Positions 1 through 64,000 of a DNA stretch of 64,000 nt are shown piece after piece. The translations under genes were made by a program, and so were the position numbers. The stretch's first letter is position 1; each line of letters starts with the position of its first letter. Below the pieces are notes generated by a model. That model saw nothing but the letters and a program-made list of their open reading frames with translations. It was not told the DNA's origin and ran no database searches. The stretch is taken from contig JAPJBO010000040.1 in NCBI GenBank assembly GCA_030068145.1, forward strand, positions 310,001 through 374,000, given 5' to 3'. The stretch is from Diplonema papillatum (Eukaryota > Euglenozoa > Diplonemea > Diplonemida > Diplonemidae).

Positions 1-110
1 TCTCCTTAGTGGCAAGAACCGTGCTGGCTCATCGTGCTGTCCCAGAAATGGCCGCTAAAAGCATGCAACGTGCAACGGAAAAGCCGGCACAATGCAAGAA
101 TGGTTCTTTG

Positions 111-352
111 TAAAAGCGCCTGCTCTGTAGAAAATACTTGGGGAGACTGCCAGTCGAGGCATAGTGTGGTACCCATCAGCATGCCGATGACTCAACAATA
201 TTCCAATCTCAAAGGAGGTGAATGTAGCCACGAATCACAGGAAAATCTGGGTTTAGTGGCGGGCGTAAGCATAGCAAAAAAGACGCACTTGTGTGTTGTT
301 TTCTCCCCCTCTAGCCTCCCATCGAAATGAGCACAAGGCAGTCCCTCGAGTA
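111..352 (+). repeat. Dispersed repeat family R3, copy a
   Basis: This stretch resembles copies at 4556-4925, 28130-28318, 45615-45700, 48503-48605, 48802-48945, 49163-49228 and, reversed, 58188-58415. Shared landmarks in order are an AAGCRCCTGCT-type start, a GGAGACTGCC or GGAGGCTGCC block, an AAGGAGGT block, CACACGAAACACAGG, GGCGGGCGTAAGC, a TCTCCCCCTCTAGCCTCC block, and an end near GGCAGTCCCTCGAGTAT. No open frame is kept between copies, so it looks like a short non-autonomous mobile element. The superfamily is not recognised. Confidence 0.7.
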
Positions 353-355
353 TCA

Positions 356-1422
356 TAGTGTTAACAATGCAGTATTGGACGAATAATTTGTCTCTAACTC
401 GTCTCTCTCTATAATTAGTAGTGGCGTACTACATGGAACTTACCAAAATGCGCACAAACAAAACACTTCTTCGCCCCAAACTCTACGGCAGCCGAGCACC
501 ATCAGAATGGAACGCCACCAATGAATCCCCAAGGATAAACGAAGAGAGAAATACAAAAACGAACGCCAAGGGGGGTTTTCTAAGGTCGTGGTGAAAGCAC
601 GCCAAGAGTTACGACTCGCCGAAAGTGCAAGTATTCCTTGCCAAGCAGCAGACAGCACTTGCACTTTTCGATTTGATGCACATCCCGACCATTAAGCGTG
701 TCGGTTGCGAAAAACACACCGAAATGAATTCGCTCTCCAGATCCTGAAGATCCCCTCTAGTGAACGATAAACGTACCGGAAACCAATCAACCAACTTTCC
801 CTCTCCACATCTTTCGTGCAGGGCCGCGTGGTGGATACCATCCATACATGCATCCAAGACGTACCTGTGCTACGTACACACATCGTGCACATACATCACG
901 TACGTATGCTACGTATCACAGCCCAATGCAAGAACAGTTCACCGACGATGGCGTTGCTCGCAACATCCGTCAAATCCTAAAACACCGATGTTTCCCCCTG
1001 GGGAGGGGGCTGTTGCAACTCGCTCAACTCAGCAACAACTTGAGGAGAAAACAGCCCACGCGGAGCACGAGAAGGGGTAAGAGATCACGGCCCCAAAAAA
1101 GTTCTCCCCTCGAGGATGTGACCCTGTGTACAGTACCGTGCGCGTTGGGGGGCAGCCAGATAGAGAGCCCACGCTTCAATGAGAACGTACCGTACCGTCT
1201 ACCGGCCGGCGATTCCGCTGGCGGTGTGCGCCGGTGAAGGAGTAAACTGTGCGGTCAAAGTGTCGGATGCGTGGGTCAAGGAAATGCTACTTCGTTTACC
1301 AGAAGGCAGGACTCTGCCTTTACGTTGGAGCACACTACGATGCGATCAGATCAACTTCGTTCGAACCAGCCGAGTGCCAGACTATAAATAAATAAAAAGG
1401 GGAAATTACAGATATAGGGAAT
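356..1422. other. Intergenic, no gene recognised
   Basis: Only short overlapping frames occur here and none has a recognisable domain. A stretch near 845-915 is built from repeated TACGTAC/ACGTACG-like words of low complexity. An AT-rich run at 1382-1397 (CTATAAATAAATAAAA) precedes the inverted repeat at 1423. Confidence 0.5.
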
Positions 1423-1500
1423 AGACTTTGGCGGACAAAGTCCAGCATGGGGAGGGGGGGGGGGTTTCTCCGCTATGCCGGCAAGTGTCCGCCAAAGTCT
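1423..1500. repeat. 15-bp perfect inverted repeat with 48-bp loop
   Basis: AGACTTTGGCGGACA at 1423-1437 is matched exactly by its reverse complement at 1486-1500. The loop includes a run of G. It could be a tiny foldback element or a transcript hairpin. It lies just before the minisatellite, and its left flank carries TTACAGATATA, which is also the core of that minisatellite. Confidence 0.75.
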
Positions 1501-1546
1501 AACTGGCACGTTCCCGTAGTTTCATTTTCTAACAGATCTACCCGTA

Positions 1547-2053
1547 AAGTTCGTCAATATTTACAGATATACCCCTAGAAGTTTGCCATATTTACAGATA
1601 TACCCCTAGAAGTTTGCCATATTTACAGATATACCTAGAAGTTTGCCATATTTACAGATATACCCCTAGAAGTTTGCCATATTTACAGATATACCCCTAG
1701 AAGTTTGCCATATTTACAGATATACCCCTAGAAGTTTGCCATATTTACAGATATACCCCTAGAAGTTTGCCATATTTACAGATATACCTAGAAGTTTGCC
1801 ATATTTACAGATATACCTAGAAGTTTGCCATATTTACAGATATACCCCTAGAAGTTTGCCATATTTACAGATATACCCCTAGAAGTTTGCCATATTTACA
1901 GATATACCCCTAGAAGTTTGCCATATTTACAGATATACCCCTAGAAGTTTGCCATATTTACAGATATACCTAGAAGTTTGCCATATTTACAGATATACCT
2001 AGAAGTTTGCCATATTTACAGATATACCCCTAGAAGTTTGCCATATTTACAGA
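1547..2053. repeat. 31/29-bp minisatellite
   Basis: About 16 head-to-tail copies of a unit reading TTACAGATATACCCC then TAGAAGTTTGCCATAT. Some copies lack two C residues (29 bp instead of 31), so both length classes are interspersed. The copies are otherwise nearly identical, which suggests recent expansion. No coding function is evident. Confidence 0.95.
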
Positions 2054-2754
2054 CATGCCAACACGCTTCTTACAACTGATCGGCGGGTCAAGGAAAAAGT
2101 CGTCGAGAACCACACGCACAAAAGGAAGAGAAGTGTGTGTATGGTTGACCCTCAAATCCAGGAGCGTGACACCCGCATAATCCAGTGGACACCTGCGCCA
2201 TACAAGGGACCACACTGGGGTTCACACTGAATTTGCGGGTGTGCCCGCACAGCTTACCCACCCCCGCCTGGTGCTGGAGCACACGGGATAGGCCCTGACT
2301 CAGCCACCTTATCAACAATGCCGCCGCCCCCACCTCCCAGCTGAACCCGAAAAGCCCGACTGCGGAAGAATAAAGAAAAAGTAGAGAACAGCAACGAAAG
2401 GTCGAAAGACACCAGTCTGTACGCCCACACGGGATCGTCGGCGGCACACAACACAGGGGCCCCAGTCCCCCATGGGTTCGCCCCTTGCTCATGGAGTCGT
2501 GCACTCCCTTTTTTCTCCGTATTCTTTTTTGCGAACAAGACTGTTGGACATTGCATGCAAGACGTACAGTATTGCAAACGCATTAAAGAAAGTTTTCGCC
2601 CAAACGTAGCAAGAGAGATGAACCGTAAAGAATCGACAACTTTCACCTTCCTGATCCTTCTTCTCGAATGAGCCTCGTCGGGAGCTGGTGGGAGAAGCAC
2701 CTCTCCACTAGTCCCGTCGCTGCCCGTAGAACGCCATCGGGGTATCGACGGTGT
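2054..2754. other. Intergenic, no gene recognised
   Basis: A minus-strand frame spans much of this region but lacks a recognisable domain, and its predicted product is low-complexity Pro/Ser/Gly sequence. Nothing here can be supported as a gene. Confidence 0.4.
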
Positions 2755-2945
2755 TTTTCCTACAACGGGGTGGTTGCTAGTGGTCGGGACAGCAACACAA
2801 CCAGGCCTCATCCCATCCCACTGCAAACACCTGCAAGGAACGGAGTAGGTAAGAGGGGGCGGGGGGAAATGGACCGCGCGATGCGGCGGCTGCGGCATCG
2901 CTGCGGCAGCAGGCGGTTTACGGTGCTGGGCGGGGCGGACGGCGT
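2755..2945 (+). pseudogene. Truncated copy 1 of the 5' region of the 3571 gene
   Basis: From the ACAACGGGGTGGTTGCT block through the ATG and the first roughly 25 codons, this matches the region in front of and at the start of the 3571-4245 gene. It is more diverged than the copy at 3131-3420. After the GACGGCGT block similarity stops, and the sequence passes into a reversed copy of repeat R1. It is therefore a 5' fragment without the rest of the gene. Confidence 0.75.
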
Positions 2946-2966
2946 ACACGCTCGTCGAGACGGAGC

Positions 2967-3066
2967 TGCAGGGCAGAGCGGACGGGGTTGTAACACTGTG
3001 CTGCCTCCGACTCAAGCTTGGCAAGCTGTGGTTGACCGTCACGTTCCTGGACCAGGAGCGGCCCTT
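2967..3066 (-). repeat. Dispersed repeat family R1 (reverse copy)
   Basis: The reverse complement of this segment matches the R1 copies at 6655-6945, 6955-7110, 27403-27640 and 53669-53945. Shared blocks include GGCCGCTCCTGGTCCAGGAA, CGTGACGGTCAACCACAG, AAAGCTTGAGTCGGAGGCAG and CCGTCCGCTCTGCCCT. It directly abuts the truncated gene copy on its left. Confidence 0.8.
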
Positions 3067-3130
3067 TTCTTCATAGTACTGGGACGGGAACGATTCCCGA
3101 ACAACGGTTGCACATGAAAGAAAGTAAGTA

Positions 3131-3420
3131 TCTGGAGATCCGAGTGTTTTCTCACAACAGGGTGGTTGCTAGTGGTCGGCATAGCAACACAGCCAGACCG
3201 CATCCCAACCCGCTGCAAGGAACGGAGGAAGGGGGCGGGGGGAAATGAACCGCGCGATGCGGCGGCTGCAGCATCGCTGCCGCAGCAGGTGGTTTTCGGT
3301 GCTGGGCGGGCCGGACGGCGTCGAGTTCGACGTGACGCGCGAGACGATGTCGTCGCTGGCGAGCCCCTCCCCCACTTCGCGAAAAGCGACTAAACGGCAC
3401 AGAACTCCAGGGTTTTGCCC
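3131..3420 (+). pseudogene. Truncated copy 2 of the 5' region of the 3571 gene
   Basis: The GATCCGAGTGTTTTCTCAC block, the upstream region, the ATG and about 40 codons repeat almost base for base what is found at 3460-3690. After the codons for the SSLASP stretch this copy jumps to a CACTTCGCG block that corresponds to sequence about 90 bases further on in the full gene, and then leaves the frame. It is an internally deleted, truncated duplicate. Confidence 0.8.
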
Positions 3421-3570
3421 CAAAATGATATAAAACTCGAAGATTTTGCTCGACGATTTGGAGATCCGAGTGTTTTCTCACAACAGGGTGGTTGCTCGTG
3501 GTCGGCACAGCAACACAGCCGGACCTCATCCCATCCCGCTGCAAGGAACGGAGGAAGGGGGCGGGGGGAA

Positions 3571-4245
3571 ATGAACCGCGCGATGCGGCGGCTGCAGCAT
3601 CGCTGCCGCAGCAGGTGGTTTTCGGTGCTGGGCGGGCCGGACGGCGTCGAGTTCGACGTGACGCGCGAGACGATGTCGTCGCTGGCGAGCCCATCGATCG
3701 TCTACGAGCGACCGGGCGCGTACGCCCCGCTGCGGTCCGAATCCGGGCTCGACGACCTGCGGGAGGGCCCCAACTTCGCGAAGAACGGCGAAATCTTCTC
3801 CTGGCTCGACCCGTCGCCGCCGCAACCCCCCCGCATGCAGCGCCACTACGCGCTGGGGCACCTCACCCACCACGGGGAGGCCCAGGGAGCCGTCTGCGCC
3901 GCCGCCTTCATGCAGACGCGGTATGGGTACGCTCAGCTGCCCACCGTCATCACGCGGAGCTACCAAGTTGCCCAGAGCAAAATGCCGCCGGAGGACCAGG
4001 CTTTGTTCCTTCGATCGCACGTGCAGCATTTTTTTGCCGGGTCGCGCAATGTGACAGTGTTCACCGAGCTAGTCATCCCGAAGAGCGAGCTGGGCCCGCT
4101 GCCGTGCATGCGCCTCGTCTCGAATTACCTCGTTCTGAAAGACGGCGAGCAAGCGACGGACTTCCTCCAAGCTGGGAAGCACTTCGCTTTCCACTCCGAG
4201 CTTCGATCCGCCAAGCCGGAGGCGCAAAGCCCGCGGAACTGGTGA
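3571..4245 (+). CDS. Unrecognised GC-rich protein, possibly 3'-truncated
   Basis: An uninterrupted frame of 224 codons from an ATG at 3571; the frame is open upstream to 3415. Codons are strongly G/C-ending, like the other real genes in the window and unlike the surrounding DNA. The N-terminus is Arg-rich and has no clear signal peptide. The middle (roughly residues 45-200) looks like a folded domain, with recurring aromatic and hydrophobic residues, but I recognise no family. The 5' end has been duplicated twice upstream (2755, 3131) and a middle piece downstream (4419). The frame ends just as an 18-bp tandem repeat starts, so the last residues may be non-native, or the original 3' end may be lost or lie in another exon. 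The product could be a functional protein or a gene remnant. Confidence 0.55.
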   Translation: MNRAMRRLQHRCRSRWFSVLGGPDGVEFDVTRETMSSLASPSIVYERPGAYAPLRSESGLDDLREGPNFAKNGEIFSWLDPSPPQPPRMQRHYALGHLTHHGEAQGAVCAAAFMQTRYGYAQLPTVITRSYQVAQSKMPPEDQALFLRSHVQHFFAGSRNVTVFTELVIPKSELGPLPCMRLVSNYLVLKDGEQATDFLQAGKHFAFHSELRSAKPEAQSPRNW

Positions 4246-4362
4246 CGTGCTACGCTTCTGTGACGTGCTACGCTTCTGTGACGTGCTACGCTTCTATGAC
4301 GTGCTACGCTTCTGTGACGTGCTACGCTTCTGTGACGTGCTACGCTTCTGCGACGTGCAAAC
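4243..4362. repeat. 18-bp tandem repeat
   Basis: Six to seven copies of GTGACGTGCTACGCTTCT follow the end of the 3571 gene. One copy carries A for G and the last are degenerate. The unit is a multiple of three, so a frame stays open through it (a TCYASV-type hexapeptide), but it is out of frame with the gene. Confidence 0.9.
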
Positions 4363-4418
4363 ACGTGACGTCTAGCCACGCATAGCAACGTGTCGCCATA
4401 GAACCTGGCCTTGCTTTT

Positions 4419-4549
4419 CAGCGCCACTACGCGCTGGGTGCAAATCACCCACCACGGGGAGGCCCAGGGAGCCGTCTGCGCCGCCGCCTTCATGCAGGCG
4501 CGGTATGGATACGCTCGCTAGCTACCAAGTTGCGCAGAGCAAAATGCAG
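4419..4549 (+). pseudogene. Duplicated middle fragment of the 3571 gene
   Basis: This repeats the CAGCGCCACTACGCGCTGGG block and following sequence of the gene at about 3838-3990, with small indels, a missing stretch after TACGCTC, and an in-frame TAG created at the junction. It is a short dead copy in the same orientation as its source. Confidence 0.8.
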
Positions 4550-4555
4550 TTAATG

Positions 4556-4925
4556 TGTATAAGCACCCGTAGGTAATACTCGAGGAGGCCGCTAGTTGCA
4601 AAGTTTCAAAAAGTGTGTACGCATCAACATGCCGTTGACCCCTTACTGCTGCAACCAGAGTCCAAAACTCAAGGAGAAAATTAGCTGCAACCCATGGTTG
4701 TTCGATCGGACAGTGCCGTGATGCAACCACTGGATGAATTATGGCTGAACGCCTCCAAGCCAGAATCCAGTCTAGAGGAATGTGTGAGTTACTCAGGGCA
4801 CATCGGATTTATCGGGCCACGACTAGCTGCAGCGCAGGTACAGTCTGGGTTCATGGCTGGTAAGCGTTCAACAAACAGACCCACTTTGTTATTGCAATGT
4901 TTCTCCGCCTCTAGCCTCCGTTGAA
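4556..4925 (+). repeat. Dispersed repeat family R3, copy b (diverged)
   Basis: Both ends match R3: an ATAAGCACC-type start with a CTCGAGGAGGCCGCTAGTTG block, and an AAGCGTTCAACAAACAGACCC plus CTCTAGCCTCC end. The middle is longer than in other copies and poorly matched, so this is probably an old copy with an insertion. Confidence 0.55.
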
Positions 4926-5461
4926 ACACGCACACACAGGGTGACAGGTGATTTTGCTTGGGCCTGTCATCCAGAAGCAGCCTGCACGCTTGGTTACAAC
5001 GAACCAGCACCCACTTGACCCGCGCCCGTGGCCTCCTCCTGCCCGGAGGTGTAGTGCTGGGTACGAAATCGGCGCCAGCGCTTCGGGTTCTGTGGGCGTT
5101 GCATTCGAAAGCCGAGAATTACTGAGTTCTCGGACTTGTCTCCCCCGCTCTCTGTTCGTGCCTGTCAGCCCCCGTCCGCCGCCAGAACAGTGATTTATAT
5201 ATGGGTCTGGGGCTCGGGGCCACCCCGAGCGCGAAAAAAAAAAAAATTGACTTAATTTTGGGCTGGGGGTTGGGGTAGGGCCGGGTCACTACCAACCGGG
5301 ATCAGCGGGGGTGAGGGACGAAGCCATGGCGAAGCCATGGCGAAGTCATGGCGAAAGCCATGGCGAAGCCATGGGGGCAGGAAGAGTAAAACGGAGGCGG
5401 GGAAAGAGGAGGCAGGAGGGCCAGGGGCGGAGGGCCAAAGGGGGTGGTGGGAGGCGAGACG
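4926..5461. other. Intergenic with short NcoI-rich repeat
   Basis: No gene is supported. Around 5321-5373 five imperfect copies of a 12-bp word containing GCCATGGCGAA occur in tandem. A 13-base A-run lies near 5234. Confidence 0.5.
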
Positions 5462-6300
5462 TTGACTACCAAGTCTAATTAAATTTGGGATCGGAAATTG
5501 AACGTTGACTACCAATTCTAATTAAATTTGGATTCAAAATTGAACGTTGACTACCAATTCTAATTAAATTTGGATTCAAAATTGAACGTTGACTACCAAT
5601 TCTAATTAAATTTGGATTCAAAATCGAACGTTGACTACCAATTCTAATTAAATTTGGATTCAAAATTGAACGTTGACTACCAATTCTAATTAAATTTGGA
5701 TTCAAAATCGAACGTTGACTACCAATTCTAATTAAATTTGGATTCAAAATTGGACGTTGACTACCAATTCTAATTAAATTTGGATTCAAAATTGAACGTT
5801 GACTACCAATTCTAATTAAATTTGGATTCAAAATCGAACGTTGACTACCAATTCTAATTAAATTTGGGATCGGAAATTGGACGTTGACTACCAATTCTAA
5901 TTAAATTTGAGATCGGAAATTGGACGTTGACTACCAATTCTAATTAAATTTGAGATCGGAAATTGGACGTTGACTACCAATTCTAATTAAATTTGAGATC
6001 GGAAATTGGACGTTGACTACCAATTCTAATTAAATTTGGATTCAAAATTGAACGTTGACTACCTATTCTAATTAAATTTGGGATCCGAAATTGGACGTTG
6101 ACTACCAATTCTAATTAAATTTGAGATCGGAAATTGGACGTTGACTACCAATTCTAATTAAATTTGAGATCGGAAATTGGATGTTGACTACCTATTCTAA
6201 TTAAATTTGGGATCCGAAATTGGACGTTGACTACCAATTCTAATTAAATTTGGATTCAAAATTGAACGTTGACTACCAATTCTAATTAATTTTGGATCCG
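5462..6300. repeat. 42/43-bp AT-rich satellite
   Basis: About 20 tandem copies of a unit with the core CGTTGACTACCAATTCTAAT then TAAATTTG. Two subtypes alternate: one with GGATTCAAAATT (42 bp) and one with GAGATCGGAAATT or GGGATCGGAAATT (43 bp). The 42-bp subtype keeps a minus-strand frame open for a long run of 14-residue repeats; that is a by-product of a unit length divisible by three and not evidence of a protein. Confidence 0.95.
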
Positions 6301-6654
6301 GGACAGGACCCCGAGGGGAAAAAGGACTTTTCTTCAGAGGAGCAAAAGCTATATAAATCCCTGCGCCAGAAGGAAAAAAAAAAAAAAAACGATGTTCACC
6401 GGAGCTTTCCCCGCATCCATCCACATCTCTTTTTGTTGTGGCTCCCCCGTTCCGCTTAAGGAGAATGCGCAACCGTAATCAGCCAACCACGCTTGGTCGC
6501 ATCGAGCGGTGATCGGAGCAGGACGGGTTTGAAGCAGCATGCGCGCCGCCTGGGCTCAAGTGGTCCTCAACAAGAAAGGCCCGCTTTAGTGCTATCGTTT
6601 CTTCCCCACCAGCCCTTGCTTCAGAAGAAAGAAGAGAGAGAGAGAAGTGAGAGA

Positions 6655-6945
6655 AGAGAGAAAAGGCCGCTCCTGGTCCAGGAACGTGACGGTCAACCAC
6701 AGCTTGCAAAGCTTGAGTCGGAGGCAGCACAGTGCCAGAACCCCGTCCGCTCTGCCCTGCGGCTGACCGTCTCGACGAGCTTATATTCAGCGCGAGCGCC
6801 AAGCCCCAAGGTGCGCCACGCCTTGATGCTTCAGTTTGGGAAATCGGTAGCCACAGGCCCGTGGCTCTGCAGTACCGCCGAACACGTGAAGCTTGGCTCC
6901 CGTGTAGCAGGCTTTCCCTGGTACCAGAAGAAAGAAGAAGAAAAG
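6655..6945 (+). repeat. Dispersed repeat family R1, long copy
   Basis: Starts at AAAAGGCCGCTCCTGGTCC and runs through TCGACGAGCTT, CAAGCCCCAAGGTGCGCCAC, a GGGAAATCGGTAGCCAC block and GCCGAACACGTGAAGCTTGG to a CTTTCCCTGGTACC end. The same order of blocks is found at 53669-53945 and, shorter, at 27403-27640. An A/G-rich microsatellite sits directly in front, as in several other copies, which hints at a mobile element with a preferred purine-rich flank. Confidence 0.8.
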
Positions 6946-6954
6946 AAAAAGAAA

Positions 6955-7110
6955 AGGCCGCTCCTGGGTCCAGGAACGTGACGGTCAACCACAGATTGCA
7001 CAGCTTGAGTTGGGAGCAGCACAGGCCACAACCCCGTCCGCTCTGCCCTGTGGCTGATCGTCTCGACGAGCTTGTATTCAGCGCGAGCGCCAAGCTCCAA
7101 GCTTCAAAAC
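6955..7110 (+). repeat. Dispersed repeat family R1, second tandem copy
   Basis: A second R1 copy begins about 300 bases after the first, again behind an A/G-rich run. It repeats the CGCTCCTGG to CAAGCTCCAAG part and then stops. The two copies may reflect a local duplication or nested insertion. Confidence 0.75.
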
Positions 7111-7388
7111 AAGTACAAGGCAGCCCCTCGAGTAGTTTGCGTCGGACCTTAACAGACTACAACCGAATCATGGCTCCGGCTCACCGGTAAGTCCCAGCAC
7201 ATCCATAACAGGTCCCCATGGGTGCTTCCGATACAGCATCGAAAAAAGGAGGTTTTGTTCCAAGTTCCCGCCACCCAGATTCCCATCCGATGAAAGCGTT
7301 GTTCCCGAAAACCACCCGCCCACCCGTCCGTAGGTTTCTTTCCGACTACACAAAAGCGAAAGTGAGCTCAAGAACAACGGTGCTTACC

Positions 7389-10300
7389 ATGCGCGGCGTT
7401 ATAACGGCCGTGGCGGTGCTACTCTGTCCCGTCTCGTCTCAAGACATCGATTGCGACGCGATATTTAATCGCCAGGCGTGCCAAGGCCACGTGTGCGATG
7501 AAGACACCGGCATGCGATGCCAATGGACGGTGCTTCCAACCGGAGAAGCGCATTGCCGCTGCCCCTCGCAGTGCAGGAGCCACCAATCCGAAGACCGGTG
7601 CGAAAGCAACCAGTGCCCGTCCTCCCCCTCCGAGCCCTGCAAGTGGAATTCCCACCTCGAAGAGTGCTCTTGCCCGCGCCCGGCTCGTTGCTCCGAAGTT
7701 GGCCACGGGATGTGTCCTTCGACACCTTGTCCTGAAGATTCCACGCAGTTCTGCCGCTTCAACGAGGCGACCGAAGCGTGCGAGTGCCCGACGCCGGCTA
7801 AGACCTGCGCTCAGTTCGCCACCGAAAAATCCTGCAAGAAGCAGACCTGCCCTGAGGACCCCGAGGCAGCCTGCCGCTGGTCCGAAAGCTTCGCCACCTG
7901 CGTCTGCAGCGACGATCCGGTCACATGCGCCCGCGCCACGCACCCGAAGGAGTGCACGTTCGCACTCTGCCCCGAGAATCCGACCAGCCCCTGCTTCTGG
8001 AACGATGACTTCGGCACGTGCGGCTGCAGCTCGCCCCTCCCTTGCGAGCGCAAGTCGCGCGGAGAGTGCGTCGGCGAGTGCCCCACCGTGCCGGGCAATG
8101 TTTGCAGGTGGAACTCGGAGCGGGCGTTCTGCACGTGTGTCCCCGACGTTCCGCGGTCGTGCCGCGATTTGCAGTCCGCCTCCGCTTGTACAGGCGCGTG
8201 CGGGGAATCGGCTTTTTCGGGCGAGTGCGTCTGGTCCGACGCGTCGGCTTCCTGCGACTGCTCGCCGCTCGACTGTGCCTCCATCAACAACGAGCTCTCC
8301 TGCCAACTATCCGTCTGCCCTCGGGACACTTCTCGGCGCTGCAACTGGGATAGGTCTTCCGCTTCTTGCGCTTGCAGTCCTGGCGTCAAGTCCTGCGCGC
8401 GTTACAACCGCATCCAATGTCCACTTTTCGCCTGTCCTCTCGACCCTTCTCGCAGCTGTGAGTGGAGTACCGACTCTTCTTCCTGCCAATGCTCTTCGTC
8501 AACCCTGACTTGTGCTGACCTTCCGCAGTCCCGCTGTTCCGCGTCGTCGTGTCCTGAGGACTCAAGCAGGAACTGCAATTGGAACCCCTTTACCGCATCA
8601 TGCCAATGTCTGGGTGTGGTCTTCTTGAAATGCGAGAACTTCAACGAGGCCACCTGCTCGCGGGTATCTTGCCCGACGAATCCAACCGAGAGATGCCACT
8701 GGAACACCGCGCAATCGCAATGCCAATGCCAACCTGTTGTGAAGACGTGTGCCCTCCTGTCACGGGAGCAGTGCCTGCAATCCGCGTGCCCCGAAGATCC
8801 CGACCAGAAGTGTACGTGGAACGTGCTGACTGACAGATGTCAGTGTGGCCCAATCGTCATTCAGAGGTGTGAAAGCTTCGGTCAGAAGGAGTGCTCGCAG
8901 GTTGCTTGCCCGACTAATCCGAACGAGAGATGCCAATGGAACATGGCACAATCGCAATGCCAATGTCAACCTGTTGTGAAGACGTGTGCCCTGCTGTCAC
9001 GGGAGCAGTGCCTGCAATCCGCGTGCCCCGAAGATCCCGACCAGAAGTGTACGTGGAACGTGCTGACTGACAGATGTCAGTGCGGCCCAATCGTCATTCA
9101 GAGGTGTGAAAGCTTCGGTCAGAAGGAGTGCTCGCAGGTTGCTTGCCCGACTAATCCGAACGAGAGATGCCAATGGAACACGGCACAATCGCAATGCCAA
9201 TGTCAACCTGTCGTGAAGACGTGTGCCCTCCTGTCACGGGAGCAGTGCCTGCAATCCGCGTGCCCCGAAGATCCCGACCAGAAGTGTACGTGGAACTCGC
9301 TTGTCGACAGATGTCAGTGTGGACCTGTTGTGGTTCCGAGGTGTGAAACCTTCGGTCAAGACGAGTGCTCGCAGGTTGCTTGCCCAACTAATCCGAACGA
9401 GAGATGCCAATGGAACCGAGAAGAAGCACAATGTCAATGCAAACCTGTTGTGAAGACGTGTGCCCTGCTGTCACGGGAGCAGTGCCTGCAATCCGCGTGC
9501 CCCGAAGATCCCGACCAGAAGTGTACGTGGAACTCGCTTGTCGACAGATGTCAGTGTGGACCTGTTGTGGTTCCGAGGTGTGAAACCTTCGGTCAAGACG
9601 AGTGCTCGCAGGTTGCTTGCCCAACTAATCCGAACGAGAGATGCCAATGGAACCGAGAAGAAGCACAATGTCAATGCAAACCCGTCGTGAAGACGTGTGC
9701 CCTCCTGTCACGGGAGCAGTGCCTGCAATCCGCGTGCCCCGAAGATCCCGACCAGAAGTGTACGTGGAACGTGCTGACTGACAGATGTCAGTGCGGCCCA
9801 ATCGTCATTCAGAGGTGTGAAAGCTTCGGTCAAGACGAGTGCTCGCAGGTTGCTTGCCCGACTAATCCGAACGAGAGATGCCAATGGAACACGGCACAAT
9901 CGCAATGCCAATGTCAACCTGTTGTGAAGACGTGTGCCCTGCTGTCACGGGAGCAGTGCCTGCAATCCGCGTGCCCCGAAGATCCCGACCAGAAGTGTAC
10001 GTGGAACGTGCTGACTGACAGATGTCAGTGCGGCCCAATCGTCATTCAGAGGTGTGAAAGCTTCGGTCAGAAGGAGTGCTCGCAGGTTGCTTGCCCGACT
10101 AATCCGAACGAGAGATGCCAATGGAACACGGCACAATCGCAATGCCAATGTCAACCTGTCGTGAAGACGTGTGCCCTCCTGTCACGGGAGCAGTGCCTGC
10201 AATCCGCGTGCCCCGAAGATCCCGACCAGAAGTGTACGTGGAACGTGCTGACTGACAGATGTCAGTGTGGCCCAATCGTCATTCAGAGGTGTGAAAGCTT

Positions 10301-13300
10301 CGGTCAGAAGGAGTGCTCGCAGGTTGCTTGCCCGACTAATCCGAACGAGAGATGCCAATGGAACACGGCACAATCGCAATGCCAATGTCAACCTGTTGTG
10401 AAGACGTGTGCCCTCCTGTCACGGGAGCAGTGCCTGCAATCCGCGTGCCCCGAAGATCCCGACCAGAAGTGTACGTGGAACGTGCTGACTGACAGATGTC
10501 AGTGTGGCCCAATCGTCATTCAGAGGTGTGAAAGCTTCGGTCAGAAGGAGTGCTCGCAGGTTGCTTGCCCGACTAATCCGAACGAGAGATGCCAATGGAA
10601 CACGGCACAATCGCAATGCCAATGTCAACCTGTTGTGAAGACGTGTGCCCTCCTGTCACGGGAGCAGTGCCTGCAATCCGCGTGCCCCGAAGATCCCGAC
10701 CAGAAGTGTACGTGGAACTCGCTTGTCGACAGATGTCAGTGTGGACCTGTTGTGATTCCAAGGTGTGAAAGCTTCGGTCAAGACGAGTGCTCGCAGGTTG
10801 CTTGCCCAACTAATCCGAACGAGAGATGCCAATGGAACCGAGAAGAAGCACAATGTCAATGCAAACCCGTTGTGAAGACGTGTGCCCTCCTGTCACGGGA
10901 GCAGTGCCTGCAATCCGCGTGCCCCGAAGATCCCGACCAGAAGTGTACGTGGAACTCGCTTGTCGACAGATGTCAGTGTGGACCTGTTGTGATTCCAAGG
11001 TGTGAAAGCTTCGGTCAAGACGAGTGCTCGCAGGTTGCTTGCCCAACTAATCCGAACGAGAGATGCCAATGGAACCGAGAAGAAGCACAATGTCAATGCA
11101 AACCCGTTGTGAAGACGTGTGCCCTTCTGTCCCGAGAGCAGTGCCTGCAATCCGTGTGCCCTGAAGATCCCGACCAGAAGTGTACGTGGAACTCGCTTGT
11201 CGACAGATGTCAGTGTGGACCTGTTGTGATTCCAAGGTGTGAAAACTTCGGTCAAGACGAGTGCTCGCAGGTTGCTTGCCCAACTAATCCGAACGAGAGA
11301 TGCCAATGGAACCGAGAAGAAGCACAATGTCAATGCAAACCCGTTGTGAAGACGTGTGCCCTTCTGTCCCGAGACGAGTGCCTGCAATCCGTGTGCCCTG
11401 AAGATCCCGACCAGAAGTGTACGTGGAACTCGCTTGTCGACAGATGTCAGTGTGGACCTGTTGTGATTCCAAGGTGTGAAAGCTTCGGTCAAGACGAGTG
11501 CTCGCAGGTTGCTTGCCCGACGAATCCGAACGAGAGATGCCAATGGAACACGGCACAATCGCAATGCCAATGTCAACCTGTTGTGAAGACGTGTGCCCTG
11601 CTGTCACGGGAGCAGTGCCTGCAATCCGCGTGCCCCGAAGATCCCGACCAGAAGTGTACGTGGAACGTGCTGACTGACAGATGTCAGTGCGGCCCAATCG
11701 TCATTCAGAGGTGTGAAAGCTTCGGTCAGAAGGAGTGCTCGCAGGTTGCTTGCCCGACTAATCCGAACGAGAGATGCCAATGGAACACGGCACAATCGCA
11801 ATGCCAATGTCAACCTGTTGTGAAGACGTGTGCCCTGCTGTCACGGGAGCAGTGCCTGCAATCCGCGTGCCCCGAAGATCCCGACCAGAAGTGTACGTGG
11901 AACGTGCTGACTGACAGATGTCAGTGTGGCCCAATCGTCATTCAGAGGTGTGAAAGCTTCGGTCAGAAGGAGTGCTCGCAGGTTGCTTGCCCGACTAATC
12001 CGAACGAGAGATGCCAATGGAACACGGCACAATCGCAATGCCAATGTCAACCTGTTGTGAAGACGTGTGCCCTCCTGTCACGGGAGCAGTGCCTGCAATC
12101 CGCGTGCCCCGAAGATCCCGACCAGAAGTGTACGTGGAACGTGCTGACTGACAGATGTCAGTGTGGCCCAATCGTCATTCAGAGGTGTGAAAGCTTCGGT
12201 CAGAAGGAGTGCTCGCAGGTTGCTTGCCCGACTAATCCGAACGAGAGATGCCAATGGAACACGGCACAATCGCAATGCCAATGTCAACCTGTTGTGAAGA
12301 CGTGTGCCCTCCTGTCACGGGAGCAGTGCCTGCAATCCGCGTGCCCCGAAGATCCCGACCAGAAGTGTACGTGGAACTGCTGACTGACAGATGTCAGTGC
12401 GGCCCAATCGTCATTCAGAGGTGTGAAAGCTTCGGTCAGAAGGAGTGCTCGCAGGTTGCTTGCCCGACTAATCCGAACGAGAGATGCCAATGGAACACGG
12501 CACAATCGCAATGCCAATGTCAACCTGTTGTGAAGACGTGTGCCCTCCTGTCACGGGAGCAGTGCCTGCAATCCGCGTGCCCCGAAGATCCCGACCAGAA
12601 GTGTACGTGGAACTCGCTTGTCGACAGATGTCAGTGTGGACCTGTTGTGATTCCAAGGTGTGAAAGCTTCGGTCAAGACGAGTGCTCGCAGGTTGCTTGC
12701 CCAACTAATCCGAACGAGAGATGCCAATGGAACCGAGAAGAAGCACAATGTCAATGCAAACCCGTTGTGAAGACGTGTGCCCTGCTGTCACGGGAGCAGT
12801 GCCTGCAATCCGCGTGCCCCGAAGATCCCGACCAGAAGTGTACGTGGAACGTGCTGACTGACAGATGTCAGTGTGGCCCAATCGTCATTCAGAGGTGTGA
12901 AAGCTTCGGTCAGAAGGAGTGCTCGCAGGTTGCTTGCCCGACTAATCCGAACGAGAGATGCCAATGGAACACGGCACAATCGCAATGCCAATGTCAACCT
13001 GTCGTGAAGACGTGTGCCCTCCTGTCACGGGAGCAGTGCCTGCAATCCGCGTGCCCCGAAGATCCCGACCAGAAGTGTACGTGGAACGTGCTGACTGACA
13101 GATGTCAGTGTGGCCCAATCGTCATTCAGAGGTGTGAAAGCTTCGGTCAGAAGGAGTGCTCGCAGGTTGCTTGCCCGACTAATCCGAACGAGAGATGCCA
13201 ATGGAACACGGCACAATCGCAATGCCAATGTCAACCTGTTGTGAAGACGTGTGCCCTCCTGTCACGGGAGCAGTGCCTGCAATCCGCGTGCCCCGAAGAT

Positions 13301-16300
13301 CCCGACCAGAAGTGTACGTGGAACTCGCTTGTCGACAGATGTCAGTGTGGACCTGTTGTGATTCCAAGGTGTGAAAGCTTCGGTCAAGACGAGTGCTCGC
13401 AGGTTGCTTGCCCGACTAATCCGAACGAGAGATGCCAATGGAACACGGCACAATCGCAATGCCAATGTCAACCTGTTGTGAAGACGTGTGCCCTGCTGTC
13501 ACGGGAGCAGTGCCTGCAATCCGCGTGCCCCGAAGATCCCGACCAGAAGTGTACGTGGAACGTGCTGACTGACAGATGTCAGTGCGGCCCAATCGTCATT
13601 CAGAGGTGTGAAAGCTTCGGTCAGAAGGAGTGCTCGCAGGTTGCTTGCCCGACTAATCCGAACGAGAGATGCCAATGGAACACGGCACAATCGCAATGCC
13701 AATGTCAACCTGTTGTGAAGACGTGTGCCCTGCTGTCACGGGAGCAGTGCCTGCAATCCGCGTGCCCCGAAGATCCCGACCAGAAGTGTACGTGGAACGT
13801 GCTGACTGACAGATGTCAGTGCGGCCCAATCGTCATTCAGAGGTGTGAAAGCTTCGGTCAGAAGGAGTGCTCGCAGGTTGCTTGCCCGACTAATCCGAAC
13901 GAGAGATGCCAATGGAACACGGCACGATCGCAATGCCAATGTCAACCTGTTGTGAAGACGTGTGCCCTGCTGTCACGGGAGCAGTGCCTGCAATCCGCGT
14001 GCCCCGAAGATCCCGACCAGAAGTGTACGTGGAACGTGCTGACTGACAGATGTCAGTGCGGCCCAATCGTCATTCAGAGGTGTGAAAGCTTCGGTCAGAA
14101 GGAGTGCTCGCAGGTTGCTTGCCCGACTAATCCGAACGAGAGATGCCAATGGAACACGGCACAATCGCAATGCCAATGTCAACCTGTTGTGAAGACGTGT
14201 GCCCTGCTGTCACGGGAGCAGTGCCTGCAATCCGCGTGCCCCGAAGATCCCGACCAGAAGTGTACGTGGAACGTGCTGACTGACAGATGTCAGTGTGGCC
14301 CAATCGTCATTCAGAGGTGTGAAAGCTTCGGTCAGAAGGAGTGCTCGCAGGTTGCTTGCCCGACTAATCCGAACGAGAGATGCCAATGGAACACGGCACA
14401 ATCGCAATGCCAATGTCAACCTGTTGTGAAGACGTGTGCCCTCCTGTCACGGGAGCAGTGCCTGCAATCCGCGTGCCCCGAAGATCCCGACCAGAAGTGT
14501 ACGTGGAACTCGCTTGTCGACAGATGTCAGTGTGGACCTGTTGTGATTCCAAGGTGTGAAAGCTTCGGTCAAGACGAGTGCTCGCAGGTTGCTTGCCCAA
14601 CTAATCCGAACGAGAGATGCCAATGGAACCGAGAAGAAGCACAATGTCAATGCAAACCCGTTGTGAAGACGTGTGCCCTGCTGTCACGGGAGCAGTGCCT
14701 GCAATCCGCGTGCCCCGAAGATCCCGACCAGAAGTGTACGTGGAACGTGCTGACTGACAGATGTCAGTGTGGCCCAATCGTCATTCAGAGGTGTGAAAGC
14801 TTCGGTCAGAAGGAGTGCTCGCAGGTTGCTTGCCCGACTAATCCGAACGAGAGATGCCAATGGAACACGGCACAATCGCAATGCCAATGTCAACCTGTCG
14901 TGAAGACGTGTGCCCTCCTGTCACGGGAGCAGTGCCTGCAATCCGCGTGCCCCGAAGATCCCGACCAGAAGTGTACGTGGAACGTGCTGACTGACAGATG
15001 TCAGTGTGGCCCAATCGTCATTCAGAGGTGTGAAAGCTTCGGTCAGAAGGAGTGCTCGCAGGTTGCTTGCCCGACTAATCCGAACGAGAGATGCCAATGG
15101 AACACGGCACAATCGCAATGCCAATGTCAACCTGTTGTGAAGACGTGTGCCCTCCTGTCACGGGAGCAGTGCCTGCAATCCGCGTGCCCCGAAGATCCCG
15201 ACCAGAAGTGTACGTGGAACGTGCTGACTGACAGATGTCAGTGTGGCCCAATCGTCATTCAGAGGTGTGAAAGCTTCGGTCAGAAGGAGTGCTCGCAGGT
15301 TGCTTGCCCGACTAATCCGAACGAGAGATGCCAATGGAACACGGCACAATCGCAATGCCAATGTCAACCTGTCGTGAAGACGTGTGCCCTCCTGTCACGG
15401 GAGCAGTGCCTGCAATCCGCGTGCCCCGAAGATCCCGACCAGAAGTGTACGTGGAACGTGCTGACTGACAGATGTCAGTGCGGCCCAATCGTCATTCAGA
15501 GGTGTGAAAGCTTCGGTCAGAAGGAGTGCTCGCAGGTTGCTTGCCCGACTAATCCGAACGAGAGATGCCAATGGAACACGGCACAATCGCAATGCCAATG
15601 TCAACCTGTTGTGAAGACGTGTGCCCTGCTGTCACGGGAGCAGTGCCTGCAATCCGCGTGCCCCGAAGATCCCGACCAGAAGTGTACGTGGAACGTGCTG
15701 ACTGACAGATGTCAGTGCGGCCCAATCGTCATTCAGAGGTGTGAAAGCTTCGGTCAGAAGGAGTGCTCGCAGGTTGCTTGCCCGACTAATCCGAACGAGA
15801 GATGCCAATGGAACACGGCACAATCGCAATGCCAATGTCAACCTGTTGTGAAGACGTGTGCCCTCCTGTCACGGGAGCAGTGCCTGCAATCCGCGTGCCC
15901 CGAAGATCCCGACCAGAAGTGTACGTGGAACTCGCTTGTCGACAGATGTCAGTGTGGACCTGTTGTGATTCCAAGGTGTGAAAGCTTCGGTCAAGACGAG
16001 TGCTCGCAGGTTGCTTGCCCAACTAATCCGAACGAGAGATGCCAATGGAACCGAGAAGAAGCACAATGTCAATGCAAACCCGTTGTGAAGACGTGTGCCC
16101 TGCTGTCACGGGAGCAGTGCCTGCAATCCGCGTGCCCCGAAGATCCCGACCAGAAGTGTACGTGGAACGTGCTGACTGACAGATGTCAGTGTGGCCCAAT
16201 CGTCATTCAGAGGTGTGAAAGCTTCGGTCAGAAGGAGTGCTCGCAGGTTGCTTGCCCGACTAATCCGAACGAGAGATGCCAATGGAACACGGCACAATCG

Positions 16301-19300
16301 CAATGCCAATGTCAACCTGTTGTGAAGACGTGTGCCCTGCTGTCACGGGAGCAGTGCCTGCAATCCGCGTGCCCCGAAGATCCCGACCAGAAGTGTACGT
16401 GGAACGTGCTGACTGACAGATGTCAGTGTGGCCCAATCGTCATTCAGAGGTGTGAAAGCTTCGGTCAGAAGGAGTGCTCGCAGGTTGCTTGCCCGACTAA
16501 TCCGAACGAGAGATGCCAATGGAACACGGCACAATCGCAATGCCAATGTCAACCTGTTGTGAAGACGTGTGCCCTGCTGTCACGGGAGCAGTGCCTGCAA
16601 TCCGCGTGCCCCGAAGATCCCGACCAGAAGTGTACGTGGAACGTGCTGACTGACAGATGTCAGTGCGGCCCAATCGTCATTCAGAGGTGTGAAAGCTTCG
16701 GTCAGAAGGAGTGCTCGCAGGTTGCTTGCCCGACTAATCCGAACGAGAGATGCCAATGGAACACGGCACAATCGCAATGCCAATGTCAACCTGTTGTGAA
16801 GACGTGTGCCCTGCTGTCACGGGAGCAGTGCCTGCAATCCGCGTGCCCCGAAGATCCCGACCAGAAGTGTACGTGGAACGTGCTGACTGACAGATGTCAG
16901 TGCGGCCCAATCGTCATTCAGAGGTGTGAAAGCTTCGGTCAGAAGGAGTGCTCGCAGGTTGCTTGCCCGACTAATCCGAACGAGAGATGCCAATGGAACA
17001 CGGCACAATCGCAATGCCAATGTCAACCTGTTGTGAAGACGTGTGCCCTCCTGTCACGGGAGCAGTGCCTGCAATCCGCGTGCCCCGAAGATCCCGACCA
17101 GAAGTGTACGTGGAACTCGCTTGTCGACAGATGTCAGTGTGGACCTGTTGTGATTCCAAGGTGTGAAAGCTTCGGTCAAGACGAGTGCTCGCAGGTTGCT
17201 TGCCCAACTAATCCGAACGAGAGATGCCAATGGAACCGAGAAGAAGCACAATGTCAATGCAAACCCGTTGTGAAGACGTGTGCCCTCCTGTCACGGGAGC
17301 AGTGCCTGCAATCCGCGTGCCCCGAAGATCCCGACCAGAAGTGTACGTGGAACTCGCTTGTCGACAGATGTCAGTGTGGACCTGTTGTGATTCCAAGGTG
17401 TGAAACCTTCGGTCAAGACGAGTGCTCGCAGGTTGCTTGCCCAACTAATCCGAACGAGAGATGCCAATGGAACCGAGAAGAAGCACAATGTCAATGCAAA
17501 CCCGTTGTGAAGACGTGTGCCCTTCTGTCCCGAGACGAGTGCCTGCAATCCGTGTGCCCTGAAGATCCCGACCAGAAGTGTACGTGGAACTCGCTTGTCG
17601 ACAGATGTCAGTGTGGACCTGTTGTGATTCCAAGGTGTGAAAACTTCGGTCAAGACGAGTGCTCGCAGGTTGCTTGCCCGACGAATCCGAACGAGAGATG
17701 CCAATGGAACACGGCACAATCGCAATGCCAATGTCAACCTGTTGTGAAGACGTGTGCCCTCCTGTCACGGGAGCAGTGCCTGCAATCCGCGTGCCCCGAA
17801 GATCCCGACCAGAAGTGTACGTGGAACTCGCTTGTCGACAGATGTCAGTGTGGACCTGTTGTGATTCCAAGGTGTGAAAGCTTCGGTCAAGACGAGTGCT
17901 CGCAGGTTGCTTGCCCAACTAATCCGAACGAGAGATGCCAATGGAACCGAGAAGAAGCACAATGTCAATGCAAACCCGTTGTGAAGACGTGTGCCCTTCT
18001 GTCACGAGAGAGTGCCTGCAATCCGTGTGCCCTGAAGATCCCGACCAGAAGTGTACGTGGAACTCGCTTGTCGACAGATGTCAGTGTGGACCTGTTGTGA
18101 TTCCAAGGTGTGAAAACTTCGGTCAAGACGAGTGCTCGCAGGTTGCTTGCCCGACGAATCCGAACGAGAGATGCCAATGGAACACGGCACAATCGCAATG
18201 CCAATGTCAACCTGTTGTGAAGACGTGTGCCCTGCTGTCACGGGAGCAGTGCCTGCAATCCGCGTGCCCCGAAGATCCCGACCAGAAGTGTACGTGGAAC
18301 GTGCTGACTGACAGATGTCAGTGCGGCCCAATCGTCATTCAGAGGTGTGAAAGCTTCGGTCAGAAGGAGTGCTCGCAGGTTGCTTGCCCGACTAATCCGA
18401 ACGAGAGATGCCAATGGAACACGGCACAATCGCAATGCCAATGTCAACCTGTTGTGAAGACGTGTGCCCTCCTGTCACGGGAGCAGTGCCTGCAATCCGC
18501 GTGCCCCGAAGATCCCGACCAGAAGTGTACGTGGAACGTGCTGACTGACAGATGTCAGTGTGGCCCAATCGTCATTCAGAGGTGTGAAAGCTTCGGTCAG
18601 AAGGAGTGCTCGCAGGTTGCTTGCCCGACTAATCCGAACGAGAGATGCCAATGGAACACGGCACAATCGCAATGCCAATGTCAACCTGTTGTGAAGACGT
18701 GTGCCCTCCTGTCACGGGAGCAGTGCCTGCAATCCGCGTGCCCCGAAGATCCCGACCAGAAGTGTACGTGGAACTCGCTTGTCGACAGATGTCAGTGTGG
18801 ACCTGTTGTGATTCCAAGGTGTGAAAGCTTCGGTCAAGACGAGTGCTCGCAGGTTGCTTGCCCAACTAATCCGAACGAGAGATGCCAATGGAACCGAGAA
18901 GAAGCACAATGTCAATGCAAACCCGTTGTGAAGACGTGTGCCCTCCTGTCACGGGAGCAGTGCCTGCAATCCGCGTGCCCCGAAGATCCCGACCAGAAGT
19001 GTACGTGGAACTCGCTTGTCGACAGATGTCAGTGTGGACCTGTTGTGATTCCAAGGTGTGAAACCTTCGGTCAAGACGAGTGCTCGCAGGTTGCTTGCCC
19101 AACTAATCCGAACGAGAGATGCCAATGGAACCGAGAAGAAGCACAATGTCAATGCAAACCCGTTGTGAAGACGTGTGCCCTTCTGTCCCGAGACGAGTGC
19201 CTGCAATCCGTGTGCCCTGAAGATCCCGACCAGAAGTGTACGTGGAACTCGCTTGTCGACAGATGTCAGTGTGGACCTGTTGTGATTCCAAGGTGTGAAA

Positions 19301-22300
19301 GCTTCGGTCAAGACGAGTGCTCGCAGGTTGCTTGCCCGACTAATCCGAACGAGAGATGCCAATGGAACACGGCACAATCGCAATGCCAATGTCAACCTGT
19401 TGTGAAGACGTGTGCCCTCCTGTCACGGGAGCAGTGCCTGCAATCCGCGTGCCCCGAAGATCCCGACCAGAAGTGTACGTGGAACTCGCTTGTCGACAGA
19501 TGTCAGTGTGGACCTGTTGTGATTCCAAGGTGTGAAAGCTTCGGTCAAGACGAGTGCTCGCAGGTTGCTTGCCCAACTAATCCGAACGAGAGATGCCAAT
19601 GGAACCGAGAAGAAGCACAATGTCAATGCAAACCCGTTGTGAAGACGTGTGCCCTTCTGTCACGGGAGCAGTGCCTGCAATCCGCGTGCCCCGAAGATCC
19701 CGACCAGAAGTGTACGTGGAACTCGCTTGTCGACAGATGTCAGTGTGGACCTGTTGTGATTCCAAGGTGTGAAAGCTTCGGTCAAGACGAGTGCTCGCAG
19801 GTTGCTTGCCCGACTAATCCGAACGAGAGATGCCAATGGAACACGGCACAATCGCAATGCCAATGTCAACCTGTTGTGAAGACGTGTGCCCTCCTGTCAC
19901 GGGAGCAGTGCCTGCAATCCGCGTGCCCCGAAGATCCCGACCAGAAGTGTACGTGGAACTCGCTTGTCGACAGATGTCAGTGTGGACCTGTTGTGATTCC
20001 AAGGTGTGAAAGCTTCGGTCAAGACGAGTGCTCGCAGGTTGCTTGCCCGACTAATCCGAACGAGAGATGCCAATGGAACACGGCACAATCGCAATGCCAA
20101 TGTCAACCTGTTGTGAAGACGTGTGCCCTGCTGTCACGGGAGCAGTGCCTGCAATCCGCGTGCCCCGAAGATCCCGACCAGAAGTGTACGTGGAACGTGC
20201 TGACTGACAGATGTCAGTGCGGCCCAATCGTCATTCAGAGGTGTGAAAGCTTCGGTCAGAAGGAGTGCTCGCAGGTTGCTTGCCCGACTAATCCGAACGA
20301 GAGATGCCAATGGAACACGGCACAATCGCAATGCCAATGTCAACCTGTTGTGAAGACGTGTGCCCTGCTGTCACGGGAGCAGTGCCTGCAATCCGCGTGC
20401 CCCGAAGATCCCGACCAGAAGTGTACGTGGAACTCGCTTGTCGACAGATGTCAGTGTGGCCCAATTGTCATTCCAGAGGTGTGAAAGCTTCGGTCAAGAC
20501 GAGTGCTCGCAGGTTGCTTGCCCGACTAATCCGAACGAGAGATGCCAATGGAACACGGCACAATCGCAATGCCAATGTCAACCTGTTGTGAAGACGTGTG
20601 CCCTGCTGTCACGGGAGCAGTGCCTGCAATCCGCGTGCCCCGAAGATCCCGACCAGAAGTGTACGTGGAACGTGCTGACTGACAGATGTCAGTGCGGCCC
20701 AATCGTCATTCAGAGGTGTGAAAGCTTCGGTCAGAAGGAGTGCTCGCAGGTTGCTTGCCCGACTAATCCGAACGAGAGATGCCAATGGAACACGGCACAA
20801 TCGCAATGCCAATGTCAACCTGTTGTGAAGACGTGTGCCCTCCTGTCACGGGAGCAGTGCCTGCAATCCGCGTGCCCCGAAGATCCCGACCAGAAGTGTA
20901 CGTGGAACGTGCTGACTGACAGATGTCAGTGTGGCCCAATCGTCATTCAGAGGTGTGAAAGCTTCGGTCAGAAGGAGTGCTCGCAGGTTGCTTGCCCGAC
21001 TAATCCGAACGAGAGATGCCAATGGAACACGGCACAATCGCAATGCCAATGTCAACCTGTTGTGAAGACGTGTGCCCTCCTGTCACGGGAGCAGTGCCTG
21101 CAATCCGCGTGCCCCGAAGATCCCGACCAGAAGTGTACGTGGAACTCGCTTGTCGACAGATGTCAGTGTGGACCTGTTGTGATTCCAAGGTGTGAAAGCT
21201 TCGGTCAAGACGAGTGCTCGCAGGTTGCTTGCCCAACTAATCCGAACGAGAGATGCCAATGGAACCGAGAAGAAGCACAATGTCAATGCAAACCCGTTGT
21301 GAAGACGTGTGCCCTCCTGTCACGGGAGCAGTGCCTGCAATCCGCGTGCCCCGAAGATCCCGACCAGAAGTGTACGTGGAACTCGCTTGTCGACAGATGT
21401 CAGTGTGGACCTGTTGTGATTCCAAGGTGTGAAAGCTTCGGTCAAGACGAGTGCTCGCAGGTTGCTTGCCCAACTAATCCGAACGAGAGATGCCAATGGA
21501 ACCGAGAAGAAGCACAATGTCAATGCAAACCCGTTGTGAAGACGTGTGCCCTTCTGTCACGGGAGCAGTGCCTGCAATCCGCGTGCCCCGAAGATCCCGA
21601 CCAGAAGTGTACGTGGAACTCGCTTGTCGACAGATGTCAGTGTGGACCTGTTGTGATTCCAAGGTGTGAAAGCTTCGGTCAAGACGAGTGCTCGCAGGTT
21701 GCTTGCCCGACTAATCCGAACGAGAGATGCCAATGGAACACGGCACAATCGCAATGCCAATGTCAACCTGTTGTGAAGACGTGTGCCCTGCTGTCACGGG
21801 AGCAGTGCCTGCAATCCGCGTGCCCCGAAGATCCCGACCAGAAGTGTACGTGGAACGTGCTGACTGACAGATGTCAGTGCGGCCCAATCGTCATTCAGAG
21901 GTGTGAAAGCTTCGGTCAGAAGGAGTGCTCGCAGGTTGCTTGCCCGACTAATCCGAACGAGAGATGCCAATGGAACACGGCACAATCGCAATGCCAATGT
22001 CAACCTGTTGTGAAGACGTGTGCCCTGCTGTCACGGGAGCAGTGCCTGCAATCCGCGTGCCCCGAAGATCCCGACCAGAAGTGTACGTGGAACGTGCTGA
22101 CTGACAGATGTCAGTGCGGCCCAATCGTCATTCAGAGGTGTGAAAGCTTCGGTCAGAAGGAGTGCTCGCAGGTTGCTTGCCCGACTAATCCGAACGAGAG
22201 ATGCCAATGGAACACGGCACAATCGCAATGCCAATGTCAACCTGTTGTGAAGACGTGTGCCCTGCTGTCACGGGAGCAGTGCCTGCAATCCGCGTGCCCC

Positions 22301-24974
22301 GAAGATCCCGACCAGAAGTGTACGTGGAACGTGCTGACTGACAGATGTCAGTGCGGCCCAATCGTCATTCAGAGGTGTGAAAGCTTCGGTCAGAAGGAGT
22401 GCTCGCAGGTTGCTTGCCCGACTAATCCGAACGAGAGATGCCAATGGAACACGGCACAATCGCAATGCCAATGTCAACCTGTTGTGAAGACGTGTGCCCT
22501 CCTGTCACGGGAGCAGTGCCTGCAATCCGCGTGCCCCGAAGATCCCGACCAGAAGTGTACGTGGAACTCGCTTGTCGACAGATGTCAGTGTGGACCTGTT
22601 GTGATTCCAAGGTGTGAAAGCTTCGGTCAAGACGAGTGCTCGCAGGTTGCTTGCCCAACTAATCCGAACGAGAGATGCCAATGGAACCGAGAAGAAGCAC
22701 AATGTCAATGCAAACCCGTTGTGAAGACGTGTGCCCTCCTGTCACGGGAGCAGTGCCTGCAATCCGCGTGCCCCGAAGATCCCGACCAGAAGTGTACGTG
22801 GAACTCGCTTGTCGACAGATGTCAGTGTGGACCTGTTGTGATTCCAAGGTGTGAAAGCTTCGGTCAAGACGAGTGCTCGCAGGTTGCTTGCCCAACTAAT
22901 CCGAACGAGAGATGCCAATGGAACCGAGAAGAAGCACAATGTCAATGCAAACCCGTTGTGAAGACGTGTGCCCTTCTGTCCCGAGAGAGTGCCTGCAATC
23001 CGTGTGCCCTGAAGATCCCGACCAGAAGTGTACGTGGAACTCGCTTGTCGACAGATGTCAGTGTGGACCTGTTGTGATTCCAAGGTGTGAAAGCTTCGGT
23101 CAAGACGAGTGCTCGCAGGTTGCTTGCCCGACGAATCCGAACGAGAGATGCCAATGGAACACGGCACAATCGCAATGCCAATGTCAACCTGTCGTGAAGA
23201 CGTGTGCCCTGCTGTCACGGGAGCAGTGCCTGCAATCCGCGTGCCCCGAAGATCCCGACCAGAAGTGTACGTGGAACTCGCTTGTCGACAGATGTCAGTG
23301 TGGACCTGTTGTGATTCCAAGGTGTGAAAGCTTCGGTCAAGACGAGTGCTCGCAGGTTGCTTGCCCAACTAATCCGAACGAGAGATGCCAATGGAACCGA
23401 GAAGAAGCACAATGTCAATGCAAACCCGTTGTGAAGACGTGTGCCCTTCTGTCCCGAGAGAGTGCCTGCAATCCGTGTGCCCTGAAGATCCCGACCAGAA
23501 GTGTACGTGGAACTCGCTTGTCGACAGATGTCAGTGTGGACCTGTTGTGATTCCAAGGTGTGAAAGCTTCGGTCAAGACGAGTGCTCGCAGGTTGCTTGC
23601 CCGACGAATCCGAACGAGAGATGCCAATGGAACACGGCACAATCGCAATGCCAATGTCAACCTGTTGTGAAGACGTGTGCCCTCCTGTCACGGGAGCAGT
23701 GCCTGCAATCCGCGTGCCCCGAAGATCCCGACCAGAAGTGTACGTGGAACTCGCTTGTCGACAGATGTCAGTGTGGACCTGTTGTGATTCCAAGGTGTGA
23801 AAGCTTCGGTCAAGACGAGTGCTCGCAGGTTGCTTGCCCAACTAATCCGAACGAGAGATGCCAATGGAACCGAGAAGAAGCACAATGTCAATGCAAACCC
23901 GTTGTGAAGACGTGTGCCCTTCTGTCCCGAGACGAGTGCCTGCAATCCGTGTGCCCTGAAGATCCCGACCAGAAGTGTACGTGGAACTCGCTTGTCGACA
24001 GATGTCAGTGTGGACCTGTTGTGATTCCAAGGTGTGAAACCTTCGGTCAAGACGAGTGCTCGCAGGTTGCTTGCCCGACGAATCCGAACGAGAGATGCCA
24101 ATGGAACCGAGAAGAAGCACAATGTCAATGCAAACCCGTTGTGACGACGTGTGCCCTTCTGTCCCGAGACGAGTGCCTGCAATCCGTGTGCCCCGAGGAT
24201 CCCGACCAGAAGTGTACGTGGAACTCGCTTGTCGACAGATGTCAGTGTGGACCTGTTGAGATTCCGAGGTGTGAAACCTTCGGTCAAGACGAGTGCTCGC
24301 AGGTTGCTTGCCCGACGAATCCGAACGAGAGATGCCAATGGAACAGGGAAGAAGCGCAATGTCAATGCAAACCCGTCGTGAAGACGTGTGCCCTTCTGTC
24401 ACGAGACGAGTGCATGCTGTCCGCGTGCCCCGATGATGCGGACAGGAAATGCTCGTGGAATGGAGTGCTGGAGTTGTGTCAGTGCGGACCCGTTGAGACT
24501 TCATGCGAACTACTGCCAAAGGAGAGATGCGTTCAATCTGCGTGTGCTGAAGATCCGGACAGGAAGTGTGCTTGGAATGCGTTATTGGAGAAGTGTCAGT
24601 GTGCTGCGGTTGAAAAGAAGTGCGAAGTGTTTGGAAGAGAAGAATGCCTTGAGTCCGCGTGTCCTGAAGATGCGGGGAGGAAATGCATGTGGAATGCCTT
24701 GGTAGCGAAGTGTCAATGCGCCCCCATCGCGAATTCATGTGAAGCGCTCTCAGAAGAGAAATGTCTTCAGGCAGCGTGTCCTGAAGATCTGGATAGGAGC
24801 TGCTCGTGGAACGCGTCGGCGAACCAGTGTCAGTGTGAGAATACTGGGAAGTCGTGCCGTAGTTTCGGGAAGGATGAATGTGCGAGGTCTTTGTGCCCGT
24901 CAAATCCTCTTTCACGCTGCGGATGGAATTTGGACCTCGAAGTTTGCATGTGTCTGGGCATAGCTGTTGCGTAG
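7389..24974 (+). CDS. Giant secreted cysteine-rich repeat protein, five frameshifts
   Basis: The ATG at 7389 is preferred over the in-frame ATG at 7218 because it opens a typical signal peptide (MRGVITAVAVLLCPVSSQ, then mature DIDC). The mature protein is a string of six-cysteine modules, C-x7-C-x4-C-x7-C-x8-C-x-C, with Pro after the third Cys and Trp two residues after the fourth. I count 11 diverged modules (7444-8732), 132 modules in 66 homogenised pairs (8733-24371) and 5 diverged ones to the stop. There is no membrane anchor; the protein ends CMCLGIAVA. Six cysteines per module imply three disulfides each and a rod-like extracellular protein, perhaps a wall, coat or adhesive protein; that role is inference. 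Read literally, the first frame stops at 12383 (1,664 residues). Single-base indels at about 12378, 18009, 20474, 22985 and 23458 break it, but they sum to -3 and the last segment is back in frame. Corrected length would be about 5,862 residues. They may be real or assembly errors. Confidence 0.85.
12375..12383 (+). other. Frameshift 1: one-base deletion and stop
   Basis: Where other units read AAC GTG CTG ACT (VLT class) or AAC TCG CTT GTC (SLV class), this one reads AAC TGC TGA. One base is missing after 12377 and the frame stops at once. The site is a class-diagnostic codon. Confidence 0.9.
18003..18015 (+). other. Frameshift 2: one-base deletion in an SRDE codon
   Basis: Units here normally read CGA GAC GAG TGC or CGA GAG CAG TGC. 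This copy reads CGAGAGAGTGC, one base short, shifting the frame. The same lesion recurs at 22985 and 23458. Confidence 0.9.
20468..20484 (+). other. Frameshift 3: one-base insertion at a class junction
   Basis: The two unit classes read GTC ATT CAG AGG and GTG ATT CCA AGG here. This copy reads GTCATTCCAGAGG, which has one base too many and looks like the left part of one class joined to the right part of the other. The frame then meets TGA at 20482. Confidence 0.9.
22979..22991 (+). other. Frameshift 4: same deletion as at 18009
   Basis: Reads CCGAGAGAGTGCC instead of CCGAGACGAGTGCC. It is identical to the lesion at 23458, 473 bases downstream (two units minus one base). Confidence 0.9.
23452..23465 (+). 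other. Frameshift 5: same deletion again
   Basis: Reads CCGAGAGAGTGCC. After it the sequence is back in the reading frame of the first segment and stays open to the stop at 24972-24974. Confidence 0.9.
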
Positions 24975-25055
24975 TATTACTGTAACAATGACGCATATCG
25001 TGCTGTGTCCTCTGAGAAAATGGCAGAAGCATGGTTCAAGGCTTGCCTCGTGGGC

Positions 25056-25061
25056 AATAAA
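25056..25061 (+). terminator. Candidate polyadenylation signal of the giant gene
   Basis: AATAAA lies 82 bases after the TAG stop of the giant gene. It is the only such hexamer close to the stop. Position and sequence fit a eukaryotic poly(A) signal, but chance occurrence is not excluded. Confidence 0.4.
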
Positions 25062-25079
25062 CTGTAGATGATACACTTG

Positions 25080-26030
25080 CGCATGAAGGTTTTAGTTCTT
25101 GGTTGTGTACGATAGAAGGCCTCAAATTGAATATTATTCCTAGTATGCGAAAATCACGCACGCTGTGTGACAGTAAAGATGCCTACCTGCCCGAGAATGG
25201 AAGCATATTCGGGGGAGCTGATACTGGTTCAGGAAGGATGGTGCTGCGTTGCTCTGGGAAGAAAGGAACGAAGTCAGCGATGCTTTCGGGTTTGTTGACG
25301 ACGAGGTGATGCTTTGTGACCCGGGGCGGAAGTGACGCACGGCGGGATGACCCGCTACGCGGCTGTGTTCTCTAATCGACGAAGCGAAAGTTATGAACTC
25401 GTGGCCTTCATGGAGGGGTACCTGCTGTCAGGCAAGTGGTTCGCTGTGACAAGTGTACCCCTGAAGCCGCGTGTTCGTGTTTTCTTGTTGTGTATTGGTA
25501 CCGAAGAGAGCATTTGCGGAACGACGGTCGCGCACGAAGACGAAAACGAAGGCCAACGAAGACGTGCTATTGCAGGAGAATTCCTTCAGAGAAGATCGCC
25601 CCTTGGTCAGTTGATGCTGATCGGCCGTTACTTCGTTTCCGTGCGAGGCCCCAACTTCGGAAATGTTTTTGAATACGCACCTGCTTGAAGAAGATACTCG
25701 AGGTGGAGGACGCATTCTGTGTTCGTGGAATGATGAATCCGGAGAAAAGGTGTGACTGCGGAGCCGCTGGATCCGTTGTGGAGAACATGAACGTGCATGT
25801 GGCCTCTGAGTTCTTGTTGTTGCAGTTCGGCATTTGCGCAAGCGATGGTGCGAGACTACGGAAGGACGTTTCCCTGCTGCTGGCCGCGAGGCGAGGTACA
25901 GAGCGGAAGCGCATCACAACCTACCGGAGTCCACACGGAAAGAACAAGAACAGCGACGAAGCCAAGGCGCATCGCCGGAAACACAAAGACGATGGTTTGA
26001 TGTTGGTGGTTTGGCCTTTGTGTTAGCAAT
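25080..26030 (+). pseudogene. Possible decayed cysteine-rich module remnants
   Basis: No continuous gene is found. Near 25717 the bases TGTTCGTGGAATG followed by GGTGTGACTGCGGAG match the end of a module (C-x-W-N ... C-x-C-G) once one base is skipped; the comparable true module at 24450-24480 reads TGCTCGTGGAATG ... TGTCAGTGCGGA. Other short Cys-containing pieces occur nearby but do not align convincingly. This could be eroded 3' sequence of the array gene or a former neighbour gene. Short frames at 25332-25688 and 25685-26026 have no recognised domain. Confidence 0.3.
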
Positions 26031-27402
26031 GGCATTGTTGGACGTACTACATGAGACTTACCAAAGCTGGTGAGTTTTGCTAGTGTGCGAACGACGTATT
26101 GCTCCTCCGACCGGCAGGCTTCGTCTGTTAATGAGCGCCCAGGCGACACACACCGAGTATCTTCTTCGTTTTGTGTTAATTATCCTCCGATGCAGTGCAT
26201 GGAGGCTTTGACCATGCTGTAGAAAAGCCTCTCGTTTCCCTCTCTCTTTTTCCTCTTTTTCTCGCTATAAGAGTGCGGTACCGAGAGCGGGGCTTGGCGG
26301 TCTTCACGACAAGCTGTTGTGCTTTGTCTGTTTGAGGGAAGGTCAAAACATAACGACGAGACGCAGAGAAAAGCAATACTACGTGACCAAAGAGAAGCGA
26401 GCCTCGGCCCACTATAAGTCTCGTTTGGAACACCCACCGTCTGGCGCGCGCGTGTTGGCTACATCGAAACCTAGCAAATCCACGTGTTGTTGGCGGTGTG
26501 ACTTTCCACACCAAAACTGGACTCAATCAGAAGGGTGTTGTTGATTCAGGAAGTCAACGCTTACTACTATGCATACCTAGCATCCCTCTCCAATACCCGG
26601 TGGCCCGAATCGCGTCGCCATAGTATTGTATTGTCTCGTGGGTACTCGTATGAATGAGCACAGACAGCCTTGCGAACAACAAGGTCGCAGCAGGGTAGGC
26701 ACGACCACCACGCACCCCCGGCTGCTGGGCCATGGCGACGTGTGCTGAAAGAAAAGGAAGTTCAGGGTGCGGCCAATTTCTTGTCGACGGCCGACATCCT
26801 CCCTCGGGTTTTTGACTTTTATACTCCCGTGTGGTCCCCGGAGTCCTGCTCAACCACTTGTGCGCGCGCTGGCTTTGGAACCACCTTCCATCGCTCGGCA
26901 ACGCGTTTCAACAACCAAAGAAGGACGAAGGGACGTTGATCGAACAGACGCGCCAACGCCCCCCACTCGCACCCGCACCCCCCTCCCCCGCTATGCAACT
27001 TACACTCATCCCCTCAACTCTCTTCAACCCAAACAATCTGCGCACTTGTGCGGAAGAAGTCAACCAAAAGCTGAAACGGGAAACCGGAGATTCTAAACGC
27101 CCGGAGATTTCAAGCGATTGTCTCTCTAGCTTAAGCAAAAGTAAAAAAAAGAACACAAAAAGCTGCAAATGTGTCGTTGGTGGCCCTTGCCACACAGACC
27201 GTGTTTGACGCGTCGTCACGTTCGAGACGCAGTGTCCGCACTTCACAGCTCGGTTCTGCGTTTTTCAACATGAGTATACGAGACGATACCTACGTCAGAG
27301 ACCAGAGCCAATTCCAACGACCCTCTCCCCTTCTGACATCCTGCCACATAGCTCTCCAGCTGGTGTAGCGAAGCTGCAGAAAGAAGAAGAAAGAAGAAAA
27401 AG
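26031..27402. other. Intergenic, no gene recognised
   Basis: Only short overlapping frames on both strands. A short R2-like piece (CCCGGAGATTTCAAGCG) occurs at about 27100. Nothing else here can be supported. Confidence 0.4.
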
Positions 27403-27640
27403 AAAAAAGGCCGCTCCTGGTCCAGGAACGTGACAGCTTGCAAAGCTTGAGTCGGAGGCAGCACAGTGCTACAATCCCCTCCGCTCTGCCCTGTGGCTGA
27501 CCGTCTCGACTGTTCAGCGCAAGCGCCAAGCCCCAAGGTGCGCCACGCCTTGATGCTTTAGTTTGGGACATCGGTAGCCACTTGACCCGTAGAGAGAGAG
27601 TCCGTGGCTTTGCAGTACCGCCGAACGCGTGAAGCTTGGC
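27403..27640 (+). repeat. Dispersed repeat family R1, partial copy
   Basis: Contains the CGCTCCTGGTCCAGGAACGTG, GCTTGAGTCGGAGGCAGCAC, CAAGCGCCAAGCCCCAAGG and GTACCGCCGAACGCGTGAAG blocks in the usual order, with the CAACCACAG piece and part of the TCGACGAGCTT block missing. As elsewhere, an A/G-rich microsatellite precedes it. Confidence 0.8.
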
Positions 27641-27697
27641 TCATCCACGTAGCATGGAAAACGGTACGCGCCCTTCACTCTCTCCGAGTGCATCCCC

Positions 27698-27750
27698 CCG
27701 GAGACTTCAAAAACCCGGAGGTTTTCAGGCGAATTATTTTCTGCCAGGCG
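27698..27750 (+). repeat. Dispersed repeat family R2
   Basis: CCGGAGACTTCAAAAACCC followed by GGAGGTTTTCAGGCGAATT. Related copies are at about 27100, 35188, 39179, 44803, 49112, 54882, 55016 and 55451. The family consensus is a CCCGGAGAC block, a TTTAAAAC or TATAAAAC box, CCCCGGAGTTTCAAGCGAAC and a TTTCACTCTAAAA end. Confidence 0.7.
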
Positions 27751-27950
27751 GTCTCGTCCGCCAGTCAGAACGCCTCCGGCTGCGCCACCATCGGTGCAAC
27801 AATTATCTTTGACAGGGCCACGGCTCCACGGCGCAACGACTTGCGCCCGCCGTAGTACGGGATAGTAGTGGGGCGACCGGATACTCCTCGTAGAGATGGT
27901 CCCTGCACTCTCACTCGTCTCTCTCTCTCTCTTTTCTTTTTTTTACCAAA

Positions 27951-28090
27951 CATGCAATGTTGGAGGAAACAAGAACGCGTCACAGGCCATCCACGGCGTT
28001 TCCTTGCGCCCTGCAAGCAACAAACGTCCGGGGCAAAGCGTTCAACGAAAAACAATTCCCACCCCTCATCATTTTCCGGTTTCAACCGTG
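27951..28090 (+). repeat. Candidate dispersed repeat R4
   Basis: Starts CATGCAATGTTGGAGGAAAC and resembles 60726-60860, which starts CATGAAATGTTGGAGGAAAT. Both end near a CAACGAAA block. A CT-rich run with GGTCCCTGCACTCTCACTCG lies in front here and, similarly, at 48240-48290. Similarity is patchy, so copy limits are uncertain. Confidence 0.4.
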
Positions 28091-28129
28091 GCTAGCCAGT
28101 GACGTGTCTTATTTCTTTGTATTTTTTTG

Positions 28130-28318
28130 TATAAGCACCTGCTTTGTAGGAAATACTTGAGGAGACTGCCGGTTGCGAAAGGAGGTAAACGTGTTGTAGC
28201 CCACACGAAACACAGGCGCAAGCGTTCAACAAAAAACGACCCACTTCGTCGTTGTATTGTTTTCTCCCCCTCTAGCCTCCCGTCGAAATAAGCACGAGGC
28301 AGTCCCTCGAGTATTTTC
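28130..28318 (+). repeat. Dispersed repeat family R3, copy c (most complete short form)
   Basis: Runs from ATAAGCACCTGCTTTGTAGG to GGCAGTCCCTCGAGTATTTT with all shared landmarks present in about 190 bases. It is the best reference for the family in this window. Confidence 0.8.
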
Positions 28319-28727
28319 ACTCCGAGAGAAACACATTTCCCACCCCAAGGAGGAGAGCGGGATCGGGGGGCTGATGGCCAACGGATACATAGGACGTTCC
28401 TCCCCGACCCCAGGGCTCTCCGCCACATAACGAAAACTGCAGCGGGAATACCCAGGGATTAAGTCAGGGGCCGGCTTCCCCGCACCTCGACCGGTTTGGG
28501 AAAGGAGTGTAGCGCTGGAAACACGACGGCCCTTCGTTCTAACAATTTCCGAACACGCTGCACGGCTTGACACACTCCGCTGCGCTGATACAGTGCAGTA
28601 GCACTGCTGTGCATCAACCTGCATCTACAAGAGCTGGTGGATCTGTACGGCGAACCTGGAAACCTGGGAACAGACTTAAGGTAAACCACAATGAACGCCA
28701 TAAAGGTAGATCCTGACTTAACCCCTG

Positions 28728-28749
28728 GCAAAAAAAAAAAAAAAAAAAC
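28728..28749. repeat. Poly(A) run
   Basis: An uninterrupted A run of about 20 bases. It has no clear upstream element in this window that would make it a retroposed tail. Confidence 0.8.
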
Positions 28750-29280
28750 GGGGAGAAAAGAGTAGTAAAATGCTGCAAAAACACGATTTCCTGATTCCTC
28801 TCACACCCTTCCCTTTGTCTTGCCCGCTTGCTTTTGTGCGGGCAAGAGAATTGACCCGCTGACGTCCACCACCTCCTCCAGGCGTTCTTGCAACGCCCCC
28901 CTCCCCAGCTTGCCGAACACTCTGGGCTCGAGAATGCTGGCTCAGTTGGCATCACGAAGCCCCTACCAATGTCAGCCAAACATAGATTCACACAACGATG
29001 CGAAATCCATGCCATGTCCACCTTCCCGGAAGTTGTGTCGAGGCTTGCGTTGTAGTAAATTGTAGTCTATCCGAACCTTACCAAAGCAGGTGTGTCGCTA
29101 GTGCGCACAAACAAAAAAAAGCGCCACTACCAATCTTTTCAAATTGTCTGTACGAACTTGCTTACCAATCCTGCTCCCACACACGCCAGAACGACTGCTG
29201 GAAGCGTTTGGGAAGCTACGGATACATCTAGAAAACAGGGGTGGACTGTAAGCCGGTCCATCCCCCCCTCCTGATAGTGA
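28750..29280. other. Intergenic, no gene recognised
   Basis: Short frames only. A GTGCGCACAAACAAAAA stretch near 29100 resembles pieces near 450 and 38175, suggesting fragments of further repeats. Confidence 0.35.
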
Positions 29281-29289
29281 CAGACGGAA

Positions 29290-29400
29290 TAATGCAGCTG
29301 CAGGCAATTCTATGCAGCTCCATAGACCGTGGTGGACCTCGATTCGCTACAATGAACAGCGGCAGGCAATTCGATGCAGTTCCAGGATCTAGGGATGGAC
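29290..29400 (+). repeat. Candidate dispersed repeat R11
   Basis: GCAGGCAATTCGATGCAGTT followed by CCAGGATCTAGGGATGGACCGG. A similar block occurs at 35127-35170 and a weaker one at 47140-47222. Within this copy the GGCAATTC-GATGCAG phrase is present twice, so it may itself be a tandem duplicate. Confidence 0.5.
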
Positions 29401-30500
29401 CGGCTTAGTGGACTGGCTTTAGAGCAACGTAGGAAAATAAAAAAGAAAAAAGGAAAGAAAACAAATTTGTCCGCTTAGTTAGCATTTCCGCTCACCCCAG
29501 GGGACGAGGTCGTTCACGGGCTTGATACAAAACAAGGTTCGGCTCAACAGCTGGCTTTTACTCGGGCCTCACGAAGCGCCTCTTTTCCCTCACCGCCTCC
29601 CCGTCTCCTCTCTCTGTCTCCCTTCGAATTTCATTCCTGTGTCCTCTCGCCCCGAGATGGAATTGTGCTCTCGTCGCCCGGGGTTGCGACAGGTTACGAA
29701 AACAGGATTTTCCGTGGGGGTCTAATGAAAAAAAGTACCGGTGTTGGTTGACCTGTCGTTTGACGAAGAGCACACCCCCTTCTAGTTGTTATGATCTGCA
29801 TATTCGTGCGTCCTTCCTCCTTCCTGAACACTCGCCTCTATCTCGCGCCACTCCCCTTATCCCCTTCCATGTTGCAATACTGCATGCTTCGGCATGCCAG
29901 TGTTCCCCGACAAGCGCTGTTTGTAGTAAAAAGAAAAACTACGCATTTTCTTTTTAGCCACATGCAATGTGTTAGGAAACTGAACCGCCCAAGCAGGACC
30001 TTCTGATCGTGATCATTTGCAAATTTGCCACCTGAAACCTTGTCCAGGTTTCGGGCTCAGGGTAGTGCGGTCAACGAAAATCATTATGTCGTTCGAAGTT
30101 CGAAGGTAGGACGGTCAACGAAAACTCTAGTTCCCCTTTCTACTTTCTCCTACTCTCGCGGTGTACGGGTTTTCCGTTTCTCCTTGACTGCAGCATGTCT
30201 CACGCCTGGGAACGTTACTGCTTCGTCGCAAGCGACCCAACGGCCAGATACTGAAGGGGCGCGGCCTGGAGGGGATGAGGCCGGTGCGAAAAGGTGCTCT
30301 TTCAGGTTCGCGCCTGTTTTTCGGGAAACATTTCGATGTATCCACTGCGGGAACAGCAGCCACCAAAGCTGGTTCACCATTCGTGGGAGAAATAGGTCTC
30401 AGAATTCACATGAGGCAATGCTCCCAAAACACAAACCTGAGACGGTAACATACCCAGTTTCACTGGAGTGCCGGCGAGCTACGAGGGAACGAACCTGTAA
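29401..30500. other. Intergenic with one unassigned 168-codon frame
   Basis: The frame at 30025-30531 encodes a Ser/Arg-rich product with a CIHCGNSSHQSW stretch that recalls a small zinc-binding motif, but no family is recognised and its end runs into repeat R5. I do not call it a gene. The rest shows nothing supportable. Confidence 0.35.
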
Positions 30501-30712
30501 GAGTGCCAACGCTACTGTTTCTATAATGTAGTCTATTCATGATAACCAACTACATATAAAAGGTGTCACGGGATAAGCCGGCAGCCGCTGCTTAACGGTG
30601 TGGTCCGTGTACTTAAAAGTTCCCAATGCTTAACGGCTTTATCACGTGGGCGGCCCTGAGATTACCCCCTTAGGTGACACCACTTCATCTTTAGCCATAC
30701 TTCAACTTTCCT
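30501..30712 (+). repeat. Dispersed repeat family R5, copy 1
   Basis: About 210 bases shared with 54531-54752 at high identity, beginning GAGTGCCAACGCTACT and ending CAGCCATACTTCAAC or its variant. Inside, AGGTGTCAC at 30561 faces GGTGACACC at 30673 as an inverted pair about 120 bases apart, and the phrase TGCTTAACGG occurs twice. The inner part could be a MITE sitting in a larger repeat. Confidence 0.75.
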
Positions 30713-31012
30713 TCCGCTTACGGAGCTGCGCGCAGCCATACGAATCAACTCGTTCGACCGGCGGCACGTGGCAAGGGGGTGTTCTGGCCATCTGGTGGCG
30801 GTGGCGGTGGGGCTTGCGAGAGCAGGGCTTTTTCCTTTTTACACACCCACACACACTCACACGCGCGCACCCCCCTCCCAGTTGTCCTGCGACGCGATCC
30901 GTTTGCTTCCCCTTCGTTAATGCAGCCAACTGCACGCGCCGCTCACGCGACCGACACACAGTCGTTCAGTTGTATTATAAGAGCCGGTAGGAGGGCCACT
31001 TTCGAGTGACGG

Positions 31013-31863
31013 TTTCAAAAAAGACGCGCTCTATCTTTCGTGTATGAGGGCTGGAACTGGAGATCGAACGTCTGAAACGAAGTTCCGTTCCACTCGGCAT
31101 TTAGTGTGTCGACTGGTGTCAGAAACTGGGTTGAGGCTTGACGTCAATTACACAACAACAACACATATTGGAGAGTTGTTGTTGCGGCAATGAGTAGTCG
31201 CGTGAGGTTCCTGTTGTCACTCAATGAGCTGTGATAGTGTGTCCACGATGGCCAATGGAGCTGAAGCCTCTTCCGGGACGGCCCGTCATGACTGCACCTT
31301 GACTGGCTGGAATGAGAATGGTTTTGGCCATCGCAGTATGCTCGCGGTCTTTCGTACTCTCCTAAGCATTTCGAGAAACACACACTACGCATCCGAGCAT
31401 GTTCAGTGCCGAGAAGACAGCATGCACAACACAAGCGAACCGGAAGAAGCAAACACTCTGCCTGACTATGTTGCGCACGTGCTGCCTGCGCTCTCAGTTC
31501 TCGGCCGAATCTCAGAAAGTTTCAGCCACGCGCTGGCCAGACTGGATTTCTGGCGTGGACCTAGTCTGACGGTAAATGGTAAATATAACAACTTCGTCAT
31601 AACACCAACCGCCACCTTCGAAGTAGATTGCCCAGTTGGTGTTCTGGCGAGGCACACGAGGCCACTTCGTCTTCTCGCCGTCTCACTGTGAGAGCCAGCG
31701 ACAGCTGTGGATGACGGCGTCTCTCACCTAAACCCGCCTGCAACGGTTTTACAGACCGGATACTGAGCAAAAGACTCGGAACTCAAGAAACTGGTGGATT
31801 GACACAACACACCTGCTCAGCTCAAGCCCCCGCTCGAATTAAAAACCCCAAAAGAGGAAGAAA
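31013..31863. other. Upstream region of the 31864 gene
   Basis: No gene is recognised; a 155-codon frame at 31224-31691 lacks any known domain. The last 100 bases before the start codon are A/C-rich and end GAGGAAGAAAATGACC, a favourable eukaryotic start context with A at -3. No TATA box is convincing. Confidence 0.4.
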
Positions 31864-34656
31864 ATGACCATGCAGAAGAGGCTGGTTGTGATGGCCGTGT
31901 CAGTTTGTATCGCGGTGTTGGCAAGTCCAGATCCGTGCCTAGAAGCCCCCACGAAGGAGAGGTGCGAAGCGCTCGGGATGTGCACAGTGGACGAGAAGTG
32001 CCAGTGGAACGACGACGACGGCTGCAGGTGTCCCGCTTGCCCATTCTACACACAGCAAGAGTGCCCGGAAAAAGATTGTCCCGGCAACACGGGTCAAAAG
32101 TGCGAGTGGCTGCAGGAGGCGCAGACCTGCGACTGCGTGGAGAAGACGTGCAAAGACTACACGAAGGAGGAATGCCCCCAAAAGGAGTGCCCAACGGACT
32201 CGACGAAGAAGTGCGTGTTCGCCGACGACGAATGCGTTTGCGACGACAAGTGCTCGGTGATCAAGGAAAAGAGCGCGTGTCCGCGTCGTTGCCCCGAGAA
32301 CAGCGAGTCGAAGTGCGTGTGGACATCCACCGGGACGACGGGCGAGTGCGACTGCTTCCCGCTGCCCACGCCTAAACCTGCTACTCCTACACCTCCGGTT
32401 GTCACTCCGACGCCCCTCACGTCTTGCCTGCAGATTACCCAGCAAACGCTTTGCGTGCAGTCCGAGTGCCCGGAAGACCCGAATAGGAAGTGCGCTTGGA
32501 ACGACAACGGTTGTGAGTGCAGCTCCTGCGAGATGTACAAAACGCAGACCCAATGCCAGGGGCAGGAGTGCCCGGAAGATAACACGCGGAATTGCGTCTG
32601 GTTCAACAACCAGTGTTCGTGCAAGGATTGCGGTCTGCTTACCCAGTCGCAATGCGACCTGGCCACGTGCCCCGAAGACGCGACAAAGCGATGCCTGTGG
32701 TTCGGCAACGAGTGCACCTGCTTCGAGAGTTGTCGCCAGCTTCCCAAGGACGTGTGCAACACTCGGAACTGCCCTGGGAACCCGAACCTACCCTGCGGAT
32801 GGGTCGACAACGTGGGGTGCATCTGTCTGCCGACCCCTCCGCCAACGCAGCCGCCGGCGACGCTGGCGCCTCCAACGAAGACTCCCGTCACGCGGTGTGA
32901 GCAGATTTCGTCGCCGAACCAGTGCTTGCAAACGAAGTGCCCTGACGACGAAACGTTCAACTGCGACTGGATCGACAACCTCTGCCAGTGCAAAAGCTGC
33001 GCGATATACTCGCAGAGCATGTGTCCGGGGTTCGTCTGTCCGGAAAACCCGAATATGAAGTGCAAATGGGACGTCGAGGACGAGTGCACCTGCTTTGACT
33101 CGTGCAGGAAACTGAAGACGAAGAGCGAATGTGCAGACAACAAGTGCCCAGACCACCCGAACCGAAACTGCGTGTGGTCGAGTGCCGGATGCGATTGCGA
33201 CATGGGAACGCCTGCTCCTCCGTTGACGCCCGCGCCTACTACTATCCTGCGTTGCCAGGACGTCACTTCGCCGACGCTGTGCGGGATGCTGAAGTGTCCG
33301 GAGGACGAAAACCGGGGGTGCGGCTGGATCGGCAACCAGTGCCTGTGCAAGTCCTGCGAACACTACCAAACCCAATCCCTGTGCGAAATCTCCGAGTGCC
33401 CGGAGGACAAGGACTCGAAGTGCAAGTGGAACCAGTGGAACAAGTGCGTCTGCGACTCGTGCAAGACGCAAACCACCGCGGCCGAGTGCGAAAGCACCGA
33501 GTGTCCCGACCAACCCAACACAAAGTGCAAGTGGACGACAACCGGATGCGATTGCCCTCCCTTCGTGAACTGCCGGAATGCCAGTTCAGCTGACGAGTGT
33601 GGAACCAGTCTTTGCCCCGGAGACGCGGACCGGGGATGCGGCTGGATCGGTCAAGAGTGCCTGTGCAAGTCCTGCGACCACTACCAAACCCAGGCTGCGT
33701 GCGAAAACGTCGAGTGCCCGGAAGACAAGGACTCGAAATGCAAATGGAATCAGTTGAACAAATGCGTCTGCGACTCTTGCAAGACGCAAAGCACCGCGGC
33801 CGAGTGCGAAAGCACCGAGTGTCCCGACCAACCCAACAAAAAGTGCAAGTGGACGACAACCGGATGCGACTGCCCTCCGTCGACCCCCGTGCCCACCATT
33901 ACGGGGGGATGCCGGGACGCCACTTCGCCGAACCTGTGTGGAACCAGTCTTTGTCCCGAAGATGCGGACCGGGGATGCGGCTGGATCGGTGAAGAGTGCC
34001 TGTGCAAGTCCTGCGAGCACTACCAAACCCGATCTCTGTGCGAAAACGTTCAGTGCCCGGAGGACAAGGACTCGAAGTGCAAATGGACCGGAAACACGTG
34101 CACCTGCGACTCGTGCAAGACGCAAACAACTGCGAGCGCATGCCAAATCGCCAAGTGCCCCGACCAACCCAACCTAAACTGCAAGTGGACGACAACCGGG
34201 TGCGATTGCCCTCCCTTCGTGAACTGCCGGAATGCCAGTTCAGCTGACGTGTGTGGAACCAGTCTTTGTCCCGAAGACGCGGACCGGGGATGCGGCTGGA
34301 TTGGTGAAGAGTGCCTGTGCAAGTCCTGCAAGCACTACGAAAACCAGGCTGCGTGCGAAAACGTCGAGTGCCCGGAGGACAAGGACTCGAAGTGCAAATG
34401 GACCGGGAAAGAGTGCACCTGCGACTCGTGCAAGACGCAAACCACCAATGACGATTGCAAGAACACCAAGTGCCCCCACCAACCGGGCAAAAACTGCCAG
34501 TGGACGACCGTCGGTGGATGCGACTGCCCGTCGACCCCCGCGCCCCCCACTACGGGCTGTGCGGCTGCCACCACGGAGGCAAATTGCCGTGAGAGTGTCT
34601 GCGATACCGGGGACCAATGCAGCTGGACGTCTGCTGCAGGCTGTGTCTGCCCGTGA
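31864..34656 (+). CDS. Secreted cysteine-rich 24-module protein with Pro/Thr linkers
   Basis: An intact 930-residue frame. The start at 31864 (a second ATG is at 31870) gives a signal peptide, with hydrophobic core LVVMAVSVCIAVLAS and cleavage near PDPC. The rest is 24 six-cysteine modules of 33-37 residues in the same pattern as the giant gene: C-x7-8-C-x4-CP-x6-C-x-W-x5-8-C-x-C. They come as blocks of four, four, three, three, three, three and three, plus one. Pro/Thr-rich linkers such as PTPKPATPTPPVVTPTPLT separate most blocks. The last four triplets (about 33250-34540) are near copies, a 105-residue super-repeat. A few modules have Phe instead of Trp. There is no membrane segment or GPI-type tail. 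The linkers look like O-glycosylation sites. A structural role in an extracellular matrix, wall or adhesive fits, but is inference. It is the closest local relative of the 7389 gene, on the same strand. Confidence 0.9.
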   Translation: MTMQKRLVVMAVSVCIAVLASPDPCLEAPTKERCEALGMCTVDEKCQWNDDDGCRCPACPFYTQQECPEKDCPGNTGQKCEWLQEAQTCDCVEKTCKDYTKEECPQKECPTDSTKKCVFADDECVCDDKCSVIKEKSACPRRCPENSESKCVWTSTGTTGECDCFPLPTPKPATPTPPVVTPTPLTSCLQITQQTLCVQSECPEDPNRKCAWNDNGCECSSCEMYKTQTQCQGQECPEDNTRNCVWFNNQCSCKDCGLLTQSQCDLATCPEDATKRCLWFGNECTCFESCRQLPKDVCNTRNCPGNPNLPCGWVDNVGCICLPTPPPTQPPATLAPPTKTPVTRCEQISSPNQCLQTKCPDDETFNCDWIDNLCQCKSCAIYSQSMCPGFVCPENPNMKCKWDVEDECTCFDSCRKLKTKSECADNKCPDHPNRNCVWSSAGCDCDMGTPAPPLTPAPTTILRCQDVTSPTLCGMLKCPEDENRGCGWIGNQCLCKSCEHYQTQSLCEISECPEDKDSKCKWNQWNKCVCDSCKTQTTAAECESTECPDQPNTKCKWTTTGCDCPPFVNCRNASSADECGTSLCPGDADRGCGWIGQECLCKSCDHYQTQAACENVECPEDKDSKCKWNQLNKCVCDSCKTQSTAAECESTECPDQPNKKCKWTTTGCDCPPSTPVPTITGGCRDATSPNLCGTSLCPEDADRGCGWIGEECLCKSCEHYQTRSLCENVQCPEDKDSKCKWTGNTCTCDSCKTQTTASACQIAKCPDQPNLNCKWTTTGCDCPPFVNCRNASSADVCGTSLCPEDADRGCGWIGEECLCKSCKHYENQAACENVECPEDKDSKCKWTGKECTCDSCKTQTTNDDCKNTKCPHQPGKNCQWTTVGGCDCPSTPAPPTTGCAAATTEANCRESVCDTGDQCSWTSAAGCVCP

Positions 34657-35120
34657 CCGTAGCAAAAAGCCCAAAGAAAAAGCAGGAAAATACGACGCGC
34701 AGCTTTTTTTTTTCTTCCGCTCAACCAGCATCCTCTCAAGCAAAGCTGTCCAATAATAATTGATGATAACGGGAAAGAAAGGAGAAAATTATATACAGAA
34801 AGACGCGTTCCATCTGCTGTGACGTAGACACGGAGTGTGCATAGTGCGTTGCTCAGGGTAGTTGAAGGCCTGACTATCACACTAATGCAACAAATTTACT
34901 ACAGAAAGGAGTCGGTCCGCTTCCCGACACGCTTCGCGGCGTCGGAAGGGATAAAGCGAAAGAACCGAACGCATACATTCACCAGTACACTCCAGTGCCC
35001 CGCCCCCGCTCTTTAGGGCCATACTCTGAACTGCGAAGCCAATGATAGTGCGGCCACCGCCCCATTTCTCGGCGGCTAGCTGGTCAGCACTTGCGCCACA
35101 AGCTGAGATTGAGCTTGCCG
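34657..35120. other. Downstream region, no gene recognised
   Basis: Contains a T-run at 34704-34714 and an AATAATAATTGATGA stretch that may hold the transcript end of the 31864 gene. No exact AATAAA signal is seen close to the stop. Confidence 0.35.
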
Positions 35121-35121
35121 C

Positions 35122-35236
35122 AATCTGCAGGCAATTCGATGCAGTTCCAGGAAATAGAGGTGGACCGGCTCAAAGGCACGCTAGGGGTCGCCGGTGAGAC
35201 CTCGGAGCTTCAAGCGAATTTTCACTCCAAAACCCC
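35122..35236 (+). repeat. R11 fragment followed by R2 copy
   Basis: GCAGGCAATTCGATGCAGTT at 35127 matches R11. It is followed by a GGTCGCCGGTGAGACCTCGG and CTTCAAGCGAATTTTCACTC stretch that matches R2, in the same orientation as most R2 copies. Confidence 0.6.
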
Positions 35237-35440
35237 CGCGAACTCACCCCCGATAGAACGAAGTGTCCCCCCTTCTCCGCCAACCCCCCGCGCCATGCCT
35301 CGAAAAACGTAAGCCGTCGGACCCGACCACGACCAAAACGAAGCCGCCCAGTAAAAAAGACAGGCCAGGAACTTCTCGACGAGGTACGCCAACCCAGTGA
35401 ATCTAGTCAAGAGCCGGAAAGCGTCAAAACATCCTGACTT

Positions 35441-35640
35441 TGCTTTTGGTAACAACCGCGGTTGTCGTCATGAAAAAGTGACGGATGGTAGCGTACTGTG
35501 GAAATTTCCAAAACAGATGACACGACCTTCACCCCGGCACACGGCGGAGTCCAACCTAAAAAGCTACGAACATTCCCCCCGCATGCATGAGATGCAGCGT
35601 TCTGTCTAAACATGAAACTAAGATTTCCCCCTCCCGCTGA
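35441..35640 (+). repeat. R13 hairpin repeat and R8 repeat
   Basis: R13: GGTAACAACCGCGGTTGTCG, whose ACAACCGCGGTTGT is a perfect 14-bp palindrome, followed by AAAAAGTGACGGATGGTAGC. R8: a GATGCAGCGTTCTGTCTAAAC and ACTAAGATTTCCCCC block at 35590. The same two blocks occur inside the exchanger intron (40690-40910), so they probably belong to one mobile family. Confidence 0.6.
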
Positions 35641-38071
35641 GACACCCAATCCAGGTCCATGATGGTGTGACAAATCACCCGAAACGAGCAGCAGCTGCCC
35701 TCCCTCGTTATCTTGCTCCCCTCCCAACCACCCGAAATGCCCATTCAATGGACCCACTGATGGCCTGATGGCTTGTTTCGCGGATCACGAGCGACACTCG
35801 AGATGGAGAACGAGTTGCGCACAACCACCGCAGTTGCTAAAAACTACGAAAAAGCAGGGGGCAGCAGTCCCCCCGCGGGTCGTTCCATACTTACGGAGTC
35901 TTGCGCTCCATTCAAAAACCCGGTTTCACGCTTCTTCTTTGTCTCTCGTTTTCCTTCGAAGAAGATTTGATGCTAGCATCAAACGCGAGAGTCTCCCTGA
36001 CACATTCAACACTGATTTTCACCCCAAGCATCTACGATCAACGAGAGACTTTACGATACCGGTCTTCAAACGTTGATTCAACTTGTAGTGGAATCTGGAG
36101 AAAGAACTGCAAGGACTCACACGGAGGTTGATCGAGAAGAAAAACTTTCTCTCTCCCCTCAAGAAGGAGATTCGCATCGCGGCACGCATGACCCCCGTAG
36201 GGAACACTCTGCTGGTCTCCGTTGGGGTTGTTTCATGACTGCACCCAAAGTTATATCATGACAAGCTGCATAATAACCTCTAGACTCGGATCTGAAAGTG
36301 AAGGAAGAAACTGGGCTGTGGAGCGAAGCAACCTTGCATTCTGAGTGGTGCCATCGTCACCGCATCATTACTGCCGTCACTGCCAGTCACGCCTTAGCAG
36401 TCTGACGGTCTCTGCCCACCCACCCGCGATGAGTTCTCGGTAGTCATGCGCTACCACGCTGCCTTTTCTTGAGAGAGAAAGCTTTTTCTTCGACCGATCC
36501 GTCCCGCCCATCCCGTGTGTACCTCGGATGCTTGAAGGGCGGCGCGTTTCCCCGCTCCCCGCGCTTCGTGCATCTGAAACGACAGCAATCAACCATACAT
36601 GCCGAAGCGCAGGCGTCGTCGACTCCAAGGACGTCGAGGCTTCCTGCTCTCGGTCCACAAGCGACCTGTTGCCGCCGAGCGGAAATTGCTGTAAGAAGCC
36701 GCTTCCGGCTTCCTCCTGTTCCCTCGTTCGGTTGTCCGCCTCGGGTCGGTCCCCCACCCCATCTGATGAGAGGCAGTGACCTGCCTGAACATTAAGCTTA
36801 TATTTTTACATAAGCGCCAGCTTGAAAGGAAATGCTCGACGATGCTGCCCGACAAAGAACAGAAGGGATCCCAAGTGCTGTATCTACCGAACCACGTGTT
36901 GAACGGACGTGAGGTCATGCGGGTCTACCCCTACACGACAAATCACACAAACACAACAGGTCAAAAGTCCTGAGTGAGAAAACAACACACGGTGGTGTAA
37001 GCGAAGAACAAACTGGGTGTCCCCATTCCAGTATCGGTGCTCCTTCAATACCTTTCCTTTTCAATTGTTTCCTACACGGGTCGCTCTCTGTTTCTTTGAC
37101 GAAAGCACGGTGGGGCTCCGCACGGTGTCGAAAGTTCCGGGAACGTCCCCGTTTCTCCGCTGGCCCTGGGATTGCCTGGGGGTGTCGAAACCTACCCCGG
37201 AAAAGTCCCCATGCTACGCTGAGCGGAAACTTTTCAAAAATACAGTTGCGGCTGTTCATTTTCCGCTCGGTTGGCACCGCTTTTCGGCTGTGTGCCTTGC
37301 CCGAGAAAATCCTGCGCTAGGCACTGGAACCGTTTGCCTCGGAAAACAAGGTGCAAACTGGCGCTTTTTCCAGCACATCTGACCAGGGGGCACTGCCGCT
37401 TCCTACGCGTGTCTTCGACAACCGCCGCGCCGTGGCGTAGTCCACCGTAAGCTTGTAAAAAGGACAAGTCGGCCGTCCACCGTAGTTTCCTGTTTATTTT
37501 TCCTTCTTTTTTCCCAACGTCCCGCCCCTAACGCCTCAACAAAGCAGGAAAGAAAACGAAGATCGGTTGTACACCGTTTTACGTCGTGTTGCAGGGTGTC
37601 AGTTACCACGCCGTGATCGTCGAGCAGAGTTTGAGGGTTAGAATGCAGTGCATCTGTAGCGATGGCCTGCATTAGTCGCTAGGTGACCGCCTCTTCGATT
37701 TTCACTCGTATTTACCCGACTCAACACGGGGGATCACTGGAAGACGCTTGTACAACCGAAAGTGTGCATCTCACGCACGCATGGTGGCTAGCTGTGTTTC
37801 TACGATAACCCAAAGGAACCCCCTCCTCCCCGTTGCCGTGAGGAAGGAGCTACGCATTTCGATACAGCCAAGCTGCTTTTCTCTGTCGCTCCTTCTTGTT
37901 AGCTTCTCACTTTTTAACGAGCTGAAACAAAGTTTTTAACCTGTACGGACGGAGCGGGGTGAGGAAAGCCTTCTGAGGATACCATGGGCCAAGCGCAAGG
38001 GCTCATAGCACCCAAGTCCTGAGGCGATTGGACAGGGCTTCTGGCTCATCCGTTCAACAGCCGAGTCTTCA
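35641..38071. other. Intergenic, no gene recognised
   Basis: Several overlapping frames of 60-130 codons on both strands, none with a recognisable domain or biased codon use. A TTGATGCTAGCATCAA palindrome-like stretch at 35967-35982 and a GATGAGAGGCAGTGACCTGCC piece at 36764 are R8-related fragments. Confidence 0.4.
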
Positions 38072-38212
38072 ATGTATTGCGCAGGCTAAAAAGACGTAAG
38101 GCAGCGTGTTTTGGCGGCTGAATCAGAGATCTTAAAAATGAAACAGGGTAACCGCAGGTGGAAGACGATCAACCAGCACGCACAAACAAAAACGAAGCGC
38201 CTGTCTTTTTTA
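38072..38212 (+). repeat. Dispersed repeat family R9, copy 1
   Basis: About 140 bases matching 60571-60722: TGCGCAGGCTAAAAAGACG, then GTGTTTTGGCGG, ACAGGGTAA, and GATCAACCAGCACGCACAAAC. The AAAAAGACG-GGCAGCGTG phrase resembles the segment downstream of the R13 hairpin at 56113, so R9 and R13 may be related. Confidence 0.75.
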
Positions 38213-38361
38213 AGGGACGTAGCAATCTGCGAATTTTGTTAGGGTCGATCTCCCGGGGTTCACAATCGGTGTTTGGTGCGCCCAAGCAGCTTGGTCCTGG
38301 GCTTTCATGTATGTCGTCCCGTCCGAAAGGGTTAAACGTCGGTAGTTGCCCACATTCCCCC

Positions 38362-38367
38362 CTCTTT

Positions 38368-38408
<41 letters not shown>

Positions 38409-38410
38409 TC
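38362..38410. repeat. CT microsatellite
   Basis: A run of about 24 TC dinucleotides with a few interruptions. No gene association is evident. Confidence 0.9.
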
Positions 38411-38835
38411 CCGTCTCCCTCCCAGCCTTCAAACCAAATGATTACTTGCGCGCACGCAAGCAAGTACAGAACCGTTGTTTCCTCTCTCTTTGCCCACCCG
38501 CGATAGTTTTCTGCACTTCCCTTGCTCGTTCAAGAACACGCCCGCCGCGTTATTTTTTCTTTCGACGCGTTTTCCTCAAACGAGACCACCGCTAGCGCTG
38601 CGAAAGTAATGTCGAAGCTGGGTAGAGAGGCGAACACCGCGTCGAACCATCTAGTAGCTGGTTCACTTCGAAGTTTCCCTAGGATACTAGCTAGAACGAA
38701 TTGAAGACTCGTTCGGGTCTTTGCTCCTCGGTACCGGCGCAGGGCGACCGACCCAAAAAGTGATCTGATCGAGGGGAGCGACGTCGGGAACAAGGAAGAG
38801 AGAACAGTTGCCTTTGTGTAATTTGCCGACTCCGA

Positions 38836-39235
38836 ATCGTCCCCGTTTCAACCTTGCTTCCGAAGCAAGCGGATCTGAAGCAAGCGGACTTGACCAAAGG
38901 GCTGGTCTTCTATGGTGCCGTCCAGACAAAGGGCTGGGTTTCTACGAGGAGCGTGGTGCCGTCATCCAGACAAGGGCTGGTGCCTGTCATCCAGACATTC
39001 ACACAGGTCACTGGACTGCCTGAACCTCGCGTCGTATTTCTTTGAATACGGCGAGGACTCCGGCTTCCGGCAGAACCAGCAGAGCATGCAGGCGATCCGA
39101 ATGACGAGGTTTTGATCTTCGAATCGTCCCCATTTCCAACCTTCTGAAGCAAGCGGACTTCAATTTCCCAGTGATTCAGGTCGCCCGGAGGTTTTGAAAC
39201 CCCGGATTCTCAAGCGGACTCACTCCAAAACCTAA
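38836..39235 (+). repeat. Short repeats and R2 copy directly upstream of the exchanger gene
   Basis: GAATCGTCCCC with an AAGCAAGCGGACTT block occurs at 38836 and again at 39121. Between them CCAGACAAAGGGCTGG-type words occur three times (38920-39000). A full R2 copy at 39179-39232 ends about 90 bases before the exchanger ATG. The segment could hold the promoter, but no TATA box at a clear distance is visible, and the R2 copy may simply be an insertion. Confidence 0.5.
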
Positions 39236-39321
39236 AAAAAAGCACAAGGAACGAAGTTACCAGCCATCGGAAGCGACGTGCGGAGTCGTCGACACGCGCG
39301 AGAGAAAATAGGGTAGATAAA

Positions 39322-42300
39322 ATGCGGCTCGTCGTTCTTCTGCTGTTGCTGCTCGCGCTGCTTTCGGTGCGCTGCAGTGCTGATGATGAAGTGCCGGAGG
39401 AAAGTTCAGGTTTAGACGGTTCAGAAGTCGAAGATTCAAGCGAAGGTTCAGAAATCGGAAACGAAGGTTCAGAATCCGGAAGCGAAGATGAAGAAGAAGA
39501 AGACGAGGGGGAAACCGTCTGCAACTGCGGCGAGAAATACCACAACGCGACGCCGGAACTTTTGTCTTGCGAGTTGAACGAAGAAGAGCACACATGCAAC
39601 ATCATTTACGCGTGCGCGCACGAGGAAGAGGAGGACCCGCCGTACGTGATCTTGTTCATCATTTTCACGTTCGCCCTGGGCATTCTCGTTCGGTACTTCT
39701 TCGCGTTCCCGCCGCTTAATATGCTGCCGTACACGATCGTGCTTTTCATGATGGGGATCCTCATCGGCGTCATCTGCCGCGCCATAGGAGGGGAAGCCAA
39801 GAAGTTTGTTGGTATTTCGACGATCAGCCCGCATCTCATCTTCTTCATCTTCTTGCCCATCATCATTTTCGAGTCGGCGTTCAGCATGGACTGGCACGTC
39901 TTCAAGAAGCCGTTGCGGCACTGCATCATGCTCGCAGGTCCAGGTATCTTGTTGGCGACGGGACTCACGGCTCTGCTAGCGAAGTTGTTCTTTACAACGT
40001 GGGGATTCGGCACGTATGATTGGAGTTGGGTAGCGTGTATCCTTTACGGTGCAATCGTTTCCGCCACAGATCCTGTGGCTGTCGTGGCGTTGCTGAAGGA
40101 ACTCGGGGCACCGGACACCATCGCAATGCTTATCGAAGGGGAGAGCTTGCTCAACGACGGTACGGCGATCGTGCTGTTCAACATCCTGAAGGACTCCGTC
40201 GCTGGCGGCGAATACACGCTCACCGCCGCGGAGACTGTGAAAGAGTTCGCCTGGGTGGCAGGCGGCGGCCCGATCCTCGGTCTCATCATCGGAATTGCAG
40301 GAGAGTGGTGCCTGAGCAAGGTCTGCTACCCGACCCCCCCCCCTTCCAGCATCAAACCCATGAGAGGCAAGTAGCGCCTGAACACGAAACTAAGATTCCC
40401 GCCCCCCCCTGTTTGCATCCCTTTCCTACACCCCCGGACTTCAGCAGCTATATCCTTAGTCAATGCGGGAGTTAAAACGTGTGGGGGTGGCCACTCCCGC
40501 ATTGAGGGAGTGCCACTAGGGGTCCCACTCCCGCGTTGAGGGGGTCCTACTCCCGCATTGAGGAGTGAGGCCGCACAAGACCGCAAAACCACTCCCACAA
40601 TCCGGAGTGGGAGTCTGGGATGAACATCTTCCTCGACTCCAATTCCAAGACTTCCAAGAGATTCCAAGACTTGATGTTAGCATCAACCGTGCGTGAGAGG
40701 CAGTGCTCTGCCTACACAATAAACCAGGATTTCCCCCCCATCCCCTTCGACAAGGAGGCTCCCCCGGGGGGGGAAAATGTGCTAAAAATTTGTAGATGGC
40801 AGCATACAACATGAAATTGACGAATAGAAAGCGCCATGCTAATTCTTTATGGTAACAAGCTTGCTTGTCTATATCAAAAAGTGTCGGATGGTAGCACACA
40901 GTGTTGTGTTTCTTGTTGTCCAAGGTAAGTTCCGCAATTTCTGCAAGTCTTTGTAACCTTGGCCCTAAAAGTATGGCAAGCTCTGCTTGCCTTTGACCTG
41001 GGATCCTGTGGAAGGTGCTTTTCTTCTGCTTCTGCAATGGTAACAAAAGCTCGTACGAAAACTTCACAAGCATCCCAATGCCCTGCGTGCTGCGTTAACT
41101 CACTCAAAACAGGGTTACACACGTAAACACAAACAAAATGAAACAGACACACAACAGATCCTTCACACACATCAGGTCAGGGCAAATTCTAACGACGTCT
41201 TTCAGGGGTTACGCACTTGTACACGTGTTGACACAGTTTTGAAAGCTTGTGGTAGCAAGGTTTGCCACTTGTTATCAACCAGCACTCCCCCCGCTAAACA
41301 ATCAGGTATTCAACGACGACATGATCGAGATCTCCGTGACGATCGTATGCGCGTATGTGACGTTCTTCTTCGCCGAAGGGTTCCTGCACGTGTCCGGTGT
41401 GCTGGCTCTCGTGGTGCTGGGCGTCTGGCTGTCGCACCACAGGCAAGCGATTTCGCCGGAGGTGGAGCACACGCTGCACGCCTTCTGGGGTGTTACCGTC
41501 CACTTGACCAACACCCTGATTTTCGTCCTTATCGGCGTCATCGCGTCGTCTGGCCGATTTGACAGCATCGACGGCACCGACATCGGCTATGCTTTCATCT
41601 CGTACCTCATCATCAACGTCGTCCGCGCTGTGTTGCTTGGCTCGTTCTTCGTGCCGTTGAACAAGATGTCGGTTTGGCAGCTGGACAAAGGAAACGCAGT
41701 GCTTGCCTGGTGGGGCGGCCTTCGCGGCGCCGTGGGCCTTGCGCTGACCCTGCTCGTGGAGCACGACACCAAAATCAGGTGCGAGCTAGGTGATTTGGGC
41801 ACGAAATTCTTGTTTCACGTCGTCGGCCTCGTGTTCCTCACCCTCGTCATAAACGGCATCACGTGCCAGTTCCTGGTCGGCTACCTCAAGCTGGCAGACG
41901 CCTCGGATACCACGAAACGACTGGTCAACCGATGCTACAAGGACATGATCACCAACCAGCACAACAGCATTTCAAGCCTGAAGCTGAACCACGCCCTGAC
42001 AGACGTCAACTGGCAGCTCGTCAATAAGTACACACACGACGAGATGAAGAGTCCGTTTGCTGGCGACGTTGCGCTAATCTCCGAGGAAGCGGACCCCCAG
42101 GAGTCTGCCCGATTGGCATACTTGAAGCTGCTGAAGAGCGACGTGTGGGAACAGTACGAACACGGGTTCATCATCAACGACACGATCCCGCGCGTCCTGA
42201 AGTTCATCGAAACCGCAAAGGACATCCCGGGGCGCATGATCACAGTGAGCCTGCTCGACAAGTACTGGAACGACACGCTTCGTATCCGTGTTGCCGGCGG

Positions 42301-43753
42301 CGTCGCGCTTTCTTTGCCGTTGTGCGGGTACAAGCTGTCCGAGATGACAACGAAGTACAAGGAAAGCAGGTGGTCCTCTGGGTTCGACGTCGGCGAGTGC
42401 TTGGTGCACGCGCACGACGAAGTCGCGCACAAAATCGACGGGCTGATCTCGGACGTCAGGCAGGCGAACATCATCAAGGCGCACTGCAAGATCTTCCGCT
42501 CGGAGTGCCTCACGCAGCTGCAGGAGATGGCCAACGAAAAGGTCGAAATCGCAGTCGGGATCCAGACAAGGCACGCCGCCCGTCGAGTGCTCAACTCCGC
42601 ACGAGGAAGCGTCGAAGACATGGTGAAACACGGCGTTCTCGACGGCCCCGATGCCGCCCCGCTGATTCGCCTGGTCGAAAAGCGGATGAACAAGCTCGTC
42701 AAAGCGCCGTCGCACATGCCCGCCATGTCTCCGGAGCAGACCGACGTGAAGTGGCTCAGATCCGTTGACTTCGCGTGCGCGCAGGAATTCAGGTCCTCGG
42801 GCAGGTTCTCGACTCCCCACAAGAGGGAGCGCCTCGTCAGCCGCGACACGATGTTCGCCGGCGTGCACATCATCGTCAACGGCGTCGCCAAGGCGCGGCT
42901 CTCGACGGGGAAAAGCGTGCTGTACGGCTCGGGCGACTGCATCGGCGCGTCGAATCTGCTCTGCGACGCGCCCATCCTGACCGAAGTTGCCGCCGACACC
43001 GACATGAAGGTGCTGTGGGTCACGGCGGACGTCGTTCGGTCGCTCACGAGGAAGTACCCGGCCTTCAACCAGGCCGTCTGGCAGTGCGCCGCCCACGAGG
43101 CCGCGTTCGTGACCCTCCACGCGCGGGAGCCGTTCTGCGAGTGGCCTGCAGAGCAGTTGAAGGCTTTCTGCGAGTCCGGAAGCCTGCTGTCGGGCGATGC
43201 GAACGCCGCCGACGCGTCCCGTAGCTCGGTGCTCCCCGCGGGGATGCATCACATCCTGATCTGCGGGAAAATCGCCGTCGGAAAAAGCGAGTACGAAGGC
43301 CTGCAGGTGCTGCCAGAAGTGTCGGACAACGTGCGCGTGATGCTGCACCTGGACGCGAAGGTGCTGTCGATCAACGACCCGACGTCGAACCAAGCCAACG
43401 CGCGGAAGCTGTGGAGCAAGATCCGGTCGAGGATCCGGCAGGTCGCCCGGAACGCCCTCGGCGCCGGCGGCGGCGCGACCGTGCTCCGCGCTATGATGCT
43501 GCAGGAGTTCAGCGCGCGGAACGCGGTGAGCATGGCCTTCTCGGTCAACGGCAACGGTAACGGTAACGGGTACAACCCGCTCAACATGTACGACAGCGAC
43601 AGCCCCGCGCTCTCCGGCAAGTGGTCGGCTGCCGGGCCGCCGGTCCACCGCACCGCGAGCAACGGCAACGCGAGCACCCAAAGCATGGGCAAGCCCCACG
43701 AGGAGCCGCTCCTCGCGAACGACTTCAACGACGAGGCGATGATCGCGATGTAA
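39322..43753 (+). CDS. Na+/H+ exchanger (CPA1) with cyclic-nucleotide-binding-like tail
   Basis: Two exons, 39322-40320 and 41306-43753, join in frame (AAG|GTA) to give 1,148 residues. A signal peptide (residues 1-19) leads to a Ser/Glu-rich acidic ectodomain with four or more Cys (20-107). The exchanger domain (about 108-525) has roughly 12 membrane segments, a FIFLPIIIFESAF segment (175-187), the ion-site TDP (249-251), GESLLNDG (273-280) and the Arg-containing GGLRGAVGLAL (470-480). The junction falls inside the domain and restores normal spacing, which supports the splice. A long cytosolic part follows, helical to about 830, then a beta-rich domain (about 840-915) that recalls the cyclic-nucleotide-binding fold of plant SOS1 and animal SLC9C. 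Its GSGDCIGASNLL stretch lacks the usual Gly-Glu and Arg of a working nucleotide pocket. Likely role: Na+ or proton exchange across the plasma or an internal membrane. ATTAAA lies 48 bases after the stop. Confidence 0.93.
40460..40613. repeat. Inverted and tandem CTCCCGCATTGAG cluster in the intron
   Basis: TCAATGCGGGAGT at 40460-40472 pairs with ACTCCCGCATTGA at 40493-40505 as a 13-bp stem with a 20-base loop. Two more direct copies follow (about 40529 and 40549), and ACTCCCAC with GGAGTGGGAGT forms another small stem near 40590-40612. Confidence 0.85.
40690..40912 (+). repeat. R8 and R13 repeat blocks inside the intron
   Basis: GAGAGGCAGTGCTCTGCCTA at 40692 and an AGGATTTCCCCCCC block match the R8 copies at 35590 and 47685. 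GGTAACAAGCTTGCTTGTC at 40851 is the R13 hairpin, followed by AAAAAGTGTCGGATGGTAGC as at 35470. Confidence 0.65.
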
Positions 43754-43815
43754 GGGCGCGGGGGGGAGGGGCCGCGGGCCGACGCGCGTCTGGATTCTTG
43801 ATTAAAACCTTTGCC

Positions 43816-44802
<987 letters not shown>

Positions 44803-44840
44803 CCGGAGTTTCAAGCGAACTTTCACTCTAAAAAAGAAAA
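44803..44840 (+). repeat. Dispersed repeat family R2
   Basis: AAACCCGGAGTTTCAAGCG followed by AACTTTCACTCTAAAA, the 3' half of the R2 consensus. Confidence 0.7.
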
Positions 44841-44893
44841 AAATGTCGTATCTAACGATGCCCCTTCTCTCCCTCCTCCTTCCCCCCCCCCCC

Positions 44894-45058
44894 ACAAACC
44901 AGACTCACACCGCAGTCCTGTCTGCAGACACTCAGGTTCCACGCTGATGATGGTCCGCCTTATGTGTCCGTGGCTTAAAGGACCGAAACACGGCGCAGAC
45001 GGGACCAGTGCGGTGTTGAGCACATACCCATTCCAAGCACGTTCTTGCAATCCCCCCA
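44894..45058 (+). repeat. Dispersed repeat family R7, copy A
   Basis: About 160 bases from ACAAACCAGACTCACACCGC to TTCTTGCAATCCCCCC, essentially identical to copies B (45394-45567) and C (58809-58975). A C-rich run lies on both sides. Such identity over 14 kb implies recent copying. It lacks the roughly 47 leading bases seen in B and C. Confidence 0.9.
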
Positions 45059-45343
45059 TTCCAGTAGGGTACTTCGCGTAACGCGACTTGCTGCCCTCAG
45101 CACGCAGGATTACTTCCTCGCACTCTTTTCCTTTTGGTACTTCAACCATTGGTGCTGCACACGGCAACCCCATGTCCACTGTGCTCTGCGGAGTTTACTT
45201 CGCAGATTGCCACCGTAAAAAGAAGACAAGTCAGTGCTGCCTAGCGAGTCGCAGTCACAATCAGGGCGAGTGCCCTGAGTTTTTTAACTGATTGCTCAGA
45301 CACGGTTGTAGGGGCCTTCTCCCCGTGACGGATTCGCCTGTGC

Positions 45344-45567
45344 TCTAGTAGCACGGGTGGTCCTGGCTGTGACGAGCTACGAACAGCCGCCTGACAAACC
45401 AGACTCACACCGCAGTCCTGTCTGCAGACACTCAGGTTCCACGCTGATGATGGTCCGCCTTATGTGTCCGTGGCTTAAAGGACCGAAACACGGCGCAGAC
45501 GGGACCAGTGCGGTGTTGAGCACATACCCATTCCAAGCACGTTCTTGCAATCCCCCCCCCCCCCCCT
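45344..45567 (+). repeat. Dispersed repeat family R7, copy B
   Basis: Starts TAGCACGGGTGGTCCTGG and continues as in copy A. It ends in an uninterrupted run of about 14 C. The start weakly resembles an RNA polymerase III A box, but I find no convincing B box. Confidence 0.9.
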
Positions 45568-45614
45568 TCAATTTCGCCACCATTTTCTCTTTTTTCCTTT
45601 GTTTCTTTTTTTTT

Positions 45615-45700
45615 GAGCAAACATCTGCTTTGCAGGCAATACTCAAGGAGGCCGCCAGTTGCAACAAAGTTAGTATTCATCATGCCGATGTCCCCACAAA
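45615..45700 (+). repeat. Dispersed repeat family R3, copy d (5' part)
   Basis: GAGCAAACATCTGCTTTGCAGG, then a CAAGGAGGCCGCCAGTTGC block and a CATGCCGATG piece also seen in copies a and b. The 3' part is missing. Confidence 0.6.
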
Positions 45701-47889
45701 CGCCACATGAGCACAGGAGAACCCGCGGCGCTGAAGTAACGAAGCTTGCTTGACTGTCAGGCGAAACCCCCTGGTCAACACCATTCAACGGCTGTGACAC
45801 GCACTGCAAATACCGTGAGAGCAAGAATGACAGCCTTATCTGAAAGGTGAGACGCGAGGCATCAGTTCACCCCGTAAAGGGACACGACCACCTATCGCAA
45901 CAGGGTGCCCAAATCACAAAGTAACGTGCTGCAGCCCGCACAAACCTTTTTCAGTCTGCAAACACACGACTGCATCTGTATATCGTGCCGGGTCATAAGC
46001 GTTCGACGAAAGGGGCCCATTGGTGTCGAACAAAGCACCAGGTGGCACCTCCGAGTATTGTGTCCGTCACTGTAACCTTAGGGAAAAATATGAGCTGTTG
46101 GGAATGACCGTTTCCACGTTGCAGGTCTGGCACATTGTTGGACAAACGAGCAGGAAATTGGCGAGGCCGTGACCCAACACCGAAACCGCAGGAAGAATCG
46201 GTCATGGAGCGGTAGGAAACAGCCAACCTGTCAGCGTGTTTGTAGCGAAAGAGCAAAAGCGCCTGCTGAGCTGTTTGCACTGAACACCAGCGTAGAGAAC
46301 GATCATCACTCCCCTCCGTTCACCCCACCTCCTCCCTTTTGTTCCTTTGCTCACTTCAGAAGAGTCTTTCCAGGGGGAATGTTGCTCTGAGTCTCCGTCT
46401 CGATCTGTCTCTCTGTTGTCTCCTCTGCTTCATCAGCACACAGACGCGCGCTGAATTAGATCAAAAAGTAAAGCTGTTGATTGTACCATTAACTACTGTG
46501 ATTCGGTCAGCCACCTCTGGTGGTCAAACATCCGCACCCTGCAACCAGTGAGAACGAGATGTTCTGACAGAGTGTGAGACGCAGGGTTCTGTCTGAGTCT
46601 GGGCATGGCCCCTGGTACCGACAACGTGCTCGGCGGTTATCCAGGGCAGCTATCATGATGCTGCCATCGCTTTCGAACCTATCCTGACCCGCACCACCTG
46701 GGCCCATCGGTTGACAACGATGAGTCCTCCCTCTTAGCACCAGCACTGGAAGGGGGGGCTGGGGCAGGGACATCGAAAAATCGCCTACCTTCTCCTCCTC
46801 CCGGCTCCTTTACTTCGCACTCGAGAGAGAAAGCCTTTTTTTGCTTTTTCGGTGGCCCACAAAGCTGGGGTCTTGCGCAGGGACGAATTCCCCGGAGCGG
46901 CGTTCGACCATTGAACCAGCACCCATGCGTGCAACGGGCGCCCGCAGACTGTGTGGCCGCAATGCATCGGGGCACGCGCGGAGTTTCTGCTTTTCGTATT
47001 GTCTGACGAGAACTGCCTAGAAGAAAGGGAAAAAAGTAAGAACGCGTCTTTGTAACTGATAGCACTAGCGCAAGGGAATGTTGAGTGACTGCCTTAACCC
47101 GGGGAAAACGAGCTTGGGCTTCTCTTGGGCAACCTCTTGCAGAATATCTGTAGCGATGGGCTGCATAGCCGTGACAGCACCAGGCGTTTCTGTGCAGCTC
47201 CCAGGAGATAAGGATGGACCTGGCAGACCGCGGTGCAACGTGGTGCATCGTGATAGTCGGAGTCGTCTTTTTTCAATTTCTTCTTATGATGCTTGAACCA
47301 CTCATTCCATTCCATTCAGAAGATCATTATCGAGAGACAAATTTGATTCATCGTTTTTCCAAAATCCACATCCGGGGTTCTGCGCTGCCATCGCAACCGG
47401 AAGAGTCTGAGGGCTCGGTCCCGGGAGCGGTGGGGCCTACGAACTGCGCCTGCGACAATATTACGAGTTGCCAAACACCGACGAGGGGCGGCGTTGGGAC
47501 AAAGTCTTGGCCGATCTGATGAAAAACGAGCCCCCAGCTCCCCCCCGCCCTATACAACACGTTCTTCTAAGAAGACTTGGTGCTAGCATCTAAGAAGACT
47601 CGTGCTAGCATCTAAGAAGACTTGGGTCAAACATACAAGAAAGGCAGCTGTCTGCCCACATCAAACTCAGATTTTCCCCGTGGTGAGAGGCAGTGTTCTG
47701 TCTAAACAGTACTACGATATCCCCGGGGATAATTCCCCCCCTCTTCACTGCTACCCTGCTCTAGCTAGGTGCAGTTGCCGTGGGAGCTGAGCGTGGGGTG
47801 CAAATATAAAGATTAGTTTGTTGCTGCTGAGCACATATTTCCTGAAACCTCATTTCGGTGTCGAGCGAGCTTCCGTTTGGAACAAAAAA
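45701..47889. other. Intergenic, no gene recognised
   Basis: No supportable gene. R11-like words occur at 47140-47222. A triplicated CTAAGAAGACT-GTGCTAGCATCT phrase lies at 47566-47630, and an R8 copy (GAGAGGCAGTGTTCTGTCTA, ACTACGATATCCCCGGGG) at 47684-47750. Confidence 0.4.
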
Positions 47890-48150
47890 AAATCGAGACA
47901 TTGCAATGTGTTCCAAAAATGTAAGCCTGAGCAATGAGCGAACCAACACCAAACTGAAGATCATGTCACTGTCACAGTTTACATGTCCGTGCTTCACATG
48001 GAGATCCCTAACTCAAGACATACCAGGTGAAAAAGAAGAACAATCTGAAGAGAGGGCACAAACTCGGCCTGCTCAAAAAAAAAAAAAAAAAAAAAAGTGT
48101 GGATGCGTCAACGTAACAGTTTTTGAAAGGATAGCGAAAAAGCGAAGGCA
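47890..48150 (+). repeat. Dispersed repeat family R6, copy 1
   Basis: Nearly identical to 53040-53317 over about 260 bases, starting CGAGACATTGCAATGTGTTC and ending near AAAGCGAAGGCATA, with a poly(A) tract of about 22 inside. A short frame (MCSKNVSLSNERTNTK...) is shared by both copies but has no recognised domain. It may be part of a larger transposon; copy 2 lies about 400 bases from a hAT remnant. Confidence 0.8.
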
Positions 48151-48502
48151 TATTTCTTACTTTATTTTTCTTACTTTAACTCTAAGAACTGTATGCCCAA
48201 TACGGGATCGTCGGAAACAGAAGAAGTATTCTTAGTGAGATAGTCCCTGCACTCTAACTCGTCTCTCTCTCTCCCTATTCTTGCAGTTTGACCCTACGGT
48301 TTCTCCCCGGGAAGCCCATCATTTCATCGGTTCAGTTTTGTCATTTCTTTGAAGGAGGTAACGTGGTGGCACTCAGAAGGCTGGGATAAACCCCTCGCAT
48401 CAAGACCTGTGCTCTATGATCGGTGGTAATGGTGCCTTGCAAGTAGTCTCTTCATCGGGATGAAGGCGCTTCATACGCATACGGGTTGACCACCGATGTT
48501 AC

Positions 48503-48605
48503 GAGCCCACACGAAACACAGATGAATCTGGATTGAGTGGCGGGCGTAAGCGTTCAACAAAAAAGACCCACTGTACTGCGTGACTGTGGTTGTATAGTTT
48601 CTCTT
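48503..48605 (+). repeat. Dispersed repeat family R3, copy e (3' part)
   Basis: AGCCCACACGAAACACAG, GGCGGGCGTAAGCGTTCAAC and an AAAAAAGACCCACT block in R3 order. Confidence 0.7.
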
Positions 48606-48801
48606 CCGAACTAACAAATGATGTCCCCGGCACAACCAAAATTCTGCCCCACCCAGGAATCTAATCCTGAAGACCTATACTATTGGGGAAGCCCCTCCGC
48701 CCCCTATTCGAAATCTCCCAAAAGAAATGACAGATGCGCGCTCTTGTCGTACTCAGGGGAGTGGAACGTGGCGAAGCCAACGAGCCAGCATTTTGTCTTT
48801 G

Positions 48802-48945
48802 TATAAGCACGTTTTGTAGGGAATACTTGAGGAGGCTGCCAATTGCGAAGCATCACAGGAGGTTATTGTGCTGGAGCCCACACGAAACACAGGTGAATCT
48901 GGGTTCAGTGGCGGGCGTAAGCGTTCAACTTGTAGAACGTGGGGG
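48802..48945 (+). repeat. Dispersed repeat family R3, copy f
   Basis: TATAAGCACGTTTTGTAGGG, GAGGAGGCTGCCAATTGCG, AGCCCACACGAAACACAGG and GGCGGGCGTAAGCGTTCAAC. It ends abruptly at the TTCAAC block. Confidence 0.75.
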
Positions 48946-49111
48946 GCCCAAGACTACACTCCACGAAGGAATGTACTTGGTGTCGGTCACAAACAGTCCC
49001 GGACATGGCTAGCCATAACCCATAACGAAAGCGTGCACTAAATATACAACCCGTAACCACATAGCCCTTTCTTGCTCTAAGAGAACCCTTTCATGAACGG
49101 TCACACGGAGA

Positions 49112-49228
49112 CCCTAAAACCCCGGAATTTCAAGCGAACTAACTCTAAAAAATACCCACGTTGTAGAGTTGTTTCTCCCCCCTCTAGCCCCCTTCGAAGA
49201 AAGCACAAGGCAGTCCCTCGACTATTTT
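49112..49228 (+). repeat. R2 copy followed by the 3' end of R3 (copy g)
   Basis: CCTAAAACCCCGGAATTTC with AAGCGAACTAACTCTAAAAAA is R2; it is followed by TTTCTCCCCCCTCTAGCCCC and GGCAGTCCCTCGACTATTTT, the R3 3' end. The R2 copy may have inserted into the R3 element. Confidence 0.65.
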
Positions 49229-49505
49229 CGTCGCGCGCGATACCTACAGGCCAAGTCAGTCTGTCAGGAAAAATGTCCAAAACATCACTATGAAAGTTGC
49301 CTGTCCGCTTTAGTTTCAGTTTTTTTTTTAGCGTGCTGTTTGTTCCAGCACTAATATCATAAGCGATCTTGTGAAAGGGAAGAGGGAAGCTGTCAAGAAC
49401 ATTGTGTTCATCATCACATTCGACACGAGACAAAGAAGAAACGCGCTCCGCAAATGCCCGCATTCTGGCCACCTGAAACAAACGTCTTCGTTTTTCACCC
49501 TTTCT

Positions 49506-49507
<2 letters not shown>

Positions 49508-49540
<33 letters not shown>
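49508..49540. repeat. Poly(T) run
   Basis: About 32 consecutive T. It could be the tail of a minus-strand retroposed sequence, but no body is identified. Confidence 0.8.
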
Positions 49541-49541
<1 letters not shown>

Positions 49542-50807
49542 AAACTAGTATCGAACGTGGGCAGCTGCTGTAGGAAATGGTTGCATAGACCTCTCGGGTT
49601 TGCACCGCTAACAAAGTACGGGACGATCGACAGGTGTTCGAGTCCTCACTGGCCGCGACGGAGTTCTTATTCTGCAAGTTGTGGGTGAACCTTCCAGCAT
49701 TTGTGCTTATGGTTGTGATGTCATAACATGCGAATAGAGGGTCTAGTATTGGCAAGGATATGACTAGGTATGCGGCGTTGGGACAGGACCGACCATCCCG
49801 CCATCCGCAAGATGGGATGCATATATTACTTATGTATCATGCCTACAGCTACCCACGCACTCCGCGAGACTTGCTGGCAGGTGAGCAGCGACACCTCCCG
49901 TTGCTGCTGCGACGCGTGTTTCGGCGGTACTGCAGAGAGCTAGGGGTCTGCGGGTCAAGGGGCCACCGATTTCCCAGACTGAAGCATCGAGGTGGTGGCA
50001 CGTCTTCGTGGCATAGGCCATCATTGACAACGAGAGTTAGCGGTGCCCGTCGTCGCGGTTTCCCACCTATTTCTACACCTGCCCGCGCCTCACTGCGCCC
50101 ACAAAGTAAGCTGGTCCATCCACTATCCCCTGGAATTGCATCGTACACACAGCTGGATAGCTGTGCTGTCACTGTGCTGCTAGCAGTACTGCTACGTATC
50201 CATACTAGCTGTGTGTGGTATGTATACATACATACATACATGCTGTGTTACTACACAGTACACCTACTAGGTGGTGTATGCAGTAGGTGGTACTACTACG
50301 TATACCTCTGCTGTGCATCCGTCGTGCTGTAACGTAGCATCTGTAGCATAGTCTGCCGTGTATCGTCACGTCACATCACGGTCTACCAGGCCCCTCTTTC
50401 CTATCTCCTTGAGCTGCGTAGAAAAGCCTGCCATTATTATTCACGGCAATGCAGGCCGCCGCTCCATGCATTCTGCATTGTTACTGCAAACTTTCACGGT
50501 TTGGCATATCGTGGTTATAAAGAAAAGATGGACCAGCTTATAAACGTTTGAAGCGGGCTCGAAGATAGCCCGAGTTCCGCCACCTGCCCATTACTCCGAA
50601 ACTGAAAATCATCAGAAATCAAGGAATTTCAAACAGCAAGCCATAAGCCGCAAACAGCCCGCAACGAAAAAGAAGAAGCAGCGGGAACATTTCCAGAGTT
50701 CGGGTTTGCACTGGAAAACGAGGCACCGATTCTTACTCTCTTCCATGTGCAACCGTTGTTCTGGAAACGGTTCCGTCCCGTACTATGAAGAAGAAAGAAG
50801 AAAAAGG
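49541..50807. other. Intergenic with low-complexity TAC/GTA-rich tract
   Basis: No gene recognised. At 50155-50345 the sequence is built from palindromic words such as GTATGTATACATAC, CTAGCAG, GTACTAC and GGTGGT. Its style matches tracts at 845-915, 51590-51730 and 56960-57060. Confidence 0.4.
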
Positions 50808-50845
50808 CCGCTCCTGGTCCAGGAACGTGACGGTCAACCACAACC
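50808..50845 (+). repeat. Dispersed repeat family R1, short 5' fragment
   Basis: GGCCGCTCCTGGTCCAGGAA and CGTGACGGTCAACCACA, again preceded by a GAAGAAAGAAGAAAAA run. The rest of R1 is absent. Confidence 0.75.
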
Positions 50846-52245
50846 TCGGGTTTATTTGAACCGGCCGCGTTTGCTGCCCTCAAACCTCGCACTCGTGTGC
50901 TTGCTAAAAAGAATGGTAAACCGGCAAACCGAGCTAGACCACTTGAAAATTGACCCCTGCTCAACATTTTTTTTAACAGCACGCGCGTGGGGGGCCCAAC
51001 TAAAGTCAAAGCGAATTTCTTCTTGGTGTCGGTCGCAACATTCACAAACTTGGCTAGCCGTAGTTAAAGTGTATAATCATCCTCATATTACCCGCTACTA
51101 CCCGCATCACAAGTCAACCAGAGACCAGATGGTTTCTTGGACGAGGCCGAGTTTTGTATTGCGGTATGCTCCTCGTGAACGTGTTGTGTTGTAGAAGAGA
51201 CGTGAGAGAAGTCGGACTGTAACATCGCAACATTTCTGCGCCCTCGGGTCATTCGACGTGTTTTTTTTTAGCGAACGGTCCACGTATCCCGTTACTTGGT
51301 TAATTCATCGCAATGCCAAGATGCACTTGATCCTCCTAAACCACCCAACCTCTAAACCACAATAAACGCTTAACAACCGCCCGAGCAATACAGTTTTTCG
51401 GGAGGGGAGTGTGTCCTTCAGCAGAAAGACTTGTCCTCAGGCACTGGTCACGTGTGGGACAGGCCGGGCCCGTTTACAACCGTCATGATAAATTGCTCCA
51501 AGCACGCATATCTGGCCCATAATTCATACTTCTACGCAGGATGGGATTTCCACCCACGCGGTGCAGTATCCACCCACCTCCTGATGCTACGTGGTATCAC
51601 ATACCACCACATGCACCTACGTAGTACCACCACGTAGTACCACATGGTACTACAGGGTAGTATGTATGGTAGTATGTAGTAGTATGTAGTACGTATGTAT
51701 ACACTCTACTCGTAGGTGTACATACTACGTCCTCATACCACCCAGGCGGGGTCTCTTTTTTAGGCCTCCCAGGGAGACACCCCGCTTGGAATAAAATCCA
51801 GCGTGGTGAGGCTTACTGCGTGCAGTTAGTATCCATGGGCGAGAGCGCGTGAACACTTTCATTTGTTTTCGAGAGTGCATTGGCACTGGACAAGACCCCC
51901 GCCGCATCAAGCACAAACTGTGCTCGACCCAATATCCAAGCAGTACACCCACACTTCTGGCGTACTGTTTCACAAACGTGTTCTTTCCTTCTATCCAAGA
52001 TGCTCCGGCACGCAAATCTCCGGTACCTCAATGAAACTAGAAAGAATGTAAAAAAAAAGAAACCGACGCAAAAAAAAAAAAAAAGAACAGAGCGATTCAG
52101 GGGATTAGCTTTGGTTTGCAAATTCGGTCCGGTGACCGAATTGGCAAGCCAGCGGCCCGGGAAAAAAAATAAAAAAACCACAAAAAGTGTGCGAATCATG
52201 TGCAAATGAGTCGACTCGCAAGGCGCAGCAGACAAGAACCACTCT
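50846..52245. other. Intergenic, no gene recognised
   Basis: No supportable gene. The tract at 51590-51730 consists of GTAGTACCA, CATGGTACTA and GTATGTAGTA words. Several A-runs occur at 52045-52180. Confidence 0.4.
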
Positions 52246-52645
52246 GTGGGCACTATGGTCCCTCCGAGACCTCGAAGAGGAGCTATCGGACAAGAAGCGA
52301 TACCCGGGACCATCAACTGCAGCCACTTCCCCAGAATAGCGGAGATCCTAAACATTTCTTTGCTAATGCCTCTGGGTAACGCAAGCCCAGAGCGGCTTTT
52401 TTCGATGCTGAAGTTACTCAAGACGCGACTTCGGGCGAGCATGAAAGACACCACACTTCAAGGGCTCCTCACACTCCTCCTTGTCGCTGACTAAAGCGAT
52501 GTTGACGGCCTTGGTGAAGACTTGATGCGAACGTGTGTGGCCAGGTTTGCGGGCTCTTCCACCCGAAACCTCAGGTTGTGCTCGTTCCAGGAGTACACAA
52601 CCGCTTGTGACTGGATCATGAGATGGGGGAAGTCCGTGATGGACT
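52246..52645 (+). pseudogene. hAT-family transposase C-terminal remnant
   Basis: A frame of 82 codons contains NASPERLFSMLKLLKTRLRA and continues to a Leu-rich segment ending LLLVAD. This matches the C-terminal dimerisation domain of hAT transposases, where a Glu-Arg-x-Phe-Ser motif is followed by a Lys-Thr-x-x-Arg helix. After the stop at 52492-52494 the same frame stays open to about 52645, with an acidic SDVDGLGEDL stretch typical of the end of such proteins, so the stop is probably a mutation. The catalytic N-terminal and central regions are not found upstream, so the copy is dead. Confidence 0.8.
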
Positions 52646-52888
52646 GAGGATGTGGCTGTGTGCAAGGCTGGCAAATGGAGAGGTACACCACTTTTTTTTT
52701 CCATTCTCTACTTCTCAGCCTTTTCACTGTTCTGCGCTAACAAGCAGTCTGTGGCGACCTTCAGCGAACCCAAGGGCCTACATCCCCAACTGCCGAAAAA
52801 AGGCGTCGAAACGGCGCTGCCACTGAAAACGAAAGAGTGGACCGAATTGGCAAGCCCGCCGGCAAGTCGAAGCTAATACACTGAGCGA

Positions 52889-52914
52889 TTGCAAAAAAAA
52901 AAAAAAAAAAAAAA
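52889..52914. repeat. Poly(A) run
   Basis: About 24 consecutive A interrupting a segment between the hAT remnant and R6 copy 2. Confidence 0.8.
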
Positions 52915-53039
52915 CCACGGAGGGGGGTGGGGATAAAAGAAGAGGAGAGAGAGATCAGGGAACAGACAAGAAGGCGCAAAAAACGACGTGTCGCGCGGGG
53001 AGCAATACGGACCGGTGTCAAGGCAGCTATGCCGAGTAT

Positions 53040-53317
53040 TTTTTCGAGACATTGCAATGTGTTCCAAAAATGTAAGCCTGAGCAATGAGCGAACCAACAC
53101 CAAACTGAAGATCATGTCACTGTCACAGTTTACATGTCCGTGCTTCACATGGAGATCCCTAACTCAAGACATACCAGGTGAAAAAGAAGAAGAACAACCT
53201 GAAGAGAGGGCCCAAACTCGGCCTGCTCAAAAGAAAAAAAGGGGGAAGGTGTGGATGCGTCAACGCAACAGTTTTTGAAAGGATAGGGATCCGATAGCGA
53301 AAGAGCGAAGGCATACC
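53040..53317 (+). repeat. Dispersed repeat family R6, copy 2
   Basis: Matches 47890-48150 almost base for base, but with only a short A-run and a small insertion (GGATCCGATAG) near its end. Confidence 0.8.
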
Positions 53318-53668
53318 CGGCCATACCATTACGTTGTGCCGCAGTGGTACTAAGCCCATCTCGCAAACCAGACACCCAGGAACGAAATGTTGCAACACCC
53401 CGGGAAGTTTTGTTTCGTGCGCAACTGTACTGCTGAAACCATTTCTGTACCACAAACAAAGAGCACAGAATGGTTTCCAGCACGACATTTTCTGATTTTC
53501 TGTTCCGTTTCGCAAATCTAGCCCATATATAGCTCATGACTCCTCAGGGATAGCTCGTAACGTGCTCGGTAGCACAAACACAAAAGGTTCGCTCAGAAAA
53601 CCACTCGCCAGCCTTCGGCCCAGGCGCGAACACTGTCCGTGACACAGGAAGAAGAAAGAAGAAAAGAA

Positions 53669-53945
53669 AAGGCCGCTCCTGGTCCAGGAACGTGACGGTC
53701 AACCATAGCTTGCAAAGCTTGAGTCGGAGGCAGCACACGGTGCTACAACCCCGTCCGCTCTGCCCTATGGCAGGCCGTCTCGACGAGCTTGTGTTCAGCG
53801 CAAGCGTCAAGCCCCAAGGTGCGCCACGCCTTGATGCTTTAGTTTGGGAAATCGGGAGCCACTTGACCCGTAGGCCCGTGGCTCTGCAGTACCGCCGAAC
53901 ACGTGAAGCTTGGCTCCCGTGTAGCAGGCTTTCCCTGGTACCTAT
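53669..53945 (+). repeat. Dispersed repeat family R1, long copy
   Basis: The most complete R1 copy besides 6655-6945, including the CACTTGACCCGTAGGCCCGTGG insertion that is also partly present at 27580. It is preceded by a GAAGAAAGAAGAAAAGAAAA run and ends CTTTCCCTGGTACC. Confidence 0.85.
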
Positions 53946-54530
53946 ACCGTGATCGTGAGGAAAAAGGCCCAAAAAAAGCCCAAGAGAACCCCCTACGTGA
54001 AAGCGTCAAAGGAACAGCGATGGGTTGGCGATTGACCCCCCTCCTCACGTCCAGGTTCTTTTCCTTCTCAAAATCTGAAGATTTTGCGGAAAACCCAAGT
54101 GCCGATGACACCTTGTACGATCGAGTTCATGGCGTGTCCACGTGCACGTGCCGTGTGCCAGGTGACCCACGAAACTACACAACAACTATTGGCTGCACAG
54201 CAGTATCTAGTGCAGACGTGCACCGCAAGCGGAGTTGGTGTACGGGTTGCACCCCCGACTTATCCAGAGGCCGCACGGTATTCTCAACCCCACTGGGAGC
54301 TTGTCTCCACTCTCGTATGTCATCGGCGCATTGCGGATCTTAGATGTGCCTGGACAGTCAATCCAACTTCGACAATCTTTTTTTGACAGGGCGAAGGTTT
54401 GCACCCGCCGTAGTAGGAGCAGTATGTCGGGGTTTAAGTTGGGACCGGGTTCTAGAACCGTTTTTGGAAAAAGAAGTGCGAGCCGCCCGAGATCGGAAGC
54501 GGCTTGTACACTTCTCTGCTTTTAGCTGCT
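53946..54530. other. Intergenic, no gene recognised
   Basis: Overlapping short frames without known domains. A TTTGACAGGGC with GCCGTAGTA block near 54380-54412 resembles 27808-27860, so a further old repeat may be present. Confidence 0.35.
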
Positions 54531-54752
54531 GAGTGCCAACGCTACTCTTTCCATAGTGTAGTCTATTCATGAAACCAACTACATAATATTATAAAAGGTG
54601 TCACAGGATAAGCCGGCAGCCGCTGCTTAGCGGTGTGGCCCGTGTACTTCAAAGTTCCCAATGCTTAACGGCTTTATCACGTGGGCGGCCCTGAGCTTAC
54701 CCCTCAGGTGACACACACACACACTCATCTTCAGCCATACTTCAACACTCTT
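54531..54752 (+). repeat. Dispersed repeat family R5, copy 2
   Basis: Partner of 30501-30712. AGGTGTCAC at 54596 faces GGTGACAC at 54707. The sequence next to the right arm has expanded to a short CA run. Confidence 0.75.
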
Positions 54753-54881
54753 GCTCGACCATGCTGCACTACAATGGCGGAGCTTCACGCAAACTTTCAC
54801 TTCCAAAAGAGGTGGTGTATCTGACGGCGAAACCGGGAGAGCTCTTCCAGGAAAATCCAAAGAATATCTTCCCTTACCGAC

Positions 54882-55066
54882 GAAGGTCACCCGGAGACTT
54901 TAAAACCCCGGAGTTTCAAGCGAACTTTCACTCTAAAATAGACAACAGGCAGCGCCAACCCCGGTTGATCGTCGGCAACACAAAACAATCATCAGCAAAA
55001 AGATCGGCAAAAAAGGTCGCCCGGAGACGTTAAACTCCCGGACTCCCAAGCGAAGTTTTTGCTTTA
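54882..55066 (+). repeat. Two R2 copies in tandem orientation
   Basis: GTCACCCGGAGACTTTAAAAC with CCCGGAGTTTCAAGCGAAC at 54886, and CGCCCGGAGACGTTAAACTC with CCCAAGCGAAG at 55019. The first is the best match to the family consensus. Confidence 0.8.
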
Positions 55067-55450
55067 AAAAAAGCAATGCTCTCGACAAGGAGATCTAGCT
55101 GGCGACAGTTTTACAACACCAAAAACCGTCCTCCGCTAGAATCCCGAAAAGAACCCGAGAAGAGACGGTAATGCGGTACCACAGACCGTCACCTACAATG
55201 GCACCATGCTGAAAAGGTTCATGTACTCAAAAGACTCAATGCTGAGAAGGGCCTCCCGTATGTAAGATTTGTGGACAATGGCCGAAACCACCAGGATCAA
55301 CACACGCCGGTACTCTCTCTCTCTCTCGTGCAAAAAAGTCGAATAGTCGGCAATAGGCAACAAATATACACGCGCAAGTACACGTACTGCCACTACAGAA
55401 GATACGATACGCACACTAACATACTATACCTTAAAGGAGCCTTTACGACA

Positions 55451-55494
55451 ATGGTCACCCGGAGGCTATAAAACCACGGATCCCCAAGTGAACT
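55451..55494 (+). repeat. R2 copy with TATAAAAC box upstream of a short frame
   Basis: GGTCACCCGGAGGCTATAAAAC, then a GGATCCCCAAGTGAACTTG block, ending nine bases before the ATG at 55502. The box fits a TATA element in appearance, but its distance to the ATG leaves almost no room for a 5' UTR, so it is more likely an unrelated repeat. Confidence 0.5.
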
Positions 55495-55501
55495 TGCACG
55501 C

Positions 55502-55750
55502 ATGGCGCGCAAGAGGTCACCACATTTTCAGCAGGAAGGCGAGGCTCCTGTGAACGAATTGCCCGGGAGCAAAAAAAACGTCAAGCGAACGGTAAAAAAA
55601 AAATCCCGCAGAGGAGGCCCGGGGGGAGGGGGGAGGGCGCTAAAGCTGCGACCAGACGACACAGTTTGGTGCAGCTCCGACGATCGAAATGCTCTAGAAG
55701 TCGCGTGCGGACGCTGCACGCCTTCAGAGCTCGATGCGCTGAAAGCGTAG
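55502..55750 (+). CDS. Hypothetical short basic protein, possibly transposon-derived
   Basis: An 82-codon frame with a very basic N-terminal half (KKNVKRTVKKKSRRGG) and a Gly-rich hinge. After the TAG stop the same frame remains open for about 55 more codons and contains AGVAQAFRTNRTTLAQ, which has the look of a helix-turn-helix of the kind found in transposase DNA-binding domains. This suggests a longer ancestral protein cut by a stop. No family is firmly recognised; overlapping frames on both strands are also open here. Confidence 0.25.
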   Translation: MARKRSPHFQQEGEAPVNELPGSKKNVKRTVKKKSRRGGPGGGGRALKLRPDDTVWCSSDDRNALEVACGRCTPSELDALKA

Positions 55751-56104
55751 ATTCAGGCTGGGGCGTCAGATTCGGTTCATCCCGTCGTATGCAAGCGGAG
55801 CACAGCAACGAAGAATCTTGGGGCTGCTGGGGTCGCGCAGGCGTTTCGAACCAACAGGACAACTCTGGCGCAAGGGTGGCTTGCACAGAGGCTGCGATTC
55901 GAATGAGGCTATACACCGAGATCTCAACCAACGCTACTGGCAGAACCACCAGCGCCACGAGCGGTCTCAACGGTACCTTGGGGTTTGTGGGCGTTGTAGT
56001 CACTACGATCGTGGCGGGAGTGCGCCTGCGTATGTTGGAAAACCTTGCCGAGTGAGGGGATCGGCTTCCCTGAGACCGCATATCCGGTTGCGATCGCCGC
56101 GTAT

Positions 56105-56165
56105 TTATGGTAACAAACGTGTTTTGTTCATTATTAAAAAGACGGTCGGCAGCGTGCCGTGTTAA
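56105..56165 (+). repeat. R13 hairpin repeat, copy 3
   Basis: GGTAACAAACGTGTTTTGTTC, then AAAAAGACGGTCGGCAGCGTG. The ACAAA/TTTGT arms differ from the arms at 35452 and 40855 but still pair. Confidence 0.55.
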
Positions 56166-57511
56166 AAACCCTATCAAATAGGAAGTACACACGTTGCGCA
56201 CAAAGAAAACCCCGCCTCTGCTGCCCGAAAACTTAGCTCCCAGCTTGCGAATGGTAATGGGAATGGATCCGCTTTCCATCGTCTTAGCTGCAGCTTATCA
56301 CCCCCACCCCCATTGTTGCGTTCAAATTCGAATTTAGAAAGACCTCCTACACATATTTACCACCACTCCCCCCCTTCCCTTAGTTATTCACGTCCCCCGT
56401 AACGAAAGACTTTTCGGCACCCGCATCAGTGGGAAGGTGGCGTCAAGTAAGCAAACAGTTTTTGCGCAATTCTTGCAGCAGAGGTGGCAGTGCGGAAGTA
56501 CACCTTCAACTCGACGAATACACCATCCGGGCTTCCAGATTGCTGCAATCGGGGAGGGTTGATCCGATGATTGAACCTGAATCCAAGACTCACCCACATG
56601 GCGTAGGGTCTTTGACAAGCCAGCCGGCTCAAAAGACTGCTTTTCAATGAAAGAGATCAAACAACCACGAACCTGAACCACGTTAGTAAAGTATCAGGTG
56701 GCATTGCGTCCAACGCAACACGGCTTTTCTCAATCGCATCATCATTTCGTCACGCGCGGTCGCAAGTGACAATTCTTCTCCTTTTGTTTTATTTCTTTTT
56801 GGCGTTGTTCAATTATTCACGAAAAAAGCTGTGCTCCCGCGCCCCGCGCCACAGTGCCGCGGGAGAGGTGGTAGCAATTGGGCGAAGAGCGGGCACTTTC
56901 ATCTCTTTTAGGAGTGCGTCGCCAAGCTGCACTTACGCTAAGCAGTGCGTGCTAAAGCCGTGGCTTGTGTGACTGCAGCTCTGTGCACAGCTGTGTACAC
57001 ACAGGTCTGTGTACTCACAGCTGCGTGTACGCACCTGCTCTATGTATTTGCAGCTCGGTGTTCAGTCTGTGCCAGAACGAGAAATCTAAGATGTTCGAAC
57101 GGGGCCAAGTGGATAGCGCAAGGCCTGATGCTGCAGCGAGTGTCCGCAGGTCGGGTTATGGACTTCTGATGAAGGCATCGTGCTCCCGCTGGTCTGCCTG
57201 TGCCCACTCGCTCGCAGGGTCGGGGCCTCTTGCCCTATCCAGATTCCGGCAGAGAAGGCAGAATCATGCATCCCGTGAACACACCAAGCACTTTCCCCTC
57301 CGATCCCAAACCCCTAGCTCGTGTGCAAATGACAACAACCAAGCCTCCCAGGGATCGCACGCGGCGCAAACGGCCTTCAACCTTCGGACTTCTTTTGTCC
57401 GCGGCCTCCTCTTTGTAGTATGTGTACTTGCCGGGCTTTATTTGAGGCCCCGACCGTTCTTTGCCGTAAGTGATCGTTGGGAATGGTATTGCAATGAGTG
57501 CAAGTGCAAGA
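56166..57511. other. Intergenic, no gene recognised
   Basis: No supportable gene. The tract at 56960-57060 is rich in GTGTAC, CAGCTGTG and CACAGCTG words of low complexity. Confidence 0.4.
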
Positions 57512-57672
57512 GGTCAGCGTACCTGTTGTACGGCAGAATAGGTTGGTGAGAAACGGGCGGGAGAGTCTTCTTGCGAAGTTTAGAAGTGCTTCCAGTACCG
57601 ATGCCAACGGAGCAACCCAACATCTGCCACCATCCTGCGATGGAAGTCTCCGACTCTCCAGCAGGCCAACCG
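57512..57672 (+). repeat. Dispersed repeat family R10, copy 1
   Basis: GGTCAGCGTACCTGTTGTAC, GGTTGGTGAGAAACGGGCG, CAGTACCGATGCCAACGGAG and GATGGAAGTCTCCGACTCTC in the same order as at 61250-61417. Confidence 0.8.
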
Positions 57673-58187
57673 TAGAATCCGTCGAACAGCTCGAACGAAC
57701 TCAGAAACGAACGACTCCGTTGGTACTCACTGATACTCTGCTTGTGCTGCAACCCATCGTGTACGTCCGACCAAATGCTACGTGTCTGAAGCCTGCCCGA
57801 AATAGTGAAGGAAGCTGTGTAGCAACAGAACTGACCTCGCTGGTGAGCTTGAACTCTGGAGTGGGTACGTGGATCTACAGGCCTACAAAGAACCCAACAG
57901 CAAAATACCCGCAATGCAAACGACAGCCGCGGCCCCCCCCCTCGTGGGTTCGTTCCTAACGGAGCATTGTGCTCCCTTTTTTTCTCTTTTTTTTTTTTTT
58001 TTTCTCCTTCTCTTCTCCTTTTCTGAAGGAAATGGCTGCGACAGGCCGAACATGAAACTCACTTCTTTCCCCTCGGGGAGGTCACGAGGGGGACTCAGGC
58101 ATGGACCGACCCAGCACCACTTGGGTGCCCGGCAGCGAGCCGTGCCACCCCACCAGGGATTATCCTGCATGGTTAAAAAATAATTTC
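57673..58187. other. Intergenic, no gene recognised
   Basis: A T-run at 57985-58003 and short frames only. Confidence 0.4.
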
Positions 58188-58415
58188 TTCACCAAAAAAT
58201 ACTCGAGGGACTGCCTTGTGCTCATTTCGAAGGAGGCTAGAGGGGGAGAAAACAATACAACTACAAAGTGGGTCTTTTTTGTTGAACGCTTACGCCCGCC
58301 ACTAAACCCAGGGTTACCTGTGTTTCGTGTGGGCTACAGCATTTACCTCTTTTGATCTATCGCAACTGGCAGTCTCCTCAAGCATTTCCTACAAAGCAGG
58401 TGCTTATACAAAAAA
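58188..58415 (-). repeat. Dispersed repeat family R3, reverse copy h
   Basis: Read on the minus strand it runs from TATAAGCACCTGCTTTGTAGG to GGCAGTCCCTCGAGTATTTT through all R3 landmarks, including GGTAACCCTGGGTTTAGTGGCGGGCG-like sequence. It is the fullest R3 copy in length. Confidence 0.85.
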
Positions 58416-58761
58416 AAAAAAGTATCCAAAACAGGCCGGTTAAAAAAGATTTTTTAAACCACAGGAGTTTCTGGTGAAAACCTTTTGTGCTTGCAAGACC
58501 AGTGACACGGAGGCTAGAGGACCCGCAAGACCCACAAGTGGGGTCTACGACAAAGCGGCGAAGCAGCAACACGCCCATGAAGGTCGCATATCGGGCTTAC
58601 AGGCCATTCAAAAAAGCTCGCTCAACGTGGAAAAAAAAAATCTTTCCGGCTACGCTACAGACTTTTTAACCATGATTTTCCCGAATTTCGGGGATCAGAA
58701 TAACCCCTGTCCACCACCAATCACAAAAAAAAAGGCTTCTCGCACGATCCCCCCCCCCCAC

Positions 58762-58975
58762 GTAGCACGGGTGATCCTGGCGGTGACGAGCTACGAACAG
58801 CCGCCTGACAAACCAGACTCACACCGCAGTCCTGTCTGCAGACACTCAGGTTCCACGCTGATGATGGTCCGCCTTATGTGTCCGTGGCTTAAAGGACCGA
58901 AACACGGCGCAGACGGGACCAGTGCGGTGTTGAGCACATACCCATTCCAAGCACGTTCTTGCAACCCCCCCCCGC
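58762..58975 (+). repeat. Dispersed repeat family R7, copy C
   Basis: Matches copy B from TAGCACGGGTGATCCTGG to the C-tract, with very few differences. It starts beside a C-run and ends in one. Confidence 0.9.
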
Positions 58976-59077
58976 CCTCGTGACAGGGAATAGTTGAATA
59001 GACCTCTTGAGCTTTCTTTTTTGACCCTATTCCGACGAGCCGGAAAATATATGTCCGGGTTTTAATCGTAATACCTA

Positions 59078-59104
59078 CCCCCCCCCCGTGAACATGTCAC
59101 CCCC
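59078..59104 (+). repeat. Left terminal inverted repeat
   Basis: Ten C, then GTGAACATGTCACC and further C. The complement of the right end at 60344-60370. Confidence 0.85.
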
Positions 59105-59379
59105 CAAAACCCCCTTGAGTATGTCACCCCCCAAGGCCTGAGAGGGGGGGGTGACATAATCAAGGTTTTGTCCTGTTGTCCCAGTGGGGCCCCGCGCAGC
59201 GGAATTTTTTTTTTGAACGGTTTTTTTTTTGTGAGTTTTCCGCTTTCACCGCCGCCTTCCGCACCAGTGAGCATGCACAGCAGCAGACTACAATCGGAGC
59301 GGTCATCCTCGCCTCTTTGGTTGCTTGCGCGACCGCCAAAGTGACACGTGGTCTTGAAGCAGCCAACAACGTTGTAAAT

Positions 59380-59952
59380 GGGAGGTTTCGCGGATTTCAA
59401 AACTTGGGCAACAGCTGTTACTTGGGGGCCATCCTACAGTTCTTCAATGCACAACATGGTCAACCGCATTGCGTCGGTTGCGAATGACGCTTGCAACGAC
59501 CTCACGACTTTTCTTCAGCAAGACGTCGAGACAGGAACACTGTCTGCCATATTGTCCCGAATCCGCAAGTGTATGCCTGAGAAATTTCAAGGAAACGCCC
59601 ATCAGGATGCATCGGAACTTCTTGAGAGTGGATTGTTCGGCTTGTTCCCGGTGGCTGCAACTGATGGAACGACCTACTTCGAAACACATCCAGACCTCGC
59701 AATGTTATCATTCTGCCAACACGATTTGCTGAAGTGCACGGACTGTGAACAGGAGAAGGAGGTTTGTAAAATTGTTGCAAGTGTCTTGCACTTGCAACCT
59801 GAGGGGCGTTCAATGCAGAAGTTTGAGCGAATGCTGAGCCGGAAGCAGCGGCCGAGACACAGCGGCCATTATGTCTGCTGTGCGCGAGAAGGAGAGCAGT
59901 GGATCACGTATGATGACAATCACGTATCACTTACGTCATTCATGCCACTGGT
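59380..59952 (+). pseudogene. Ubiquitin-specific protease (USP)-like, frameshifted and deleted
   Basis: The Cys box GFQNLGNSCYLGAILQFFNA (59392-59451) matches the USP signature, with the nucleophile codon TGT at 59416. The reading then has to shift by one base around 59440-59480 to continue as NRIASVANDACNDL, then AHQDASELL (the QDA-x-E box), a single C-x-x-C pair (KCTDCEQE), and the His box HSGHYVCCAREGEQWITYDD (59858-59917) with His at 59867 and the Asp pair at 59912. A whole USP domain is about 300-350 residues; here about 190 remain. The second zinc-ribbon Cys pair and the region between it and the His box are missing. The frame continues after the domain into the right terminal repeat of the element. 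This is a dead copy of a deubiquitinase gene, or the relic of one normally carried by the element. Confidence 0.75.
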
Positions 59953-60343
59953 CTGCTTTGCGCAACGGTTCAATCATCACTCTCTTCACGTTCGTGCCTG
60001 GTCTGCTTTGTACACGTCCGATCGTCAATGTGGCACATTGGTTCGGCCTGCGGCGCGTTATGCCCAGTCGTTCGAGCTCGCTGCTGCTTGTTGCGTTGAG
60101 GTCCAGCGCGTCGGCAGGGTCTCACTGCCGGCTGGGGGTCCTGAGGAACTGGGGTTGGAATTTGGGCGGGTCTTTCAGCATCTGGTACCTTGCCATGGGC
60201 CCAGCGTTCTGTCTCTGGTCGGTCGTGTCCTAGAAGGGCTGCTAAGGACGTTTCCCCCCAGCCGAGCCTCAGATGACCTCTGCAGACCCTTAAGTATGTC
60301 ACCCCCCTTGAGAATGTCACCCCCCAGCGGACTTTTGCACAAA

Positions 60344-60370
60344 AGGGGGTGACATGTTCACGGGGGGGGG
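60344..60370 (-). repeat. Right terminal inverted repeat
   Basis: GGGGGTGACATGTTCAC followed by nine G; pairs with the left terminus. Confidence 0.85.
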
Positions 60371-60570
60371 TAGGGAGGGGGTTTTCGTAGGCAAACCCCC
60401 GTTTTCACATTTCTTCTCTGGTATGTCCATGTCGACCTGGCGGCTAGAAAATCGACCCAAGGTATCAGTGGGATATGCCCATGTCGACCTTGTCGCAGAA
60501 ACCCGGAATTAATCTGTGGGTGCAGGGAACAGGCGCGTTTGCTATTTTTTAATCTTGCGGGTTGCCCCCT

Positions 60571-60722
60571 TCAGTGTATCGCGCAGGCTAAAAAGACGCA
60601 GGCAGTGTGTTTTGGTGGTTGATCAGAGTTTCCTTACCTGAATATACACAGGGTAAATACAAGTGGGAAAACGATCAACCGGCACGCACAAACAAACATC
60701 GCGCCTACTCCTTTTTTTTACC
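60571..60722 (+). repeat. Dispersed repeat family R9, copy 2
   Basis: Partner of 38072-38212, beginning CTTCAGTGTATCGCGCAGG and ending in a T-run before CATGAAATGTTGGAGG (R4). Confidence 0.75.
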
Positions 60723-61249
60723 GAACATGAAATGTTGGAGGAAATGAGAAAAGCTCGTCGCCGCAAACTGTAGCGTTTTCGTTTGCGTCCTGAATCCAGC
60801 TTTACGTAAAAAACGATCAGGCTCTGCAGCTCAACGAAAGCAGCTCTTTCTTCCCATCGTCATCAGCATTGGTTATGTATCAGCCGCGGTTGTGCGAGTG
60901 ACGAGCTCGTGTTTAATCCCTACGCTCTCAAGAGAGCTAATACTCAACTATCCCCATCTCCCGGATAAGTTCTGCCCGCGCCTTCAAATCCGTTCCGATG
61001 TTTTGGTCATTGCCTTTTTCGCGCGCATCATCTTTTCCTTTCTACTTCGGATTGCCGTTGAATCCATGAGAAGGGCTCATCATCGGCGTACAGTCATTCG
61101 GGATCCGCATCTGTCAACGTGAGAAGGAAACAGCCCTTGTCACGATCCCATTTCGCTCATTGATGACCCTGCTTTTTGGTCAGATGAACCTTGAAAAGTG
61201 ACAACTGGGGGAGAGTAGCCAGCCACCCACACACAACTGCACGTACGAG
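60723..61249. other. R4-like start, then no recognised feature
   Basis: CATGAAATGTTGGAGGAAAT at 60726 recalls R4 at 27951. The remainder has short frames only. Confidence 0.35.
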
Positions 61250-61417
61250 GTCAGCGTACCTTGTACGGAAATAGTAGGTTGGTGAGAAAAGGGCAGGAGA
61301 GTCTAAAATTAGAAGAACTTCTAGTACCGATGCCAACGGAGCAACCCAACAACCTGCCACTGCGATGGGGAAATGCACACACACGATGGAAGTCTCCGAC
61401 TCTCCAGTAGGCTAAAC
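61250..61417 (+). repeat. Dispersed repeat family R10, copy 2
   Basis: Partner of 57512-57672 with the same block order and several small indels. Confidence 0.8.
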
Positions 61418-61937
61418 ATCTTCTCCTCGAGAAAGGCAGGACGCTGACTCTCAGCGCTGTGGTACAAGCAATGTCTTGGCCAACGCGCCCGTTCCGAGTG
61501 ATGATCACCCTGCTGACTACGGCCATAGCGAGCTCTTATCTGTTTTTTTTCGCCTCCTCTTCTTCTGCTTCTTCTTCCAACCACCCCTTTCTCCCCCCCC
61601 CCATACACCGCCTTTTTTTTCTTCCCCCCCCAGGCTTTTCTTTCTTTTTTCTGCCGTCAGAAACCTAACGAGAAAAAGCAAGAACACCCGTTTTCACCTT
61701 GCAGTTTTCACAGCCGCACGTGTCAGACTCTCGTTCTGCGTTCTTTGTTGCCTCGCTGACCGCTGTTTTGCCAGATGGTAGGTAGGGGCAGAAGGAGCTC
61801 ATTGATCCATTCATGCGCGTCTTTCATTAGAAGACGAGGCATTTGGCTACCTTGAGAGAGGTGGCGATGGTCTGCACTATCCGTCAAAGACAGCGCCAAG
61901 CAATTCCGTGCATGTCCGCATGCTCTCGCCGCGGCGG
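61418..61937. other. Intergenic, pyrimidine-rich
   Basis: A CT-rich tract at 61540-61650 and no supportable gene. Confidence 0.4.
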
Positions 61938-62700
61938 CGCCGCCGAAGGATGGGTTTGGCGGCAAGCCCCAGGGCACATCGGGGGCGGGGTCCCTCCCGG
62001 GAGGAGAAGCAAAGGGCGGGAACCGGGTGGTGAAGGCGCCCGGCTGCCGGACCACCTTTCAGTACACACAGAGCATAAAGGACATGCACGGAAGTGCTTG
62101 AAGCTGTCTTTTGGTGGGTGGTGCAAACTATCGCCACAGATTCTGTGCACTCTAGCCTCAAACGTCGACGGCACATCGTCGTCTCAGCGATCATCATGTC
62201 CACTCACTAACAGGCTACTTCCCCCCAACCACGGCACGTACAAAAAAGAAGCACCGCGCCCAAAACTTGATGTAGGCCGTCCCGGGCGCAAACGCTGCAA
62301 TGGACGGAACAACGTCCGCCACGTTCGAAGGACGGGTTTGGCGGCAAGCCGGCACATCGGGGGCGGAATCCCTCCCGGGAGGAGAAGCGGAGGGCGGGAA
62401 CCGAGTGGTGAAGGCGCCGGGCTGCCGGACCACCTTTCAGTACACACAGAGCATAACGGACATGCACGGAAGTGCTTGAAGCTGTCTTTGGCGGGTGGTG
62501 CAGACTATCGCCACAGATTCTGTGCACTCTAGCCTCAAACGTCGACGGCACATCGTCATCTCAGCGATCATCATGTCCACTCACTAACAGGCTACTTCCC
62601 CCCAACCACGGCACGTACAAAAAAGAAGCACCGCGCCCAAAACTTGATGTAGGCCGTCCCGGGCGCAAACGCTGCAATGGACGGAACAACGTCCGCCACG
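61938..62700 (+). pseudogene. Two tandem partial copies of the ApbE gene 5' region
   Basis: GATGGGTTTGGCGGCAAG and the following roughly 110 bases of the gene (62800-62910) occur at 61948 and, slightly altered, at 62333. Each is followed by a spacer of about 260 bases (AGTACACACAGAGCATAA ... GCAATGGACGGAACAACG) that is also repeated. The offset between the two copies is 378 bases at three separate landmarks. The second spacer leads straight into the true gene start. Neither upstream copy keeps the gene's frame, so both are dead fragments. Confidence 0.85.
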
Positions 62701-64000
62701 ATGGCGATGCTCATGGGGCCGACCGCACCGGCGAAGAAGAAGCCAGCCCCTCCGGCTCCCGTCAAGGTGAAGCCGCCGCCTCCCGCGTCGGCGCCGCCGA
62801 AGGATGGGTTTGGCGGCAAGCCCCAGGGCACATCGGGGGCGGGGTCCCTCCCGGTAGGAGAAGCGGAGGGCGGGACCCGGGTGGTGAAGGCGTCCGGGTG
62901 CCGGATGGCGCTGCCGTTTACGATCCAGCTGGGCGCGGCCCGCGTGTTGACGGACGCGGAGGCGGCGAAGGTCGCGAAGGACGCGCAGCTGGTGTGGGAG
63001 CCCGTCTTCGAACGGGCGAAGAGGACGTTTTCCCCCGAAAAGTACAACCCCGAAAGCGAAGTCGCCCGCATAAACGCCCTGAAAGAAGGCCAAACCACGC
63101 AAGTGTCCACCGCCATGTACGACGTCCTCGAAGCGGCGGGCACTCTGCACCGAGCCACGCGCGGACTGTTCGACCCCACCGTCGAAACCTCTCTGTCCCA
63201 CTGGGAAGCCCAGCTGTCGGCGACCGGTGCGCCGCCGGACCTCACCGACCCGCCACCAGCTCCGGGCGGCGAAACCCCGCTGACGGCACGCTCCGGCATC
63301 ACGTGGGCCAACGCGTTTGCCCTCGGAGCCGACGATGCAGGATTCTGGCTCAAAAAGCTCCGGGGCCCGGCCCGGATCGACCTCAGCGGGCTGGCGAAGG
63401 GCTGGGCGGTGGACGCTCTTGTCGAAGAGCTGGCGGCCTTGTCTAAAAGGCACCCCCTGCTCCTCCGGCCGCCGTCGGTGTACGCCGAGTGGGGTGGCGA
63501 CTTGAGGACGGAAGGTCGGCATCCGGAGGGGAGGCCGTGGGTGGTCGCGGTCGACACGCCGCCGGCGCTGCCGGACATCTTCGACCGCTGGTTGGCGCGG
63601 CAGTGCGGCGCTGGTGGGAAAAGCGAGGCGGCGGCGGCCGGGTGCCCGCAGGCGCACGCCTTCCGCTGCGAGTCCACAGCCCTCGCGACAAGCGGCGACT
63701 ACGGGACTCCTTGGCGGTACGGGTACTTCCCGGTGCTCAACCCCTTGCTCAGCGGGGGGGCCCCGCAGAAGGCGGGGCGGTGCGCGGCGGCGGTGACGGT
63801 CGAGACCAGCGGGAGCTGCATGTACGCTGATGGGCTGGCAACCGCGCTCATGTGCCTGGGCGGCGCGAGGGAGGCGGCAGAGTGGCTCGAAAAGCTGAAA
63901 CTGGAAGCCGGCGATCGCGGCGGCGGCTGCGCCGCCCGGCAGACGGTGGCCCAGCAGGTGCTGCGGTACTGCGTGCAAGACCGCGGGGCTGGTGGGTCGT
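62677..64000 (+). CDS. ApbE-type FAD:protein FMN transferase, 3' end outside window
   Basis: An open frame of 441 codons with no stop before the window end. The first ATG is 62677, with an in-frame TAG at 62650; ATG 62701 is an alternative start. A Pro/Lys-rich leader of about 50 residues precedes the ApbE domain: YNPESEVARIN (63043-63075), GLFDPTVETSLSHWE (63166-63210), the flavin-site IDLSGLAKGWAVDAL (63376-63420), AEWGGD (63484-63501), TSGDY (63688-63702) and the metal-site YADGLATALMCLGG (63823-63864). Bacterial ApbE moves FMN from FAD onto Ser or Thr of flavoprotein targets; a similar role here is inference. The usual His-Ile-x-Asp-Pro stretch reads YFPVLNPLLSGG, so the conserved His seems replaced. 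No clear targeting peptide is visible. Two dead copies of the 5' region lie directly upstream. GC content is very high. Confidence 0.9.
   Translation, partial: MDGTTSATMAMLMGPTAPAKKKPAPPAPVKVKPPPPASAPPKDGFGGKPQGTSGAGSLPVGEAEGGTRVVKASGCRMALPFTIQLGAARVLTDAEAAKVAKDAQLVWEPVFERAKRTFSPEKYNPESEVARINALKEGQTTQVSTAMYDVLEAAGTLHRATRGLFDPTVETSLSHWEAQLSATGAPPDLTDPPPAPGGETPLTARSGITWANAFALGADDAGFWLKKLRGPARIDLSGLAKGWAVDALVEELAALSKRHPLLLRPPSVYAEWGGDLRTEGRHPEGRPWVVAVDTPPALPDIFDRWLARQCGAGGKSEAAAAGCPQAHAFRCESTALATSGDYGTPWRYGYFPVLNPLLSGGAPQKAGRCAAAVTVETSGSCMYADGLATALMCLGGAREAAEWLEKLKLEAGDRGGGCAARQTVAQQVLRYCVQDRGAGGS

Follow-up and report, generated by a model that had tools for sequence, protein, structure and literature searches.

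Frameshifts in a diplonemid tandem gene array probably reflect consensus error between two repeat classes

Introduction

Genes with homogenised tandem repeats can evolve by unequal exchange. The cysteine-rich repeat gene described here, from the diplonemid Diplonema papillatum, resembles genes of this general kind in its near-identical units, its mosaic combinations of block types, and its long exact duplicates. Its array unit matched no known protein family by Pfam, PDB, or fold search. The gene also carries five one-base frameshifts, and for these the closest described systems are found in long-read assembly.

The part of the CHM13 account that deals with the GAGE tandem array on the X chromosome describes how standard long-read polishing corrupted that array through mismapping of reads to the wrong copies (PMC7484160). 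The explanation that we favor for the diplonemid array would be similar, with near-identical tandem units, reads placed on the wrong copies, and an accuracy that was lowered by polishing. The two systems differ in scale and in how the error is seen. The GAGE units described in that account are 9.5 kb long, and it was read coverage that revealed the error (PMC7484160). The diplonemid units are 237 bp long, and the proposed error, deduced from the consensus alone, has paired one-base gaps as its base-level signature. The part of the Canu description that treats the spliced contig template reports indel errors at read boundaries in that template (PMC5411767); the breaks analyzed here would likewise be small register errors that arise where the sequence of one read joins that of another. 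No description of the paired-gap signature was found in the literature passages searched, and we make no claim that it is unpublished.

Results

The window is a stretch of 64,000 nucleotides of contig JAPJBO010000040.1, which belongs to an assembly of 271 Mb in 2910 contigs. It contains a long cysteine-rich reading frame, the greater part of which is a coding tandem array (Table 1). Each 237-bp unit of the array encodes two modules (79 aa), and in each of several blocks the units fall into two sequence classes, which are intermixed. The 60 intact units represent 23 haplotypes and have 44 variable columns, at 40 of which the minor form is present in at least two units. Exact matches inside the array reach 976 bp, and the array clearly exchanges units among its copies. 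The N-terminus of the frame likely carries a signal peptide, as judged by eye, and the cysteine-rich repeat protein is probably secreted. None of the modules within the window matched a known domain. The array unit gave Pfam matches below the cut-off only, and a PDB sequence search with it returned no match. Its predicted structure has a mean pLDDT of 81.6 and a pTM of 0.48; a Foldseek search with this model gave a best E of 2.4 and no fold match at E <= 0.001. Two more tandem arrays lie upstream, outside the long frame, at 5459-6297 (42-bp unit, 20 copies) and 1532-2053 (31-bp unit, 17 copies), and an almost perfect CA dinucleotide repeat, with about 121 copies, occupies 43816-44058.

Table 1. 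Features of the long reading frame and its tandem array (positions in the window)
Feature	Position	Strand	Remarks
Long cysteine-rich reading frame	7218-24974	+	divided among six overlapping ORFs; stop at 24974
N-terminal part of long frame	7218..8654	+	about ten diverged six-cysteine modules; frameshift-free
Coding tandem array	8655..24433	+	237-bp (79-aa) unit, about 66 copies; 15.8 kb
C-terminal part of long frame	24434..24974	+	diverged modules and stop codon; frameshift-free
Intact unit 11064	11064..11300	+	RDE-class flanks, REQ bases confined to columns 74-75, where three other units are broken
Broken unit 1, 236 bp	12249..12484	+	break ~12378, unit column 129-130, VLT/SLV codons
Broken unit 2, 236 bp	17936..18171	+	break ~18009, column 74-75, REQ/RDE codons
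Broken unit 3, 238 bp	20305..20542	+	break ~20474, columns 168-171, IQR/IPR codons
Broken unit 4, 236 bp	22913..23148	+	break ~22985, same break as unit 17936
Broken unit 5, 236 bp	23386..23621	+	break ~23458; sequence identical to unit 22913

To locate the breaks, the array was split at a conserved anchor, whose 66 occurrences delimit 65 intervals. The interval length is 237 bp in 60 of the 65 cases, 236 bp in four, and 238 bp in one, and no off-length unit beyond these five is present among the anchor-to-anchor intervals. Anchor splitting and the frame positions together confirm the five frameshifts that an initial annotation of this DNA had placed at VLT/SLV, REQ/RDE (three times), and IQR/IPR codons (Table 1). 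The five breaks represent three distinct indels, with the REQ/RDE indel present in three units. Two of these three REQ/RDE breaks sit within a shared exact stretch of 454 bp and therefore need not be independent. None of the three break points falls in a run of at least three equal bases; a CCC precedes two of them at a distance of a few bases. Within the array, the only stop codons in the cysteine frame are those reached after a break. Genuine mutation usually yields more substitutions than indels. Here, one private substitution is found in the 58 interior intact units, as against three distinct indels, and the two edge units carry four more private substitutions. Programmed ribosomal frameshifting was considered and rejected, given that the breaks comprise four -1 and one +1 shifts at three different sequences that share neither a sign nor a slippery site.

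All five breaks lie in class-diagnostic codons, as the initial annotation had stated. As an argument against random placement, however, this observation is weak, because 31 of the 79 codons are diagnostic and about 41% of random single-base indels would qualify when all possible indels are tested; for three distinct events the chance is about 0.07. After this comparison, the codon-position argument was rejected. A sharper test comes from the way in which the classes differ. At a few sites the difference consists of two shifted bases (GTG/TCG, GACGAG/GAGCAG, and CAG/CCA), and at such paired-gap sites a pair of opposite one-base gaps can take the place of two neighboring mismatches in the alignment. 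When both gap columns are dropped, the exact local broken sequence of unit 12249 is obtained, as is that of units 17936, 22913, and 23386. When both are kept, the exact local broken sequence of unit 20305 results. Each of the three distinct indels produces a sub- or supersequence common to two real unit classes, and each is located at a paired-gap site. As background, every single-base indel was enumerated in the 58 interior intact units with three bases of context. The paired-gap type accounts for 305 of 10,388 deletions (~2.9%) and 251 of 40,194 insertions (~0.6%). The joint chance that three of three distinct events are of this type is about 5e-6 at three bases of context, for a measure that was picked after the breaks were seen; it is 2.5e-6 at two bases and 7e-7 at four. 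Only context lengths of K = 2 to 4 are quoted: K = 5 and 6 gave smaller figures, but some breaks pass at these lengths only with an off-centre window. A context of K = 8 was rejected as too strict, since other class differences fall inside it, and K = 2 to 6 was used instead. The paired-gap test is sharper than the diagnostic-codon test, and its result is strong even though the measure was chosen post hoc.

Class mixing inside the units was examined in block 3, which has 13 class columns (129 to 170). Among the 60 intact units, 31 are exactly class A in this block and 26 are exactly class B; the remaining three (9168, 9405, and 24096), which lie toward the ends of the array, depart from class B at column 170 alone. 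In broken unit 20305, class A and class B bases alternate across columns 129-194, in the order B (129-137), A (155, 158, and 159), B (161), A (164), both classes at the break, and B (191-194). A block 3 patchwork like this one is found in 0 of the 60 intact units. Of 1450 control positions, only 0.3% are as chimaeric, that is, as poorly explained by one partner, as 20474, while the other four breaks are not more chimaeric than controls (fractions 0.13, 0.29, 0.23, and 0.23). Foreign-class bases outside the break are clear in unit 20305, number one in unit 17936, and are absent from units 12249, 22913, and 23386. Unit 12249 is class A on its right flank, and its left flank fits either class. 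The flanks of unit 17936 are RDE apart from one REQ base at column 68. RDE-type flanks occur in nine units, a set in which 17936 and 24096 each depart from the type at one flank column. At the break site, five of the nine are RDE, three are broken, and one, unit 11064, is REQ. A split vote at this one site allows all three outcomes at columns 74-75, although unit 11064 may also be a real variant.

The initial annotation had further described each broken sequence as the left half of one class joined to the right half of the other, one base out. Taken over the whole unit, this description holds for units 12249, 22913, and 23386. It fails for the other two, where the single-junction fit falls short by 3 bases (17936) and by 40 bases (20305, the patchwork). 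Units 22913 and 23386 in fact need no junction, because they are equal to intact unit 11301 save for one base. The two sides of 12378 match different places (540 bp on the left and 619 bp on the right), which at first suggested a template switch, but 13% of controls are as low or lower. Only 20474 is unusual relative to the 1450 controls, since the array is a mosaic throughout, and long-range junctions were therefore set aside as main evidence.

Consensus formation was simulated using indel-rich noisy reads of a draft's own class and of the other class, a cheap-gap alignment, and a majority vote at each column, with three drafts (A, B, and RDE), two scorings, and 40 runs each. Reads of a single class broke the frame in 0 of 240 runs. 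With half foreign reads and scoring 3/-5/-4, the frame was broken in 15 of 40 runs for draft A, 20 of 40 for draft B, and 2 of 40 for draft RDE. The events produced by mixed reads include the observed breaks, namely a loss at column 129 with draft A (unit 12249), a loss at column 74 with draft RDE (units 17936, 22913, and 23386), and a gain at column 171 with draft B (unit 20305). The gain at column 171 is a minority event, seen seven times when 40 runs were made at f = 0.5 under one of the scorings, and in the mixture-fraction runs it lies outside the five commonest events of every row. Other columns that are intact in the assembly also break in the simulation (12/14, 35/38, 134, 137, 169, 170, and 191), several at a higher rate; those that the simulation breaks most frequently (columns 35/38, 12/14, 134, 169, and 170) are never found as breaks in the assembly. 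At a 45% mixture, most broken runs show a single indel and no further class change. At 50%, most breaks in the A and B drafts are accompanied by other class changes.

A genome-wide protein search revealed further family members on several contigs. The six-cysteine-module family is clustered, at 31864-34656 and at loci L022-L031 (contigs C40, C108, C81, C22, and C718), and its members look secreted; several contain internal tandem units of their own together with proline-rich linkers. Another eleven open frames of the family, 7,632 aa and 22.9 kb in total, are unbroken, a count that leans to intact copies because the frames were found as open frames and that is therefore weak evidence. It leaves out the broken copy on C718 (L031) and short fragments on C99, C40:379617, and C991. 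These fragments (L002, L003, and L004) are 118-177 bp long, lie at a distance from the array, and match its unit DNA at 81-94%. On C81, locus L029 (4263-9137) has an open frame of 1625 aa in which a 141-bp unit is repeated 27 times. The copies are 98% alike and all in frame, and the interior units vary by a few shared substitutions only. There is no off-length unit in this array or in that at C40:113.9k (11 units of 138 bp). Because these control arrays are shorter and contain few interior paired-gap sites or, as on C81, none, they are a poor test of the mechanism. The C718 copy, at 4849-5568 on the minus strand, is truncated and 96% like a C108 gene. Compared with the C108 genes, it joins module types out of register (+7 net) and then has two losses of two bases. 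This copy is likely a real pseudogene fragment, and real broken family copies probably exist in the genome.

Discussion

From the consensus of the assembly, we infer, with a probability of about 0.8, that the frameshifts are errors of consensus or polishing that stem from mis-assigned reads. This explanation is favored because of the paired gaps, the simulation, the patchwork of unit 20305, the split outcomes at columns 74-75, the balance of indels over substitutions, and the unbroken state of the rest. Reads or read ends of one unit class would have been placed on units of the other class in the array. An aligner that treats indels as cheap would then write a shifted difference as two opposite one-base gaps rather than as two mismatches. 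If the two gap columns were voted on separately and one alone passed, the consensus would lose or gain one base. The mixing step may have been read correction, contig consensus, or polishing. Several observations run counter to this explanation. Four of the five broken units have none or one foreign class base outside the break, which requires a mixture close to one half, yet at 50% most simulated breaks in the A and B drafts bring further class changes. The sites that break most in the simulation are intact in the assembly, the simulated gain at column 171 is a minority event, and the breaks other than 20474 are no more chimaeric than controls. Two breaks are less than 1.5 kb from the right end of the array, where long reads could anchor in unique sequence, and the C718 copy shows that real broken copies probably exist.

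Real one-base indels, one of which spread among the units through unequal exchange or gene conversion, are an unlikely source of the breaks. The gene would then be a recent pseudogene, or its product would consist of the first 1721 residues only. Unit exchange in the array is clear from the exact matches of up to 976 bp, the shared 454-bp stretch holds two of the REQ/RDE breaks, and the C718 fragment is a broken family copy on another contig, all of which fit real indels. However, under random placement the chance of three of three events at paired-gap sites is ~5e-6. A pseudogene is also opposed by the reading frame, which has no in-frame stop before each break, and by the single private substitution in the 58 interior intact units. 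The patchwork of unit 20305 likewise argues against real indels.

Of the two causes that the initial annotation had offered, a consensus made from reads of mixed units is well supported because of the paired-gap test, the simulation, the patchwork unit, and the near absence of private substitutions. Misaligned recombination between the classes fares less well. As a real event in the organism, it would be recombination or template switching in which class A and class B strands pair as a heteroduplex during unit exchange. Opposite one-base loops would arise at the paired-gap sites, and repair in one direction would delete both or fill both in. The sites expected are those of consensus error, a single junction with a one-base offset fits three of the five units, and the short patchwork of unit 20305 resembles patchy mismatch repair. 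Nevertheless, we regard it as improbable. The single junction fails in two of the five units, and recombination leaves unexplained why every offset is exactly plus or minus one base. It also needs two loops, although duplex DNA usually prefers two mismatches over two loops. Patchy repair would be expected to produce frameshifts less frequently than in-frame patchworks, but a block 3 patchwork is seen in none of the 60 intact units, and the breaks other than 20474 are no more chimaeric than control positions. If recombination between classes were nonetheless the cause, frameshifts would follow predictably from gene conversion wherever an array has two classes, and their hot sites would be readable from the sequence beforehand.

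Ordinary random long-read indel errors in the consensus, blind to class, are very improbable: indels without stop codons are a typical residue of long-read assembly, but no break point is in a run of at least three equal bases, all three breaks are at paired-gap sites, and the other eleven open frames of the family (22.9 kb) contain no break.

Consensus error from mis-assigned reads remains the preferred explanation; in that case the cysteine-rich repeat protein is probably encoded by a single, very long frame that is intact. The paired-gap signature needs the assembly only and could flag similar errors in other tandem gene arrays for which reads are unavailable. If the frameshifts are consensus errors, annotation would divide a single, very long gene into several or introduce spurious tiny introns, and counts of pseudogenes or of repeat-protein genes in this genome would be misled.
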